From Bacteroidia bacterium (GTDB taxonomy: Bacteria > Bacteroidota > Bacteroidia > Flavobacteriales > Flavobacteriaceae): DNA of 64,000 nucleotides. The stretch lies in assembly GCA_030425285.1 (NCBI GenBank), contig JAUIAY010000001.1:482963-546962 (forward strand), given 5' to 3'. The translations under genes were made by a program, and so were the position numbers. Position 1 is the first letter of the stretch, and each line of letters starts with the position of its first letter. This document shows positions 1 through 64,000 of this stretch, one piece after another. Below the pieces are notes generated by a model, which did not search any database, was not told the origin of the DNA, and saw only the letters and a list, made by a program, of their open reading frames with translations.

Positions 1-3000
1 GACGAGGAATTAAAAGAAGAAGAATATTGGGACAACCTCACTTACAGATACCGAAACTACACCTACAATTGGCGTGAACGCGACAACCCTTGTCACGAAG
101 CATATTACAACGAAAACCGTATCGTATCTCAAAATCTGTTAGGTTCAAACTTGGGTGTGATTGCCAAAAAAAGCACGAACAATTCCTACTATTTTGCGGT
201 AACTGATATTTTAACCACCAATCCGGAAGCCAATGCTTCAGTGAAAATTTACAACTTTCAGCAACAGGAAATCGCATCTTTATTTACCGACAAAGATGGA
301 CTCGTAACTATTGATGCCGAAAAACACGCGTCATTTGCCATTGTCACCAAAGGCGCCAACAAAACCTATGTAAAATTGGCTGATGGCAATTCGTTGTCGT
401 TAAGTAAATTTGATGTTTCCGGAAATAAATTACAACGCGGACTTAAAGGCTACATTTATGGCGAACGTGGTGTGTGGCGACCTGGAGACACACTACATTT
501 AACTTTTATGTTGAATGATGTTGCCAACAAACTCCCAAAAGGACATCCTGTAAAACTGGAAATGACTGACCCTAACGGCAAGTTGGTTTACAAAAATATT
601 ACTGCGGATAACCTCAACAATTTTTACACGTTTACTGTACCAACATCAACCGAAGATAAAACCGGAAATTACAACGCCAAAGTTTCGGTTGGTGGTGCGA
701 CTTTCCATAAAGGATTGAAAATTGAAACCGTAAAACCAAACCGATTAAAACTTAAAGTCGATTTTGAAAACGACATTTTAACCAGCAACGAACCATTAAA
801 CGGAACTTTAGATGTAAAATGGCTTCACGGAGCTGCTGGAAAAAACCTAAAAGCTGAAGTGAAAGCGAAATTCAGCACGTCGTATTCAGGATTTAAAAAT
901 TATACCGATTACGTTTTTAACGACCCAACTCGTGAATTCAACACTGAAGAAATCAACGTGTTTGAAGGCAATGTAAATGCTGAAGGTTTAGCAAGCATCA
1001 ACAAAAAATTGGAAGTCGGCAAAAATGCTCCAGGCATGTTGAACGTACAATTTTTAGTTCGTGCTTTTGAAAATGGTGGTGATTTCTCAATGGATGCTTT
1101 TACCAAACAATACGCGCCTTACGAGTCGTTTGTCGGGTTGAAATCACCTAAAGGAAATGCTTACGGTTCGTTTTTTACAGATGAAAACCAAACCTTTGAT
1201 GTGGTTGTTGTCGATAAAGATGGTAAACCGATTAAACGCAACAATCTTGAAGTAAAAGTCTATAAAATAGAATGGCGTTGGTGGTGGAATTCCTCTTACG
1301 ATAACCTATCAAGTTACGTATCAAGCACCTATCATAGACCGTATTTAGACACCAAAGTCAATACCGATGCGAACGGAAAAGGGTCGTTCAGTATAAAAAT
1401 TCCCGATAACGAACGTGGTCGTTACCTCATTAGAGTGGTTGACCCAAAAAGTGGTCACGCCACAGGACGAACCGCTTATTTCTATAAAAACTGGTGGCAA
1501 AAAGCACCTTCAAACGATAAAGAAGCAGCTAAAATGTTAGTATTTTCAGCCGATAAAGAACAATATAATGTTGGTGAAACCGCAAAAATCACTTTTAATT
1601 CTGGTAACGAAGGTCGTGCTTTGGTAAGTATAGAAAATGGCACCGAAGTTCTCGATTACAGATGGGTAAAAACCCAACAAGGCGAAACGGTTGTGGATGT
1701 TCCTATAACCAATGTAATGGCGCCAAATGTGTTCGTTAATATTTCGTTGTTGCAACCACACGCTATTTCAGCAAACGATTTACCAATCCGTTTGTATGGC
1801 GTCATTCCAATTATGGTGGAAGACCCAAATACCAAACTGGAACCACAACTAAAAATGCCAGATGTGTTAAAACCAGAACAGGAATTTAAGGTTTCGGTTT
1901 CAGAAAAAAACAACAAATCCATGACTTACACTATTGCGATGGTGGAAGAAGGTTTGCTCGACTTAACGCGTTTTAAAACTCCAAATGCTTGGGATGAATT
2001 TTACAAGCGGCAAGCTTTGGGCGTAAAAACCTGGGATATTTTCGACGATGTTATTGGCGCATACTCTGGCAGTATCGACCAAGTATTTGCCATTGGTGGT
2101 GATGGCAGCGCATTGGCTGGAAAAAACAAAAAAGCCAACCGTTTTAAACCTGTGGTTACCTATTTAGGCCCTTTTACTTTGAAAGCTGGTGAAAACAACA
2201 CGCACAGTATTAAACTGCCAAATTATATTGGTTCGGTTCGCACTATGGTGGTTGCTGGAGACAACACCAAAGAAGCTTACGGAAGTGCCGACAAAACTGT
2301 ACAAGTGAAAAAACCGTTGATGGTATTGGCATCGCTTCCGCGGAAATTAAGCCCAGGTGAAAAAGTAACGCTTCCTGTGACTGTTTTTGCAATGGAAAAC
2401 AAAGTAAAAAATGTCAATGTTAGTTTGAAATTAAGCGATGGCATTTCCATAGTTGGTGCGCAAACCCAAAACTTGAGTTTTGCAAAACCCGATGAGCAAA
2501 TGGCGTATTTTGAATTGGATGTAAGCAAAGCAAAAGGCATCAATACCGTTGAAGTCATTGCTTCCGGAAATGGCGAAAAATCGACTTACAAAGTAGAATT
2601 GGATGCGGTGAATCCGAATCCAATTACTTCAAAAGCTATCGACAAAACTTTAGAAGCTAAAGCTACAGGTTCATTGGGTTTTTCAACCTTTGGCGTTGCA
2701 GGAACCAACAGCGCAACGGTAGAATTTTCAACCTTGCCGCCAATGGATTTCACACGCAGACTGCAATATTTAATTCAATATCCTCACGGTTGTTTAGAGC
2801 AAACTACTTCGGCTGTTTTTCCGCAGTTATTCTTGAATGATATTTTCGATTTAACCTATGATAAAAAGCAAAACATTCAATCCAATATTGAAAATGGTAT
2901 TAAAAAACTAGCCCATTTTCAGCAGCCCAATGGCGGAATGAGCTATTGGATGGGAGAAAATACTGCTAACGATTGGAGCACAAGTTATGCGGGACATTTT

Positions 3001-4134
3001 ATGTTGGAAGCCGAAAAGAAAGGCTTTGTGTTGCCGTTAACCTTCAAAAGCAATTGGTTAAGTTATCAAAAACAAGCTGCTCGCGATTGGAGACCGAGTT
3101 ACAGAACCTACAATTCCGATTTAGCGCAAGCCTATCGATTATACACATTGGCATTGGCTGGCGAACCCGATTTAGCAAGCATGAACCGTTTGCGTGAGTT
3201 TACCGAAATTTCAAACGAAGCCAAATGGCGATTGGCAGCAGCCTATGCCTTGGCAGGACAAAAAGAAGCGAGTGAAAGCATTTCGCAACGTGCCAATTTT
3301 GATTTTCAACCTCCTCGATACAACTATTACACTTACGGTTCGATAGATAGGAATAGAGCCATGGCATTGGAAACTATGGTCTTGACCAAAAACCCAAAAC
3401 AGCGCGAATTGGCGCAATACATTGCCAAAGAGTTGTCTGGAAATCGTTGGATGAGTACCCAAACCACAGCCTACAGCTTGTTGGCTATGGCGAAAATGGT
3501 GGAAGCCAATGGTGGAAAAGCCTTGAACATAAGCTATACCAACAACGGCAAAACCGAAACGATAAACACCAAAAGTGCCGTTGCGCAACGCGAACTCAAG
3601 GTTATCGATGGTGCAAATTCACTTTCGTTTACCAACAACATTGATAATGTGGTTTACGTGCGTGTATTGAATTCAGGAAAATTACCTTTAGGCGAAGAAA
3701 TTGCAGAACAACGTGGATTAAGCGTTTCGGTGCAATACAAAGATTTAAAAGGCAACAAAATGGATGTTTCTAAACTGCAACAAGGTCAGGATTTTGTGGC
3801 AACCGTTAGCGTTAGTAATCTTAAAAATGAAAACGTAAACGATGTAGCTTTGACGCAAATTTTCCCTTCAGGTTGGGAAATCGTCAATACACGTTTTACC
3901 GATTTTGGCGATACAACAACAAGTCAAGCACGTTATACCGACATAAGAGACGACCGTGTGAATTTCTATTTCGATTTAAGTAAAAAAGGAAAACATGACA
4001 CCAAAACCTTTAACGTGATGTTGAACGCTTCCTATTTAGGAACCTATTATTTACCGGGAATTCAAGCCGAAGCGATGTATGATAACGAGTATTTAGTGAG
4101 AACTAAAGGCCAGTGGGTAACTGTTGAGAAATAA
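1..4134 (+). CDS. alpha-2-macroglobulin family protein, 5' end outside window
   Basis: C-terminal part of a bacterial alpha-2-macroglobulin, an envelope-located protease trap. The frame is open from the first base, so the signal peptide and N-terminal domains lie outside the window; 1,377 residues are visible. They show MG-type beta domains (GERGVWRPGDTLHL near visible residue 154), the macroglobulin core (MVEEGLLDLTRF near 647) and a helical thioester domain with the motif HGCLEQ (Cys931, Gln934). The intact Cys and Gln indicate a thioester-forming protein like E. coli YfhM, not the thioester-less type. In many bacteria this gene sits next to pbpC, and the two are thought to guard and repair a breached wall; pbpC follows here after two extra genes. 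The family is certain; the full length is unknown. Confidence 0.96.
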   Translation, partial: DEELKEEEYWDNLTYRYRNYTYNWRERDNPCHEAYYNENRIVSQNLLGSNLGVIAKKSTNNSYYFAVTDILTTNPEANASVKIYNFQQQEIASLFTDKDGLVTIDAEKHASFAIVTKGANKTYVKLADGNSLSLSKFDVSGNKLQRGLKGYIYGERGVWRPGDTLHLTFMLNDVANKLPKGHPVKLEMTDPNGKLVYKNITADNLNNFYTFTVPTSTEDKTGNYNAKVSVGGATFHKGLKIETVKPNRLKLKVDFENDILTSNEPLNGTLDVKWLHGAAGKNLKAEVKAKFSTSYSGFKNYTDYVFNDPTREFNTEEINVFEGNVNAEGLASINKKLEVGKNAPGMLNVQFLVRAFENGGDFSMDAFTKQYAPYESFVGLKSPKGNAYGSFFTDENQTFDVVVVDKDGKPIKRNNLEVKVYKIEWRWWWNSSYDNLSSYVSSTYHRPYLDTKVNTDANGKGSFSIKIPDNERGRYLIRVVDPKSGHATGRTAYFYKNWWQKAPSNDKEAAKMLVFSADKEQYNVGETAKITFNSGNEGRALVSIENGTEVLDYRWVKTQQGETVVDVPITNVMAPNVFVNISLLQPHAISANDLPIRLYGVIPIMVEDPNTKLEPQLKMPDVLKPEQEFKVSVSEKNNKSMTYTIAMVEEGLLDLTRFKTPNAWDEFYKRQALGVKTWDIFDDVIGAYSGSIDQVFAIGGDGSALAGKNKKANRFKPVVTYLGPFTLKAGENNTHSIKLPNYIGSVRTMVVAGDNTKEAYGSADKTVQVKKPLMVLASLPRKLSPGEKVTLPVTVFAMENKVKNVNVSLKLSDGISIVGAQTQNLSFAKPDEQMAYFELDVSKAKGINTVEVIASGNGEKSTYKVELDAVNPNPITSKAIDKTLEAKATGSLGFSTFGVAGTNSATVEFSTLPPMDFTRRLQYLIQYPHGCLEQTTSAVFPQLFLNDIFDLTYDKKQNIQSNIENGIKKLAHFQQPNGGMSYWMGENTANDWSTSYAGHFMLEAEKKGFVLPLTFKSNWLSYQKQAARDWRPSYRTYNSDLAQAYRLYTLALAGEPDLASMNRLREFTEISNEAKWRLAAAYALAGQKEASESISQRANFDFQPPRYNYYTYGSIDRNRAMALETMVLTKNPKQRELAQYIAKELSGNRWMSTQTTAYSLLAMAKMVEANGGKALNISYTNNGKTETINTKSAVAQRELKVIDGANSLSFTNNIDNVVYVRVLNSGKLPLGEEIAEQRGLSVSVQYKDLKGNKMDVSKLQQGQDFVATVSVSNLKNENVNDVALTQIFPSGWEIVNTRFTDFGDTTTSQARYTDIRDDRVNFYFDLSKKGKHDTKTFNVMLNASYLGTYYLPGIQAEAMYDNEYLVRTKGQWVTVEK

Positions 4135-4141
4135 ATAAAAG

Positions 4142-4326
4142 AAACCTCCTCGACGTCAGTTTTTTTGGAAAAACTGAAGCCACTCCTCCTTCAAGGAGGA
4201 GAGTTAAATGGCGTAACAAATATTAATGATAATTGTAAATTAGATAATAAACGTAAACCAACTCCTTCCCTGATAGGGAAGGTGGATTTGATTTCAAAAG
4301 AGAAATCAAAGACGGAAGGGTTAATT
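4142..4326. repeat. composite palindromic repeat (two inverted units)
   Basis: Four hairpins follow the macroglobulin stop: CAGTTTTT/AAAAACTG (4157-4176), CTCCTCCTT/AAGGAGGAG (4183-4201), CCTTCCC/GGGAAGG (4264-4282) and GATTTC/GAAATC (4290-4307). The reverse complement of the left half resembles the right half: both read AACTC, a G+C-rich hairpin, GTGG or TGG, an A+T-rich hairpin, then GACG and GG-rich sequence. The region therefore looks like two diverged copies of one unit of about 70 bp in opposite orientation, similar in layout to REP/BIME elements. An open frame runs through it into the next gene, but its residues do not look like protein. Its function is unknown. Confidence 0.7.
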
Positions 4327-4371
4327 AGAAGTGTTAAATCAAATAAATTTTTAGCTTCTGAAAAATATATT

Positions 4372-5094
4372 ATGAAAGCAAAAGAAATTTTAAAATATAC
4401 CAAACACAGGCCTTTTGAAGTTCCTTCACGCTCTTGGAAATTTTATCAAGAATGGAACAAAGCCATTTTTTTGCATTGGGAAATTACTCCAGAGCAAATA
4501 ATACCTTTTCTACCTAAAGGTGTATCGGTAGATACGATTCACGGGAAAACTTGGGTGAGTTTGGTGGCTTTTAATATGAATAATATTGGTGTAAGAAGTT
4601 TGCCTAAAGTCCCACACATATCAGATTTTCATGAGATAAACATACGCGTTTATATTACTTGCAATGGCAAACCCAGCGTTTATTTTTTAAGTATGGAAGG
4701 TAGCAAACGCTCCTCGTGCAAAGTCTTAAAAGCAATGTCTAAATTTCCGTATTATTACTCTAAAATGGAACGAACGGACTTTAGCTTTACTTCTGAAAAT
4801 AAGAATTACAACAATTCATTTTACACTGAATATCGTTTTGACAACAAGCACATTATCAAAGATGAAACCGATATTTGGCTAACCGAACGTTATGCGGTTT
4901 TTCAGGATTACAAAAACCATATTATTGAGTACGATGTTCATCACGTAGAATGGCCAATAGAATCTATTTCAATAAAAAAGCTAGAACTGGATTACCCTAA
5001 ATTCAATCACTTAATTAATAACAAACCTGACAGAATACATTACTCTAAAGGTGTTCAAGTTTTAACTTGGGATAAAAGAAAGCTTATGTTATGA
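4372..5094 (+). CDS. DUF2071 family protein (YqjF-like)
   Basis: A 240-residue protein of the DUF2071/YqjF family, whose biochemical role is not established. The family pattern is clear near the N-terminus: LHWEITPEQIIPFLPKGV followed by DTIHGKTWVSLVAF, then a VYITCNGKPSVYFLSME segment. There is no signal peptide or membrane segment, so it is probably cytoplasmic. The ATG at 4372 (MKAKEILKYTKHRPFE) was chosen because the 69 extra upstream codons translate repeat DNA. It overlaps the next gene by 4 bp (ATGA), so the two are probably translationally coupled. The pair sits between the macroglobulin gene and pbpC, which are commonly adjacent, and has repeats on both sides, suggesting an insertion. 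Confidence 0.85.
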   Translation: MKAKEILKYTKHRPFEVPSRSWKFYQEWNKAIFLHWEITPEQIIPFLPKGVSVDTIHGKTWVSLVAFNMNNIGVRSLPKVPHISDFHEINIRVYITCNGKPSVYFLSMEGSKRSSCKVLKAMSKFPYYYSKMERTDFSFTSENKNYNNSFYTEYRFDNKHIIKDETDIWLTERYAVFQDYKNHIIEYDVHHVEWPIESISIKKLELDYPKFNHLINNKPDRIHYSKGVQVLTWDKRKLML

Positions 5095-5405
5095 ATAAAA
5101 CCTCTAAACCCTATTACGCCGTTATTTTCACTTCAACTCAAAAAGAAGATATTGAAGGTTATGCTGAAATGGCAAACAAAATGGAAGCACTTGCCAAAAC
5201 ACAAGACGGCTTTTTAGGTATGGATAGCGCAAGAAATGAGGTTGGAATTACAGTGAGTTATTGGGAAAGTCTGGAAGCTATAAAAAACTGGAAACAGCAC
5301 ACCGAGCATTTAGTAGCGCAACAAAAAGGCAGACAAGATTGGTACAGTTGGTACAATGTGAAAATTTGCAAAGTAGAACGTGAGTATGAGTTTGGAGAAA
5401 TATAA
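5091..5405 (+). CDS. antibiotic biosynthesis monooxygenase (ABM) domain protein
   Basis: A 104-residue single-domain protein with the dimeric alpha-beta barrel pattern of the ABM family: a YYAVIFTSTQ strand at the N-terminus, a central DGFLGMDSARN turn, then VSYWESLEAIKNWKQHTEH, the usual strand-helix segment ending in a conserved His. Members include heme-degrading and quinol monooxygenases as well as many proteins of unknown substrate, so the reaction cannot be named. The start overlaps the stop of the DUF2071 gene. The spacer to pbpC is filled by a palindromic repeat. Confidence 0.85.
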   Translation: MNKTSKPYYAVIFTSTQKEDIEGYAEMANKMEALAKTQDGFLGMDSARNEVGITVSYWESLEAIKNWKQHTEHLVAQQKGRQDWYSWYNVKICKVEREYEFGEI

Positions 5406-5412
5406 TCAAAGC

Positions 5413-5476
5413 TGTCATTCCGCACTTGATGCGGAATCCAAATAAAATAGATTCTGCGTCGCAGCGCAGAATGACA
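5413..5476. repeat. nested palindromic repeat with TGTCATTC head
   Basis: The spacer before pbpC carries two perfect 8-bp hairpins, ATTCCGCA/TGCGGAAT and ATTCTGCG/CGCAGAAT, enclosed by an outer inverted repeat GTCATTC/GAATGAC. The whole unit can fold as a cruciform or a branched hairpin. It shares its TGTCAT head and palindrome layout with the units at 20793, 39334 and inside recJ. Such units are recalled as common in marine Flavobacteriia; this was not searched. Confidence 0.75.
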
Positions 5477-5492
5477 AAATCTAGCACTTAAT

Positions 5493-7844
5493 TTGAAACG
5501 CCTCTTATCTTACATAAAAAACAACAAAATAAAGTCAGCAGTACTTTTTGTATTGCTTATTACCTACTATTTCTGTTTGCCAAAACAACTTTTCAAAGAC
5601 CCAACCGCAACGGTTATCACCAGTAAAAACGATGAATTATTAGGTGCTCAAATTGCAAAAGACGGTCAATGGAGATTTCCGCATAACGATAGTATTCCAG
5701 AGAAATTCAAAACTTGCATTATTCAGTTTGAGGACGGATATTTCTACAAACATCCTGGTTTTAATCCGGTTTCCATTTTTAAAGCTTTACGCGAAAATCT
5801 AAAATCTGATGGTATAAAACGTGGTGGAAGCACCATTACCCAACAAGTGATTCGCTTATCCAGAAAAGGTAAAAACCGAACCTATTTTGAAAAAGCCATT
5901 GAAATTATTCTAGCAACACGCTTGGAGTTGCAAACTTCAAAAGATAAAATTCTCTCTTACTACAGCAGCAATGCGCCTTTTGGAGGCAATGTCGTTGGTT
6001 TAGATGCTGCTTCGTGGCGTTATTTTAACAGAAATGCGAACGAACTTTCTTGGGCTGAAAGTGCCACTTTAGCGGTTTTACCTAATGCTCCAAGTTTAAT
6101 TTATCCTGGCAAAAATCAAGAACGCTTACTTAAAAAACGCAACCGCCTTTTAGTAAAACTGCTTCAAAACCAAATTATCGATTCGTTAACCTATAATTTA
6201 TCAGTTGCTGAAAGTTTGCCACAAAAACCGTATCCGTTGCCCCAAATCGCTCCTCATTTATTACAGAAGGTAGCTCAAGATTATTCTGGCAAACACATAA
6301 AAACAACCATCAACACACCATTACAGCAGCAAGTTAATCGTATTGTGAAATCACATTACAATCAATTGAGCCAAAATGAAATTTATAATGCCGCAGTTTT
6401 GGTTTTAGATGTAAAAACCAGACAGGTTTTGGCTTACGTTGGCAACACGCCTACCGATAAATCCCATCAAAAAGATGTGGATATTATTGATAAACCAAGA
6501 AGTACGGGTAGTATTTTAAAACCGTTTTTATATGCTGCAATGCTCGATACTGGTGATATTTTACCCAACACTTTAGTGGCAGATGTACCGACACAATTTG
6601 GCAGTTACAATCCCGAGAATTACAACAAAACTTACGATGGCGCCATACCAGCAAGTAGGGCTTTATCGCGTTCGTTGAATGTACCTTCGGTGAGAATGCT
6701 TCAGGAGTTTGGATTGGATCGGTTTCATCATTACTTAAAAACACTTCAGCTAAAAGATTTAAAATACAACGCCAATCATTACGGGTTATCGCTTATTCTT
6801 GGTGGTGCCGAAAGCAACCTTTGGGATTTGTGTAAAAGCTACGCTGCATTGTCTTCAACCTTAAATCATTTTTCTGAAACGTCGAGCGAATATTATTCCA
6901 ACGAATTTTGTGAACCTACATTTTTGGCTTCGGAAACGATTGACTTTGGAAAAAAAACCAGTGAAAAAACATTGTTTGATGCAGGTTCCATTTATCTCAC
7001 TTACGAAAGTTTAAAAGAAGTAAACCGACCAGAAGGTGACGAAAATTGGGAATTTTTTGATGGCTCCAAACAAATTGCTTGGAAAACAGGCACGAGTTTT
7101 GGCTTTCGTGACGCTTGGGCTATTGGCACCACAACAGATTACGTGGTTGGTGTTTGGGTTGGAAATGCCGATGGCGAAGGCAGACCAGGTTTGGTTGGTG
7201 TGCAAGCTGCAGCTCCTATTTTATTTGATGTGTTTGATGTGTTACCAAACAGCCCATGGTTCGCCAAACCTTTTGATGAAATGCAAGAGGTTACTATCTG
7301 TAAAAAAAGTGGCCATAGAGCATCGCCAAATTGTGATGATACCGAAAATAAATTTATTCAAATTAGCGGATTAAAAACCAAACCTTGTCCGTATCATGTG
7401 TTGGTGCATTTGGATAAAAGCGAAACGTTTCAAGTGAATTCTTCCTGCGAAAGCACCAGCAATATCACCCATAAATCGTGGTTTATGTTGCCGCCTTTGA
7501 TGGGGTATTATTACAAAACCAAAAATCCGTTTTACAAGCCGTTACCCAAATTTAGAAGTGATTGTTTGGGTGAAAACAGCATTTCAATGGCGTTTATTTA
7601 TCCAAAGGAAAACAACAGTATTTTTTTACCAAAAGATTTTGACGGTTCTACCAACGATTTAGTGCTTCAAATCGCCCATTCAAAACCTGAAACTACTGTG
7701 TTTTGGTATGTTGACGATAATTATATGGGAAGCACCAAAGACATACACGAACTCGCTATTATCCCCAAACAAGGTAAGCACTTAATTACTGTGGTAGATG
7801 AATTTGGTAATGAAGCGAAGCGACATTTTACAATTTCGGAATAA
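5493..7844 (+). CDS. pbpC: penicillin-binding protein 1C
   Basis: Bifunctional peptidoglycan synthase anchored in the inner membrane. Residues 13-30 form the membrane anchor. The GT51 transglycosylase domain starts at the catalytic FEDGYFYKHPGF (Glu80) and includes RGGSTITQQ. The transpeptidase domain carries all three penicillin-binding motifs: SILK (Ser340), SLN (394-396) and KTGT (531). A C-terminal beta domain typical of PBP1C follows. At 783 residues the length is normal for the family. The start is a TTG, since it gives the expected basic N-terminus and the next in-frame ATG would lose the anchor. It is the known partner of the alpha-2-macroglobulin upstream. The stop abuts that of the convergent lipoprotein gene. 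Confidence 0.96.
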   Translation: MKRLLSYIKNNKIKSAVLFVLLITYYFCLPKQLFKDPTATVITSKNDELLGAQIAKDGQWRFPHNDSIPEKFKTCIIQFEDGYFYKHPGFNPVSIFKALRENLKSDGIKRGGSTITQQVIRLSRKGKNRTYFEKAIEIILATRLELQTSKDKILSYYSSNAPFGGNVVGLDAASWRYFNRNANELSWAESATLAVLPNAPSLIYPGKNQERLLKKRNRLLVKLLQNQIIDSLTYNLSVAESLPQKPYPLPQIAPHLLQKVAQDYSGKHIKTTINTPLQQQVNRIVKSHYNQLSQNEIYNAAVLVLDVKTRQVLAYVGNTPTDKSHQKDVDIIDKPRSTGSILKPFLYAAMLDTGDILPNTLVADVPTQFGSYNPENYNKTYDGAIPASRALSRSLNVPSVRMLQEFGLDRFHHYLKTLQLKDLKYNANHYGLSLILGGAESNLWDLCKSYAALSSTLNHFSETSSEYYSNEFCEPTFLASETIDFGKKTSEKTLFDAGSIYLTYESLKEVNRPEGDENWEFFDGSKQIAWKTGTSFGFRDAWAIGTTTDYVVGVWVGNADGEGRPGLVGVQAAAPILFDVFDVLPNSPWFAKPFDEMQEVTICKKSGHRASPNCDDTENKFIQISGLKTKPCPYHVLVHLDKSETFQVNSSCESTSNITHKSWFMLPPLMGYYYKTKNPFYKPLPKFRSDCLGENSISMAFIYPKENNSIFLPKDFDGSTNDLVLQIAHSKPETTVFWYVDDNYMGSTKDIHELAIIPKQGKHLITVVDEFGNEAKRHFTISE

Positions 7845-8369
7845 TTACCGCAAAGGAAACCCTTTTGCTGCCCACCATGGGTGGACTTCAATCACCAATC
7901 GTCCTGCTTTTACCATAGGATCCATATTGGCTAAACTATCAGCCATTTTAAGGGTTGGTACATTGTAAATGGTGATACCACGAATATCTCCATCATCACC
8001 AAAAGGTCCAGAAATATCAGCATAACCTTCTTCGTACATACGTCCTAAATGCGCCAGATGTTCGTTTTGAAGTTTGGCAGCTTCTTCTTCATTTTGAGAG
8101 CGAATTGGACCTGATTTTAAAAACGCTATAAAATATTGCTGCATCAAGACAGTATCTTGAGTTTTTTCATCTACATAGTCAAAGGTTTGATACCCTTTTT
8201 CGGTGAGCTCGGCTTTAAGGGCTTTGGCTGATTTTACTGGTTCTCCTTTAAAGGTTTCAACATAAACCGTATCGGTTTTAATGATGGTTTCTGTCTTTAA
8301 ATCGGTTGTCTTGTTGTTTTTGCAACTTACTATCACTAAAATTAATAGTGCTAAACTAATCTGTTTCAT
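7845..8369 (-). CDS. YCII-domain lipoprotein
   Basis: A 174-residue probable lipoprotein: MKQISLALLILVIVSC places the lipobox Cys at about residue 16. A low-complexity linker follows and then a YCII-type dimeric barrel domain, seen in YFIAFLKSGPIR, the helix with HLAHLGRMYEEG, and ISGPFGDDGDIRGI. YCII proteins resemble muconolactone isomerase and the active-site His/Asp pair is plausible here, but no substrate is known. The start at 8369 was chosen because it overlaps the upstream stop as ATGA, indicating translational coupling with the CYTH gene, and because it begins the signal peptide exactly. Confidence 0.82.
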   Translation of the reverse strand: MKQISLALLILVIVSCKNNKTTDLKTETIIKTDTVYVETFKGEPVKSAKALKAELTEKGYQTFDYVDEKTQDTVLMQQYFIAFLKSGPIRSQNEEEAAKLQNEHLAHLGRMYEEGYADISGPFGDDGDIRGITIYNVPTLKMADSLANMDPMVKAGRLVIEVHPWWAAKGFPLR

Positions 8370-8839
8370 GTTTTCCAAGTATTATAAGGTTCTTTACTCA
8401 ACTGGGCGTTGTAATATTTAACTTGTCCTGTGACATCTTCACCTATCCAAACAGGTTTTTTAAAAACTTCGGTAGTGTGATTTAATTCGACTTCGGCTAC
8501 AATTAATCCTTCATTATCACCAAAAAACTCATCTACTTCAAAGGTATGGTTTCCGAAGGGAATCTCATAACGAACCTTGTCAATAACCCCTTCAACACAC
8601 AGTTTCAATAGGGCCTTTGCATCGGTTTCCGAAATCTCTTTTTCCCATTCAAAACGAGACAAGCCATCTTCTGATGATTTCCCTTTTACGGTTATAAATC
8701 CCTGCAGGCCTTTTAAACGCACCCTAACTGTTCGCTCTGGATCTGTATTTAAAAAACCTTGGATAATACGTGTAGTATTTTGAGCTTCCAATTTGTAAGC
8801 TTTTGATGTCACTAAAAATTTACGTTCTATCTCAATCAT
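8366..8839 (-). CDS. CYTH domain protein (triphosphate tunnel metalloenzyme)
   Basis: A 157-residue CYTH protein. The signature ExExK (EIERK) lies at residues 3-7 and the tunnel strands follow as RTVRVRLKG, FITVKGK, FEWEKEI, VRYEIPFGNHTFEVDEF and GLIVAEVEL, with the alternating charged residues that line the tunnel. Members hydrolyse inorganic triphosphate, thiamine triphosphate or make cAMP; small bacterial stand-alone copies are most often triphosphatases, so that is the likelier activity here. The ATG at 8839 was preferred because it places ExExK at the usual N-terminal position. The gene is divergent from dinB. Confidence 0.88.
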   Translation of the reverse strand: MIEIERKFLVTSKAYKLEAQNTTRIIQGFLNTDPERTVRVRLKGLQGFITVKGKSSEDGLSRFEWEKEISETDAKALLKLCVEGVIDKVRYEIPFGNHTFEVDEFFGDNEGLIVAEVELNHTTEVFKKPVWIGEDVTGQVKYYNAQLSKEPYNTWKT

Positions 8840-8874
8840 AAAAATAAAAGACATTTAATGTCTAAATTTACATC

Positions 8875-9978
8875 ATGCCAAACGATTTACCAATTAGAAA
8901 AATTATTCATGTGGATATGGATGCCTTTTATGCTTCTGTAGAGCAAATGGACAATCCAGAATTAAAGGGTAAACCCATTGCTGTTGGAGGAAGTAGTAAA
9001 CGAGGCGTAGTAAGTGCAGCTAGTTATGAAGCACGAAAATTTGGTGTGCGAAGCGCCATGAGTGGCGTCAAAGCTAGACGATTGTGCACAGAATTAATAT
9101 TTGTAAGGCCTCGTTTTGATAGATATCATGATATCTCAAAAAAAATTAGAAAGATTTTTTACGATTATACCGATTTGGTAGAACCACTTTCTTTAGATGA
9201 AGCCTATTTGGACGTCACTAAAAACAAAAAAGGAAATCCTAGCGCAACACTTATTGCCAAAGAAATACGTGAACGCATTTTTAAAGATGTCGGATTAACA
9301 GCATCGGCTGGCATTTCCATTAATAAGTTTATTGCTAAAGTTGCCAGTGACTACAACAAACCCAACGGACAAAAAACAGTTAACCCAGAAGAGGTGCTTC
9401 AGTTTTTAGAAGAATTAGACATTCGAAAATTTTACGGCGTTGGCAAAGTGACTGCTGAACGCATGTACCAAAAAGGCATATTTACAGGAAAGGATTTAAA
9501 AAGCAAATCTTTGGAATACCTCGATGAGAATTTTGGCAAATCAGGGAGGTACTATTATTATGTCGTACGCGGTATTCACACCAGCGAAGTCAAACCCAAC
9601 CGTACACGAAAATCATTGGCTGCAGAGCGCACTTTTAGTGAAAACCTATCTTCCGAGGTTTTTATGTTAGAAAAATTGGACCATATTGCCGAAGAAGTTT
9701 CTCGGCGTTTACATAAAAGTACTGTTGCTGGAAAAACCGTGACCTTAAAAATTAAATACAGTGATTTTACACTTCAAACCCGCAGCAAAACATTGCCTTA
9801 TTATGTTAGTGATAAAAGCATCATTCTAGAAACCGCAAAAGACTTACTGTACCAAGAGAAACTACAAAACTCTGTGAGACTTTTAGGTATTTCACTATCA
9901 AACCTCAACACCGAAAAGAAACCGAAACAAACAGAACCCAAAAAAGAAGTCAGCGTGCAATTGCAGTTTGAGTTTTAA
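8875..9978 (+). CDS. dinB: DNA polymerase IV (Y family)
   Basis: Error-prone translesion polymerase of 367 residues, the usual length. Catalytic metal ligands appear in HVDMDAFYASVEQ (Asp near residues 14 and 16) and PLSLDEAYLDVT (Asp and Glu near residue 109). The helix-hairpin-helix region (RKFYGVGKVTAERMYQKGI) and the little-finger domain follow. The C-terminal VQLQFEF resembles a beta-clamp binding peptide. There is only a 35-bp gap to the divergent CYTH gene; this gap holds the small palindrome GACATT-T-AATGTC, which could be a regulator site. The stop is shared with the convergent regulator gene in a TTAA. Confidence 0.96.
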   Translation: MPNDLPIRKIIHVDMDAFYASVEQMDNPELKGKPIAVGGSSKRGVVSAASYEARKFGVRSAMSGVKARRLCTELIFVRPRFDRYHDISKKIRKIFYDYTDLVEPLSLDEAYLDVTKNKKGNPSATLIAKEIRERIFKDVGLTASAGISINKFIAKVASDYNKPNGQKTVNPEEVLQFLEELDIRKFYGVGKVTAERMYQKGIFTGKDLKSKSLEYLDENFGKSGRYYYYVVRGIHTSEVKPNRTRKSLAAERTFSENLSSEVFMLEKLDHIAEEVSRRLHKSTVAGKTVTLKIKYSDFTLQTRSKTLPYYVSDKSIILETAKDLLYQEKLQNSVRLLGISLSNLNTEKKPKQTEPKKEVSVQLQFEF

Positions 9979-11450
9979 GAAAATGTCTTGTTTAAAGTTT
10001 CAACAATAGTCGCTATTTGTTTATTCTTATCTGCTCTGTCTAAAATTAGAGCTGGAGCTTGACGTTCTTGACAATCCTTAATGGCACAACGTTCACAAGT
10101 GACTCCAACTTCATGTATGATAAGGTTTTTATCTTTTAGAAAATTAAGCTTGCGCTCAAGTTGTTTATTTATTAAAAGCCCTACCGAAATACTGCGATAT
10201 TGATTTTCGCGAAAAGGATCTTTTGTGGCCGAAGACAACACCAAATACTTCATGTCGTCATTGACATAATTTGAAATCTGTACGCTAAATTCGTGCGATT
10301 TATCACTCTTGCTGATGTCCTTTAAAACGTTTAAAGACACCCATCTTCTGCAATAATGCTCATTGGTTTCGTTAGCTCTAGGTGAATGTTGATGGGACAA
10401 ATGAAGTTCTTTTTTGAGATGAAATTTTTCACTTCCCGCTCTATGGGTGAACCGTAAAAAAAACAAATCCTGAATATTGAATGCTTTTGGTAAAACATTT
10501 GTTAAGCGCTGATAGAATGATTCCGGAGAAGCGTTAAAACTTTCCATGAGTTTCATAAATCGCGAGTTGTCAAAAGTCTTCCTCTCAAAAAGCTTCTGAA
10601 GTTGAGTGGACAATTCAGCCTTTGGAATAATTAAGGCCCCTGCAAAATATGAGGCATAAAAATTATTAAGAACTTGGTCAAAACTTTCAAACTTAATCCA
10701 TGGAAACGTGTACAACCTATCGGTTATTCCAAGATAATTGTATGCTATTTCTTTGGCATAAATAAAGGTGCGCTGTGCCTCATCAATACCCGAAGCCAAT
10801 AGCAATGTTTTAGTTTTAGGGACAAAAACCGATCGAAGACTACCTAATGCCTGATGCTTTTTCAACTCATTATCATTAATGGTGTATCCATACTCTTCAA
10901 TTAGTATTTCCTCAATATCTTTAGATGATATGGGTTTTGATAAATCAACTTGATAGGCTTTTGAAAATTTTAAAACACTTTGCTCTAAATCATCAAAATA
11001 ATTATTGTTTGCTTCCTGAAATGAGCGAACAGAAGCCAAGAAAAAACTCTCTCTACTAAAATTATAATGCTGTGCGATTTCAATAATGGTGCTGATAAAC
11101 GCATTAACTTTCGCTGGTGCATTGGCAACGATGTCTATCAGGTCACTTTCTTTAATCCCAAACAAATCCAACGGAATTTCCTTAAAGATTTTAGATTGTA
11201 ACAACTCCCCAATTGGTGCTAAATTTTTATCAAGCTTTAAAGAAACCAATTGGTCATAGGGCACGTCCAATTTATCAGATAGAATCGCAATCTTATCTGG
11301 TTTGGGATATTTTTTCCCTTTTTCAATCTCGTTTAAGTAGGATTTTGATAATCCTGTGAGTTTGGACAACCCGAATAAGGATAAATTTTTATCCGTACGG
11401 ATTTGTTTCAGCTTGAGTCCAAATATGAGTTTAATATAGTCTTGTTCCAT
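9975..11450 (-). CDS. XRE/ScfR (RamB-like) transcriptional regulator of the glyoxylate shunt
   Basis: A 491-residue regulator. The N-terminal helix-turn-helix (LSLFGLSKLTGLSKSYLNEI) is followed by a central IrrE-like region and a C-terminal ScfR/DUF2083-type domain ending in the cysteine cluster TCERCAIKDC. The architecture matches RamB and related short-chain fatty acid or acyl-CoA responsive regulators of acetate and glyoxylate metabolism. The central region keeps the helix but lacks the HExxH protease motif (it reads YAKEIAYNY), so it is likely a ligand or interaction domain. It is divergent from aceB-aceA with a palindrome between, so control of those genes is a strong inference. The ATG at 11450 was preferred over a TTG four codons upstream. 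Confidence 0.88.
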   Translation of the reverse strand: MEQDYIKLIFGLKLKQIRTDKNLSLFGLSKLTGLSKSYLNEIEKGKKYPKPDKIAILSDKLDVPYDQLVSLKLDKNLAPIGELLQSKIFKEIPLDLFGIKESDLIDIVANAPAKVNAFISTIIEIAQHYNFSRESFFLASVRSFQEANNNYFDDLEQSVLKFSKAYQVDLSKPISSKDIEEILIEEYGYTINDNELKKHQALGSLRSVFVPKTKTLLLASGIDEAQRTFIYAKEIAYNYLGITDRLYTFPWIKFESFDQVLNNFYASYFAGALIIPKAELSTQLQKLFERKTFDNSRFMKLMESFNASPESFYQRLTNVLPKAFNIQDLFFLRFTHRAGSEKFHLKKELHLSHQHSPRANETNEHYCRRWVSLNVLKDISKSDKSHEFSVQISNYVNDDMKYLVLSSATKDPFRENQYRSISVGLLINKQLERKLNFLKDKNLIIHEVGVTCERCAIKDCQERQAPALILDRADKNKQIATIVETLNKTFS

Positions 11451-11476
11451 GTCTAAAAACAAAAATAATCAATTTT

Positions 11477-11524
11477 GCGAAAACAAAATAAAAAGCGAAA
11501 ATACATTTTTAGCGAACGTTCGCT
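11477..11524. promoter_or_regulatory. candidate operator upstream of aceBA
   Basis: The divergent spacer holds a perfect 14-bp palindrome AGCGAACGTTCGCT (11511-11524) plus two further GCGAAAA half-sites at 11477 and 11495. The three GCGAA units start 18 and 17 bp apart, almost two helical turns, so a regulator could bind them on one DNA face. The cluster lies between the regulator gene and the first glyoxylate gene, about 50-100 bp from the aceB start. Binding by the ScfR-like regulator is inferred, not shown. Confidence 0.6.
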
Positions 11525-11574
11525 TGTTTTTTTAAAAACTTTATTCTAATATTGTCTTGTAAAACAATACGATT

Positions 11575-13173
11575 ATGGAAAATACACTATTAAAACAGCC
11601 TAAAATTCAATTTGCCGACAACGTAAAAAATTACTATCCCGAACTTTTGACCGATGAAGCCATAACGTTTATTACCATGCTCCAAGAAAGATTTAATGAT
11701 AAGCGATTAGCATTACTGGAAGCTCGTAAAAAAGAACAAAAGCGTTTTGATTCGGGTATGCTACCAAGTTTCCCCAGCGAAACGGAAACCTTGCGAAAAA
11801 GTGACTGGGTGGCTGGTGAAATTCCTCATGACTTAAAAGATAGACGTGTTGAAATTACTGGACCTGTTGACCGAAAAATGATCATCAACGCTTTAAATTC
11901 TGGCGCCAAAACGTTTATGGCAGATTTTGAGGACAGCAATTCCCCTACGTGGAAAAATTGTATGGAAGGGCAACAAAATCTTATTGACGCCAACAAAAAA
12001 ACCATTACCCTAGTAGACCGTGTTCGTGAAAAAACCTACCAGTTACAAGACGATACCGCTGTACTATTGGTTAGACCTCGCGGATTACATTTAAATGAGC
12101 GTCACCTATTAGTTAATGATAATGAGGCTTCAGCCAGTTTAGTGGACTTTGGCTTGTATGTTTTCCACAATACGGAAACCTTATTAAGCCAAAATACTGC
12201 TCCATATTTTTATTTACCGAAACTGGAACACTATCTAGAAGCCCGTTGGTGGAATGAGGTTTTTGAATTTGCTCAAGAGTTTATGAATGTCCCTATTGGC
12301 ACATTCAAGACCACTGTTTTAGTTGAAACCATCACGGCGAGTTTTCAATTGGATGAAATTATTTATGAACTCAAAGACCATATTGTAGGTCTAAACTGTG
12401 GGCGTTGGGACTATATTTTTTCCTACATCAAAAAATTCAGAAACCATAAAAATTTTAACGTGCCAAACCGCGATCAGGTAACTATGACAACACCTTTTAT
12501 GAATGCCTATTCTAAATTGGTCATCCAGCGTTGTCATAAACGAGGCATTTCGGCTATTGGCGGTATGGCTGCTCAAATTCCTATAAAAAACAATGAAAAA
12601 GAAAATGCTGCTGCCCTAGAAAAAGTAAGAATAGACAAGGAGCGCGAGGTTAAAAATGGTCATGACGGTACTTGGGTAGCACACCCTGCTTTAGTTTCAG
12701 TGGCGTTGGACGAGTTCAACAAACACATGCAAACAGATAATCAAATTCACAACAAACGGGAAGATTTCCTTATTACTGAAGCCCAACTACTTGAAATTCC
12801 TGAAGGCAACATATCTGAATTGGGTATAAGAAAAAATATTAATGTCGGTATCCTCTATTTGGAAGCTTGGTTACGAGGTCATGGCGCTGTGGCTCTCTAT
12901 AACCTCATGGAAGACGCTGCAACTGCCGAAATATCACGAACCCAACTATGGCAGTGGTTAAAAAACGAAGTGGTCTTGGAAGATGGTAGAACCCTAACTC
13001 TTGAGCTTTATATGGAGTTGTTTGATGATGAGATTGAAAAGATTATAACCGAAGTTGGTGAATCTAATATCCGAAACACGAAGTTTAAATTGGCTATAAA
13101 ACTATTTGACAAACTAGTTCTATCAGACAAATTCGAAGAATTTTTAACGATTCCCGCTTATAAATATCTCTAA
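11575..13173 (+). CDS. aceB: malate synthase A
   Basis: Second enzyme of the glyoxylate shunt: condenses glyoxylate with acetyl-CoA to give malate, allowing growth on acetate and fatty acids. It is 532 residues, the usual size of the A isoform. Recognisable segments are GAKTFMADFEDSNSPTW, the active-site VRPRGLHL and the glyoxylate/Mg2+ region LVETITASFQLDEIIYEL, followed by GLNCGRWDYIFSYIKKF. The first gene of a two-gene operon with aceA, divergent from the regulator gene. The spacer to aceA is 72 bp and contains a hairpin. Confidence 0.97.
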   Translation: MENTLLKQPKIQFADNVKNYYPELLTDEAITFITMLQERFNDKRLALLEARKKEQKRFDSGMLPSFPSETETLRKSDWVAGEIPHDLKDRRVEITGPVDRKMIINALNSGAKTFMADFEDSNSPTWKNCMEGQQNLIDANKKTITLVDRVREKTYQLQDDTAVLLVRPRGLHLNERHLLVNDNEASASLVDFGLYVFHNTETLLSQNTAPYFYLPKLEHYLEARWWNEVFEFAQEFMNVPIGTFKTTVLVETITASFQLDEIIYELKDHIVGLNCGRWDYIFSYIKKFRNHKNFNVPNRDQVTMTTPFMNAYSKLVIQRCHKRGISAIGGMAAQIPIKNNEKENAAALEKVRIDKEREVKNGHDGTWVAHPALVSVALDEFNKHMQTDNQIHNKREDFLITEAQLLEIPEGNISELGIRKNINVGILYLEAWLRGHGAVALYNLMEDAATAEISRTQLWQWLKNEVVLEDGRTLTLELYMELFDDEIEKIITEVGESNIRNTKFKLAIKLFDKLVLSDKFEEFLTIPAYKYL

Positions 13174-13179
13174 AAAAAC

Positions 13180-13212
13180 AATCCTGCGATTGCTGCAACA
13201 ATCAACAGGATT
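13180..13212 (+). other. intercistronic hairpin between aceB and aceA
   Basis: An imperfect stem-loop: outer arms AATCCTG/CAGGATT and inner arms GATTG/CAATC around a CTGCAA loop. No long T-run follows directly, so it is not a typical intrinsic terminator. It could stabilise the upstream transcript end or reduce readthrough into aceA. Its role is inferred only. Confidence 0.5.
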
Positions 13213-13245
13213 TGATTATTAATTAAAATAACTTAATACAAAATT

Positions 13246-14877
13246 ATGGAAAATTTAGTTCACGGCAAGTATCAATCTGCTTATGAAGCTGTAAAAACCC
13301 TCAAAGAAAAACAGGGTGAAACTTGGAAGTCAATCAATCCAGAACATGCCACTAGGATGATTCTTCAAAATCGTTTTAAAACAGGATTAGACATAGCCAA
13401 ATACACCGCTGCCATTATGAGACAAGACATGGCAGCATACGATAAAGATCCTGAAAACTACACACAATCTTTAGGGTGTTGGCATGGCTTTGTAGCGCAA
13501 CAAAAAATGATTGCCGTTAAAAAACATCATAAAACCACTGATAAAAAGTATCTCTACCTATCTGGCTGGATGGTTGCAGCCTTACGCTCTGAATTTGGTC
13601 CATTACCTGACCAATCTATGCATGAAAAAACAGCTGTGCCTGCTTTAATTGAAGAAATTTATGATTTTCTACGTCAGGCCGATGCTATAGAATTAAATGA
13701 TCTGTTTAGACGACTTGAAAATGGTGAGGATGTACAAGACCAAATAGATAATTTTGATACGCATATCGTGCCAATCATTGCTGATATTGACGCTGGTTTT
13801 GGTAACGAGGAAGCCACCTATTTATTGGCTAAAAAAATGATACAAGCTGGAGCATGTGCTATTCAAATTGAAAATCAAGTGTCGGATGCTAAACAATGTG
13901 GCCATCAAGATGGAAAAGTAACGGTACCACATGAAGATTTTATTGCCAAGATAAATGCCATACGCTATGCTTTTTTAGAGTTGGGTGTAGAAGATGGTGT
14001 CATTGTAGCACGAACAGATTCCGAAGGTGCAGGACTGACACAAAAACTACCTGTTAGTCAAGAACCTGGCGATTTGGCGTCTCAATACCTGGCGTTTGTT
14101 GAAGCTGAAGACATAAACCTTCAAGATGCCAAAGAAGATGACGTGCTCTTAAAAAGAGATGGTAAACTAGTAAGACCTATTAGGCTTTCCAACGGGTTGT
14201 ATAAATTTAAAGAAGGTTCCAATATTGACAGAGTCGTTTTAGATTGCATAACCAGTTTACAGCATGGTGCCGACTTATTATGGATTGAAACGCCTACTCC
14301 AAATATTAAGCAAATTGCCCATATGGTCAACAGAATTAGAGAAGTTGTGCCAAATGCCAAATTGGTTTACAACAATTCACCATCATTCAATTGGACCTTG
14401 AATTTTAGACATCAAGTTTACGAAGAGATGTTGGATGAAGGTGAAAACATGACCGCTTATGATTTGAACGATTTAATGAATCCTGAATATGATAACTCGG
14501 AATTAAGCTTCCGTGCAGACCAAAAAATTCAATCCTTCCAAAAGGATGCAGCCAAAGAAGCTGGCATTTTCCATCATTTAATCACGTTGCCTACCTATCA
14601 CACAACGGCATTGCACATGAATGATTTAACGGAAACCTACTTTGGTGAGGAAGGTATGCTAGCCTACGTAAAAGGTGTACAAAGGCAAGAAATCCGAAAA
14701 GGTGTGTCTTGTGTGAAACACCAACGCATGGCAGGTTCAGATTTGGGAGACGACCACAAAACGTTTTTTGCAGGTGACAATGCCCTCAAGGCTGGTGGTG
14801 AAAAAAACACGTCGAATCAATTTGAAGGTAGTTCCACAAGTAAAACAGTTACAGAAAAGTTGAGCGTTGTGGCTTAA
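13246..14877 (+). CDS. aceA: isocitrate lyase
   Basis: First enzyme of the glyoxylate shunt: cleaves isocitrate to glyoxylate and succinate. At 543 residues it belongs to the long form. The active-site signature reads KQCGHQDGK near residue 222, with Gln in place of the usual second Lys of KKCGH; this variant is known in the Pseudomonas aeruginosa-type subgroup, so the enzyme is expected to be active. Other conserved parts are PIIADIDAGFGNEEATYLL (metal ligands), VIVARTDSEGAGL and VYNNSPSFNW. It forms an operon with aceB and ends at a strong terminator. Confidence 0.97.
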   Translation: MENLVHGKYQSAYEAVKTLKEKQGETWKSINPEHATRMILQNRFKTGLDIAKYTAAIMRQDMAAYDKDPENYTQSLGCWHGFVAQQKMIAVKKHHKTTDKKYLYLSGWMVAALRSEFGPLPDQSMHEKTAVPALIEEIYDFLRQADAIELNDLFRRLENGEDVQDQIDNFDTHIVPIIADIDAGFGNEEATYLLAKKMIQAGACAIQIENQVSDAKQCGHQDGKVTVPHEDFIAKINAIRYAFLELGVEDGVIVARTDSEGAGLTQKLPVSQEPGDLASQYLAFVEAEDINLQDAKEDDVLLKRDGKLVRPIRLSNGLYKFKEGSNIDRVVLDCITSLQHGADLLWIETPTPNIKQIAHMVNRIREVVPNAKLVYNNSPSFNWTLNFRHQVYEEMLDEGENMTAYDLNDLMNPEYDNSELSFRADQKIQSFQKDAAKEAGIFHHLITLPTYHTTALHMNDLTETYFGEEGMLAYVKGVQRQEIRKGVSCVKHQRMAGSDLGDDHKTFFAGDNALKAGGEKNTSNQFEGSSTSKTVTEKLSVVA

Positions 14878-14900
14878 CAAAATAACTTAACCGCTTGTTT

Positions 14901-14942
14901 AAACGCGTTAACTCATTACCTGGTTAACGCGTTTATTTTTTT
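14901..14942 (+). terminator. intrinsic terminator after aceA
   Basis: A perfect 12-bp stem AAACGCGTTAAC/GTTAACGCGTTT with a 10-base loop runs into a T-rich tract. It closes the aceBA operon. Confidence 0.9.
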
Positions 14943-15025
14943 AGAGTTGGCTTTGTTATTTAAAAAAGCGACCTTCGTTTAACTAATTTTCCAAACAATT
15001 AAAAAATCTACATCATTGACATAAT

Positions 15026-15676
15026 ATGAAAAGTTTTATACTCCAAATAATATTAATCTGTAGTTTATTTGTTCATGGACAAGAAAAAAAATCACCCACA
15101 ATAGTCATTTTAAATTCACAAAAAACCATAATTCCAAAAGAGCTAGACTCAATAGCAAAACAATTTGTACAAAAAGGCCTATCGATTGAACAAAAAAAGA
15201 GCATTAGAAGAGAAAACAGAAATTTTAAATTTAATGCTGAAAAAGAAATTGAATTTTTAGAAGAAACAGATATTACTACCAATATTTCATATGGACTAAA
15301 CTATTTTTTAAGTTATAAATTTTTTGAGTACTTTCCTAACCTATTGATTTATCCTGCTAAAGAATTAAACCAGTCAGATTTAGGCAGTTTAATGGTTATC
15401 TCCAAAAAACACAATGTTAATTGGATTGTGAACCTAGAAAAAGTTGAGTTTATTGTTGATAAAGAAAGGTATAAAGCAAAAATTAAATTTCAACTCTACA
15501 ATCAAAAAACTAATCAAATTCTGCTTGAAAAAGATATAATGGTTGATGATTCAAATCCAGGGTTTGAATTTGCCTGTGAAAATGGTACCATCAATTGTGT
15601 TATAAACAATAGTGTCAGCCGTTTGTCATCAGAAATTATGGCCGTGATGGGAAAAGACAAAAAATATTGGCGTTAA
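15026..15676 (+). CDS. hypothetical secreted protein
   Basis: A 216-residue protein of no family I recognise. The first 19 residues (MKSFILQIILICSLFVHGQ) are a typical signal peptide with a cleavage site before or at Gln, and there is no lipobox, so it is probably periplasmic. The mature part is rich in Lys, Glu and Asn and predicted mixed alpha/beta. Near the C-terminus are two Cys in FACENGTINCVIN that could form a disulfide. It stands alone between the aceA terminator and the convergent pyk gene. Confidence 0.75.
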   Translation: MKSFILQIILICSLFVHGQEKKSPTIVILNSQKTIIPKELDSIAKQFVQKGLSIEQKKSIRRENRNFKFNAEKEIEFLEETDITTNISYGLNYFLSYKFFEYFPNLLIYPAKELNQSDLGSLMVISKKHNVNWIVNLEKVEFIVDKERYKAKIKFQLYNQKTNQILLEKDIMVDDSNPGFEFACENGTINCVINNSVSRLSSEIMAVMGKDKKYWR

Positions 15677-15743
15677 TAATACTGTATAAGAGCATTTTCT
15701 TCTAAAATTGAGATCAAGCCTTTCCACGCAACAAGGCAAACCC

Positions 15744-17186
15744 CTAAAAACTACAACTCGTTATCTCCGTAACCCGTAAGGTGTTTACCATACCTTTTTC
15801 CTGTATTGGCATAGCTGCCAAGCTAATGAGCATGTCTCCAACTTCCAAATAACCCTTTTTGCAAGCAATAGCATTCACATCTTCAATGGTCTCATCGGTA
15901 CTCACAAACTTATCGTAATAAAACGCTTTTACGCCCCAAAGCAAATTGAGCTGCGTTAAAATACGTTTGTTGGAGGTAAATACTAGAATGTGGGCATTGG
16001 GTCGCCAGGCAGAAATTTGAAATGCCGTATAGCCACTATTGGTTAAAGTAGAAATAGCACTGGCATCAATTTCATTGGCCATGATGGCCGCATGGTAACA
16101 AATAGACTTGGTAATATAACGCTTGGTGCGGATATGTGGTGGTATCTGTGGCACTTGAATTAAAGACGAATCCTCAACGCTCTTGATGATGTTAGACATC
16201 TGCTTAATAACCTGAATAGGATAACTCCCCACGGATGTTTCTCCAGAAAGCATCACCGCATCGGCACCATCCATCACCGAGTTGGCAACATCATTCACTT
16301 CGGCACGAGTTGGTGTTAAACTGGAAATCATGGTTTCCATCATCTGGGTTGCAATGATAACGGGAATACGAGCTTGCTTGGCGCGTAACACCAGCTTTTT
16401 TTGAATTAATGGTACTTCTTCGGCTGGAATTTCAACACCTAAATCACCTCTGGCAACCATCAATCCATCGCAATAGGCCACAATTTTATCAATGTTTTCA
16501 ACAGCCTCTGGCTTTTCTATTTTAGCTATAATAGGTATTTTGTGGTCGCTATGTTTTTGAATTAATTCCTCTAACTGCATTAAATCCTCTGCATGGCGCA
16601 CAAAGGATAAGGCTATCCAATCAACTTTCTGCTCAATGGCAAAAAGAGCATCTTCAATATCTTTTTCTGTTAGTGCAGGCTGTGAAATGTTTGTGTTTGG
16701 CAGATTCACACCTTTTTTGGAGCGTAAGGGTCCGCCTTGCAAAACACGTGCTTTTACTTCACTTTTCTTATCAGTAGAAACAACTTCAAAAATGAGTTTA
16801 CCGTCATCCAGTAATATCTTTTCTCCTGGCTTGGCATCTTGAGGAAACCTATCGTAGGTCATGTAAACGCGCTTTTTGGTCCCTTCAAAACGTTTACCGG
16901 TCGCGAAAATAATTTCATCGCCTTCATTGACAATCACCTCACCTTTCATAGTGCCCACACGTAATTTAGGCCCTTGTAAATCGGCTAAAATGGCTGCATT
17001 ATAATCAAACTCTTCGTTCAACTCCCTTATCATGTTAATGCGCTCTTTCACATCTTCATAATCGGCATGGGAAAAGTTTATTCTAAATACATTGGCGCCT
17101 TCATCAAGCATACCCTTTAACACGTCTTTTGTGCTAGTAGCAGGACCTAATGTGGCTACAATTTTGGTTTTCTTTCTTTTTGGCAT
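15744..17186 (-). CDS. pyk: pyruvate kinase
   Basis: Last step of glycolysis: phosphoenolpyruvate plus ADP to pyruvate plus ATP. It is 480 residues, the normal bacterial length. Motifs in order: TKIVATLGPAT at the N-terminus, RINFSHADYEDV, the catalytic IPIIAKIEKPEAVENID, the metal-site MVARGDLGVEIP and SGETSVGSYPIQVI. The C-terminal domain is present. The ATG overlaps the TAA of the IPExxxVDY gene by one base (TAATG), so it is translated with that gene. It is the last gene of the acpP operon. Confidence 0.98.
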   Translation of the reverse strand: MPKRKKTKIVATLGPATSTKDVLKGMLDEGANVFRINFSHADYEDVKERINMIRELNEEFDYNAAILADLQGPKLRVGTMKGEVIVNEGDEIIFATGKRFEGTKKRVYMTYDRFPQDAKPGEKILLDDGKLIFEVVSTDKKSEVKARVLQGGPLRSKKGVNLPNTNISQPALTEKDIEDALFAIEQKVDWIALSFVRHAEDLMQLEELIQKHSDHKIPIIAKIEKPEAVENIDKIVAYCDGLMVARGDLGVEIPAEEVPLIQKKLVLRAKQARIPVIIATQMMETMISSLTPTRAEVNDVANSVMDGADAVMLSGETSVGSYPIQVIKQMSNIIKSVEDSSLIQVPQIPPHIRTKRYITKSICYHAAIMANEIDASAISTLTNSGYTAFQISAWRPNAHILVFTSNKRILTQLNLLWGVKAFYYDKFVSTDETIEDVNAIACKKGYLEVGDMLISLAAMPIQEKGMVNTLRVTEITSCSF

Positions 17187-17671
17187 TAATAAAATATTAA
17201 GTTGTTTCTAGATTTTAATTCTTCTGGATTTACATTATAAGCAGTAACTACTTGAGGAATACTCAAAATCTTATTTAAAACAAGTTTCAGCTTTGTTTTG
17301 CTAATATCCTCTTCACTTATCTTAAGAAAATAATTTACCTTCTTGTATTCTGAAACCAGATAGTGTGTTTTAATAGTCATTTGCAGATTGCTGAAAAGTG
17401 ATTCTGTTGTATTCATGCTTTCGCTTTCCACTTTACAGCTATTGGAAACTAGATTCCAAACAATTTGCTTTTTGTCATCTTCCCATTCAAAAATGGGATA
17501 TTGAACTTGGTTGCTAAAATCCAAATCCTTTTGCTTTCTCGATAAGTTTATTTGCAAATGATGGTTCAAAAAATAGGCTAGTCTATAATCCTCAATAGAG
17601 CAATGAATTCCAATCAATCCATAATCATGGATATCATAAAAATCGTCGAGAACCAATTTTTGGATTGCCAT
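17186..17671 (-). CDS. IPExxxVDY family protein
   Basis: A 161-residue member of a Bacteroidota-specific family named for a motif near the C-terminus. Here the region reads ILSIPQVVTAYNV, so the motif is only partly kept, but size, the N-terminal VLDDFYDIHDYGLIGI segment and the position just upstream of pyk all fit. No enzymatic signature or membrane segment is visible and the function is unknown. Its constant place next to pyk and rnc in the phylum suggests co-transcription more than a shared pathway. Confidence 0.82.
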   Translation of the reverse strand: MAIQKLVLDDFYDIHDYGLIGIHCSIEDYRLAYFLNHHLQINLSRKQKDLDFSNQVQYPIFEWEDDKKQIVWNLVSNSCKVESESMNTTESLFSNLQMTIKTHYLVSEYKKVNYFLKISEEDISKTKLKLVLNKILSIPQVVTAYNVNPEELKSRNNLIFY

Positions 17672-17792
17672 ATAATGCTATTAATTATTGTAAATATAGT
17701 ACTTAAAACGAGTAATAATATAGCCTTTAAATTAAATTTAGCAATCAACTATTACGAAAACGTTATAGTTTTAGCTGATTTTTTGAAAATGA

Positions 17793-18533
17793 CTAAATAG
17801 CTTTTGAAATCTGATTTTGAAACACAAAAAACGCCCGTTTGGATGCTTTTTCTTCGGCTTTCTTTTTGGAAGTAGCTCGTGCTTTTGAAACTATTTTATC
17901 GTTTATGGAAAGCTTGACCGAAAAATGCCTGATATCGTCATTTCCAGTATCTTCATAAACGTTGTAATCAAAGGTTTTCTTTTCCTTTTGACACCACTCT
18001 ATAAGCAAGCTTTTATAACTGATGACCTTGCCTTCCAGTTTTTCTATATCTACATAAGGGATTATAACCTTCTTGTAGATGAACTTTTCACAATATTTAT
18101 AGCCTCTATCTAAAAATATCGCGCCAATGAGTGCTTCAAATAAGTTGCCATAAATATTATCGCCAAACTGACCTTTGGGAATTTTGCTTTCAACCAAATC
18201 CACAAGGTTCAGATCCTTTCCCAATTCATTTAAATGCTCGCGGCTCACTATTTTAGAGCGCATTTTGGTTAGATAGCCTTCATCGCCACTAGGCACTTCG
18301 GTATAAAGGTGTGAAGCAATAACAGAACCCAACATGGCATCACCCAAAAACTCCAATCTTTCATAATTTATGGGATGACCATCCTTATCCTTGATATTCA
18401 TAGAGCGGTGTGTGAACGCCTTCTTGTAAATAGCAATGCTCTTGGGTTTGAATCCTAGGATTTTTTGAATGGACACAAAAAAATTCCCGTCGTTTTTAGA
18501 ACGGGAATTTAATATGTTACGAATGTGTTTCAT
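17793..18533 (-). CDS. rnc: ribonuclease III
   Basis: Double-stranded RNA endonuclease for rRNA and mRNA processing; 246 residues. The N-terminal catalytic domain has the signature YERLEFLGDAMLGSVIASHL (metal-binding Glu and Asp) and later YGNLFEALIGAIFLDRGY with the second acidic pair. A C-terminal dsRNA-binding domain ends in SKARATSKKKAEEKASKRAF. The stop-to-start gap from fabF is only 7 bp, consistent with one transcript acpP-fabF-rnc. A 121-bp gap follows before the next gene. Confidence 0.97.
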   Translation of the reverse strand: MKHIRNILNSRSKNDGNFFVSIQKILGFKPKSIAIYKKAFTHRSMNIKDKDGHPINYERLEFLGDAMLGSVIASHLYTEVPSGDEGYLTKMRSKIVSREHLNELGKDLNLVDLVESKIPKGQFGDNIYGNLFEALIGAIFLDRGYKYCEKFIYKKVIIPYVDIEKLEGKVISYKSLLIEWCQKEKKTFDYNVYEDTGNDDIRHFSVKLSINDKIVSKARATSKKKAEEKASKRAFFVFQNQISKAI

Positions 18534-18540
18534 TCGATGT

Positions 18541-19791
18541 TTAATCTATTTTCTTGAACAGTACGCAGGCATTATGTCCTCCAAAGCCAAACGTATTGCT
18601 CATGGCCACTTTAACGTCGCGTTTTTGTGCTTTATTTAATGTTAGGTTCAACTCTGGATCAATATTTTCATCAACTACTGTGTGATTTATTGTTGGCGGT
18701 ACAATACCATGCTCCATAGCTAAAATTGATGCAATGGATTCAATGGCTCCTGCAGCGCCCAATAAATGTCCTGTCATGGACTTGGTTGAATTGATATTGA
18801 TGTTCTTGGCATGGTCACCAAACACTTCAGAGATTGCTTTTAATTCGGCAACATCACCCAAAGGTGTAGATGTTCCGTGTGTGTTAATATGATCAACCTC
18901 TTCTGGGTTTATACCTGCATTTTCCAAACAGTTTTTCATAACAGCTATGACACCAATGCCATCTGGATGTGGTGCGGTCATATGATGTGCATCGGAAGAC
19001 AATCCGCCTCCAATAACTTCAGCATATATTTTTGCACCTCTTGCCTTGGCATGCTCATACTCCTCAAGAATGATTGCTCCTGCTCCTTCACCCAATACAA
19101 AACCATCTCTGGTTGCATCAAAAGGTCTTGAAGCTGTTTCAGGACTTTCATTTCTTGTAGACAGGGCATGCATAGCATTAAAACCACCCATTCCTGCAAT
19201 GGTTACTGCTGCTTCACTTCCTCCAGTTACTATAACATCACAATGCCCCAAACGAATATAGTTTAAAGCATCAATCATAGCATTGGCAGAGGATGCACAC
19301 GCAGATACTGTTGTGTAATTAGGCCCCATAAATCCATGTTTAATGGATATGTTTCCTGGTGCAATATCTGCAATCATTTTGGGGATAAAGAACGGATTAA
19401 ATCTTGGCGTACCATCGCCAGCTGCAAAGTTTAATACTTCGTCCTGGAATGTTTCCAAACCGCCAATACCTGCTCCCCAAATAACTCCAACTTTCAATTT
19501 GTCAACAGCCTCAAGATCTAGTTTCGCATCTGCAATAGCTTCATCGGAAGCTACCATGGCATACTGCGTAAACCGGTCCATCTTTCTGGCTTCTTTTCTA
19601 TCAAGAAAATCGGTAGCGTTAAAGTTTTTTAATTCGCAAGCGAATTTCGTCTTGAACTTTTCAGTATCAAAATAGGTTATAGGTGCAGCACCACTTTTCC
19701 CATTCAATAGGCCTTCCCAATATTCATCCTTGGTATTACCAATAGGAGTAAGTGCACCTAACCCAGTAACTACAACTCGCCTTAATTCCAT
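18541..19791 (-). CDS. fabF: beta-ketoacyl-ACP synthase II
   Basis: Condensing enzyme of type II fatty acid elongation, using malonyl-ACP; 416 residues. The catalytic triad is visible: Cys in TVSACASSANAM (about residue 165), His in NTHGTSTPLGD and His in KSMTGHLLGAAGAIE. The N-terminus RRVVVTGLGALTPIG is typical. It lies 12 bp after acpP, whose product carries its substrates. Confidence 0.98.
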   Translation of the reverse strand: MELRRVVVTGLGALTPIGNTKDEYWEGLLNGKSGAAPITYFDTEKFKTKFACELKNFNATDFLDRKEARKMDRFTQYAMVASDEAIADAKLDLEAVDKLKVGVIWGAGIGGLETFQDEVLNFAAGDGTPRFNPFFIPKMIADIAPGNISIKHGFMGPNYTTVSACASSANAMIDALNYIRLGHCDVIVTGGSEAAVTIAGMGGFNAMHALSTRNESPETASRPFDATRDGFVLGEGAGAIILEEYEHAKARGAKIYAEVIGGGLSSDAHHMTAPHPDGIGVIAVMKNCLENAGINPEEVDHINTHGTSTPLGDVAELKAISEVFGDHAKNININSTKSMTGHLLGAAGAIESIASILAMEHGIVPPTINHTVVDENIDPELNLTLNKAQKRDVKVAMSNTFGFGGHNACVLFKKID

Positions 19792-19803
19792 AAATTATGT
19801 GAA

Positions 19804-20037
19804 TTATTTTGCTTCTTCTATATATGAGATAGCTTGACCAACTGTTGCAATATTTTCAGCTTGATCGTCTGGAATTTGAATATCGAATTCTTTTTCGAAT
19901 TCCATAATTAATTCAACAGTGTCCAATGAATCTGCTCCTAAATCGTTAGTGAAGCTTGCTTCAGTTACAACTTCGTTTTCATCAACACCTAATTTGTCTA
20001 CGATAATCGCTTTTACTCTTGATGCAATGTCTGACAT
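19804..20037 (-). CDS. acpP: acyl carrier protein
   Basis: A 77-residue acidic carrier protein. The phosphopantetheine attachment Ser lies in [16 protein letters not shown] (DSL motif, about residue 37). It is the first gene of the minus-strand operon acpP-fabF-rnc-IPExxxVDY-pyk and is divergent from purN, with a 186-bp spacer that must hold both promoters; no convincing box was picked there. Confidence 0.98.
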
Positions 20038-20223
20038 AATCTTTTAATTTTAAGTTTTAATTAGTGGGCAAAAATAAAAAACTTTATTTTTAAAAACACA
20101 CCTTTAGTTTAAAAATGTGCTTGTAATTTACTAAAATTAGATTGAAGTAAATGCTTTTTGCCTTCTAATTGTTAATTATTATTCTTTTTTTTGTGTGAAC
20201 AATCTAAACACTATTATCTGTAA

Positions 20224-20790
20224 ATGAAGCGAATTGTAATTTTTGCGTCCGGAAGCGGAACCAATGCTGAAAATTTGATTAAGTTTTTTCAAAACAGAGA
20301 ACAGGTGTCTGTTATTCAAGTGCTTACTAACAATCCTCATGCCAAAGTGTTAGATAGATGCAAAAAACTGAAAGTGAGCGCTTTATCATTCAATAGAGTA
20401 GCCTTTACAGAAACCGATGATGTACTGAACATTCTAAAAGCCTCAAAACCAGATTTAATTATTTTAGCAGGTTTTCTTTGGAAATTCCCGGAACACATAC
20501 TCCATGAATTTCCCAATAAAGTCATCAATATTCATCCAGCTCTTTTACCCAAATATGGTGGAAAAGGCATGTATGGCATGCATGTTCATGAAGCTGTTGT
20601 AGCGAACCATGAAACTGAAACGGGAATTACCATTCATTACGTGAACGAAAATTATGATGAAGGTGCTATTATTTTTCAGGCAACCTGTGAGGTCTCTTCA
20701 TCAGATTCGGCTGAAGATGTGGCAGCTAAAGTCCATGAATTGGAAATGGAGCATTTCCCAAAGGTAGTTGAGAAGTTGTTAAGCAATTAA
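20224..20790 (+). CDS. purN: phosphoribosylglycinamide formyltransferase
   Basis: Third step of purine synthesis: transfers a formyl group from 10-formyl-tetrahydrofolate to GAR; 188 residues. The phosphate-binding start IVIFASGSGTNAENLI, the catalytic VINIHPALLPKYGGKGMYG (Asn/His) and the Asp in YDEGAIIFQ are all seen. Divergent from acpP. It is followed within 37 bp by the RNase H gene, with a palindromic unit in the gap. Confidence 0.96.
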   Translation: MKRIVIFASGSGTNAENLIKFFQNREQVSVIQVLTNNPHAKVLDRCKKLKVSALSFNRVAFTETDDVLNILKASKPDLIILAGFLWKFPEHILHEFPNKVINIHPALLPKYGGKGMYGMHVHEAVVANHETETGITIHYVNENYDEGAIIFQATCEVSSSDSAEDVAAKVHELEMEHFPKVVEKLLSN

Positions 20791-20792
20791 CT

Positions 20793-20817
20793 GTCTTGCT
20801 GAATTTGATTCAGCATC
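20793..20817. repeat. TGTC-headed palindromic unit
   Basis: The spacer between purN and the RNase H gene is filled by TGTC followed by the hairpin TGCTGAAT-TTG-ATTCAGCA and TC. Over 25 bases it matches the unit at 39334 except for a few positions, mainly in the loop and one arm pair. No T-run follows, so it is a repeat and not a plain terminator. Confidence 0.75.
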
Positions 20818-20827
20818 TTTACACAAT

Positions 20828-21469
20828 ATGTCAAAAAAAAAGAAAAAATATTATACCGTTTGGAAAGGGCATCACACTGGCGTTTTTGAATCTTGGGACG
20901 ACTGTAAGGCTCAAGTAAAAGACTTTGAAGGTGCTCAATATAAATCGTTCGCAACCTTTGAAGCGGCAAAAAAAGCCTATAAAGGCAAATATAAAGACTA
21001 CATAGGAAAAGCAAAAAAGTTTGTCAGCGAACTCACTGATGAACAACTTAAGAAAATAGGCCAGCCCAATTACAACTCTATTGCGGTTGATGCAGCCGCA
21101 AGCGGCAATCCAGGCAAAATGGAATACCAAGGGGTCGATACCAAAACTAAAAAACGCCTGTTCCATCAAGGCCCATTTGAAGAAGGAACCAATAACATTG
21201 GTGAGTTTTTAGCCATTGTTCATGCTTTGGCATTCCTTAAAAAGCAAAACAGCAACCGCATAATCTACACCGATTCTAAAACAGCCATCAGTTGGGTAAA
21301 AAGGAAAATAGCTAATACTAAATTAGAACGGACAGATAAAAACAAACCGCTATTTGAACTGGTAGACCGTGCTGTCACTTGGTTAAAAACCAATAATCAC
21401 ACAACAACCATTGTAAAATGGGAAACCAAAGCTTGGGGAGAAATCCCTGCAGATTTTGGGAGGAAATAA
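20828..21469 (+). CDS. ribonuclease H with N-terminal viroplasmin domain
   Basis: A 213-residue protein of two parts. Residues 5-50 match the viroplasmin/RNase HI N-terminal hybrid-binding domain (YYTVWKGHHTGVFESWDDCK and YKSFATFEAAKKAY), as in eukaryotic RNase H1. Residues 75-213 are an RNase HI fold with catalytic acids in AVDAAASGNPG, the Glu of NNIGEFLAIVHAL, YTDSKTA and the final PADFGRK. It removes RNA from RNA-DNA hybrids. This Bacteroidota form differs from the short proteobacterial rnhA product, so no symbol is given. It lies alone between purN and the sugar kinase. Confidence 0.92.
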   Translation: MSKKKKKYYTVWKGHHTGVFESWDDCKAQVKDFEGAQYKSFATFEAAKKAYKGKYKDYIGKAKKFVSELTDEQLKKIGQPNYNSIAVDAAASGNPGKMEYQGVDTKTKKRLFHQGPFEEGTNNIGEFLAIVHALAFLKKQNSNRIIYTDSKTAISWVKRKIANTKLERTDKNKPLFELVDRAVTWLKTNNHTTTIVKWETKAWGEIPADFGRK

Positions 21470-21495
21470 ATTCGGATATTAGTATTCAAAAACCG

Positions 21496-21503
21496 TATAT
21501 TTG
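21496..21503 (+). promoter_or_regulatory. -7 promoter element (TAnnTTTG)
   Basis: TATATTTG exactly fits the Bacteroidota -7 consensus and lies 22 bp before the PfkB-family start, a good distance for a short leader. No clear -33 TTG element is visible at the expected distance. Confidence 0.55.
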
Positions 21504-21525
21504 CAGCAAAATTTGAAACCCTTTT

Positions 21526-22452
21526 ATGAGTCAGTTAGTTATTGTAGGAACCGTTGCCTTTGATGCCATTGAAACGCCTTTTGGAAAAACCGATAAAATT
21601 CTTGGTGGTGCCGCAACATTTATAGGTCTTGCAGCAGCTCAATTTCATGTAGATGCAGCAGCAGTTTCTGTAGTTGGAGGTGATTTTCCTCAAGAATATT
21701 TAGATTTATTATCAGACAGAGGAATTGATATTACTGGGGTAGAAGTCGTTAAGGAGGGAAAAACTTTTTTCTGGAGTGGCAAGTATCATAATGACATGAA
21801 TACACGTGACACTCTGGTAACTGAGCTTAACGTTCTGGCTGATTTTAATCCAAAAGTTCCAGAAGACTATAAAAATGCAGAAGTCGTTATGTTAGGAAAT
21901 TTACATCCTAACGTCCAAATGAGTGTCCTAGACCAAATGAATATTAAGCCAAAAATGGTTATTTTGGATACCATGAATTTTTGGATGGACTGCGCTTTAG
22001 ATGAATTACTTAATGTTATTAAAAAAGTTGACGTCATCACTATCAATGATGAAGAAGCCAGGCAGTTAACTGGTGAATATTCTTTAGTTGTAGCAGCACG
22101 TAAGATTCATGAGATGGGACCACAATATGTTGTGATTAAAAAAGGTGAGCATGGTGCCTTATTGTTCCATGATGATAATGTATTTTATGCCCCAGCTTTA
22201 CCATTAGAAGAAGTTTTTGATCCAACAGGAGCTGGTGATACATTTGCTGGAGGATTTGCAGGTTATTTAGCCAAAACAGGTGATTTAAGCTTTGAAAACA
22301 TGAAGAATGCCGTTATTTATGGATCTACCCTCGCTTCTTTCTGTGTGGAGAAATTTGGAACTGAACGTATGATTGATTTGAACAATCATGAGGTTCACAA
22401 ACGCTTGCAACAGTTTAAGCAACTGACACAATTTGAAATTGAATTAACATAA
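21526..22452 (+). CDS. PfkB family carbohydrate kinase
   Basis: A 308-residue ribokinase-fold sugar or nucleoside kinase. The C-terminal PfkB signature DPTGAGDTFAGGFAGYL holds the catalytic Asp and anion hole; the N-terminal half contains GGAATFIGLAAAQFH and VVGGDFP. The substrate cannot be read from sequence; its steady place before purF in flavobacteria would fit ribose or nucleoside salvage, but that is inference. A strong terminator follows, so purF has its own promoter or depends on readthrough. Confidence 0.9.
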   Translation: MSQLVIVGTVAFDAIETPFGKTDKILGGAATFIGLAAAQFHVDAAAVSVVGGDFPQEYLDLLSDRGIDITGVEVVKEGKTFFWSGKYHNDMNTRDTLVTELNVLADFNPKVPEDYKNAEVVMLGNLHPNVQMSVLDQMNIKPKMVILDTMNFWMDCALDELLNVIKKVDVITINDEEARQLTGEYSLVVAARKIHEMGPQYVVIKKGEHGALLFHDDNVFYAPALPLEEVFDPTGAGDTFAGGFAGYLAKTGDLSFENMKNAVIYGSTLASFCVEKFGTERMIDLNNHEVHKRLQQFKQLTQFEIELT

Positions 22453-22455
22453 ACG

Positions 22456-22485
22456 AACGCGCTCTAAAATTGAGCGCGTTTTTTA
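22456..22485 (+). terminator. intrinsic terminator after PfkB-family gene
   Basis: A perfect 9-bp stem AACGCGCTC/GAGCGCGTT with a 7-base loop runs directly into a T tract. Confidence 0.9.
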
Positions 22486-22535
22486 ATTAAAATAGCACTT
22501 CAATATGCGGGCATATTGAAAAAATAAAATACAAA

Positions 22536-24434
22536 ATGAGTGACGCTTTAAAACACGAATGTGGTATTGCACAAATCAGACTTCTAAAACCTTTAGAGTA
22601 CTACAAGGAAAAATATGGTAGTGCTTTTTACGGAGTTAATAAAATGTATTTAATGATGGAGAAACAGCACAATCGCGGTCAGGATGGTGCGGGTTTTGCC
22701 AGTATTAAATTAGACACCAATCCTGGTGAGCGCTACATCAGTCGTGTTCGTTCTATTGCCCAACAGCCTATACAAGATATTTTTGCTCAAATTAACGATC
22801 GAATCAACAAGGAGTTTACAGAAAACCCTGAATATGTTGATGATGTTGCCCTTCAAAAAAAGCACATTCCCTATATAGGCGAAGTGTTGCTTGGCCATGT
22901 TCGCTATGGTACTTTTGGAAAAAACAGTGTTGAGAGCGTACACCCTTTTTTAAGACAAAACAATTGGATGCACAGAAACCTGATTGTCGCAGGGAACTTT
23001 AATATGACCAATGTTAATCAGTTGTTTGATGGTTTGGTTAATTTGGGACAACATCCAAAGGAAAAAGCCGACACGATTACCATTATGGAAAAAATCGGCC
23101 ATTTTCTGGATGATGCTGTTTTAAAGCTTTATAAAAAATTAAAGAAAGAGGGTTACAGCAAGAGTGAATGTTCTCCTTTAATTGCAGAGCGTCTAAACAT
23201 TGCTAAAATCCTAAAAAAATCCTCCAAAAACTGGGATGGTGGTTATGCTATGGCTGGCTTGTTGGGACATGGCGATTCGTTTGTATTGCGAGATCCAGCT
23301 GGAATTAGGCCTGCCTATTATTACAAAGATGATGAAGTAGTGGTTGTAGCTTCAGAAAGACCTGTTATTCAAACAGTATTTAATGTCGCCTTTGATGACG
23401 TCAAGGAATTGGAGCCTGGCCATGCGATTATCACTAAAAAAACAGGCGAAGTATCCATCAAAAAAATTATTGAGCCACTTGAAAGAAAGGCTTGTTCATT
23501 TGAGCGTATTTATTTTTCACGCGGAAGTGATGCCGAAATTTATCAAGAGCGCAAAAAGTTAGGAAAGTTGCTTATGCCAAAAGTCTTGGAATCCATAGAA
23601 AACGACACCAAAAACACGGTGTTTTCCTATATTCCAAATACTGCTGAAACATCATTCTTTGGTATGATAGAAACTGTTGAAGAACATCTCAACCAGAAAA
23701 AAACCCAGGCTATTTTGGATGGTAAGGGTGGATTATCCGCAGAAACTGTTACTGATATTTTAGCTGAAAGACCGCGTATTGAAAAAATAGCTATTAAGGA
23801 CGTAAAGTTAAGAACATTTATAACCGAAGATAGTAGTCGTGATGATTTGGTTGCCCATGTCTATGATGTTACCTATGGTGTTATTAAACCAACGGACAAT
23901 TTGGTAATCATTGATGATAGTATTGTAAGAGGGACTACTCTCAAAAAGAGTATCATCAAAATGATGGACAGACTGCACCCTAAAAAAATAGTTGTCGTCT
24001 CATCGGCACCTCAAATTCGTTATCCGGACTGTTACGGTATTGATATGGCCAGACTAGAAGATTTAATTGCTTTTAGGGCTATGCTAGAACTATTGGAAGA
24101 AAACAACAAATATCAGATGGTTCAAGAAGTTTATGAGAAGTGCAAGGCGCAAGTTGATTTGGAGGATAAGGACGTACGTAATTTTGTTAAGGATCTCTAC
24201 GCGCAATTTACCGATGATGAGATTTCAGATAAAATAGCACAACTAATATCTGACGAATCTGTTAATGCTGAAGTAGAGGCCATTTTCCAATCGGTTGAAA
24301 ATTTACATGAAGCTTGCCCTAAAAATTTAGGTGATTGGTATTTTACGGGTGATTATCCAACGGTTGGTGGAAACCGAGTTGTGAACAGAGCCTTTATAAA
24401 CTTTTTTGAAGGCAACAAGGAAAGAGCCTATTAA
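22536..24434 (+). CDS. purF: amidophosphoribosyltransferase, Bacteroidota long type
   Basis: First committed step of purine synthesis: glutamine plus PRPP to phosphoribosylamine. It is 632 residues, longer than E. coli PurF (about 505) but normal for the Bacteroidota form. The N-terminal glutaminase has its nucleophile at Cys9 (KHECGIAQIRLL) and MEKQHNRGQDGAGFAS; it would need N-terminal processing to free the Cys. The phosphoribosyltransferase part has the PRPP loop VIIDDSIVRGTTLKKS and SSAPQIRYPDCYGIDM. Some related proteins may be paralogues of PurF, so the symbol is slightly uncertain. Confidence 0.9.
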   Translation: MSDALKHECGIAQIRLLKPLEYYKEKYGSAFYGVNKMYLMMEKQHNRGQDGAGFASIKLDTNPGERYISRVRSIAQQPIQDIFAQINDRINKEFTENPEYVDDVALQKKHIPYIGEVLLGHVRYGTFGKNSVESVHPFLRQNNWMHRNLIVAGNFNMTNVNQLFDGLVNLGQHPKEKADTITIMEKIGHFLDDAVLKLYKKLKKEGYSKSECSPLIAERLNIAKILKKSSKNWDGGYAMAGLLGHGDSFVLRDPAGIRPAYYYKDDEVVVVASERPVIQTVFNVAFDDVKELEPGHAIITKKTGEVSIKKIIEPLERKACSFERIYFSRGSDAEIYQERKKLGKLLMPKVLESIENDTKNTVFSYIPNTAETSFFGMIETVEEHLNQKKTQAILDGKGGLSAETVTDILAERPRIEKIAIKDVKLRTFITEDSSRDDLVAHVYDVTYGVIKPTDNLVIIDDSIVRGTTLKKSIIKMMDRLHPKKIVVVSSAPQIRYPDCYGIDMARLEDLIAFRAMLELLEENNKYQMVQEVYEKCKAQVDLEDKDVRNFVKDLYAQFTDDEISDKIAQLISDESVNAEVEAIFQSVENLHEACPKNLGDWYFTGDYPTVGGNRVVNRAFINFFEGNKERAY

Positions 24435-24542
24435 AACATTGTAAATCTGCACTTTATCTGAAAAAATATGCGCTTTGCCTAAAAAAAATGCATTTCATCT
24501 ATTTTTTAGCAATTTCTAATTAAATAAAAATTACATTAGTAC

Positions 24543-24620
24543 CACCATAACATAAGTAGGTTAAGTTCATGGTAGATTTGGGGCAAAAAAAGGTGAACTT
24601 TCGTTCGCCTTTTTTTATTT
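24543..24620 (+). ncRNA. putative small RNA, copy 1
   Basis: About 75 nt. A 5' hairpin pairs CCATAAC (24545-24551) with GTT-C-ATGG (24565-24572, one bulged C). An unpaired stretch AGATTTGGGGC and an A-run follow, then an intrinsic terminator AGGTGAAC-TTTC-GTTCGCCT with a T tract. The -7-like box TACATTAG at 24532 (one mismatch to TAnnTTTG) is correctly placed for a start near 24543. It matches copy 2 almost base for base over the first 48 nt. Family unknown to me. Confidence 0.7.
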
Positions 24621-24731
24621 TCTTTTAGTTCAAATCAACTTTTTAGTCAATTAAAAATCTCATTTAGATTGTTTTAGCCTAATTTATAAGTCGTTTGTCT
24701 AATAATTTTTAAGGTTAACAATAAGCAATGT

Positions 24732-24739
24732 TATATTTG
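24732..24739 (+). promoter_or_regulatory. -7 promoter element of RNA copy 2
   Basis: TATATTTG is a perfect TAnnTTTG box placed 4 bp before the conserved block of copy 2. The corresponding box of copy 1 lies at exactly the same relative place, though the DNA around the two boxes is otherwise different. Confidence 0.65.
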
Positions 24740-24742
24740 TCT

Positions 24743-24816
24743 CACCATAACATAAGTAGGTTAAGTTTATGGTAGATTTGGGGCAAAAAAGGTGAACATC
24801 TGTTCACCTTTTTTCA
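24743..24816 (+). ncRNA. putative small RNA, copy 2
   Basis: Second unit. It is identical to copy 1 over the first 48 nt except for the bulged base (C in copy 1, T here). The terminator stem AGGTGAAC/GTTCACCT is perfect, whereas copy 1 has a U-G pair at one step; the loops differ (ATCT against TTTC). Paired positions are kept while loop and bulge vary, which supports a structured RNA. There is no open reading frame of note. Confidence 0.72.
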
Positions 24817-24833
24817 TTTAAAAATATTCATAA

Positions 24834-24865
24834 AAAAAGCGAACTCGAATAAGTCCGCTTTTTTA
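24834..24865 (-). terminator. terminator after sodA, possibly bidirectional
   Basis: A stem of GCGAACT with AGTCCGC (one mismatch) is flanked by A-runs on the left and T-runs on the right, so it can act on both strands. It lies 25 bp past the sodA stop and 18 bp past the second small RNA. Confidence 0.7.
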
Positions 24866-24889
24866 TTTATTGATTAAGAAATATAATTA

Positions 24890-25498
24890 TTATTTTGATT
24901 CGGCATAACGTCTTTCAACTTCATTCCAGTTAATCACCTTAAAGAACGCATCAATATAATCTGGTCTTCTGTTTTGATAGTTTAAATAATAGGCATGCTC
25001 CCAAACATCCAATCCTAAAATAGGCGTACCACCACATCCTACTCCTGGCATTAATGGGTTATCCTGATTAGGTGTTGAGCACACTTCTACTTTTCCGCCT
25101 TTGTGAACACACAACCATGCCCAACCAGATCCAAATTGTGTAGCAGCAGCTTTACTGAAAGCATCTACAAAAGCTTCTTTAGAACCAAATTCTGCCTCGA
25201 TAGCATCCTTTAATTCTCCTGACAAATAACCTCTGTCTTCAGGGTTCATTACTTCCCAAAATAAGGAGTGGTTGTAAAATCCACCACCATTATTTCTAAC
25301 TCCCATGTTATTCTTATCTAAATTAATTAAGATGTTTTCAATAGTCTTACCTTCTAAATCTGTTCCTTCAATAGCAGCATTTAATTTAGAAGTATAACCT
25401 GCATGATGCTTTGAGTGGTGTATTTCCATTGTACGTGCATCTATATGAGGCTCAAGAGCATCATAAGCATATTTTAATTTCGGTAATTCGAAAGCCAT
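24890..25498 (-). CDS. sodA: superoxide dismutase, Fe/Mn type
   Basis: Converts superoxide to oxygen and hydrogen peroxide; 202 residues, no signal peptide, so cytoplasmic. Metal ligands are visible as the His in [11 protein letters not shown], the His in [10 protein letters not shown], and Asp and His in [16 protein letters not shown]. Fe versus Mn preference cannot be decided by eye. Single gene, divergent from the AddA-like gene, with its own terminator. Confidence 0.97.
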
Positions 25499-25621
25499 AA
25501 TATTTTTGTTTTTAATTGTTTAACTTAATTTCTTCAAATTTACGCATTATAACACGCAATAAAAAATAATAAATACCTATGAAATCATTGATAGTTTTTA
25601 TCTTGTGTTAAAATTAACTTG

Positions 25622-28600
25622 ATGACCAATAGCAGTTCTTTTTTAATCTATAATGCTTCGGCAGGAAGTGGTAAAACATTTACTTTGGTCAAAGAATATT
25701 TAAAAGTCCTTTTTAAGTCCAATAACCCAACAGCTTTCAAAAATATCCTGGCCATAACTTTTACCAATAAAGCTTCCGCCGAAATGAAAACTAGGATCAT
25801 TGATGCCCTGGTTGCTTTTTCAAAACATTCTAATGAATCTGATAAAAATCACATGTTCGAACAAATCTGTGAAGAGTTGGGTGTTTCTGAAAATGAATTA
25901 AAAAACAAGAGTACCCTGATTTTGGATACCTTAATCCATAACTATGCCGCATTTGATATTTCTACTATTGATGGATTTGTACATAAATTAATCAAAACCT
26001 TTGCTTATGATTTGAAGATTCCATTAAATTTTGAAGTGGAATTGGATACACATTCGTTGTTGTTGGAAGCTGTTGACAGGCTCATTTCAAAAGCCGGAAC
26101 CAATACCAGCCTAACCAAAGTTTTAGTTGATTACGCTCTTGAAAAGGCCGATAATGATAAAAGTTGGGACATTTCCAGAGACTTATATGCCATTTCTAAA
26201 TTGCTTTTAAATGAAAATGACATCCCTTATTTAAACACGTTAAAAGACAAAACGCTCGATGATTTCAGTCGCCTTAAAAACAATGTTAAGAAAGATATTA
26301 AAACCATAGAAAATGCCATTGTTGAAAAGGCTCAAGGTATCTTGGATTTAATTAGCGAAGCAAGTCTACTTCCCGAAGATTTTAATCGAAAATCCTTGCC
26401 AAGGCATTTTGAAAGCCTACAATCTAAAAACTTTGATGTTAATTTTGATGCAGCTTGGCAAGCAGATTTAATTGAGGGCAACAACCTTTACCCAAAAAGA
26501 GTGTCAGATAATGTTGCATCGACCATAGATTCCATTCAATCACAATTGGCAAAAGCCTTTTTAGAAACCAAAGCACTTGCATATAGAATTAAGTTCTTAC
26601 AAGCTCTTTATAGAAATATTACGCCTTTATCGGTATTAAATGAAATCCAAAAAGAACTGAATGATATCAAAAATGAACAAAATACCATTCTTATTTCAGA
26701 GTTCAATACCTTAATAAGTAATGAAATAAAAGATCAACCAACGCCTTTTATATATGAACGGTTTGGAGAGCGTTTCAAACATTACTTTATTGATGAGTTT
26801 CAAGACACATCCCAACTACAATGGGAAAATTTAGTCCCATTAATAGACAATGCGCTGTCTTCAGAAAAAGGTAGTGCCATGATTGTAGGCGATGCCAAAC
26901 AGGCTATCTACCGCTGGCGAGGCGGCAAGGCTGAACAGTTTATGGAACTCTTCAACAAAACCGTTAACCCTTTTTCAATAGAATCTCAAATTATTTCACT
27001 TGATTCGAATTTCAGAAGCTCTGAAACGATAGTTGGATTCAATAACAGTTTTTTTGAATATCTATCCGAAACCCTTTTCAGTAATGATATTCATCGCGAA
27101 CTTTATAAAGGAGCCCGTCAACAACCCAACTCAAATGAAAAGGGATATGTAAACTTGGATTTTTTAGAGTTTGATTCTTCGGAAGAAAGGGAACTGGCTT
27201 ACAACCAAAAAACACTTGATATAATTTTAGGCTGCCTGGATCAAGGCTATGCTTTAAACGATATTTGTGTCTTGGTCAGGAAGAAAAAAGAAGGAATTGC
27301 GATTGCCGAGTTTTTAAGTGCTTCTGGCTTAAAAATTATGTCTTCTGAAACCTTGCTTTTAATAAACTCTATAAAGGTTAGATTCATCATTAACCTTTTA
27401 AAGTTAACAGCCCAACCCAATAATCTTGAAATAAAAGCAGCCGTTTTAAACGATTTGATCGTTGTTTTCAACATCGAAAACAAGCATGATTTCTTAAAAA
27501 AGCATATTAATCTGGATTTAAAATCTTTTTTCAAGAGTTTGGAATTTTTGGGTTGCCAAATAGATTATGCTGAATTACCTCATTTATCACTCTATGATTT
27601 AGTAGAAACGTTCGTGAGGTCGTTTAAGCTGGTCAAAAAATCAGATGCTTACATTCAATATTTTATGGATGTTGTTTTGGAGTTCTCAAATAGACAGAAG
27701 GCCGACTTACAAAGTTTTTTGGAATATTTTGAAAGCCAATCCGATAAGTTAAGTATTGTGGCTCCCGAAGGTTTTGACGCCGTTCAAATCATGACGATTC
27801 ACAAATCAAAGGGTTTGGAATTCCCAGTGGTTATTTTCCCTTATGCTGATTTAAATATTTATCGGGAAATCAACCCGACAGAATGGTTTCCGCTTGACAC
27901 AAAATCTTATAATGACTTTTCGTATGCCTTGCTAAATTACAGTAGTGCTTTTGAAAATTTTGGTGAAGCTGGAGCAGCCATTTTCAACAGACATCAATCC
28001 GAACTGGAGTTGGATAACATCAACCTACTGTATGTCGCTTTAACGCGACCTGTTGAACAACTATATGTTGTTTCAAAAAAAGATATGAACTCTAAAGGTG
28101 TTGTAAGTAATAATACCTTTTCAGGATTTTTCATTGCTTACTTGCAACAAAAAAACCTTTGGGATGATTATACTCTGGCTTATGAATTTGGTGAAAAGAT
28201 TAATAAACAAATTCATAAAACCAACAAAAGTAATTTTATTGTAGCACAGGAGTTCGTTAGTGTTTCCAGAAACGATAATAACATTATGATTACTACCAAT
28301 TCAGGATATCTTTGGGATACAGATCAAAAAGACGCTATTGAAAAAGGCAACTTGGTTCACGATATCATGGCACTCATAAAAACCAAAGATGATGTTGCAT
28401 TTGCCTTTAGTGATTTTTTAAGTGCTGGAAAGATCAATAAGGAACAAGCAGATGAGCTGAAACCACTGGTGCTTAAGTTAGTCTCTCATCCGAAATTATC
28501 TCCCTATTTCGACTCTAAAAATGACATTTATAACGAAAGGGACATTATTGCTCAAAATAATTTGATTATTAGGCCTGATAGGTTGGTCATATTCCCTGAT

Positions 28601-28759
28601 AACACGGCGACTTTAATTGACTATAAATCTGGAGCACAAAATCAGAAACACGAATTGCAGTTGATAAATTACGAAGAGGTTTTACATGCTATGAATTTTG
28701 TGGTCTCCAAAAAAATTCTCATTTATATAAATGATGACATTCAAATAAAAGAATTTTAA
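25622..28759 (+). CDS. UvrD-like helicase/exonuclease, AddA-type
   Basis: A 1,045-residue superfamily 1 helicase with a C-terminal nuclease. Walker A is [12 protein letters not shown] (residues 10-21); motif II reads [11 protein letters not shown] near 390, motif [17 protein letters not shown], and later motifs [17 protein letters not shown] and YVALTRP. The C-terminus has the RecB-type nuclease signature RPDRLVI, then LIDYKSG. It is expected to pair with the AddB-like protein encoded 2.8 kb downstream for end resection in double-strand break repair. The ATG at 25622 was chosen over an immediately preceding TTG. Calling it exodeoxyribonuclease V beta would also be common. Confidence 0.9.
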
Positions 28760-28764
28760 ATTTG
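28757..28764 (+). promoter_or_regulatory. candidate -7 element for kbl
   Basis: TAAATTTG fits TAnnTTTG, overlaps the stop of the helicase gene and lies 17 bp before the kbl start. No -33 element was seen, so kbl may instead be read from the upstream transcript. Confidence 0.4.
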
Positions 28765-28781
28765 CAAAAAATAATAACTCA

Positions 28782-29975
28782 ATGTACGGAACTATAAAAG
28801 ATCATCTAAAAAACGAATTGGAAACCATTAAAGATAATGGACTATATAAAACAGAACGAATAATTACATCTGCCCAAGGAGCCGAAATAACTCTAAATAC
28901 TGGAGAAACCGTGTTGAATTTTTGTGCTAACAACTATTTGGGGCTGTCATCACACCCTGAAGTTATTCAAGCAGCAAAAGATGTCATGGATACTCATGGA
29001 TTTGGGATGTCTTCTGTAAGGTTTATATGTGGGACGCAAGATATCCACAAAGAACTTGAACAAAAAATAGCTGATTTTTATAATACTGAAGACACCATTT
29101 TGTATGCAGCAGCATTTGATGCTAATGGTGGCGTCTTTGAACCATTATTAGGCAAGGAAGATGCCATTATCTCCGATTCATTGAATCATGCATCAATTAT
29201 TGATGGCGTTAGGCTTTGTAAAGCTGCTAGATACCGTTATGCAAACAATGATATGGACGATCTGGAAAAACAATTGATAGAAGCCAATAAAAATGGCGCG
29301 CGCTTTAAGATTATAGTAACCGACGGCGTGTTTTCAATGGATGGTTTAGTGGCGCCATTAGACAAAATTTGTGACCTAGCCAAAAAGTACGATGCTTTGG
29401 TAATGATTGATGAGTGTCATGCTGCTGGATTTATTGGAGAAACAGGAAGAGGGACTCTAGAAGAAAAAAACGTCATGAATAGAATAGACATTATAACAGG
29501 AACGCTTGGCAAAGCGCTTGGTGGCGCTATGGGTGGCTATACGACTGGCAAAAAGGAAATTATTGAGATTTTAAGACAGCGTTCAAGGCCCTACTTGTTC
29601 TCTAATTCTTTGGCTCCTGCTATTGTGGGTGCTTCAATCAAAGTTTTTGACATGTTAAAAAATGATACGTCCTTAAGAGACAAATTAGCTTGGAATACCG
29701 ACTATTTCAAAAAGGAGATTAAAAAGGCTGGTTTTGACATTGTAGATGGTGATTCGGCAATTGTTCCTATTATGCTTTATGATGCCAAATTATCACAGAC
29801 TATGGCCAATATGTTACTTAATGAAGGTATTTATGTTATCGGATTCTTTTTCCCGGTTGTTCCAAAGGAAAAAGCTAGAATTCGTGTACAGCTTTCAGCG
29901 GCTCATACCAAAGAACATCTAGACAAAGCTGTTTCGGCATTCATTAAAGTTGGCAAAACACTTGAAATAATTTAA
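28782..29975 (+). CDS. kbl: glycine C-acetyltransferase (2-amino-3-ketobutyrate CoA ligase)
   Basis: PLP enzyme that splits 2-amino-3-ketobutyrate with CoA into glycine and acetyl-CoA, in threonine breakdown. It is 397 residues, the standard length. Typical parts are [17 protein letters not shown], the substrate region [32 protein letters not shown], and the PLP Lys in [16 protein letters not shown]. Related alpha-oxoamine synthases differ in these segments. No tdh is present in the window. It sits between the two AddAB-like genes. Confidence 0.95.
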
Positions 29976-30024
29976 TTTTTTCTGACAAACATTGACATTT
30001 TAGGTGATTTTTCCAATATTTTTC

Positions 30025-30032
30025 TATATTTG
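30025..30032 (+). promoter_or_regulatory. -7 promoter element of the OmpA gene
   Basis: TATATTTG is a perfect TAnnTTTG box 69 bp before the ATG of an abundant-type outer membrane protein, giving a leader of about 60 nt. Confidence 0.55.
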
Positions 30033-30100
30033 TCTTTGTTAATAATATTTAACAACTTACTTTTGCTTACAATTAACACTTAAAAATTAAATTTTTGAAT

Positions 30101-31465
30101 ATGAAAAATCTTAGCAGATTATTGTTCGCTTTGTTGCTTATGTTAGGTTTAAGCAACACTTACGCACAAGATGAGAACAACCCGTGGGCTATTAGCTTTG
30201 GCATAAATGCGGTTGATTTTTATCCAACTGGTGAAGACGCTCCACTTGGAGATTATTTTGATGAATTCTTTAATGCTGAAGACCATTACAACGTCTTACC
30301 TTCTTTGTCATCAATTTCAGCTGCTCGCTATTTAAATAGTGGGTTCACTTTGGGTGCTACAGCATCTATTAATAAAATTGACAGGTTTGGAGATGATCGT
30401 TCTAGATATAATGAGGTAACATATTTTGGTTTAGATGGTATTGTAAAGTATAGCTTTGCTAGCTTGTTAGGCTCAAATTGCATTGACCCTTATCTTGGTG
30501 TTGGTGGTGGTTACACTTGGGTTGATGACATAGGTGCAGGAACTTTAAACGGAACATTTGGTATCAACTTTTGGCTTACTGAAAATGTTGGTCTAACAGT
30601 GCAATCATCTTATAAGCATGCTTTCGAAGATTATTTAGATACACACTTTCAACACACTGCAGGAGTTACTGTGAAGTTTGGTGGTAAAGACACTGATGAT
30701 GATGGTATCTATGATAAAGATGATGCTTGTCCAGAAGTTTGGGGATTAGCTGAATTCAATGGATGTCCTGATTCTGATGGTGATGGCATAGAAGATGCTA
30801 AAGATTCATGTCCTCAAGAAGCTGGCCCTGCTGAATTTAACGGTTGCCCTGATACTGACGGTGATGGTATTCCAGATAAAGATGATGCTTGTCCTACTGA
30901 AGCTGGTTCAAAAGCATTAAATGGTTGTCCTGATTCTGATGGTGACGGTGTTGCTGACAAAGATGATGAGTGTCCTACTGAAGCTGGTCCTGCTGCTAAC
31001 AATGGATGCCCTTGGCCAGATAGAGATGGTGATGGTGTAGTTGACAAAGATGACCACTGCCCAGATTTAGTTGGTACTGTAGCTAACAATGGTTGCCCAG
31101 AAGTGACTGAAGCTGTTAAGAAAGCTTTAAATGCTTATGCTAAAACTATTTTGTTTGATACAGGAAAATCTACTATCAAGGAGCAATCTGAAGAGGTATT
31201 ACAAAACATCGTTGATATCTTAAAAGAGTATCCAAATGCTAGATTCTCAATTGATGGTCATACTGATAGTGTAGGTAGCGAAGCTACTAACCAAAAGCTA
31301 TCTCAAGAAAGAGCTAGTTCTGTTATGAACTACTTAATTACTAAAGGTATTGCTTCTGGTAGATTAGAGCATCAAGGTTATGGTGAGTCAAAACCAATTG
31401 ATTCTAACAAGACTAGAGCTGGTAGAGCTAATAACAGAAGAGTTGAAATTAACTTAATTAAGTAA
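30101..31465 (+). CDS. OmpA family outer membrane protein with thrombospondin type 3 repeats
   Basis: A 454-residue outer membrane protein. The signal peptide ends at NTYAQ (about residue 23). A beta-barrel of some 170 residues follows, ending in VTVKFGG. Then come five calcium-binding thrombospondin type 3 repeats (pattern DSDGDGIxDxxDxCP, residues 197-330), which bridge the barrel to a C-terminal OmpA domain that binds peptidoglycan ([20 protein letters not shown] and [10 protein letters not shown]). It ties the outer membrane to the wall. The ATG at 30101 begins the signal peptide exactly. It has its own promoter and terminator within the AddAB-like region. Confidence 0.95.
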
Positions 31466-31496
31466 TTATTTTAAAAACTCTCTAATTATATAAAAA

Positions 31497-31526
31497 AACG
31501 CCTCGAAATTTCGAGGCGTTTTTTAT
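31497..31526 (+). terminator. intrinsic terminator after the OmpA gene
   Basis: A perfect palindrome AACGCCTCGAAATTTCGAGGCGTT followed by a T tract, only 10 bp before the start of the AddB-like gene. Confidence 0.92.
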
Positions 31527-31535
31527 TTTTATATA

Positions 31536-34295
31536 ATGACTTCCTTTCTAAAAGATGTTTTAAACGATTTAAATCTTTCAGATTTATCCAACCTGATATT
31601 TATACTGCCTAGTAAGCGTGCAGGTGTATTCCTCAAGCACGAAATATCCAATTATTCTGATCAGCCCATTTTTTCACCTGAAATCTATGGTATTGAAGAG
31701 TTTGTTGAAAACCTTTCACAGCTAAGGTCAATTACCAATATAGAATTACTATTCGAGTTTTATAGTACTTATAAAACTTTGACGCCAATTGAAAACCAAG
31801 ATAGTTTTGAAGCGTTTTCTAAATGGGCACAAATATTATTACAGGACTTCAATGAAATAGACCGTTACCGTATTCCTGAAGACAAAATTTTTGATTATTT
31901 AAGTGCCATCCAAGAAATTAATCATTGGTCTTTAGATAAGGATCCGACAAGGCTTGTTGGAAATTATTTGTCTTTTTGGAAAAAGCTCAAAAACTATTAC
32001 CAGCATTTTACCCAAGAGCTACTAAATAAAGGGTTAGGATACCAAGGACTTATTTATAGAGAAGCAGTAGAGAATATTCAAAATTATATGGGGATTAATG
32101 CTTCAAAAAAGCATGTCTTTTTAGGCTTTAATGCTCTTAACACTTCCGAAGAAACCATCATCCAAGAGCTATTACAAAACAATATGGCCGATATCTATTG
32201 GGATATAGACAAGAATTTCTATGAGAACCAAAACCATGATGCTGGCTTATTTGCTCGTAACCATCAAAAGAGTTGGAAGTTTTATAGAACCCATGATTTT
32301 AAATGGATATCCAAAAACTACGAAACCAAAAAAAATATTCATGTTGTTGGTGTTCCAAAAAATGTGGGGCAATCCAAGCATATATCCACTATTTTAAAAA
32401 CGTTACAAGAGGAAAATCCATCACTTAATAAAACAGCCGTAGTTTTGGGAGAAGAATCTTTATTATCGCCTATTTTAAATTCCGTTCCAAAATCCATAAA
32501 AGCGCTTAATATAACGATGGGGTTGCCATTAAGGTCTATTCCTCTTACATCGCTCTTTCAACAGCTCTTTTTAACGCATAAAAACCCCTCAAAATCATTT
32601 TACTATAAAGATGTCATAAATATATTATCGCATGCTTACATAAGTCCTCTTTTACAAATAGATGGTAAGAATAGTCTATCCGATATCAAAGCAACCGTAA
32701 CCGAAAACAATTTAATTTATCTTACAAAGGATAAACTAGCTTCTATTTCTCCACAACACGAAGCTCTTTTTGATATGTTGTTTGATGATTGGGATAACGA
32801 TGTTTCAGTGGCCTTGAGCCAATGTCAAGCATTGATTTTAAAAATAAAGCAGCACTTAAATGATGATAAGAAAAAGCATGTTCTAGCTTTAGAGTATTTG
32901 TTTCATTTCAATACCCTTTTTAATGAACTTACCACATTAAACACCAACTATGGTTATCTTGAAAACATAACTTCATTGTTTACGGTATTTAATGAATTAT
33001 TGAATTCAGAAACCTTGGATTTTAAAGGAGAGCCTTTAAGTGGTTTGCAAATAATGGGAATGTTGGAATCTCGTGTTTTAGATTTTGAAACAGTCATTAT
33101 ATCATCGGTAAATGAGGGCATATTACCTTCTGGGAAAACCCAAAACTCTTTTATTCCTTTTGATGTAAAACTTGAAAATGGATTACCCACCTACAAAGAA
33201 AAAGATGCGGTTTATGCCTATCACTTTTATCGTTTGATACAACGGGCTAAAACAGTTTATATCTTATACAATACAGAAGTGGATTCATTTTCAAATGGTG
33301 AGAAAAGTCGTTTTATTACTCAAATGGAATTGGAAAAAAAGCACGAAATCAAACACGAAATCGTAGTGCCAGAAGTTCCTATTGTTGAAAACAAACCCAT
33401 TGAAATCACAAAAACACCTGATGTTATAAATGTATTACAACAGTATGCTTCACAAGGGTTTTCGCCTTCCTCTCTTACAAACTATATTAGGAATCCTATT
33501 GACTTTTATCTGCAAAAAATATTAAAAGTAAAAGAGCATGATGATGTAGAGGAAACCATTGCTTCAAACACCTTGGGAACGGTTATCCATAATACATTAG
33601 AAAATTTTTATAAGCCTTTTGTTGGTCAGCAGATAACAATAAATGCTATTGAAAACATGAAATCTAGTATTGACAAAATGGTACAGGATCAATTCAAGAG
33701 GCTTTACAAAGAAGGTGATATTTACAGTGGTAAGAATTTAATCATTTTTGAAATTGCAAAACGGTATATATCCAACTTTCTAGATTTGGAGTTGACCGAT
33801 TTAAAACAAGGCAATACCATTGAAATAATAGCTGTTGAAATGGAAAACAGTATTCCTCTTGAAATTCCAGAGTTGAACTTTCCTGTATTTTTAAAGGGAA
33901 CTGTTGATCGTGTTGACAAACGGAATGGCACAGTAAGAATTATAGATTATAAATCTGGAAAAGTAGAAAAAAACAAGGTTGAGATTGTTAATTGGGAAGA
34001 TATCACAACTGACTATGACAAATACAGCAAGTCCTTTCAGGTACTTTCCTATGCTTTAATGATGGATGTCTGTAATAAATTTAATGACCCTGTTGAAGCT
34101 GGCATCATTTCATTTAAAAACTTGAATGCTGGGTTCTTGAAATTTGCAAAAAAGGATAAGCCAGGAGCTTATGCACAAAAAATTGAGATACTGGACAAAA
34201 CACTTCTTAATGATTTTAATAATGAATTAAAAAAGTTAATACTTGAAATTTGTAATCCAGACATTCCTTTTTTAGAGAAAGAACTTAAACAATAA
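31536..34295 (+). CDS. PD-(D/E)XK nuclease family protein, AddB-type
   Basis: A 919-residue protein with the layout of AddB/RexB: an N-terminal helicase-like part without a good Walker A (LIFILPSKRAGVFLKHEI) and a C-terminal RecB-like nuclease domain with GTVDRVDKRNG and RIIDYKSGK (the D...DxK active site). The iron-sulfur cysteine at the start of the AddB nuclease domain, usually in a YxxCP context, is Asn here (LTNYIRNPIDFYLQKIL). It should act with the AddA-like helicase at 25.6 kb in double-strand break processing. The gene begins 10 bp after the OmpA terminator. Confidence 0.86.
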   Translation: MTSFLKDVLNDLNLSDLSNLIFILPSKRAGVFLKHEISNYSDQPIFSPEIYGIEEFVENLSQLRSITNIELLFEFYSTYKTLTPIENQDSFEAFSKWAQILLQDFNEIDRYRIPEDKIFDYLSAIQEINHWSLDKDPTRLVGNYLSFWKKLKNYYQHFTQELLNKGLGYQGLIYREAVENIQNYMGINASKKHVFLGFNALNTSEETIIQELLQNNMADIYWDIDKNFYENQNHDAGLFARNHQKSWKFYRTHDFKWISKNYETKKNIHVVGVPKNVGQSKHISTILKTLQEENPSLNKTAVVLGEESLLSPILNSVPKSIKALNITMGLPLRSIPLTSLFQQLFLTHKNPSKSFYYKDVINILSHAYISPLLQIDGKNSLSDIKATVTENNLIYLTKDKLASISPQHEALFDMLFDDWDNDVSVALSQCQALILKIKQHLNDDKKKHVLALEYLFHFNTLFNELTTLNTNYGYLENITSLFTVFNELLNSETLDFKGEPLSGLQIMGMLESRVLDFETVIISSVNEGILPSGKTQNSFIPFDVKLENGLPTYKEKDAVYAYHFYRLIQRAKTVYILYNTEVDSFSNGEKSRFITQMELEKKHEIKHEIVVPEVPIVENKPIEITKTPDVINVLQQYASQGFSPSSLTNYIRNPIDFYLQKILKVKEHDDVEETIASNTLGTVIHNTLENFYKPFVGQQITINAIENMKSSIDKMVQDQFKRLYKEGDIYSGKNLIIFEIAKRYISNFLDLELTDLKQGNTIEIIAVEMENSIPLEIPELNFPVFLKGTVDRVDKRNGTVRIIDYKSGKVEKNKVEIVNWEDITTDYDKYSKSFQVLSYALMMDVCNKFNDPVEAGIISFKNLNAGFLKFAKKDKPGAYAQKIEILDKTLLNDFNNELKKLILEICNPDIPFLEKELKQ

Positions 34296-34298
34296 TCT

Positions 34299-34832
34299 AT
34301 GTTTACCGTTTCTGTTGATTCACGTATTATTGAACATTGCAAAAACATGGTTTCCAAGCATGATTTTGGTAAGCGTTTTACGGCCAACGGAACAAAAGAA
34401 CAACAATTAACAGGTATCATCGGTCAGTCGGTTGTTATGAGTTTCTTTGATATGGGATTTGTTGATGGCTCATCAGGATTTGATGAAGGTGTGGATTTGG
34501 TTTTTGCCAATAAGACTATCGATGTTAAAACCATGGGAAGAACGACATCTGTAAAATCAGGTTACACCAATAACTTCTTAAAACTCCAAGATTACTTTAA
34601 AACCGATATCTACATTTTTTGTAGTTACAATAAAACCAAGCAAGTTCTAACCGTTTGCGGTTGGATTTCAAAAGAAGATTTTGAGAAAAAGAGGCGTTTT
34701 TATCCCAAAGGAAGCACAAGAACCCGTTTTGACAAAACAACTTTTACAACTTTTGCAGACCTATATGAAATTGACAATACGGACTTGAACAATGTTAATT
34801 CAATAACCGATTTAAAAAAACAACTATCATAA
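34299..34832 (+). CDS. hypothetical protein with a restriction-endonuclease-like signature
   Basis: A 177-residue cytoplasmic protein not assigned to a named family. The middle part reads GVDLVFANKTIDVKT (near residues 64-78), a D-x(9)-DxK spacing that fits the PD-(D/E)XK nuclease core, preceded by a helix IIGQSVVMSFF with a polar residue where such folds often carry one. The following strand DIYIFCSYNK and GWISKEDF also fit the fold. It starts 3 bp after the AddB-like stop, so it is co-transcribed with it and could have a DNA role. The nuclease reading is inference. Confidence 0.6.
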   Translation: MFTVSVDSRIIEHCKNMVSKHDFGKRFTANGTKEQQLTGIIGQSVVMSFFDMGFVDGSSGFDEGVDLVFANKTIDVKTMGRTTSVKSGYTNNFLKLQDYFKTDIYIFCSYNKTKQVLTVCGWISKEDFEKKRRFYPKGSTRTRFDKTTFTTFADLYEIDNTDLNNVNSITDLKKQLS

Positions 34833-34860
34833 AAAAACCGCTCTAAATAGAACGGTTTTT
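34833..34860 (+). terminator. terminator after the nuclease-like gene
   Basis: Stem AACCGCTCT with AGAACGGTT (one mismatch), with an A-run before and a T-run after. It ends next to the 3' end of the convergent tRNA gene and may serve both. Confidence 0.7.
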
Positions 34861-34861
34861 G

Positions 34862-34935
34862 TGGAGCATATCGGATTCGAACCGATGGCCTCTACGCTGC
34901 CAGCGTAGCGCTCTAGCCAACTGAGCTAATGCCCC
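34862..34935 (-). tRNA. tRNA-Ala (GGC anticodon)
   Basis: A complete 74-nt cloverleaf on the minus strand: acceptor GGGGCAT with ATGCTCC plus the discriminator A (one G-U pair), D stem GCTC/GAGC, anticodon stem CTACG/CGTAG around CTGGCAG, and T arm ATCGG-TTCGAAT-CCGAT. The anticodon GGC (complement at 34899-34901) reads Ala codons GCC and GCU. CCA is not encoded. Confidence 0.97.
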
Positions 34936-35021
34936 TTATCGTATGTTTAACACCTTTATTAAAGCAAAACTTAACAAGCAAAGTAATAAGAAATATACTA
35001 TTAAACCTAATAAATAAAACA

Positions 35022-35177
35022 TCAATTCATAAAAAATGATTTAGGTTTTATTCTTTCTAAATAAAATTTAGAATTCATAAATTTCTTGTTGTGAAGCCAT
35101 CCAACTAAAAAAACGAATGTAAACAAGAGTATAATGAATACATATCCGTTTGTATTATCGGTGTTTGTAACAAACAT
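35022..35177 (-). CDS. small membrane protein (51 aa), coupled to uspA
   Basis: A 51-residue frame whose ATG overlaps the stop of the universal stress gene by one base (TAATG). It encodes a short polar N-terminus, one hydrophobic segment (VFIILLFTFVFLVGWL, residues 13-28) and a basic tail rich in Lys, the layout of a single-pass inner membrane micro-protein. No family is recognised. Overlap and composition argue that it is real; its small size keeps confidence moderate. Confidence 0.55.
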   Translation of the reverse strand: MFVTNTDNTNGYVFIILLFTFVFLVGWLHNKKFMNSKFYLERIKPKSFFMN

Positions 35178-35974
35178 TACTTCAATCCACTTAACACAAG
35201 CACTGGCAATGTGCTACAGTGGAAATCTTTTTTCAATATCGTATTATTTTCCCAAAGTTTGGTAAAAAATCCTCTTTTTCTTCGCACAACACACAACATG
35301 TCTGGATCGTTGTCTTTATAATGTTCTAAAACACCTTGAAAGGTCGTGGCATTTTCGCTTTGGGTAGTATTGGTAATCAATGCAGCCAACTCCTCATTAA
35401 TGTCAAAATCGCCATCATTATAAAACGGTGTTTTGACCAATAACAGGTTTACAATAGACTTAAATTGATCCTTGATTGATATTAGTGGCTTTAAAGCGCG
35501 TTCTTTTTTGATCACTGCCGATTTTAATGCCATCAAAATATAGATAATGGGTTTAAACTTTAAGCCTTCTGGCACAATTAAAGCTGGTATGTTGGTTTGT
35601 TTTATGATTTTACCTGAAGTCTTTCCTAAATAAACTTCCTCATTAACCGAATTGGTTCTGGGTTCAATCATAATTAAATCAATATCCAATGACTGACAAA
35701 CAAGTTCCAAGGTGTCAACCAGTTTCCCTTTGAAAGTTTTAACAACTACCTCAACACCTTTGGTGTCAACTTTAGAAACATGTGACTTCAGAAACTCTAA
35801 ACTCTCTCGTTCAAGAATATAATCGACCTTTATCATGGTTCCTGCTTTGGTATAAACATTATAAATTTGAACCACATAGAGTTTTGCACCAAATGCCTTT
35901 GCGAAATCCACAGCATACTGCAAATGGCTCACAGCATTCTTAGACGATCCAACAGGTACCAAAATATTCTTCAT
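35177..35974 (-). CDS. universal stress protein, tandem UspA type
   Basis: A cytoplasmic stress protein of 265 residues. The N-terminal UspA domain begins MKNILVPVGSSKNAVSHLQYA and contains LIMIEPRTNS and GKIIKQTNIPALIVPEG. A second, weaker UspA-like half follows and ends with GFFTKLWENNTILKKDFHCS. The ATP-binding G-2x-G-9x-G(S/T) motif is not clear in the first half, so nucleotide binding is uncertain. The ATG at 35974 was chosen because it starts the first beta strand; 13 upstream codons are unlikely to be translated. It is followed by the overlapping small membrane protein gene. Confidence 0.85.
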   Translation of the reverse strand: MKNILVPVGSSKNAVSHLQYAVDFAKAFGAKLYVVQIYNVYTKAGTMIKVDYILERESLEFLKSHVSKVDTKGVEVVVKTFKGKLVDTLELVCQSLDIDLIMIEPRTNSVNEEVYLGKTSGKIIKQTNIPALIVPEGLKFKPIIYILMALKSAVIKKERALKPLISIKDQFKSIVNLLLVKTPFYNDGDFDINEELAALITNTTQSENATTFQGVLEHYKDNDPDMLCVVRRKRGFFTKLWENNTILKKDFHCSTLPVLVLSGLK

Positions 35975-36028
35975 AATCAATATTAAAATTAACTTTGTGA
36001 GAAATTTATGCAAAAGTAAACATTAAAA

Positions 36029-36529
36029 ATGATTCGTAAAGCAACTTATCTGGATATTGATGCAATACTAAAAGTCACTAAAGCTTGCGCCCAACATATG
36101 ATTGATAAGCATATCTTTCAATGGAATGAATCATATCCCAATAGAGATGCATTTATTAATGATATAGAAAGAGGTGAGTTGTATGTTTTGGAAGTAGAAA
36201 ACCATATTATTGGAGCCATCACCATCTCAACTTATATGGATTATGAATATATCCCTGTTAAATGGCTTACAAGCAACAATAACAACCTATATATCCATAG
36301 ATTAGCAATTCACCCAAAGCAACAAGGAAAAGGGTATGCGCAAAAGTTGATGAATTATGCTGAAGAAATGGCCATAAGAAACAACTATACCTCTATAAGG
36401 TTAGACACGTTTTCACAGAACGAAAGAAACCAAAAGTTTTACGAACTTCGCGGATATAAAAAATTAGGTGAAATTTTCTTTCCAAAGCAAAGTGAACACC
36501 CTTTTTATTGTTACGAATTAGTTTTGTGA
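36029..36529 (+). CDS. GNAT family N-acetyltransferase
   Basis: A 166-residue acyltransferase. The acetyl-CoA binding motif A is clear: LYIHRLAIHPKQQGKGYAQ (Q-x-x-G-K-G), followed by the helix of the second motif and FYELRGYKKLGE near the end. The substrate is unknown. Its stop overlaps the GTG start of the MATE gene by 4 bp, so the two are coupled. Confidence 0.9.
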   Translation: MIRKATYLDIDAILKVTKACAQHMIDKHIFQWNESYPNRDAFINDIERGELYVLEVENHIIGAITISTYMDYEYIPVKWLTSNNNNLYIHRLAIHPKQQGKGYAQKLMNYAEEMAIRNNYTSIRLDTFSQNERNQKFYELRGYKKLGEIFFPKQSEHPFYCYELVL

Positions 36530-37860
36530 GCACACCAATAACTTTAAAACATATCAACAAATTAGCCATTCCTGCTTTAATTTCAGGGGTTTCAGAGCCT
36601 ATTCTTTCTATAACTGATACGGCTATTGTTGGAAATATGCCCATAGATGCAACCGAATCGTTGGCGGCTGTTGGGATTGTTGGCGCTTTTATTTCCATGC
36701 TTATTTGGGTTTTAGGTCAAACCCGAAGCGCTATTTCCTCCATCGTTTCCCAATACGTAGGTGCTGATAATTTGGACAAGGTAAAAGACCTTCCGGCGCA
36801 AGCCATTTTTATCATTACCTCCTTAAGCATCTTCATTATTTTAATTACCTATCCGCTAGCAGAACCCATCTTCAAGCTTTATAATGCTTCAGATTTGATC
36901 CTTAATTACAGTGTAGATTATTACAGAATTCGAGTGTTTGGTTTTCCATTTACATTGTTCACTATTGCTGTTTTCGGAACATTTAGAGGGCTTCAAAACA
37001 CATTCTACCCTATGATCATTGCTATAGTAGGCGCAACAGCAAACATTATTCTAGATTTTGTTTTGGTGTTTGGTGTTGAAGGGTTTATACCTGCTATGAA
37101 CATTAAAGGTGCTGCGTATGCCAGTGTAATAGCGCAACTCCTAATGGCTCTGGTTTCCACTTACTATTTATTGACAAAAACCGATATTCCTTTGCGATTT
37201 AGTTTGCCTTTTAATCAAGAAATTAAACGGTTTTTATTGATGATAGCCAACTTGTTTGTCCGAACATTGGCGCTCAATGTCACATTATACTTTGCAAGTG
37301 CCTTTTCAACCAGTTATGGTAAGGAATACATTGCTGCTTATACTATAGCTATTAACTTGTGGTTTTTAGGGGCTTTTATTATTGATGGTTATGCCAGTGC
37401 TGGTAATATATTATCCGGTAAGTTATATGGTGCCAAAGACTTTAAGAAACTAATTGCATTGAGCAACAAACTCATTAAGTATGGTATTATTGTAGGTGCT
37501 ATTATGGCTATAATAGGAGCGCTTATTTATTATCCTGTTGGATCTCTTTTTACAAAAGATGAAGCTGTTCTCAATGAATTCTACAATGTGTATTGGATGG
37601 TACTTGCTATGCAGCCCTTATGTGCTTTAGCTTTTATTTTTGACGGTATGTTCAAGGGTTTAGGGAAAATGAAAACGCTTCGTAATGTGCTGTTGTTTTC
37701 CACCTTTTTAGTTTTTGTGCCTATACTGTTTTGGCTGGACTCCCTTGACTATAAGCTCTATGCTATTTTCATTGCATTTACTTTATGGATTGTCGCAAGA
37801 GGGCTTCCGCTAATCATAAAATTTAGAAAAGAATTTTTACCGCTCTCTCAAAACAGTTAA
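36526..37860 (+). CDS. MATE family efflux transporter
   Basis: A 444-residue inner membrane transporter with about twelve hydrophobic segments. The N-terminal IPALISGVSEPILSITDTAI and GQTRSAISSIVSQYVGA are typical of MATE exporters (DinF-like branch), which expel drugs or metabolites with Na+ or H+. The GTG start, overlapping the GNAT stop as GTGA, was preferred over a TTG six codons earlier. Two very small membrane-protein genes follow immediately. Confidence 0.93.
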   Translation: MSTPITLKHINKLAIPALISGVSEPILSITDTAIVGNMPIDATESLAAVGIVGAFISMLIWVLGQTRSAISSIVSQYVGADNLDKVKDLPAQAIFIITSLSIFIILITYPLAEPIFKLYNASDLILNYSVDYYRIRVFGFPFTLFTIAVFGTFRGLQNTFYPMIIAIVGATANIILDFVLVFGVEGFIPAMNIKGAAYASVIAQLLMALVSTYYLLTKTDIPLRFSLPFNQEIKRFLLMIANLFVRTLALNVTLYFASAFSTSYGKEYIAAYTIAINLWFLGAFIIDGYASAGNILSGKLYGAKDFKKLIALSNKLIKYGIIVGAIMAIIGALIYYPVGSLFTKDEAVLNEFYNVYWMVLAMQPLCALAFIFDGMFKGLGKMKTLRNVLLFSTFLVFVPILFWLDSLDYKLYAIFIAFTLWIVARGLPLIIKFRKEFLPLSQNS

Positions 37861-37881
37861 ATTTGGATTACTAATAATTGT

Positions 37882-38061
37882 ATGATGTTTTCGCTTTTAA
37901 CAACCTTGCAACAAGTCAACATAGAAGAAAAAATAAAGGATGCGCCCAATGGATGGTACGAAATAGGTGTGTTTATCGGATCCTTTTTACCCTTTGTGGT
38001 TTTAGTTGCTATTGCTTATGCTATTTATAGATACAATAAGAAAAACCTAAACAACGATTAA
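37882..38061 (+). CDS. small membrane protein (59 aa)
   Basis: A 59-residue frame starting 21 bp after the MATE stop. It has a short amphipathic N-terminus (LTTLQQVNIEEKIKDAPNGW), one hydrophobic segment (GVFIGSFLPFVVLVAIAYAI) and a basic tail YRYNKKNLNND. The single-pass layout and the tight position between MATE and the next micro-gene suggest a genuine gene of the operon. No known family. Confidence 0.55.
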   Translation: MMFSLLTTLQQVNIEEKIKDAPNGWYEIGVFIGSFLPFVVLVAIAYAIYRYNKKNLNND

Positions 38062-38062
38062 T

Positions 38063-38143
38063 ATGGGAGGAAATATGCTTTTTTTGGTACTTGCTGTAGT
38101 ACTGATTATCATTTACGTTTACAATCGCAATAAAAGACGTTAA
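38063..38143 (+). CDS. very small membrane protein (26 aa)
   Basis: A 26-residue frame whose ATG begins one base after the previous stop: MGGN, then the hydrophobic MLFLVLAVVLIIIYVY, then basic NRNKRR. This positive-inside single-helix form resembles tiny subunits such as those of cytochrome oxidases, but no homology can be claimed. Its TAA abuts the stop of the convergent oxygenase gene (TAATTA). Confidence 0.45.
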   Translation: MGGNMLFLVLAVVLIIIYVYNRNKRR

Positions 38144-38785
38144 TTATCGCGTTTTGAGCCATCCTGTAATACTCAACCGTTCTGTGTTTACAGGTTTGAC
38201 TTCGTGCTCTAAAATTTGGCTTTCAAAAATAACCACGCGTCCAGGAAATGGATAAATAACCTTTTCTGTTTCCTGTCCGTTTTCATTTAAATATAGAACC
38301 AATTCACCACCGTTTTCAGGAAGCCAACCATCCTCATTTAAATAACAAACAAAAGACAGTTTCCTTCTGTCATCGTTTTGAAACGTGTCTAAGTGCCGTT
38401 TATAAAAGGTCCCTTCAGGATAAATTGCATAGTGAAATTCTTTTTGCAAAATCCCCATAAAGCACGTTCTGTTTAGATAATCAACTAAATCATTGATTTT
38501 ATCAAAAAACAACTTTTCATGAGCATCTGCTTGTCCTTCGTTCATCCATAAAATCATATCACCTCTTATGGATTTTATAATATTTTCATTAACGCGATTA
38601 CCAATAGCTGCCTTTTTAAAGGTATCTTCTTCGTGTTTACGCAACAAGGATTGTCGTAATATTTCCACTTCATACTGTGTGAAAAAATTTTCAACAATAC
38701 TGAATTGTTGTGTTGAAATATCACTGATAATCCCTTCATATACTGGATTTTCAACAAAATCAATAGCTTCAAATAATTGATTCAT
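38144..38785 (-). CDS. 2-oxoglutarate/Fe(II)-dependent oxygenase (prolyl 4-hydroxylase-like)
   Basis: A 213-residue cytoplasmic oxygenase. The iron ligands are His-x-Asp in FYKRHLDTFQND and the distal His in QILEHEV; the 2-oxoglutarate binding Arg follows in ERLSITGWLK. The double-stranded beta-helix strand LSFVCYLNEDGW and GGELVLYL are typical of the P4H-like group. Substrate unknown; related bacterial enzymes hydroxylate proline in proteins such as EF-Tu. Single gene, divergent from queD. Confidence 0.88.
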   Translation of the reverse strand: MNQLFEAIDFVENPVYEGIISDISTQQFSIVENFFTQYEVEILRQSLLRKHEEDTFKKAAIGNRVNENIIKSIRGDMILWMNEGQADAHEKLFFDKINDLVDYLNRTCFMGILQKEFHYAIYPEGTFYKRHLDTFQNDDRRKLSFVCYLNEDGWLPENGGELVLYLNENGQETEKVIYPFPGRVVIFESQILEHEVKPVNTERLSITGWLKTR

Positions 38786-38832
38786 AGGTCACTAATTCTT
38801 AAAAAAGCGCGCAAATGTAATCTAAAAATCAA

Positions 38833-38858
38833 TTGCTTTTACAAAACAATTATCTTTG
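38833..38858 (+). promoter_or_regulatory. promoter of queD
   Basis: TTG (38833-38835) and TATCTTTG (38851-38858) form a good -33/-7 pair of the Bacteroidota type with a spacing near the usual value. The ATG follows 17 bp later. Confidence 0.6.
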
Positions 38859-38875
38859 CATTGAAAAATTAAATT

Positions 38876-39325
38876 ATGGGCTCTATTCGAATCACCAAAC
38901 AATTCTCTTTTGAGACTGGCCACGCATTATATGGCTATGATGGTAAATGTAAAAATGTGCATGGTCACAGTTATAAATTATCCGTTACAGTGATTGGAAC
39001 ACCTATTAGTGATACTAATAACGTAAAGCACGGAATGGTCATTGATTTTGGTGACTTAAAAAAAATTGTAAAAGCCGAAATTGTGGATATATTCGATCAT
39101 GCAACTGTGTTCAACAAAAACACGCCACATGTGGAGCTGGCAAAAGAATTAAAAGAAAGAGGCCACAATGTGCTTTTGGTTAATTACCAACCCACAAGTG
39201 AAATGATGGTAATAGATTTTGCAGAAAAAATAAAGAAGCACTTGCCCGACCACATTACATTACATTCTTTAAAGCTGCAGGAAACAGAGACTAGTTTTGC
39301 GGAATGGTATGCCAGTGACAATTAA
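38876..39325 (+). CDS. queD: 6-carboxytetrahydropterin synthase
   Basis: Second step of the queuosine/deazapurine pathway, converting dihydroneopterin triphosphate; 149 residues. Zinc ligands and catalytic residues appear as His in FETGHALYG, the catalytic Cys in GKCKNVHGHSYKL with its two His, and Asp-His in IFDHATVFN. The C-terminal LQETETSFAEWY is typical. No other que genes are in the window. Confidence 0.95.
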   Translation: MGSIRITKQFSFETGHALYGYDGKCKNVHGHSYKLSVTVIGTPISDTNNVKHGMVIDFGDLKKIVKAEIVDIFDHATVFNKNTPHVELAKELKERGHNVLLVNYQPTSEMMVIDFAEKIKKHLPDHITLHSLKLQETETSFAEWYASDN

Positions 39326-39333
39326 TTTAATTT

Positions 39334-39358
39334 GTCATGCTGAACTTGTTTCAGCATC
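39334..39358. repeat. TGTCA-headed palindromic unit
   Basis: The spacer between queD and lpxH carries GTCATGCTGAA-CTTGT-TTCAGCATC, a perfect 8-bp hairpin (39337-39357) with a GTCA head. It is nearly the same as the unit between purN and the RNase H gene. No T-run follows. Confidence 0.75.
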
Positions 39359-39373
39359 TATTATATTTACTAC

Positions 39374-40126
39374 ATGAATATCCCACAAGGAAAAAAGATT
39401 TACTTCGCGTCAGACAACCATTTAGGTGCACCAACACCAGAGGCTTCAAGACCTCGTGAGCTGAAATTTGTAGCTTGGTTAGATGAGGTTAAACAAGATG
39501 CTGCAGCTATTTTCCTGATGGGCGATTTATTCGATTTTTGGTTTGAATACAAAAAAGTGGTTCCTAAAGGATTTACCAGAACACTTGGAAAGTTGGCCGA
39601 AATCACAGATTCTGGAATACCGATATATTACTTTGTTGGCAATCACGATTTATGGATGAATGGTTATTTTGAAGAAGAACTCAATATTCCTGTATACCAT
39701 AAACCTCAAGAATACACATTTAACAACAAAACCTTTTTTATCGGTCATGGTGATGGGTTGGGCCCAGGAGACAAAGGTTATAAGCGTATGAAAAAGGTTT
39801 TTACCAATCCATTCAGTAAGTGGTTATTCAGATGGTTGCATCCTGATTTAGGTGTCAGACTTGCACAGCATTTATCCGTAAAAAACAAGTTGATTTCCGG
39901 TGATGAAGATGCCAAATTTTTGGGCGAAGACAATGAGTGGTTGGTACAATACTGCAAACGTAAATTGGAAGACAAACATCGGAATTATTTTGTATTTGGA
40001 CATAGACATTTGCCTCTTGAAATAGACCTTAACCAAACATCTAAATATATCAACTTGGGTGATTGGATAAACTATTATACCTACGGTGTTTTTGATGGTG
40101 AAAATTTTGAGTTGAAGGAATTTTAA
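39374..40126 (+). CDS. lpxH: UDP-2,3-diacylglucosamine diphosphatase
   Basis: Lipid A pathway enzyme that makes lipid X from UDP-diacylglucosamine; 250 residues. All calcineurin-type metal motifs are visible: FASDNHLG, MGDLFDFWF, VGNHDLWM, IGHGDG and FGHRHLPLE. There is no signal peptide; it works at the cytoplasmic membrane face. It shares its TTAA stop with the convergent MFS gene. Confidence 0.94.
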   Translation: MNIPQGKKIYFASDNHLGAPTPEASRPRELKFVAWLDEVKQDAAAIFLMGDLFDFWFEYKKVVPKGFTRTLGKLAEITDSGIPIYYFVGNHDLWMNGYFEEELNIPVYHKPQEYTFNNKTFFIGHGDGLGPGDKGYKRMKKVFTNPFSKWLFRWLHPDLGVRLAQHLSVKNKLISGDEDAKFLGEDNEWLVQYCKRKLEDKHRNYFVFGHRHLPLEIDLNQTSKYINLGDWINYYTYGVFDGENFELKEF

Positions 40127-41394
40127 ACTTCTTCATTTTCATGTTCCTCAATATCTTTAGTCAAATCTAACTCCCTTAATGGTTTGTTTTTAGCGCCCAT
40201 TATTGCTACAACCACCAACGTTACAGTACCCCCTAACATCACCGCCAATGGCGCTCCAAACAATCTAGCAGCAATCCCACTTTCCAATGCTCCAAGTTCA
40301 TTAGAAGATCCAACAAACATAGAGTTAACGGCACCTACACGGCCTCGCATATCATCAGGTGTTTTGAGTTGCAGAATGGTTTGTCGAACCACCATAGAAA
40401 TGCCATCAAAAACACCAGAAAAGAACAAGGCTAAAACACTTAACCACATCAGTTTTGAGGCTCCAAATATGATCATGAATACACCAAATCCAAAAACTGA
40501 AATCAGTAATTTTTTTCCGGTATTCTTGGTAATGGGGATATAGGTTGTTGCCAACATAGTAATAATACTCCCAGAGGACAACGCAGCATTTAGTATCCCG
40601 AATCCTTTTGGACCTGCATCCAAAATGTCTTTGGCAAACACAGCAAAAATGGCAACAGCACCACCAAACAAAACAGCAATCATATCTAAAGTTAGTGCGC
40701 CTAAAATGACTTTGTCATTAAACACAAATCGAATGCCAGCTTCCAAGCTATCTCTTACAGATTCATAAACCTCTTTATTTAAAATGGGTTTCTTCTTTAT
40801 TTGAAAAACCAAAAATAAGGCCAGCAATACCAATAAAAATATAATACCCAACGTAATATGAACACCTATCCACGCAATTAAAAAACCTCCTAAAAGTGCA
40901 CCAAAAACATTGGCGCCTTTCCAAGTACTACTACTCCATGTAGCGGCATTTGGATACACGCGTTTAGGAACCAATAAGGCAATAAGCGAAAAAATAGTTG
41001 GTCCAAAAAAGGCTCTCAAAACCCCTCCGAAAAACACCAAGCTATAAATACTATATAAAATAGTTCTGGTACTCCGCGCTGATTCAATGGTTTCAGAAGT
41101 CAACCAAAACAGACCGAAACTTATCAATGAAAACAACGCAATACAGAGTCTGAAAAGGTTTCGTTTTTCTTTTTTATCGACTATATGGCCAGCAAATGGT
41201 GCTAATAAAAATGCAGGTAAAAATTCACAAAGACCAATGATCCCAAGAGCCAAAGGGTCTTCTGTTAAGGCATAGACTTGCCATTCAATAACAACAAATT
41301 GCATGGACCAAGCCAAAACCAATGCAAAACGCAAAACCAAAAAGATGTTGAACTCTTTGATTCGTAGTGCTGCGTAAGGGTCATTTTTTTGCAT
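40123..41394 (-). CDS. MFS transporter
   Basis: A 423-residue major facilitator with about twelve hydrophobic segments. The loop 2-3 motif is seen in LLAPFAGHIVDKKEKRNLFR, the MFS motif A region. Overall resemblance is to EntS-like exporters of the MFS_3 group, so export of a small molecule such as a siderophore is possible, but no siderophore genes are nearby. It begins 3 bp after the OmpA-like gene ends, so it may be read with recJ and that gene. Confidence 0.9.
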   Translation of the reverse strand: MQKNDPYAALRIKEFNIFLVLRFALVLAWSMQFVVIEWQVYALTEDPLALGIIGLCEFLPAFLLAPFAGHIVDKKEKRNLFRLCIALFSLISFGLFWLTSETIESARSTRTILYSIYSLVFFGGVLRAFFGPTIFSLIALLVPKRVYPNAATWSSSTWKGANVFGALLGGFLIAWIGVHITLGIIFLLVLLALFLVFQIKKKPILNKEVYESVRDSLEAGIRFVFNDKVILGALTLDMIAVLFGGAVAIFAVFAKDILDAGPKGFGILNAALSSGSIITMLATTYIPITKNTGKKLLISVFGFGVFMIIFGASKLMWLSVLALFFSGVFDGISMVVRQTILQLKTPDDMRGRVGAVNSMFVGSSNELGALESGIAARLFGAPLAVMLGGTVTLVVVAIMGAKNKPLRELDLTKDIEEHENEEV

Positions 41395-41397
41395 ATT

Positions 41398-42492
41398 CTA
41401 TTTAAAAATTAACTTAAATTCTACACGTCTGTTTAGAGCACGACCAGCTTCGGTATCATTGTTGGCAACTGGAAATTTGTTTCCGTAGCCCGTTGCTGTT
41501 ATACGTTCTGGTCGCAAGCCTTTTGATATTAAATATAAAGCGACTTCCTTCGCTCGTAATAAGGACAATTCATCATTTCGCTTTTGAGTCCCTACATCAT
41601 CTGTATGTCCATAAATTTCAATTTGCAGGCGCTTATTGGCATTTAGATATTTATAAAGCTGATTTAATTCTGCTTTTGAGGGTTCCAATAAATCATGTTT
41701 GTCAAAATCGAAAAGAACATTTTGAAGGGTATACACTTTATCGTTCTCTAATTCTTGATTGTCTTCAATAGTTTGCGACTCTGAATGAGATATTGTTTCA
41801 GAATGTAAAGGCTCGATACTGACATCATCAATAAAGTAATAGGAAGCATCTGGATCTTTTGTTCTGTGTGTCTTTATTTTGGAAATTTTATTGTTCTTAT
41901 CGAAGTTTCCAATAATAAAATTTGATTCAAATCCCTTGGCGGTATATTCAAAGGTTACTCTTTCCCAACCTGCTTTTTCAATGTAGTGATTTTGGCTATT
42001 AATCAACACAAAATAACTATCAGAAACCTCATTTAAAACCTGATTTAGATTCAATAGTTTATCGGAATTTTGTTTAAAAGGTTCTTTTAGAAACAAAACG
42101 CCTAAATCGCGAATAGCATGACTGCAATTTTCAGCCAAACTGATGTAAAATGTTATGGTGTAAGTCTCACCAATAAGTAATGGCTTTGATAACTGTCCTT
42201 GAACATATTCTCGATAATTATCAGGTGCCAAAACGTACATCCCAGCAAAACCCTTTCCCGTTCTTGCACTTTGCTCGCCAAAAAAATTGGTCTCACCTAC
42301 TTCCTTACTACAGGCATTAAAATAATCGGTTGAGCCAAAGTTGGGTGTGTTCCAAACAAGAACATTGTGATTAAACCCTCCTATGAGTCTCGGACATGTT
42401 TTATGTTCCTCAAAACTGGGGTTTAAAACCAAGTTTTGTGATAAGGTGAGTTGAAAACACAAGACAACTAGTATGAAAAATCGGCTATTCAT
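41398..42492 (-). CDS. OmpA-like cell envelope protein
   Basis: A 364-residue exported protein. The signal peptide is MNSRFFILVVLCFQLTLSQ. A middle domain of about 210 residues resembles the carbohydrate-binding or jelly-roll region seen in flavobacterial OmpA proteins (LVLNPSFEEHKTCP, TYTITFYISLAENC, SYYFIDDVSIEPL). The last 115 residues are an OmpA peptidoglycan-binding domain (YGHTDDVGTQKRNDELSLLR, GRALNRRVEFKL). The ATG at 42492 overlaps the recJ stop by one base (TAATG), which decides the start against a longer frame reading back into recJ. Confidence 0.88.
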   Translation of the reverse strand: MNSRFFILVVLCFQLTLSQNLVLNPSFEEHKTCPRLIGGFNHNVLVWNTPNFGSTDYFNACSKEVGETNFFGEQSARTGKGFAGMYVLAPDNYREYVQGQLSKPLLIGETYTITFYISLAENCSHAIRDLGVLFLKEPFKQNSDKLLNLNQVLNEVSDSYFVLINSQNHYIEKAGWERVTFEYTAKGFESNFIIGNFDKNNKISKIKTHRTKDPDASYYFIDDVSIEPLHSETISHSESQTIEDNQELENDKVYTLQNVLFDFDKHDLLEPSKAELNQLYKYLNANKRLQIEIYGHTDDVGTQKRNDELSLLRAKEVALYLISKGLRPERITATGYGNKFPVANNDTEAGRALNRRVEFKLIFK

Positions 42493-44192
42493 TATTTTAA
42501 ATCCCGTAATTTCAATTGAAGTGATACAATTCCATTCCAATGATTTTCGTCAATAGTATAAACAGCTTTAAACGGTTTTCTATCCGAAATCAAATCATAT
42601 TTATCTCCAAGTCCAAAACCAATGCCTACAATTTTTTGACCTCTCGACTCCGCTCGAGGTGACATGACAGTTAATCTTAAATGCGATTCGTCCTCACCAA
42701 CACATTTACCATAACCCGTATCGCGCAAATTGTCACTCATAAAAACGGGTGTCATATTCCCAGGACCGAAAGGTGCAAATTGTTTAATGATGCGCCATAA
42801 CTTGGCATCAATTTCAGATAATTCAATGGGTAAATCAACCTTAATTTCAGGAGTCAATAATTTGGTGTCAATGGTTTTTGAAACCACGTCTTCAAAAGCT
42901 TGTTTAAAAGCTTCATAGTTTTCTTCCTTTAAAGTCAGTCCAGCCGCATATTTATGTCCGCCAAACTGTTCGATATGTTCGCTACAGGCTTCTAAAGCAT
43001 TATACACATCAAAACCAGAAACCGAACGTGCCGAAGCTGCTAGTTTATTTCCGCTTTTAGTAAATACCAACGTGGGCCTGTAGTAGGTTTCGGTCAATCG
43101 AGAAGCCACAATACCAATAACACCTTTATGCCAAGTTTCATGGTAAACAACAGTAGTAAAGCGCTCCTGTTCTTTTTGTTCTTCAATTTGCTTCAGCGCT
43201 TCTTCTGTAATTTGTCTATCTGTTTCACGTCTATCAGTATTAAAAGTATCTATTTCAACAGCGTAAGCAACCGCAGTGTTAAAATCGGTTTCGGTTAATA
43301 AGCTTACAGCATGATTTCCATGTTTCATGCGTCCTGCTGCATTGATTCTGGGTGCCACTATAAAAACCACATCAGTAATGGTTAGCTCTTCTTTTTTAAC
43401 TTCAGCAATAATGGCTTTGATACCTGGTCGGGGATTACCATTAATCACTTGCAATCCAAAATACGCCAAGACCCGATTTTCTCCCGTAATAGGGACGATA
43501 TCAGCACCAATAGCCGTAGCTACCAAATCTAAATATGCAACTAAATCTTCAACCGATTGCTCTTGTTTGGATGCCAATGCCTGAATAAGTTTAAAGCCAA
43601 CACCACAACCGCAAAGTTCTTTATAGGGATATTCACAATCCTCCCGCTTGGGATCCAAAACCGCAACAGCATTTGGTAATTGATTACCTGGTCTGTGATG
43701 ATCACAAATTATAAAATCGATGCCTTTTTCTCTAGCATAAGTTACTTTGTCTATGGCCTTAACACCGCAATCTAAAGCGATTATAAGCGTAAACCCATTA
43801 TCATCGGCAAAATCAATGCCTTGAAAGGATACACCATACCCTTCCTCATAGCGATCAGGAATATAAGTAGCTACATTTGAGGTTCTCGTTTTTAAATAGG
43901 AACTCATTAAAGCTACTGCCGTGGTACCATCCACATCATAGTCCCCAAAGACCAAAATGTTTTCGTCATTCTCCAGGGCCTGCTCAATACGCGATACGGC
44001 TTTGTCCATATCCTGCATCAAGAATGGGTCATGTAAATCATTTAAACTAGGTCGAAAAAAAGTTTTGGCATCCTCATAGGTTTCAATACCTCGTTGCAAT
44101 AAGAGTGTAGCCACAATATCATCAACCTGTAAAGCTTCTTTGAGTACCTTGACTTTTTCCGTGTCTGGTTTGGGTTTAAGCGTCCAACGCAT
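42492..44192 (-). CDS. recJ: single-stranded-DNA-specific exonuclease RecJ
   Basis: 5'-to-3' exonuclease of the RecF recombination and mismatch repair pathways; 566 residues. DHH-family motifs: VFGDYDVDGTTAVALM, LDCGVKA, the DHH of FIICDHHRPGNQLP, and later GRMKHGNHAVSLL and the DHHA1 segment VYHETWHKGVIGIVASRL with FGGHKYAAGLTL. The C-terminal OB-like domain carries a palindromic repeat read in frame at residues 510-519 (see the repeat entry). Translated with the downstream OmpA-like gene, and 1 bp from the osmC-like stop upstream. Confidence 0.96.
   Translation of the reverse strand: MRWTLKPKPDTEKVKVLKEALQVDDIVATLLLQRGIETYEDAKTFFRPSLNDLHDPFLMQDMDKAVSRIEQALENDENILVFGDYDVDGTTAVALMSSYLKTRTSNVATYIPDRYEEGYGVSFQGIDFADDNGFTLIIALDCGVKAIDKVTYAREKGIDFIICDHHRPGNQLPNAVAVLDPKREDCEYPYKELCGCGVGFKLIQALASKQEQSVEDLVAYLDLVATAIGADIVPITGENRVLAYFGLQVINGNPRPGIKAIIAEVKKEELTITDVVFIVAPRINAAGRMKHGNHAVSLLTETDFNTAVAYAVEIDTFNTDRRETDRQITEEALKQIEEQKEQERFTTVVYHETWHKGVIGIVASRLTETYYRPTLVFTKSGNKLAASARSVSGFDVYNALEACSEHIEQFGGHKYAAGLTLKEENYEAFKQAFEDVVSKTIDTKLLTPEIKVDLPIELSEIDAKLWRIIKQFAPFGPGNMTPVFMSDNLRDTGYGKCVGEDESHLRLTVMSPRAESRGQKIVGIGFGLGDKYDLISDRKPFKAVYTIDENHWNGIVSLQLKLRDLK
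42638..42666. repeat. palindromic repeat unit inside recJ
   Basis: On the coding strand, TGTCA is followed by the hairpin CCTCGA-GCGGAG-TCGAGAGG. The head and hairpin layout match the intergenic TGTCA units of this window, and this exact kind of sequence is recalled as a common interspersed repeat in marine flavobacteria. It keeps the reading frame and encodes the residues MSPRAESRGQ in the C-terminal OB-like domain. Confidence 0.65.
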
Positions 44193-44193
44193 A

Positions 44194-44619
44194 CTATTTA
44201 TTGTGATAGTGAATGGATGTTTTTACATTGGCAAACTTTCGAAACATTTCCATAACACCACAATATTTTTCAATGGATAAATCAACCGCTTTTTGAATTT
44301 TTTTCTCATCCAATTCATCGCCATAAAAATGATACTCAACCGCAACAGTGTGGTAATATTTAGGGTGTTCATCGGTCAATTCGCCGTAAGTATCCATTCT
44401 AAAATCGGATATTTTCACTTTCATTTTATCTAAAATAGATACCACATCCAATCCCGAACAACCTGCAAGGGCTGACAACATCATGGCTTTGGGGCGCAAA
44501 CCAGAATTATGCCCGCCATGCTCTTCTGAAGTATCCATAAATAGTGTTTTACCGCTTGGGTTATCCGATTCAAATTGCGAATTTCCTTTCCAATGTGTGG
44601 TGACTTTATTTGTTGCCAT
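44194..44619 (-). CDS. OsmC family protein
   Basis: A 141-residue peroxiredoxin-like protein. The two catalytic Cys are in LSALAGCSGLDVVS and IEKYCGVMEMF, the standard OsmC/Ohr pair, so thiol-dependent reduction of organic peroxides is likely. N-terminal strands and GLRPKAMMLSALAGC fit the YhfA-like branch. It is one base from recJ and probably the first gene of osmC-recJ-OmpA-like-MFS. Confidence 0.92.
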   Translation of the reverse strand: MATNKVTTHWKGNSQFESDNPSGKTLFMDTSEEHGGHNSGLRPKAMMLSALAGCSGLDVVSILDKMKVKISDFRMDTYGELTDEHPKYYHTVAVEYHFYGDELDEKKIQKAVDLSIEKYCGVMEMFRKFANVKTSIHYHNK

Positions 44620-44766
44620 TGCTATAGATTTTTCGTTTATTGTGATGTATAATATTTCATTAAATAGGACACAATGAATATCTTAAAACGCTGAATTTAA
44701 CAACTTAAAATTTAGACAAAAGATATTTATTGTATAACATCAAAAATACCAATAAAAAAACAGACT

Positions 44767-45357
44767 ATGCCACTAGTAACGCCATTATTGCCCGAACATG
44801 ATTTAGAGACCAAGGAATTGGCTGAATTCTTTAATGAAACCCTTGGGTTTTGCCCAAATTCGGTATTGACCATGCAACGCAGGCCAGCCATTTCCAAAGC
44901 ATTTATAAACCTCAACAAAGCGGTTATGGCTAACGAAGGTCGTGTGACATCTGCCTTAAAACGTATGATTGCTTGGGTAAGTAGTAATGCTACGGGTTGT
45001 CGCTATTGTCAGGCACATGCCATTCGTGCTGCAGAACGTTATGGTGCTGAACAGGAACAACTGGATAACATTTGGGAATACCGTACCCATCCTGCTTTTA
45101 GTGATGCCGAACGTGCTGCCCTCGATTTCAGTTTGGCTGCCAGTCAAGTACCTAATGCTGTTGATGAAACCATTAAAAAACGGTTATACGAATATTGGAA
45201 TGAAGGTGAAATTGTGGAAATGTTGGGTGTTATTTCATTGTTTGGTTATTTGAACCGTTGGAATGACAGTATGGGAACCAGCATTGAAGATGGTGCGGTT
45301 GAAAGTGGCGAACATTATTTAGGAAAACATGGTTGGGAGAAGGGGAAGCATGGTTGA
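44767..45357 (+). CDS. carboxymuconolactone decarboxylase (AhpD-like) family protein
   Basis: A 196-residue all-helical protein. The AhpD-type redox motif CxxC-x3-H is present (GCRYCQAHAIRAAERYG, near residues 79-86), so a disulfide reductase or peroxide-defence role is more likely than true decarboxylation. It lies divergent from the OsmC gene, another thiol peroxidase-like protein, which fits a shared oxidative-stress context. A terminator follows. Confidence 0.88.
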   Translation: MPLVTPLLPEHDLETKELAEFFNETLGFCPNSVLTMQRRPAISKAFINLNKAVMANEGRVTSALKRMIAWVSSNATGCRYCQAHAIRAAERYGAEQEQLDNIWEYRTHPAFSDAERAALDFSLAASQVPNAVDETIKKRLYEYWNEGEIVEMLGVISLFGYLNRWNDSMGTSIEDGAVESGEHYLGKHGWEKGKHG

Positions 45358-45403
45358 TTAGAACCAAGATTTTAGACCGCTTCGCTTTTAGAACATAGAC
45401 GAG

Positions 45404-45430
45404 CCTCACTGGAAAAAAGTGAGGTTTTAT
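45404..45430 (+). terminator. intrinsic terminator after AhpD-like gene
   Basis: A 7-bp stem CCTCACT/AGTGAGG with an A-rich loop and a T-rich tail on the plus strand. Confidence 0.75.
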
Positions 45431-45461
45431 GTTTTAATTAAAAGGATGTGGATAGAAGGGA

Positions 45462-46031
45462 TTACAATATCATCTCAACCCTTTTCCTCAATTCCGGTAA
45501 AACTTCAACCTCAAACCAAGGATTTTTAGTAAGCCAAAATCGATTTCTGGGACTTGGATGCGGTAAGGGTAAATAGTTTGGTAAATAGTCTTTATAATTT
45601 TTAACCGTTTCCGTTAAGGTGTTTTTAGCTTGCTCTTTTAAATAGTAACGTTGTGCATACATCCCAATTAAAAGTACTAATTCAACCTGTTTCATGTTAT
45701 CAAATAAGGATTGGTGCCATTGTGGTGCACATTCAGGTCTTGGTGGTAAATCGCCACTTTTTCCTTTTCCGGGATAGCAAAATCCCATTGGTATTATGGC
45801 AAAATTTTCAGGATTGTAAAACTGTTCATTTGTAACATCCAGCCAATTTCGTAAGTGCTTACCACTGGCATCATCCCAAGGGATTCCTGATGCGTGGACT
45901 TTGGTTCCAGGTGCTTGTCCAACAATCACAATTTTGGAATCTATATCAGCTGAAACAACAGGTCTTGGACCTAATGGTAAATGGTCTTTGCAGATAGCGC
46001 AGTGTTTTATGTTGTTTAATAAACTCTTCAC
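45462..46031 (-). CDS. uracil-DNA glycosylase family protein
   Basis: A 189-residue protein of the UDG superfamily. Motif 1 appears as VIVGQAPGTKVHASGIPW and motif 2 as LPHPSPRNRFW. Two Cys in HCAICKDH could be the remainder of an iron-sulfur site, but the other two ligands of family 4 enzymes are not evident, and motif 1 lacks the usual family 1 Asp, so the exact base excised is unclear. It begins the window's minus-strand run back from rsmI. Confidence 0.85.
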   Translation of the reverse strand: MKSLLNNIKHCAICKDHLPLGPRPVVSADIDSKIVIVGQAPGTKVHASGIPWDDASGKHLRNWLDVTNEQFYNPENFAIIPMGFCYPGKGKSGDLPPRPECAPQWHQSLFDNMKQVELVLLIGMYAQRYYLKEQAKNTLTETVKNYKDYLPNYLPLPHPSPRNRFWLTKNPWFEVEVLPELRKRVEMIL

Positions 46032-46048
46032 TATTAATAAAAAAAGGA

Positions 46049-46486
46049 TTAGTTAGCTATTTTGCTGTAACATAGACCAAACATATTTGGTGATTCAAAA
46101 ATATCAACAACTCTAACTTCAGTACAAATCTCCGTAAAATCATCCATGTGTGCACACTTTTGAAAATCATCATAGTTAACCGGTTTTGAAAAATTTGAAT
46201 TATTTATTCTTGGTTCAGGCAATATTAAACTCTTAATTTTAAAAGAATACATAGAATCTAATTCAACTTTATTACAATTATCACTATTACCCTTTTTTGA
46301 AATAACTTTATAATTAAGCTTGTCACTTGAAACGTAAATCACATGATAATTCTTAACTGAATCTATTTTGTAAACTTTAGCATCAATCTCCTTAAATAAA
46401 TCAACTTTTCGAGACTTTGGCTCACTATCTATTTGAGTGCCTTTACAAGAAGTCAAAATCAATATTAAAACAATAAGTCTTTTCAT
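46049..46486 (-). CDS. hypothetical lipoprotein
   Basis: A 145-residue probable lipoprotein: MKRLIVLILILTSCKG has a lipobox with Cys at residue 14. The mature part is polar, with several Cys (SDNCNK, KCAHMD, EICTE, GLCYSK) that may form disulfides. No family is recognised. The start at 46486 begins the signal peptide; a longer frame would run into rsmI. It lies 4 bp after rsmI. Confidence 0.72.
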   Translation of the reverse strand: MKRLIVLILILTSCKGTQIDSEPKSRKVDLFKEIDAKVYKIDSVKNYHVIYVSSDKLNYKVISKKGNSDNCNKVELDSMYSFKIKSLILPEPRINNSNFSKPVNYDDFQKCAHMDDFTEICTEVRVVDIFESPNMFGLCYSKIAN

Positions 46487-46490
46487 AGAA

Positions 46491-47159
46491 TTACTTTTTC
46501 CCACCAACCACAATCACGATTTCGCCTTTTGGTGGTTTGTTGATGTAATGTTCTAAAATTTCTCTAGCATTACCACGAATGGTTTCTTCATATAACTTGG
46601 TCAGTTCACGTGATACGGAAACATGTCTGTCTTCTCCAAAATACTCACAAAAATGCGTGAGTGTTTTTATAAGTTTATGTGGGCTTTCGTAGAAAATCAT
46701 GGTTCGGGTTTCTTCTGCCAGCAAGTTTAAACGTGTTTGACGGCCTTTCTTAACTGGTAAAAAACCTTCGAACACAAACTTATCATTAGGTAAGCCACTA
46801 TTTACTAAAGCCGGAACAAAAGCCGTTGCGCCAGGTAAACACTCCACATCAATACCGTTTTCTATACAAGCCCTAGTCAACAAAAAACCAGGGTCGGAAA
46901 TAGCTGGTGTACCAGCATCACTGATTAAAGCTATGGTGGTTCCGCCTTTTAATTTATTAATTAATCCTTCAACTGTTTTGTGTTCATTGTGCATGTGGTG
47001 TGATTGCGAAGGTGTGTTAATTTCAAAGTGCTTGAGGAGTTTGCCTGATGTTCGTGTGTCTTCGGCCAAAATCAAATCGACTTCCTTTAAAACCTCAATA
47101 GCCCTTAAGGTCATATCCTGTAGATTTCCAATAGGTGTTGGAACAATATAAAGTTTCAT
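46491..47159 (-). CDS. rsmI: 16S rRNA 2'-O-ribose methyltransferase (C1402)
   Basis: SAM-dependent methyltransferase of the tetrapyrrole methylase fold that modifies C1402 in 16S rRNA; 222 residues, somewhat shorter than in E. coli as usual in this phylum. Motifs: MKLYIVPTPIGNLQDMTLRA, ILAEDTRTSGKLL, ISDAGTPAISDPG, CLPGATAFVPAL, and the Phe-Tyr-Glu-Ser segment MIFYESPHKL. The ATG at 47159 begins this conserved N-terminus and excludes seven upstream codons. Confidence 0.95.
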   Translation of the reverse strand: MKLYIVPTPIGNLQDMTLRAIEVLKEVDLILAEDTRTSGKLLKHFEINTPSQSHHMHNEHKTVEGLINKLKGGTTIALISDAGTPAISDPGFLLTRACIENGIDVECLPGATAFVPALVNSGLPNDKFVFEGFLPVKKGRQTRLNLLAEETRTMIFYESPHKLIKTLTHFCEYFGEDRHVSVSRELTKLYEETIRGNAREILEHYINKPPKGEIVIVVGGKK

Positions 47160-47249
47160 AATGTGCGGATTTCCTCTCAAATTTACATACTTTTAAACTA
47201 TATTGACGCAACCTTTTGACTATTTGTGCATCTAACTAAAAACCAATCT

Positions 47250-50200
47250 ATGCAAAATAAAATCCTGGCACTATTTCTTATCTGCTTTTGCACTTGGGTT
47301 GGGTTTAGTCAAACTACGGATTTAGCCATTTCGGTAGAGGCACAGGATTTATCTGGAAGCGATATCTCACAAGCACATATTTATGAAGAATTTCAATATT
47401 TGGTAACCATCACCAATTCTGGTAATGCGGTTCAAAATGCAGTTTTTAATCAGACTATCAATGCAGGTGCTATAATCATTTCGTATGTGAGCCAGAACTC
47501 AACAGGTGGCACCACACTAATAACGGATTTTGCTGTCGTAGGCAATCAAATATCAGGAACTATAGCTAATTTTCCTGCAGCAGCTAGTCTTCAGGTGAAA
47601 GTGGTATTGCGAGCACCTCCTACAACTGGTGGTATTGCCACAACTGTGACCATTACTCCTCCTGATACCGTTACGGATACCAATGAGGGAAACAATATCT
47701 CCATTATATCCATTGATATTACGGACATTATAGTCGATTTCACCGTTTCGCACGAACAAATTACTCCAGTGCCTGGCACAGCTATTAGCAATTGGGGCGA
47801 CACCATTACTTATCATGTGACCATTACCAACAATAGTGATATTGTTTACCCTTTGGTAGGTTTTTCTGGGATTATGGAACTGAATTCCTTGGCAGTAAAT
47901 GGATTGCCTATTGTTCAGTTGGTTTCCATGACCTGCATTAGTGCTACCAATGGATCTGAATGCTATGATGATTTTAATGTTAATCCACAACCGACCACTA
48001 TTTTTGCAGCGACCCCAAACGCTGTTTATAGTTTTCTTATCAATCATGAATTTCAACCCAATAGTATATTGACATTTGAAATGGTCTATCAGTTTTTGGA
48101 ACCAGAATGTAGGGTAAATCCAGCCCAAATGGTGGTTAACAGTCATATTGAAATAGCATTGGATCATGCCAACGAATCTTCCAATTTATCAAATGATGTT
48201 GAAAGTCTTTTGATTGAAGCCGAACTCTGTCAAGAAACCGATGTATGTATTGAAACCATTCAAACCTCTCCTACCGTTGGTGATTTAGTGAATTGGGGTG
48301 AATCGATAGTCTATGAAACAACCATTTGTAACAATGGCCCTTTGGATGCTGATGTAATAGCCAGTTTTAGAAACACCTCTAACAATGTGCTTTGGCAGAT
48401 TACATCCATAGAGTGTATTGAAAGTGAATCAACAATACCTTGTAACACGACGACTTTCGCAAATGCAGGGCAATATTGGGTTTGTAATGTTTTTAATATG
48501 CCTGTTGGTGAAATTCTCACGGTTAGGACCACGCTTCATTTTATAGAACCTGAATGTATAATTGGCAATATTAATGGTATTGCAAGAAGTAACGTTAGTA
48601 TTGAATCGCCTAATATTGAAGATAATTTCCAGAATAATAATACCGATTTCGACAATGTCGATCTACCCATGGATATACCACAATGCGAAGTGGTTGAGCT
48701 TGAAATTACCAAAACGCAAATAGACCCTCAATTACCCGAAGGAGGCTCTCCGGATAATACGACTGCTTGGAGCTCAACCATTACCTATGAGATTACTGCT
48801 TCTAATATCAGTGAGCTTGACACCAATATTGTATTAAGCGATTTTATTGATTATCAAAATTCAACGGTTACCAGTGCTGTTTTAGAATCTGTAACTTGTG
48901 TGTCCACTACAGGAAGTGCCTCTTGTTTTGATATTGAGCATGCGAATATTGGAGTCGCTTTAGATGGTATGCCAGATGGCAATGGTGATCCCGATGTGTT
49001 TTGGGAAATTTTAGAAGAAGATGGTTGGGAACTTCCCGCTATGAGTTCTGTAACTTTTCATGTTGAGGTGACTTGGTATCCCGAATGCCTTATTGAGGAT
49101 CTCTATGCAACAAATAGAGTGGCATTAGCGCCTATAGATTTGCCTGAAAACCAACAACCATCAGGTTCGTTTGCAACAACTTATTTTGCGCCTTGTGTAG
49201 ATTTAGTAGTTCAAACGTTTCCTGAATTCCCTACGGTTTTTGTCAATCAGCCATTTAATTGGATAATTGATATCACTAATAGCAACACAAGTGACGAAAT
49301 TATCGATGCTGAATTTATTGATGTTTTAGACGACCGATTTACTATTGCCGGAACACCAACCTGCCAGGTAACTTCTGGTAATGCAACGTGTATTTCATCA
49401 TTTAATGTTTCTGGAAATACCGTTTCTGGAATCATTCCACAAATGGATGTCGGTTCAACGGTCAGGGTTTTTATTCCTGTTGAAGCGCCTAATATTGGTG
49501 GTGCTTTTGTGAATACCGCAGAAGCTATTCCTAGTCCAATTAACAATGAAGAACTCACACCAGAAACCAATATTTCGATTAGTAGTGTTCAAGTCTTAGC
49601 ACCAACATTGGAAAAATGGTTTGACCCAGATATTATATACACTCACGAAGAAAGTACCTTAACATTTACCATTTATAGTGTGGATTCTGGAGAAACCGAA
49701 AGCAATATTTCATTTACCGATAATTTGCCCAACGGACTCGTATTGACATCGCAACCTGTTTGGGTCAATAGCAATGGTAGTACAGGAACTTTTGTAGGAG
49801 ATATCGGTGATGATTTTGTAGGTATTACCAATTTAAACATCCCTCAAAGTGCTTCTGACTGTACATTTTCGGTAACGGTTACTTCGGCTATTCCTGGAAT
49901 ATACACAAACAACCACACCAATTTTACGAATCAGAATAACATTGACACTTCAGAAGTTTTGGCACAGCTGGAAGTTATTCAAAATCCAAATGCTCCTGTT
50001 GATTGCTTGGAAGTTCCTGAAGTTTTCACGCCTAATAACGATGGCATTAACGATTATTTTGAAATTCCTTGTTTGGATGACTACGAAACCAATCGTCTAA
50101 AAGTTTTTAATCGTTATGGTGTATTGGTTTTTCAACAAGAAAACTACGATAATTTATGGGATGGCACACCTAATCAAGGATTACTGCACAATTCAGGTAA

Positions 50201-50285
50201 AGCCCTTCCTGTGGGAACCTATTACTATATTCTTGAAGTTGGAAATGAAAAACCGCTTGTTGGTTGGGTGTACTTAAATTATTAA
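47250..50285 (+). CDS. large secreted protein with DUF11-like repeats and a type B T9SS sorting domain
   Basis: A 1,011-residue extracellular or cell-surface protein. A signal peptide (MQNKILALFLICFCTWVGFSQ) is followed by at least five DUF11-type beta repeats of about 140-160 residues, each with a Cys pair and segments such as ITYHVTITNNSDI or ITYEITASNISELD. The last 90 residues form a gliding-motility-associated (CHU_C, type B) sorting domain: EVFTPNNDGINDYFEIP, LKVFNRYGVLVFQQENY and PVGTYYYILEV. It is exported by the type IX system and may act in adhesion or gliding. It shares a TTAA stop with the convergent gene. Confidence 0.92.
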   Translation: MQNKILALFLICFCTWVGFSQTTDLAISVEAQDLSGSDISQAHIYEEFQYLVTITNSGNAVQNAVFNQTINAGAIIISYVSQNSTGGTTLITDFAVVGNQISGTIANFPAAASLQVKVVLRAPPTTGGIATTVTITPPDTVTDTNEGNNISIISIDITDIIVDFTVSHEQITPVPGTAISNWGDTITYHVTITNNSDIVYPLVGFSGIMELNSLAVNGLPIVQLVSMTCISATNGSECYDDFNVNPQPTTIFAATPNAVYSFLINHEFQPNSILTFEMVYQFLEPECRVNPAQMVVNSHIEIALDHANESSNLSNDVESLLIEAELCQETDVCIETIQTSPTVGDLVNWGESIVYETTICNNGPLDADVIASFRNTSNNVLWQITSIECIESESTIPCNTTTFANAGQYWVCNVFNMPVGEILTVRTTLHFIEPECIIGNINGIARSNVSIESPNIEDNFQNNNTDFDNVDLPMDIPQCEVVELEITKTQIDPQLPEGGSPDNTTAWSSTITYEITASNISELDTNIVLSDFIDYQNSTVTSAVLESVTCVSTTGSASCFDIEHANIGVALDGMPDGNGDPDVFWEILEEDGWELPAMSSVTFHVEVTWYPECLIEDLYATNRVALAPIDLPENQQPSGSFATTYFAPCVDLVVQTFPEFPTVFVNQPFNWIIDITNSNTSDEIIDAEFIDVLDDRFTIAGTPTCQVTSGNATCISSFNVSGNTVSGIIPQMDVGSTVRVFIPVEAPNIGGAFVNTAEAIPSPINNEELTPETNISISSVQVLAPTLEKWFDPDIIYTHEESTLTFTIYSVDSGETESNISFTDNLPNGLVLTSQPVWVNSNGSTGTFVGDIGDDFVGITNLNIPQSASDCTFSVTVTSAIPGIYTNNHTNFTNQNNIDTSEVLAQLEVIQNPNAPVDCLEVPEVFTPNNDGINDYFEIPCLDDYETNRLKVFNRYGVLVFQQENYDNLWDGTPNQGLLHNSGKALPVGTYYYILEVGNEKPLVGWVYLNY

Positions 50286-51016
50286 GCGTCGTATTTGCTT
50301 TCAATAATTTCCATAAAACGGATTTCATAATCCTCTTTGCCTTCCCAATTGGCATAATCGGGTTTTACCATATTTTGGATAAAGGTTTTGGCATCATCAA
50401 ACGAGTTGATGGTATTTATTTGCGAAAGCACTCGATCATAATCTTCCGATTTTCCTTCAAAAAGATGTTTTATAAAAGCAATCTTATCATTTAAACCTAT
50501 GTTTAGCCCTTTCTTTAATTTGTCGTTCAGGGACTTTTTTCCTTCTTGTTTAGATTTATCTATTGGTTCAAAAACTGGTTCTTCTAAAAAATCTGCCGTC
50601 AGGTCATCCAAATTATTTTTATGGATTTGTGTCTTGGTCCCTGCTTTTTCAAAAATGGCGTCAACTGCTTGTGCTTCTTGAGGCATTTGAGCTACCATGT
50701 CCTTTATTTTTTCAATGGCTGGCTCCATGATTTCTTCATGCTCCGAATCATCTAAATTGATATAAACCTTGTCTTCAAACTCTATGTTATCACTAACCTT
50801 ATTGTTAAACGCTACATCCAGCATTTCAAAGAACGACGAGTCATTACCAATAGTAGGTAATTCATCATCAAGATTTTCCTTGGCAAACTTTAGCACTGTA
50901 AGTTTTTCATAAAGTGCCGCCACTTCCTGATGCATTTTATCAATATCATCTTGTCCTTTTAGCTTTAGTATTCTATGTGCAATACTCATTAATTCAGCTT
51001 CAAGTTTCTTCTTCAT
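50282..51016 (-). CDS. hypothetical protein, conserved-looking
   Basis: A 244-residue cytoplasmic protein without signal peptide or membrane segment. It is strongly acidic in the middle, with a helical N-terminus (AELMSIAHRILKLKGQDDID) and a C-terminal helical part LNDKIAFIKHLFEGKSEDYDRV. I recall similar uncharacterised proteins next to thymidine kinase in flavobacteria, but no function is known. It is divergent from tdk. Confidence 0.8.
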   Translation of the reverse strand: MKKKLEAELMSIAHRILKLKGQDDIDKMHQEVAALYEKLTVLKFAKENLDDELPTIGNDSSFFEMLDVAFNNKVSDNIEFEDKVYINLDDSEHEEIMEPAIEKIKDMVAQMPQEAQAVDAIFEKAGTKTQIHKNNLDDLTADFLEEPVFEPIDKSKQEGKKSLNDKLKKGLNIGLNDKIAFIKHLFEGKSEDYDRVLSQINTINSFDDAKTFIQNMVKPDYANWEGKEDYEIRFMEIIESKYDA

Positions 51017-51120
51017 AACTTTTTATATTTAAAACGAATTTATGCTTTTGATTTTTAATAAATTTACGCCACCTTTATACAAAACGAACAATCCGTTTAT
51101 TTTAGTGTTAAAATTACAAA

Positions 51121-51777
51121 ATGTTTCTCGAAAATACCGTAAATCATAAAGAACAATTTGGCTGGATAGAAGTCATTTGTGGATCTATGTTCTCTGGAAA
51201 GACTGAAGAATTGATTCGCAGGCTTAAACGCGCCCAATTTGCCAGACAAAAAGTGGAAATCTTTAAGCCTTCCATTGATGTCAGGTATGATGAGGACAAA
51301 GTGGTTTCGCATGATGAGAATGAAATTCGGTCAACACCTGTTCCTGCAGCTGCCAATATTCCAATTCTGGCTGATGGTTGTGACGTGGTGGGTATTGATG
51401 AAGCCCAGTTTTTTGATGACGAAATTGTAAGGGTGTGCAATGATTTAGCCAATAAAGGTGTTCGCGTCATTGTGGCTGGGTTGGATATGGACTTTAAGGG
51501 AAATCCATTTGGACCCATGCCAAACCTAATGGCTACTGCTGAATATGTAACCAAGGTCCACGCTATTTGTACCAAAACTGGTAATCTGGCTCAATACAGT
51601 TACCGAAAAGCCAAAAGTGATGATTTGGTTTTATTAGGTGAAGTTGATGAATATGAACCCTTAAGTCGTGCTGCCTTTTACAAATCAATGTTGCGTGATA
51701 AGGTTCGAAATATGAAGGTTACTGACGCCGAAGAAGTTACAAACAATACCAAAGATGCGAATGGCAAAAGCGCATGA
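51121..51777 (+). CDS. tdk: thymidine kinase
   Basis: Salvage enzyme that phosphorylates thymidine; 218 residues. The P-loop [19 protein letters not shown], the catalytic [11 protein letters not shown] and the [14 protein letters not shown] segment are clear. The zinc-site region reads [17 protein letters not shown], with only one of the usual first Cys pair visible, so the zinc finger may be degenerate. The alanine racemase gene begins inside the last codons, so the two are coupled. Confidence 0.95.
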
Positions 51778-52867
51778 AACCATTCTTGAAATCGATTTTA
51801 GGGCATTAAAACATAATTTTGAATACCTTAAATCCAAAATAAAACCCAAAACAAAATTTTTAGCGGTCGTAAAAGCATTTGCCTATGGCAGCGATGCCAT
51901 TGAAATAGCCAAATTTCTAGAAAATGAAGGTGTAGACTATTTTGCCGTAGCCTATACCGATGAAGGTGTGGCGTTACGGGATGCAGGCATTACCAAACCT
52001 ATTTTGGTACTACATCCACTCCCAGCAAGTTTTAAAACTTTAATTGAGCGTTGTCTGGAACCTAGTATTTATAGTTCAAAAGTTTTAAGCGAATTTTTGG
52101 AGGTTGCTGCTGAAGAGAAGCAAGTAAATTGCCCCATCCATATCAAGTTTAACACAGGATTGAATAGATTGGGCTTTAATTCTGAAGATGTTGATTTTAT
52201 TCTGTATCAACTTAAAAACTCAAATCATGTCAAGGTAAAATCAATCTTTTCGCATTTGGCCGCCAGTGAAGATTTAAACGAAAAGGTGTTCTCCAAAAAT
52301 CAAATTGACCAATTCGATGACATTTCAAAAGCTATGGTTTCTGGTCTAAACTATAGACCAATATTACATATTTGTAACACTTCCGGGATTTTGAATTATC
52401 CGGAAGCTCATTTAGATATGGTAAGATCCGGAATAGGTTTATATGGATTTGGTAATTCCAAAGAAGAAGATCAAAACCTAAAACCTATTGCTGCTTTAAA
52501 ATCCGTTATTTCACAAATTCACAAAGTCACACCAGGAGAAAGTGTAGGCTATAACAGAGCTTTTAAGGCTATACAACCTACTAAAACGGCAACCATTCCG
52601 ATTGGTCATGCTGATGGATTGGGCAGACAATATGGTAAAGGCAAAGGGTTTGTAACCATTAACAACCAACGAGCTTACATTGTTGGTAATGTTTGTATGG
52701 ATATGATTATGGTCGATGTTACCCAAATAGATTGTCAGGAAGGTGATGAGGTTGTTATTTTTGGAAAAAACCCAAATGCCAGTGAATTTTCAGCAACAGT
52801 TAATAGTATTTCGTATGAAATCATAACAGCTGTTTCTCAACGCATTAAGCGTGTTTATAAAAAATAA
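51761..52867 (+). CDS. alr: alanine racemase
   Basis: PLP enzyme making D-alanine for peptidoglycan; 368 residues. The PLP Lys lies in [14 protein letters not shown] (about residue 36), and the second catalytic Tyr in SVGYNRAF; substrate-binding [12 protein letters not shown] is typical. Two ATGs lie close together (51755 and 51761); the second was preferred because homologues usually begin M-x-K-A-x-E-T. Overlap with tdk is 17 bp. Confidence 0.95.
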
Positions 52868-52928
52868 ATTTCTTTTTTTTAATAGTTTTTCCGTTCTTTA
52901 ATGATATTAACTATCTAAATCAATTATT

Positions 52929-53330
52929 ATGCTTAAAGAATTTAAAGATTTTATCATGACTGGCAACGTCATAGATCTTGCTGTAGCTGTTATTTTAGCT
53001 GGTGCCGTAGGAATGGTTGTCAATGGTTTCGTAACCGATATCATGATGCCTTTTGTTGGACACTTTTCTGGAGGATTGGATTTTGCAGACATGAAACTTG
53101 TTCTAGATGAAGCCGTTGTGGCAGCTGATGGTACTGTTACTAAACCTGAAAATGCCATTATGTATGGAAAATGGGTTAATGCCATCATTAACTTAATAGT
53201 TGTAGGTTTTGTGCTGTTTATGATTGTAAAAGCATACAACAAAACCAAAACACCACCGCCTCCTCCTGCTCCATCAGGACCATCTGATAATGATTTACTA
53301 ACAGAAATTAGAGATTTATTGAAAAAATAG
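52929..53330 (+). CDS. mscL: large-conductance mechanosensitive channel
   Basis: A 133-residue inner membrane channel that releases solutes on osmotic downshock. MLKEFKDFIMTGNVIDLAVA leads into TM1, then a periplasmic loop, TM2 (IINLIVVGFVLFMIVKAY) and a proline-rich linker before a charged C-terminal helix (DNDLLTEIRDLLKK). The order and length are those of MscL. A single gene with its own terminator. Confidence 0.97.
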   Translation: MLKEFKDFIMTGNVIDLAVAVILAGAVGMVVNGFVTDIMMPFVGHFSGGLDFADMKLVLDEAVVAADGTVTKPENAIMYGKWVNAIINLIVVGFVLFMIVKAYNKTKTPPPPPAPSGPSDNDLLTEIRDLLKK

Positions 53331-53358
53331 TCGCTACACTATATATTCTAACCTAAAG

Positions 53359-53386
53359 CCACTTCATACTTGAAGTGGTTTTTTTT
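53359..53386 (+). terminator. intrinsic terminator after mscL
   Basis: A perfect 8-bp stem CCACTTCA/TGAAGTGG with a 4-base loop followed by eight T. Confidence 0.93.
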
Positions 53387-53421
53387 ATGACTTTTTTCAA
53401 TTTAGAAATTGAATAATTAAT

Positions 53422-53429
53422 TATTTTTG
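53422..53429 (+). promoter_or_regulatory. -7 promoter element of asd
   Basis: TATTTTTG fits TAnnTTTG and lies 16 bp before the asd start. No clear -33 partner. Confidence 0.45.
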
Positions 53430-53445
53430 CAAGAAATTTTATGGT

Positions 53446-54435
53446 ATGAAAGTAGCAGTTGTAGGAGCCACCGGAATGGTTGGCGAAGTTATGTTAAAAG
53501 TTCTTGCTGAACGTCAATTTCCAATCACGGAATTAATTCCTGTGGCATCAGAAAAATCTGTTGGTAAGCCTATTGAGTTTAAAGACAAAACATTTCATGT
53601 TGTCAATTTAGAAACTGCAGTGTCATTAAAACCTGAAATTGCTTTGTTTTCGGCTGGTGGCAGCACCTCGTTGGAATGGGCTCCTAGATTTGCTGACGCT
53701 GGAACAACGGTTATAGACAATTCATCTGCATGGCGCATGGATCAAGACAAAAAATTGGTTGTGCCCGAAATAAATGCCCATACGCTAACTAAATCTGATA
53801 AAATTATTGCAAATCCCAATTGTTCAACCATCCAGATGGTTATGGTATTGGCGCCTTTGCATAAAAAATATACCATAAAGCGTATTGTTGTTTCAACATA
53901 TCAATCTATTTCAGGGACTGGAGTAAAAGCTGTTAAGCAGTTGGAAAACGAATTGGCTGGCGTTAAAGGTGAAATGGCATATCCTTACCCAATTCATCAA
54001 AACGCCTTACCTCATTGTGATGTTTTTGAAGAAAACGGTTATACCAAGGAAGAAATGAAGTTGGTTCGTGAAACCCAAAAAATATTGGACGATAGGTCTA
54101 TTGCTGTTACCGCTACAGCCGTTAGAATTCCTACTTCTGGAGGTCATAGTGAATCGGTTAATATAGAGTTTGAGCATGATTTTGACATCAGTGATGTGAG
54201 ACAAATTCTAAACGAAACACCAGGTGTCGTTTTACAAGATAATCCTGATATGAATATGTACCCAATGCCAATATATGCACATGATAAAGATGAAGTATTT
54301 GTTGGTAGAATTAGAAGAGACGGTTCGCAACCCAACTCATTGAATATGTGGGTTGTTAGTGATAATTTAAGAAAAGGGGCAGCAACTAACACTGTACAAA
54401 TAGCCGAGTACCTCATTAAAAATCAGTTGGTTTAA
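53446..54435 (+). CDS. asd: aspartate-semialdehyde dehydrogenase
   Basis: Second step of the aspartate pathway, leading to lysine/diaminopimelate, methionine and threonine; 329 residues. The NADP-binding start VAVVGATGMVGEVML, the catalytic Cys in ANPNCSTIQMVMVL (about residue 128) and the later RIPTSGGHSESVN with the catalytic His are present. It supplies diaminopimelate for the wall, as alr supplies D-alanine. An ATG five bases upstream is out of frame. Confidence 0.97.
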   Translation: MKVAVVGATGMVGEVMLKVLAERQFPITELIPVASEKSVGKPIEFKDKTFHVVNLETAVSLKPEIALFSAGGSTSLEWAPRFADAGTTVIDNSSAWRMDQDKKLVVPEINAHTLTKSDKIIANPNCSTIQMVMVLAPLHKKYTIKRIVVSTYQSISGTGVKAVKQLENELAGVKGEMAYPYPIHQNALPHCDVFEENGYTKEEMKLVRETQKILDDRSIAVTATAVRIPTSGGHSESVNIEFEHDFDISDVRQILNETPGVVLQDNPDMNMYPMPIYAHDKDEVFVGRIRRDGSQPNSLNMWVVSDNLRKGAATNTVQIAEYLIKNQLV

Positions 54436-54603
54436 ATTTTTTGGTTCAGGCAAGTAGGAGTTTTAGCGACTTGGCTGTTTAATTGGTGAAGATTACTGGG
54501 TTTTTATAATCTTGTTGTCTGATAAAAAGTGTATTACAACTAATTAATTGTCTAGATTTTAGGTTTGTAACTATATTTACTATCCAAATTTTTACCATTG
54601 ATG

Positions 54604-55971
54604 ATGAAAAGTTACTTGAAATTCATAAGTATTCTCGTGCTGACTTTGGTTTGTTTCTCTTGTAGTGAAGATGACACTAACTATACACCTTTGGTTATAA
54701 CAGCCAATCCAGATTCTAGTGAGGTTTTTCAAAATATCGTTGTTGAAATTGATGTTCTTGCTAACGATTTAAATATTCCAAACCAAGGAACATTATCCGT
54801 TTCGACTACTTCTAATGCTACTTTGGAAGTTTTAACCAATGGAACACCCGATAACCCAAGTGATGATAAAGTGCGTTACATACCCAATGGTGTGTTTTCA
54901 GGTAATGACACCTTTCAATACACAATCTGTAATGATAATCAGAACTGTGCCAATGCTACAGTTACAGTAACTGTACGACCTGTAACTCCCGTAAATTATG
55001 ATCCAGATAGCTTTCCCTATGCTACACTTTCGGAATATCATTTCTTTGAAGGTGATCTAAAAGCTCTAAACCCTGTTTATGGTGTCATTCCTTATGACAT
55101 CAATTCGCCTTTGTTTTCTGATTATGCCCACAAAAAACGCTTTGTTTGGATGCCTAATGGTTCTAAAGCTGTTTATGAAAATGATTATACGCCTTTAAAC
55201 TTTCCAATTGGGTCGTTTTTGATTAAAAATTTCTACTATGATAATGTATTGCCGTCAGGTGAAACCAAAATTTTAGAAACACGCTTAATGTATGTGACTT
55301 CTGAAGGTTGGGAGTTTGCAAAATATGTTTGGAATGATGAGCAAACAGAAGCCTTTTTTACTAATGATGGTAGTTTTGTGAGTGTTGATTGGATTGAAAA
55401 TTCCGAAACAAAAAGTGTGAACTATCGTATTCCTTCCCGTGCCGAGTGTTTTACTTGTCACAATAAGTTTGGTGAACCGCAACCCATTGGGCCTAAACCT
55501 CAAAACTTAAATAAAGATTATCCTTACGAGAATGGTGATATGAACCAATTGCAAAAGTGGGCTGATTTTGGATATTTGGAAAATTCCTATCCGAACAATA
55601 TCGAAACAACTGTGGCATGGGATGACCCTAGCCAACCGCTCGACTTAAGAGTGCGCTCTTACATTGATATAAACTGTGCCCATTGTCATGCCGAACAAAG
55701 CTATTGCGAATACAGACCAATGCGTTTTGCTTTCAATACTAATGACGATTTAACCAATATGGGGGTTTGTGTTGAACCCGACACCAATGTTGGAAACGAA
55801 TTTCCTTTTATAATGACTCCAGGAGATGCCGATGCATCTGTGGTCTTATTTAGAATAAGTTCGGTTGAAGAACAATACAGGATGCCTCTACTGGGTAGAA
55901 CATTACAGCATGTTGAAGGTGTAGAACTAATCCGAACTTGGATGAATTCATTACCTGAAAGGTGCGAATAA
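54604..55971 (+). CDS. diheme c-type cytochrome lipoprotein (SO2930-like)
   Basis: A 455-residue probable lipoprotein. The signal ends in a lipobox (TLVCFSC, Cys about residue 20). Residues 35-125 are an Ig-like domain of the cadherin-like kind (IDVLANDLNIPNQGTL, SGNDTFQYTICNDNQN). The rest has two heme sites CxxCH: CFTCH and CAHCH, and late Met residues as possible axial ligands, matching the SO2930-type diheme family. Electron transfer at the cell envelope is likely, partner unknown. Three start codons stand in a row; the last one fits the signal peptide. It is followed closely by the FG-GAP genes. Confidence 0.85.
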   Translation: MKSYLKFISILVLTLVCFSCSEDDTNYTPLVITANPDSSEVFQNIVVEIDVLANDLNIPNQGTLSVSTTSNATLEVLTNGTPDNPSDDKVRYIPNGVFSGNDTFQYTICNDNQNCANATVTVTVRPVTPVNYDPDSFPYATLSEYHFFEGDLKALNPVYGVIPYDINSPLFSDYAHKKRFVWMPNGSKAVYENDYTPLNFPIGSFLIKNFYYDNVLPSGETKILETRLMYVTSEGWEFAKYVWNDEQTEAFFTNDGSFVSVDWIENSETKSVNYRIPSRAECFTCHNKFGEPQPIGPKPQNLNKDYPYENGDMNQLQKWADFGYLENSYPNNIETTVAWDDPSQPLDLRVRSYIDINCAHCHAEQSYCEYRPMRFAFNTNDDLTNMGVCVEPDTNVGNEFPFIMTPGDADASVVLFRISSVEEQYRMPLLGRTLQHVEGVELIRTWMNSLPERCE

Positions 55972-55996
55972 CATTAATTTACTAATTTGAAAATAA

Positions 55997-58078
55997 ATGA
56001 AAACAAAACTACTTTTTACATTGCTTATTGCCTGCATGGTTTCAGCTCATGTGCATGCTCAACCAGGAAATGACACTTTGGCTGGTGCTGTGCCAATAAC
56101 ACCTTCTCCTGAAGGAACTGGTTGTGGGACGCCAGCATTTATACTTCCTTTTTCAACTGATGGAACCACTGACAGTGGGCTGCAGGGTAATTGTAGTGCA
56201 TCAGGTTTAGATCAATTTTTCTCATGGACAGCAACGTCACTAGGCCTTACGTTTTCTTCTCAAGCTCCTGGAAACCCTGGAATTGTAATTTGGAACGAAA
56301 CTGGAACAATCCCTTATGATTGCGCTGCGACTTTTTCTAATGAAACCTTGAGTGGATGGGAAATAGGAGATAATTTGATTATTCAAATTTATGATTTCCA
56401 AGGAACTTCTCTTTCGGATGTCGCTTTTTGTCTAGCTATAAGTAACATTGCGCCGCCGCAGCCATCCCCAATAACATTTACCACACAAACTTTTACGTCT
56501 TTGGGTATAAACCAAATTAACTGGGCTGTAGTTGACATGAATGGAGACTATCTAGATGATATTGTAACCGTAGGATCTTATTCCTCATCATCTATTAATA
56601 TTCAATTTCAAAATACTGGAAGCGGATTTACAAATGTAAATATTGATACCCCTGATGCCAATTATACCCCATCTTGGAGTATAGCCGCTGCAGATTACGA
56701 CAAAAATGGATATACCGATTTACTCTATGGAAATGGAAGCGGTGTTACATTTATGAAAGCAGTAGTCAATACTGGTAATTTAAACAATGGAAACCCCTAC
56801 GATGATGTCACTAGTTTTGTTGAATCATCTGGTTCAGAAGACGTGTTTTCTCAACGTTCAAATTTTGCTGACATCAATAATGATGGTCATTTAGACGCCT
56901 TTGTATGTCATGATGTGGCTCCAAATGTATACTATATCAATGATGGTTCAGGAAATCTTTCATTTAACCAAGGTGGCTTGGGTGATTATTTTTCAGGAGG
57001 AAACTATGGGTCTATTTGGATAGATTATGATAATGATGGTGACTTAGATATGTTCATTGCTAAGTGTGGCGGTGAAACCGAACGTAGAAAAAACCAAATG
57101 CTACGAAATAATGGTGATGGCACCTATACTGAAGTTTCTGTTTCGTTAGGGCTTGACGATCCTATGCAAACTTGGTCTTCTGCTTGGGGTGATTTTGATA
57201 ACGACGGTGATATGGATGTCTTTGTTGGAGCCAGTACCGGAACCCACAAATTTATGAGAAATGATGTGAATACTTCAGGTGTTTTTACAGATGTAACAGC
57301 TACATCTCATGTTACGGATTTATCAACTACAGGTCATGAGAATTTAGCATACGACTTTGATAATGATGGTAATTTGGATATTGCTTCCAATGGAAATATT
57401 TTGTTTGGAAATGGCGATTTAACTTTTTATAAGATTGAAAACCCTTTCCCTTATGTTAATGGAGCTTTTGGAGATCTTAATGATGATGGTTTTATTGACG
57501 TTGTAACCCAATCTGGCGGCACAGGCACCATTCACTTTAATGATGGTACCAGTAATAATTGGATTAAGATACATACCGTAGGTACAACTAGTAACATTAA
57601 TGGAATTGGGGCTCGTGTTGAAGTTTATACAGCTTCTGGAATGCAAATTAGAGACGTAAAAAGCGGTTCGGGTTTTGCATTTATGAGTAGCTTGAATACT
57701 CATGTTGGACTAGGCACTGATTCTGCTATAACCAAAATTATTGTAAGGTGGCCATCTGGTTATATTGACCAAATAGACAATCCAACCATCAATCAATCCT
57801 TAACAATTGTTGAAGGCGACCACTCTTTAAGCGTTGAAGATCTATCGCTTTCAAATATCAAAATATATCCTAATCCTGTTCAAGATATTTTGACGATTGA
57901 CTCTAATCAAGATTTGTCTCAAAAGATTGCAACGGTTTTTGATATAAATGGAAAACGGGTTTTAAATGGCCGTATTAACGATAACACCATCAATGTTGAA
58001 ACTTTACAAAGTGGTGTTTACTTGTTACGCATTGAATCAAATGGTCAATTAATAACAAGAAAACTTGTTAAATTATAA
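55997..58078 (+). CDS. FG-GAP/UnbV secreted protein with type A T9SS sorting domain (copy 1)
   Basis: A 693-residue extracellular protein. The signal peptide ends at VHAQ. An N-terminal beta domain (residues 25-145) resembles pre-peptidase type domains. A series of FG-GAP/VCBS repeats follows with calcium-loop patterns such as DYDNDGDLD, DFDNDGDMDVF and DFDNDGNLD, then a UnbV/ASPIC domain (NGIGARVEVYTASGMQIRD). The last 75 residues form a type A sorting domain (IKIYPNPVQDILTI, SGVYLLRIES). It is the close paralogue of the next gene. Role probably adhesion or carbohydrate/protein binding at the surface; unknown in detail. Confidence 0.9.
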   Translation: MKTKLLFTLLIACMVSAHVHAQPGNDTLAGAVPITPSPEGTGCGTPAFILPFSTDGTTDSGLQGNCSASGLDQFFSWTATSLGLTFSSQAPGNPGIVIWNETGTIPYDCAATFSNETLSGWEIGDNLIIQIYDFQGTSLSDVAFCLAISNIAPPQPSPITFTTQTFTSLGINQINWAVVDMNGDYLDDIVTVGSYSSSSINIQFQNTGSGFTNVNIDTPDANYTPSWSIAAADYDKNGYTDLLYGNGSGVTFMKAVVNTGNLNNGNPYDDVTSFVESSGSEDVFSQRSNFADINNDGHLDAFVCHDVAPNVYYINDGSGNLSFNQGGLGDYFSGGNYGSIWIDYDNDGDLDMFIAKCGGETERRKNQMLRNNGDGTYTEVSVSLGLDDPMQTWSSAWGDFDNDGDMDVFVGASTGTHKFMRNDVNTSGVFTDVTATSHVTDLSTTGHENLAYDFDNDGNLDIASNGNILFGNGDLTFYKIENPFPYVNGAFGDLNDDGFIDVVTQSGGTGTIHFNDGTSNNWIKIHTVGTTSNINGIGARVEVYTASGMQIRDVKSGSGFAFMSSLNTHVGLGTDSAITKIIVRWPSGYIDQIDNPTINQSLTIVEGDHSLSVEDLSLSNIKIYPNPVQDILTIDSNQDLSQKIATVFDINGKRVLNGRINDNTINVETLQSGVYLLRIESNGQLITRKLVKL

Positions 58079-58099
58079 TAACGTTTAACGTATTAATAA

Positions 58100-58131
58100 A
58101 AAGCCCTTGTTTTAAAACAAGGGCTTTTTTG
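58100..58131 (+). terminator. intrinsic terminator after FG-GAP copy 1
   Basis: Long stem AAGCCCTTGTTTT/AAAACAAGGGCTT with almost no loop, followed by a T tract. It separates the two paralogues into independent transcripts. Confidence 0.9.
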
Positions 58132-58228
58132 TTTCCTTCAGATTGATAGGTACTTAAATAAAAATATTGATTAATTTTTGTAATTTAGAGAACTTTTCAA
58201 TTAATTGTAAATCAAATTAATAGCGAAC

Positions 58229-60262
58229 ATGAAAAAAACATTACTCTTACTAGCCCTTTTTTCTGCTCTGCTTAACTACTCGCAAACCAATTCAAATACT
58301 TGTGAAGAAGCAGATGCAAACACACCTATAACTGGCCCAGGGCTTTTTACTGTTGATGCCATTAACGGTAATATGCCCCCTGAATTTTGTGTTGGGAGTG
58401 GCACAAACGTGACTGCTGGAGAATGGTTTAGGTACACTCCTTCGGAAGACACCTTTTTTACCGTTACAACTGAATTACCTCAAAACTCGGGAGGTGATAC
58501 TCGTGTCCATATTTACAGTGGTGAATGTGGCGCTTTGGAATGTGAAGGAGGAGATGATGATAGTGGTGATCTTGGCAATGGCTACTTATCAATTGCTTCT
58601 TTGAATGTTATTGGAGGGCAAACTTACTACATTGTATTTGATGATAGGTGGAACGATGGAGGATTTGACTTTGAAGTTTATGAAGGCGAACCACCACCTG
58701 ACCCAGATCCAGCACCTGCAACTTTTACTAGCAGTAACATTTCAATAACTGGATCAACAAGAGCTGTGGTTGACATGAATGGTGATTATCTTGATGATAT
58801 CGTTGGGATAACGTCAACCAATGTAAATATACACTTGCAAGATGGTGCAGGTGGATTTGCTGAAACAAATATTACAACATCTACTGCTGATTACACTCCT
58901 GGATGGAGTCTTGCTGCAGCTGATTATAATGCTGATGGCTTTACTGACTTATTATATGGCAGTGGTAGTGGTGTGACGTTCATGCGTTCTAATGGTGATT
59001 TTACCTTTACTGAAGTTTCGGGTCCCGAGGATATTTTTTCCCAACGATCAAATTTTGCTGATATTAATAACGACGGACATTTAGACGCATTTGTTTGTCA
59101 TGATATAGCACCAAACGTCTATTATATTAATGACGGTGAAGGAAACTTAACCTTCTATCAATCCAATGTTACCGCAGGAGCTCCAGCCAACCTTGGAGAT
59201 TATCCATCCGGAGGTAACTACGGGTCTATTTGGATTGATTATGATAATGATAGAAATTTAGATATGTTCATTGCTAAATGTGGCGGTGAAGAAGCTAGGA
59301 GAACCAATCAAATGCATAAAAACAATGGTGATGGCACCTATACAGAATTAGCTGCTACTATTGGTTTGGCTGATCCAATGCAAACCTGGTCTTCGGCTTG
59401 GGGAGATTTTGACAATGATGGTGATATGGATGTTTTCGTGGGTGCAAGTACGGGATCTCATAAGTTAATGCAAAACAATGGAGGTGTTTTTGTTGATGTA
59501 ACGGCTTCTTCAGGCGTTGCAACATTATCAGCTACTGGTATTGAAAATGCAACCTATGACTTTGATAACGATGGTAATCTAGATATCGCTTCCAATGGAA
59601 ACATCTTGTTTGGAAATGGCGATATGACTTTTACGGTTTATACCAATCAAATTTCCAACGGATCATTTGGCGACTTAAACAACGATGGATTCATTGATGC
59701 CTTTGATGGAAATACTTATTATGAAAATGACGGTAATGAAAACAATTGGATAAAAATTACTACAATAGGAACAGATAGCAATATTAATGGTATTGGGGCT
59801 CGAGTTGAAATTCACACCCCTTTTGGTGTTAGAATAAGAGATGTTAGAAGCGGTGAAGGTTTCCGTCATATGAGTACTTTGAACACCCATTTTGGACTTG
59901 GCACTGATGCAACTATTGACAACATTATCATCTATTGGCCTTCGGGAATAATTGATAATATTGTAAACCCAGATATTAATGAAAGTATTGTAATTGTTGA
60001 AGGGCAATCTTTATCAGTTGATGATTTTGAATTAGTTAATTTAGTTGTTTATCCTAATCCTGCTAAAAATGTCATTAACTTTGAAACTGCTATCAATTTA
60101 AGTGGTAGAATTGCTACCGTTTTTGATATGAATGGTAAACGTGTTTTAAACACAAAATTGGAAGAAAACACACTAGATATTTCCAATTTAAATAGTGGCT
60201 TTTACATTCTTAGGCTAGAAAGCGAAGGCCGAGAAATCACTAGGAAATTTATCAAGGAGTAA
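58229..60262 (+). CDS. FG-GAP/UnbV secreted protein with type A T9SS sorting domain (copy 2)
   Basis: A 677-residue paralogue of the preceding gene. The signal peptide ends at LLNYSQ. The N-terminal domain (NTCEEADANTPITG through FDFEVYEG) differs from that of copy 1, whereas the FG-GAP part, UnbV domain and sorting domain (LVVYPNPAKNVINF, SGFYILRLESEGREITRK) are closely alike, with stretches such as SQRSNFADINNDGHLDAFVC kept. One calcium loop is altered (DYDNDRNLD against DYDNDGDLD). A tandem duplication followed by N-terminal divergence explains this. It ends in its own terminator. Confidence 0.9.
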   Translation: MKKTLLLLALFSALLNYSQTNSNTCEEADANTPITGPGLFTVDAINGNMPPEFCVGSGTNVTAGEWFRYTPSEDTFFTVTTELPQNSGGDTRVHIYSGECGALECEGGDDDSGDLGNGYLSIASLNVIGGQTYYIVFDDRWNDGGFDFEVYEGEPPPDPDPAPATFTSSNISITGSTRAVVDMNGDYLDDIVGITSTNVNIHLQDGAGGFAETNITTSTADYTPGWSLAAADYNADGFTDLLYGSGSGVTFMRSNGDFTFTEVSGPEDIFSQRSNFADINNDGHLDAFVCHDIAPNVYYINDGEGNLTFYQSNVTAGAPANLGDYPSGGNYGSIWIDYDNDRNLDMFIAKCGGEEARRTNQMHKNNGDGTYTELAATIGLADPMQTWSSAWGDFDNDGDMDVFVGASTGSHKLMQNNGGVFVDVTASSGVATLSATGIENATYDFDNDGNLDIASNGNILFGNGDMTFTVYTNQISNGSFGDLNNDGFIDAFDGNTYYENDGNENNWIKITTIGTDSNINGIGARVEIHTPFGVRIRDVRSGEGFRHMSTLNTHFGLGTDATIDNIIIYWPSGIIDNIVNPDINESIVIVEGQSLSVDDFELVNLVVYPNPAKNVINFETAINLSGRIATVFDMNGKRVLNTKLEENTLDISNLNSGFYILRLESEGREITRKFIKE

Positions 60263-60284
60263 TAAACTTTTACTTGAGCATTAA

Positions 60285-60318
60285 AATTCGCCCAATATAT
60301 TTGGGCGAATTTTTTTTA
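60285..60318 (+). terminator. intrinsic terminator after FG-GAP copy 2
   Basis: A perfect 11-bp stem AATTCGCCCAA/TTGGGCGAATT and a T-run. Confidence 0.92.
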
Positions 60319-60333
60319 CTTTATTTTTGCTTC

Positions 60334-61251
60334 ATGCTACAAGTCAAAAACCTTTTGTTTGGGTATGATAACAATACCGTGTTAGACAGTATTTCTTTTG
60401 AAGTAAAAAAAGGAGAACATGTTTCCATAATTGGCGCTAGTGGTTCTGGGAAAAGCACCTTGTTGAAATTACTGTATGGCCAACATGATTTAAACGAGGG
60501 ACAAATTTTTTGGGACCAAACCCAGATTTTGGGTCCTAAATTCAACCTTGTTATTGGCTACGATTTTGTAAAATATTTGTCGCAGGAGTTTGATCTCATG
60601 CCATTCACAAGTGTAGAGGAAAATGTAGGTCATTACCTTTCTAATTTTTTTCTGAACGAAAAGAAGGAAAGAATTTCGGAACTTTTAGAGGTTGTTGAGC
60701 TAAAAGAATTTTCTAAAACAAAGGTGAAATTATTGAGTGGTGGGCAAAAACAACGTGTCGCACTTGCTAGGGCACTTGCTAAAAACCCAGAACTCATTTT
60801 ACTAGACGAACCCTTTAGCCATATTGATAATTTTAGAAAACACGCTTTAAGACGCAACCTATTCAATTATTTTAAAAAGCATGAAATTACTTGTGTGGTT
60901 GCAACACAAGACAAGGAAGATGTTCTAGGGTATTCAGATAAAGTTATAGTTCTTAACGATAGGAAAATCATTGCTGTTGGGCCTCCAAAAAACCTCTATC
61001 ATAACCCTAAACTACCTATTATTGCCGCTTTCTTCAATGAATTCAACCTTATAGAACCATACGGTATTGTCTATGCACATCAACTAAGACTATCGAAAAA
61101 ACCTAGCCTGAAAGGAACCGTTCAACAAAGTTACTTTAAGGGAAGTTATTATCTCATTGAATGTAAACTAAAAGAACAAACAGTTTTTTTTGAGCACAAT
61201 TCAGAACTAACCCAAAATGAATCTATAAATTTAGAAATAGTAAAAGATTGA
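60334..61251 (+). CDS. ABC transporter ATP-binding protein
   Basis: A 305-residue ABC ATPase. Walker A GASGSGKSTLLKLL, signature LSGGQKQRVALARAL, Walker B ELILLDEPFSHID and the H-loop are complete. A C-terminal extension of about 90 residues resembles the TOBE region of importer ATPases (PotA/FbpC/ModC kind). No permease or binding protein is adjacent, so it is an orphan here. The ATG at 60334 (MLQVKNLLFGYD) was chosen because it starts the ABC fold and the region before it contains the previous terminator. Confidence 0.9.
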   Translation: MLQVKNLLFGYDNNTVLDSISFEVKKGEHVSIIGASGSGKSTLLKLLYGQHDLNEGQIFWDQTQILGPKFNLVIGYDFVKYLSQEFDLMPFTSVEENVGHYLSNFFLNEKKERISELLEVVELKEFSKTKVKLLSGGQKQRVALARALAKNPELILLDEPFSHIDNFRKHALRRNLFNYFKKHEITCVVATQDKEDVLGYSDKVIVLNDRKIIAVGPPKNLYHNPKLPIIAAFFNEFNLIEPYGIVYAHQLRLSKKPSLKGTVQQSYFKGSYYLIECKLKEQTVFFEHNSELTQNESINLEIVKD

Positions 61252-61269
61252 ACAGAAGAGATTTGGACC

Positions 61270-61965
61270 TTAATCCTGATGGTCTATGGCATAATTAAGC
61301 TTACCATAAAAATGCATTTGTTTAACTATCCAATTCTTTCTTGATTGAATATAGTTAGTAGCGGGATTTGCTCTATATTTTAAAGGGCTGGGTAAAATAG
61401 CAGCAATAGAAGCCGCTTCATAAACAGATAAATTTTTGGCCTGTTTCTTATACCAAAATTGTGAGGCAGCTTCGGCTCCATAAATACCTTCTCCCATTTC
61501 AATACTATTTAGATAAACTTCCATAATTCGTTCTTTGCTCCAAATTAACTCTATTAGGAACGTAAAGTAAGTCTCAAGACCTTTGCGAAACCAGCTGCGT
61601 TTAGGCCATAAAAAAACATTTTTGGCTGTTTGTTGGCTTATCGTGCTTGCTCCTCTAATACGCTTCCCTTTCTTGTTGTTTTCAACTGCTTTTTCAATAG
61701 CTTTTAAATCAAAACCTTTATGCCTTATAAAGTTTTGATCTTCGCTGCAAATAACAGCCAGTTGTAAATTTAATGATATGTCCTCAAGTGGTACCCAATT
61801 GTGCTTTAAAACAAACTCATTATTGTCTTGTTTCTGTTCAACAGCTCTAATAACCATTAAGGGTGTAAGGGGTACAGGAAGCCACTTGTAAACAAACACT
61901 ATTAAGATAGAAAAGAGAAATAACCCTAAAAGAAGCCTCCATAAAAACTTAATAATCCGTCTCAT
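61270..61965 (-). CDS. mtgA: monofunctional biosynthetic peptidoglycan transglycosylase
   Basis: Membrane-anchored GT51 enzyme that polymerises lipid II; 231 residues. One N-terminal membrane helix (LLGLFLFSILIVFVYKWL) precedes the catalytic SEDQNFIRHKGFD, RGASTISQQTAKNVFLW and YLNSIEMGEGIYGAEAAS. No transpeptidase domain follows, which separates it from class A PBPs such as pbpC. It lies 3 bp after the FAD oxidoreductase gene. Confidence 0.96.
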   Translation of the reverse strand: MRRIIKFLWRLLLGLFLFSILIVFVYKWLPVPLTPLMVIRAVEQKQDNNEFVLKHNWVPLEDISLNLQLAVICSEDQNFIRHKGFDLKAIEKAVENNKKGKRIRGASTISQQTAKNVFLWPKRSWFRKGLETYFTFLIELIWSKERIMEVYLNSIEMGEGIYGAEAASQFWYKKQAKNLSVYEAASIAAILPSPLKYRANPATNYIQSRKNWIVKQMHFYGKLNYAIDHQD

Positions 61966-61968
61966 ATT

Positions 61969-63084
61969 TTACTCTAATAATTGAGCCATGCGCATTCCAA
62001 CGCTACTTCCAATAGCAATACCCATACCACCTAATCGGATTCCACAAAACACATGGTCTCCTATTTGTTTAATAATAGGTTTTTTTTGATTTCCCACACC
62101 CATAATACCACTCCAGCTATAATCAACTTCAAATGTTGTTTCGGGTATAATAACCGTTTCCAACAATTCTTCCAATTTGTTTTGAATTAGTTTGGTTTCA
62201 CCCATTTCAGTTGTTTCTTCACCAGTCATGTCTAAATTCCTTCCTCCACCAAACAACAATCTATTGTCTATGTTTCTAAAATAATAAAACCCTTTATCCA
62301 AATGAAACGTACCCTTTATCTGAAGGTTTTGTATTGGTTTTGTAATCAAAACTTGGGCTCTTGCTGGTTTAATGGGTTGATTAATTAATTGTTGGGCAAA
62401 CCCATTGGTTGCAATGAAAAGCTTTTGGGTTTTAAACTCGAAACAATCTGTCTTTACAATAATATTATCTAAAAATTCTTCAAAAGCCTCTACTTTAACA
62501 TTGTTTAATATTTTAACTCCTGCCAACTGTACCTTTAAAAGTAAAGCTTCTATCATGTTTCCGGTATCTAATTGCCCCTCAAATTGATTGAAAATAAGGT
62601 TGTTTTGAATGTTTTTAAATCGAAATAAATTAGGTACTGTCTTGAATACGTCTTCCCTAAAAACAGATTTTAACAGCTTATTGATTTCTTCCAAACCGAC
62701 TATCGATTCGTCATAAAGTTTCGTATCCTCTTTGGTGAACAACTCATAACCACCAAGTTGTTGAAAACCTATTTTGGTGTCCGATAAGCTGTTCCTTAAA
62801 TTTTGAAGTCCTTCTTTTCGTTCTTTTACCAAATCTATGACTTCTTCTTGCGAATGTGTCTTTAGATCCTCAAGAATTTCACTTACGCTTCCAAAACAAG
62901 CAAAACCCGCATTTTTGGTGCTGGCTCCCTGTGGTAAAATGCCGCGTTCCAAAACCAATATTTTAGATTTAGGGAATCGTTTTTTTAATTCAAGCGCGCA
63001 ACTTAAACCCACAATACCACTTCCAATTATTGTATAATCTACATTATTAAACCATGATTTAATTTCCCAATAGGAGAACTTCAT
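61969..63084 (-). CDS. FAD-dependent oxidoreductase (DAO family)
   Basis: A 371-residue flavoenzyme of the D-amino acid oxidase/glycine oxidase fold. The FAD-binding Rossmann motif is DYTIIGSGIVGLSCALELKK, followed by the VLERGILPQGASTKNAGFAC segment; the C-terminal WSGIMGVGNQKKPIIK and GIRLGGMGIAIG close the FAD site. It lacks a signal peptide. The substrate cannot be named. It is transcribed with mtgA. Confidence 0.9.
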   Translation of the reverse strand: MKFSYWEIKSWFNNVDYTIIGSGIVGLSCALELKKRFPKSKILVLERGILPQGASTKNAGFACFGSVSEILEDLKTHSQEEVIDLVKERKEGLQNLRNSLSDTKIGFQQLGGYELFTKEDTKLYDESIVGLEEINKLLKSVFREDVFKTVPNLFRFKNIQNNLIFNQFEGQLDTGNMIEALLLKVQLAGVKILNNVKVEAFEEFLDNIIVKTDCFEFKTQKLFIATNGFAQQLINQPIKPARAQVLITKPIQNLQIKGTFHLDKGFYYFRNIDNRLLFGGGRNLDMTGEETTEMGETKLIQNKLEELLETVIIPETTFEVDYSWSGIMGVGNQKKPIIKQIGDHVFCGIRLGGMGIAIGSSVGMRMAQLLE

Positions 63085-63109
63085 ATTTTAATAGCTTTAA
63101 AATGTAAAA

Positions 63110-63130
63110 AAAGCCCCTAAAAGGGGCTTT
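63110..63130 (-). terminator. terminator of the right-edge T9SS cargo gene
   Basis: An 8-bp perfect stem AAAGCCCC/GGGGCTTT; on the minus strand it runs into seven T. It lies past the stop of the rightmost gene and before the oxidoreductase start. Confidence 0.88.
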
Positions 63131-63150
63131 AAAATTATTGATATTGACTT

Positions 63151-64000
63151 TTATTTAATAATTAATTTTTTAGTGGCTGTTTTAGGTCCGCTTGTTACTT
63201 GTAATAAATAGACTCCTGTAGAAGCCGAGCTTAAATCTATCGTTTTATTGAAGGCAGCATTGTTTTCAAATCTATTGTTGTAAACTTTTCTCCCTCTAAT
63301 ATCAAACAACTGAACTGTTGCGTTTTCGCTAGAACTTAATTCAATAGTTACTTCACCATTGGTAGGGTTTGGATAAACATTAAACACATCAAAGTTGTGC
63401 TCATCAATACTTAACCCATCTATTATTTGAATATTTACCAGTAAGTTAGGCAATGTTCCGCCATTGTTGTCGTCTACATCCACTCTAAATCCATCAGTAG
63501 CATCAACTGAAGATGTTGTCGTATAAGTTACATTTCCTGCATTGATGTCTGCTTGGGTAAATGTATCACTTGCCCCTAATGGTGTTCCATTAAGGTATAG
63601 TGTTCCTTCAGTAGGTAAAACTGTTAATGTAAATTCAATGTTAGAAGCATTGGCTGTGTTTGGGCTTGTTACTTCCAAATGAGTATCATTAACCGTAGCT
63701 GTAGAAACCACATCAACTTCAACAGTAGATTGCGTGATTCTTTCAGGAGCAAGAACCGCAACAAACCCAGAAGTACAAATTTCAACATCGGCAAAATTAA
63801 ATACCATATTGGACGCACCAATATTAGCAGCCATTAAAACCCATGTTCCATTCATTTCTTCACCATAAATATTGCTTAAAGGCTCAGGGGTAGTCGTTGG
63901 AACCGGCATGGCTGTTCCAGTAACTGGGTTTGTTCCACAAACAACAGATTCTGTTGACTCCTGATCCCAAGTCACTTGCATATTAGCTCCTGTTGCACAT
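63151..64000 (-). CDS. T9SS type A sorting domain protein, 5' end outside window
   Basis: C-terminal 282 residues of a secreted protein; the frame stays open to the right edge, so signal peptide and any catalytic part are missing. The visible part starts with a segment like the P/proprotein-convertase domain (LSNIYGEEMNGTWVLMAAN), then a cadherin-like repeat (FTLTVLPTEGTLYLNGTPLG, FTQADINAGNVTY) and ends in a type A sorting domain (FNVYPNPTNGEVTIEL, GVYLLQVTSG). A protease such as a subtilisin upstream would fit the P-like domain, but it cannot be seen. Confidence 0.88.
   Translation of the reverse strand, partial: CATGANMQVTWDQESTESVVCGTNPVTGTAMPVPTTTPEPLSNIYGEEMNGTWVLMAANIGASNMVFNFADVEICTSGFVAVLAPERITQSTVEVDVVSTATVNDTHLEVTSPNTANASNIEFTLTVLPTEGTLYLNGTPLGASDTFTQADINAGNVTYTTTSSVDATDGFRVDVDDNNGGTLPNLLVNIQIIDGLSIDEHNFDVFNVYPNPTNGEVTIELSSSENATVQLFDIRGRKVYNNRFENNAAFNKTIDLSSASTGVYLLQVTSGPKTATKKLIIK

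Follow-up and report, generated by a model that had tools for sequence, protein, structure and literature searches.

A candidate multicopy small RNA of Flavobacteriaceae at the purF-sodA site, with complementary partner RNAs and a proposed start-codon masking role

Comparison across genomes places the two similar units that lie between purF and sodA in our window (the whole stretch of 64,000 nucleotides that was analysed) in a widespread Flavobacteriaceae sRNA family, which usually occupies one chromosomal site. The best explanation of our data, to which we give a probability of about 0.75, is that a multicopy trans-acting sRNA covers start codons and that decoys titrate it. Each unit would yield a trans-acting sRNA of about 75 nt from its own TAnnTTTG-type promoter, and the direct repeats upstream would bind an activator, perhaps a response regulator of the LytTR type. 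The first forty nucleotides at the 5' end of the sRNA, which hardly vary, would be antisense to the translation starts of targets: GAUUUGGGG would pair upstream and the CAU of the sRNA with the AUG, so that initiation would be blocked without Shine-Dalgarno pairing. One conserved target would be a small-ORF mRNA encoded beside an oligopeptide-type ABC gene; the decoys, for which one group of genera has a noncoding anti-sRNA and the genus of the window 3'UTR elements, would pair with the sRNA and titrate it, and the multicopy array would set its dose. For the wider notion of a family-wide circuit, in which the sodA-side array with its AUG-antisense 5' half represses where Shine-Dalgarno sequences are unused, decoys are clade-specific and co-varied, and targets share the promoter repeats, we see even odds.

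The regulation by sRNAs is little studied in Bacteroidota, and the Shine-Dalgarno sequence is a common sRNA target in other bacteria. Flavobacteria are reported, in the available text of one paper, to lack Shine-Dalgarno sequences (PMC9723704). A family whose model matches 85% of the sampled Flavobacteriaceae genomes, with partners and an AUG register, makes the mode of action of such an sRNA directly testable; it would also add two new families to Rfam and draws attention to a conserved small protein that Pfam does not match.

The twin units and their family

Unit 1 (24544-24619, plus strand) consists of a hairpin (24544-24573), the linker AGATTTGGGGC (24574-24584) and a terminator (24585-24619), and is matched at G000:C7:507506-507581 (E 3.4e-18) by R1, a covariance model made from an alignment of 68 copies. 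Unit 2 (24744-24818, plus strand) has the same anatomy with T (24768) instead of C as the bulge base and is matched at G000:C7:507706-507780 (E 2.1e-17); both units are among the 68 training sequences. In the predicted fold of each, an open linker separates a 5' hairpin from the terminator, and the energy z-score is -4.81 for unit 1 (0 of 200 shuffles as good) and -4.01 for unit 2 (1 of 200). The 5' hairpin alone, taken as a 38-nt piece with the outermost pair omitted, is ordinary in energy, with z -0.27 and 72 of 200 shuffles doing as well, and its support is comparative rather than energetic.

The sequence-only reading of this DNA had described a shared 48-nt block with a single C/T change at a bulge, and direct comparison bears it out, 24543-24590 and 24743-24790 being identical but for C24568/T24768. 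The TAnnTTTG-like box that it saw at the same distance from both units is likewise there, as the -7 boxes TACATTAG (24532-24539, plus strand) and TATATTTG (24732-24739, plus strand), and so are intrinsic terminators whose stem is kept through a G-U replacement (a U-G pair in unit 1, U-A at the same place in unit 2). The exact spacing of 200 bp from start to start is real in the window but without significance: it is a coincidence, because the 75 array spacings measured in fetched loci span 152 to 611 bp. The further statement that all DNA outside the units differs fails upstream, where both carry TTTnnTCTAA-like direct repeats 5' of the -7 box. The genome of the window has a third copy (G000:C4:98847-98919; L002, L202), whose terminator stem differs in sequence and still pairs; copies outside purF-sodA were seen in congeners as well (L203-L207). 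The possibility that a unit is a coding sequence was set aside on reading the copies, because copies differ by one base (GGTA or GGTAA), which would put any reading frame out of register. The interval from unit 2 to sodA holds a hairpin (24834-24866) with runs of A and of T, which resembles a bidirectional terminator.

With R1 (E<=1e-4, strict filters) we found matches in 255 of 299 Flavobacteriaceae genomes (85%) and 174 of 203 genera, with 1-7 matches per positive genome, and no match in the other 44 genomes. Zobellia, Maribacter, Flavobacterium, Aquimarina and Winogradskyella are among the genera in the matches listed. In the order and phylum samples 32 of 196 and 15 of 198 genomes were positive; every match lay within Flavobacteriaceae and none outside that family in either sample. 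When 36 genomes, including 23 earlier negatives, were rescanned with lax filters, 18 of the 23 scored E-values of 1e-4 to 0.075 and five gave nothing; only one of the lax-filter matches (L047) adjoins purF and sodA. In that genome (G468), scored as negative, the sequence between the two genes looks like a decayed copy.

The upstream neighbour in the window is a purF-like gene (22536-24434, plus strand), recognised from its ORF, its synteny and its Pfam hits, of which only GATase_7 is above its cut-off; the protein has glutamine-amidotransferase Pfam matches only, the best of 29.5 bits, and at E<=0.01 none to a phosphoribosyltransferase. The convergent downstream neighbour is sodA, an Fe/Mn superoxide dismutase gene (24890-25498, minus strand; Pfam Sod_Fe_N, Sod_Fe_C; synteny). 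The comparison with relatives shows that the site is shared: one or both of these genes were present in the fetched DNA of 112 of the 118 stretches named (of at least 118), and both in 84. Neither was present in six (L086, L095, L137, L147, L168, L192), and in two of these, L095 and L168, no more than about 130 bases separate the RNA from the edge of the fetched DNA. One would argue that tandem and some ectopic copies fit a repeat or mobile element without any trans function. We regard such an element as highly improbable, since the purF-sodA location is kept, the units have promoter elements of their own and their stems covary. In phages there were five matches, all confined to the end of the linker and the terminator (query positions from 43 or 44 on), and a mobile origin was also rejected in the searches, where the exact pattern was unmatched in viral contigs and plasmids gave no match. 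Weak BLAST matches in three genomes of other families (E 1e-4 to 5e-4) cover the terminator part only.

The stems are conserved across homologues. In a structure alignment of 142 matches (122 distinct) 97.5% of 2896 cells are paired, 21 of 24 pairs show changes on both sides, and 0 of 500 shuffles reach any of five measures; this alignment was made to fit the structure and takes in a few weak matches. Six weak rows (L046, L047, L048, L049, L050 and the second L043 match) are counted here and were dropped from the promoter and synteny counts. The variation lies mostly in the terminator stem and the 5' hairpin is nearly invariant; in its inner helix (helix 2) one pair has 15 unpaired cells, mainly in Flavobacterium (g134) copies that read ATTAGTAGG. 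Hardly any variation is seen in the loop AGTAGGTTAA or the linker GATTTGGGG, and the copies fall into two types, GGTAGATTTGGGG and GGTAAGATTTGGGG.

Comparison of 134 distinct upstream regions revealed conservation of TAnnTTnG at -12 to -5, which supports the two -7 boxes by position, and of two further blocks about 20 bp apart, near -70/-64 and -49/-44. This box and the terminator are both conserved in the family, and each copy may be an independent transcription unit. In the window, three direct repeats 20-21 bp apart (starting at 24449, 24470 and 24490; 24449-24503, plus strand) precede unit 1 and coincide with positions conserved in relatives, and two repeats 20 bp apart (24670-24704, plus strand) precede unit 2; we consider those of unit 1 putative activator sites. 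LytTR sites are direct repeats about 21 bp apart. The repeats resemble the AlgR core site CCGTTCGTC and its lower-affinity form CCGTTTGTC, and a repeat in L013, CCGTTTGTC, equals the AlgR site algD-RB3, as these are given in the available text of PMC4064291. A single repeat means little, because GCAYTTYRTCKA is not above chance in the 64-kb window (7 found, 4.64 expected). A LytTR-type response regulator is a plausible activator of the sRNA promoter.

At the gathering score, Rfam gave no sRNA match in the whole window, only a tRNA, and no match in eight fetched loci that hold sRNA copies or partner RNAs. The suggestion that the units might belong to an Rfam family such as Flavo-1 did not survive the covariance search, in which neither unit was matched: Flavo-1, which like the units is a Flavobacteriaceae motif, does not score at E<=10 in region 24440-24890 and is absent from the window scan. 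FopS (RF04319) was rejected as well, since its best scores, 19.7 and 15.2 bits, fall short of the gathering score of 56. Within the sources available to the literature search we recognised no published description of this RNA, and the letters AAGTAGGTTAAG occur there in one paper, on Candida. The sRNA family is uncatalogued in Rfam.

A small-ORF mRNA with sites over its start codon

A strict search pattern, composed of the linker and loop complements with a gap range that excludes the sRNA's own antisense, matched 36 of 395 genomes (27 of 203 genera), and its reversed control matched none. Among 30 fetched pattern places, 23 adjoin the same gene, an oligopeptide-type ABC gene (Pfam ABC_tran, oligo_HPY), and 22 have, convergent with it, a small ORF of 41-44 aa (MN...NLPEQPT...KSLxYLTKKxFML-like); the peptide of the window's own genome has no Pfam match. 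The stricter ORF filter used for the site analysis kept 22 of 33 loci, which represent 21 distinct places, L215 and L346 being the same; L233, L352, L353 and L354 were filtered out though they lie at the small-ORF locus.

A complementary site covering the AUG, about -30 to +4, is present in 22 of the 22 small-ORF entries, and a second site within about +7 to +50 in 21 of them (merged with the first in L361). The best site per leader beats 1100 of 1100 shuffles. The part spanning the AUG (-45 to +6) was tested separately because the downstream site at +7 had been selected by the pattern, and 0 of 4400 shuffles were as strong over the 22 entries; in L347 and L348 the search pattern matched the AUG site itself. 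In the genome of the window the leader starts near G000:C7:691756 and the ORF is 691874-692002 (L293); its duplex with the sRNA reaches -47.1 kcal/mol (0 of 300 shuffles), a value that, like all duplex energies given here, ignores each RNA's own fold. Synonymous differences are 88 of 585 in the first 14 codons (same-length pairs only) versus 911 of 2718 in the last 20, which may reflect RNA-level constraint on the early codons and is only suggestive, because the two counts come from different sets of pairs and from related sequences.

The direction of the effect could be the reverse of what we propose. The small-ORF mRNA might be the chief sponge of the sRNA, or might be activated by it, with the peptide incidental, a reading that differs from the best explanation in direction only and that we think rather doubtful. 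Most leaders carry two to four sites, beyond what repression needs, and in L216 and L354 the complementary sites persist where the small ORF looks disrupted, as a sponge would have it. However, the last 20 codons of the peptide are conserved (1513, 731 and 2006 differences by codon position), and the AUG-spanning site in 22 of 22 entries is what translational control predicts. Start-codon masking would act on the small-ORF mRNA as repression.

Anti-sRNAs, 3'UTR elements and matching variants

Five of the 30 pattern places (L343, L350, L355, L356, L362) are a putative short RNA gene of another kind, CCCAAATCTTACC..AACCTACTTAATGC-like with a terminator directly after; upstream of it are a CATCTTTG-like box and TTGACAACT, which reads TTTACAACT in L343. 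Two places (L335 and L363) are neither small-ORF mRNA nor anti-sRNA. With R2, a sequence model of this anti-sRNA (threshold E<=1e-5), 54 of 299 genomes from 39 genera were positive, 53 of the 54 at E<=3e-8; of the additional weaker matches, at least two (G022, G036) fall on the antisense strand of sRNA arrays. The sRNA is matched in each of the 54 genomes as well (P 7e-5, with relatedness ignored and both samples taken as the same 299), and hence a separate seed-complementary RNA that co-occurs with the sRNA, as expected of a QrrX-type sponge pair, is found in 54 of 299 genomes. The anti-sRNA of G219 forms a duplex of -46.2 kcal/mol with the sRNA (0 of 300 shuffles). Among nine anti-sRNA loci whose ORFs were listed, Pfam identified fasciclin and YidC neighbours in L384 and an MnmA neighbour in L383; L396 has four tandem copies of the anti-sRNA.

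The genus of the window has complementary elements of another sort. In three genomes (G000, which is the window's own, G003 and G004) a gene whose product has what we take to be a T9SS-like C-terminus ends 8-13 bases before a complementary 3'UTR element, which a terminator follows. These elements pair with the sRNA at -37.6 to -39.3 kcal/mol (0 of 200 shuffles each), the value for the own genome being -39.3. Most family members are without an identified partner, because the small-ORF pattern is found in 36 of 395 and the anti-sRNA in 54 of 299 genomes, both in strict searches.

The partners carry the variant of the local sRNA. The TACC or TTACC form of the partner fits the sRNA of the same genome in 19 of 19 genomes checked: the 3 genomes with CAAATCTTACC all have GGTAAGATTT, and the 16 with CAAATCTACC all have GGTAGATTT. 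This match reflects few events, because the two variants follow related genera; the comparison left out G210 and G686 (both TTACC), and in G313 one of two partner places (L335) lies outside the small-ORF locus. The pairing itself is not type-specific, as cross-type duplexes are still strong (-34.9 kcal/mol for a TACC sRNA with a TTACC anti-sRNA, -43.3 for a TTACC sRNA with a TACC partner). We considered that the sRNA might instead titrate a protein, in the manner of CsrB or 6S RNA, with tandem copies serving as dose and complements arising as by-products. The near-invariant open loop and linker and the multicopy arrays fit such a role, but antisense partners that carry the local variant in two unrelated contexts argue against it, and we judge it improbable. 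Under titration by base pairing, which we prefer, anti-sRNAs and 3'UTR elements would act as decoys.

The complements of AGATTTGGGGC that recur in partner RNAs uphold the early reading of the units as twin regulatory RNAs. The idea of the exposed linker as a seed stands for the same reason and is incomplete: since the hairpin loop and stem also pair with the partners, nearly the whole 5' half is antisense. As a separate observation, in eight loci (L024, L026, L027, L028, L030, L036, L074, L083) the sodA-proximal unit stands apart as a variant, GATTTGGGACG, that has a conserved upstream sequence of its own; many anti-sRNA genes carry GTCCCAAATC, which would suit this variant better than other units, if the GT of GTCCCAAATC is transcribed.

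Start regions in congeners and related systems

The linker complement CCCCAAATC has 96 sites in five congeneric genomes versus 36 of the reversed pattern; 16 are sRNA genes themselves and the other 80 were all fetched. The loop complement TTAACCTACT alone was rejected as a signal, being rarer than its reversed control in 5 of the 5 genomes. In four congeners CCCCAAATC lies 1-2 bases before the ATG of an ORF of at least 390 codons in seven genes: five M14 carboxypeptidases, assigned by Pfam for L286 and by similarity for the other four, and two (L285, L300) that we presume from their sequence pattern to be LRR-like. Their duplexes span the start codon (-12 or -11 to +16 or beyond) at -22.4 to -37.6 kcal/mol, with 0 to 8 of 200 shuffles as strong, and are individually only moderately strong, except for L300. 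As read from the duplex brackets, the C/T position of the sRNA is opposite the G of the AUG in the M14 duplexes. Two direct repeats and a TATATTAG box stand in 5 of the 5 leaders printed (L243, L251, L286, L285, L300). In a third group (L248, L250, L287) CCCCAAATC is two bases upstream of a short ORF, with 2, 0 and 9 of 200 shuffles as strong. Complementarity to trans-encoded start regions is conserved: all 22 small-ORF entries have it, and so do ten starts of the M14, LRR-like and third groups, each equalled by 0-9 of 200 shuffles. In congeners, the sRNA probably also targets mRNAs that encode secreted M14 carboxypeptidases or LRR-like proteins.

The genome of the window has no M14- or LRR-type start site that we could find, and its six one-mismatch seed sites include one 3'UTR element and no start-codon target. 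A scan of 100 genomes for CCCCAAATC near an ATG gave, among 30 loci listed, 24 non-self places and no new ORF of 70 aa; these places, one per genome, give 35 aa or fewer in 23 cases and lie inside a longer frame in one. CCCCAAATC before an ATG is thus no general target signal.

Among known systems, judged by the available text of each paper, FopS/GibS of Bacteroides are like our family in being multicopy Bacteroidota sRNAs of about 65-70 nt, and like our proposal in pairing near the start codons of surface-protein mRNAs (SusC homologues) (PMC11697453). They are described in Bacteroidaceae, where the counter-player is a protein, RbpB, and that text contains no anti-FopS RNA (PMC11697453). Qrr1-4 and QrrX of Vibrio cholerae resemble the arrangement proposed here in organisation: redundant multicopy sRNAs are inactivated by a base-pairing sponge that has its own activator, with Hfq and RNase E acting (PMC9732341). 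Unlike Qrr, the units here mostly form a one-site tandem array in one bacterial family, and their predicted pairing takes in the AUG.

Rfp18 of Flavobacterium psychrophilum, which we compared by its published description only, is an sRNA conserved in the genus Flavobacterium (PMC9723704, available text). Its predicted targets, metalloproteases and a secreted adhesin, are comparable in class with the M14, LRR-like and third-group genes, whereas its pairing region is described as lying in a third stem-loop, and on its deletion two protease mRNAs fell rather than rose (PMC9723704). Within our third group, the promoter region looks unlike those of the M14 and LRR-like genes, and in L287 a large secreted-looking protein follows the short ORF.
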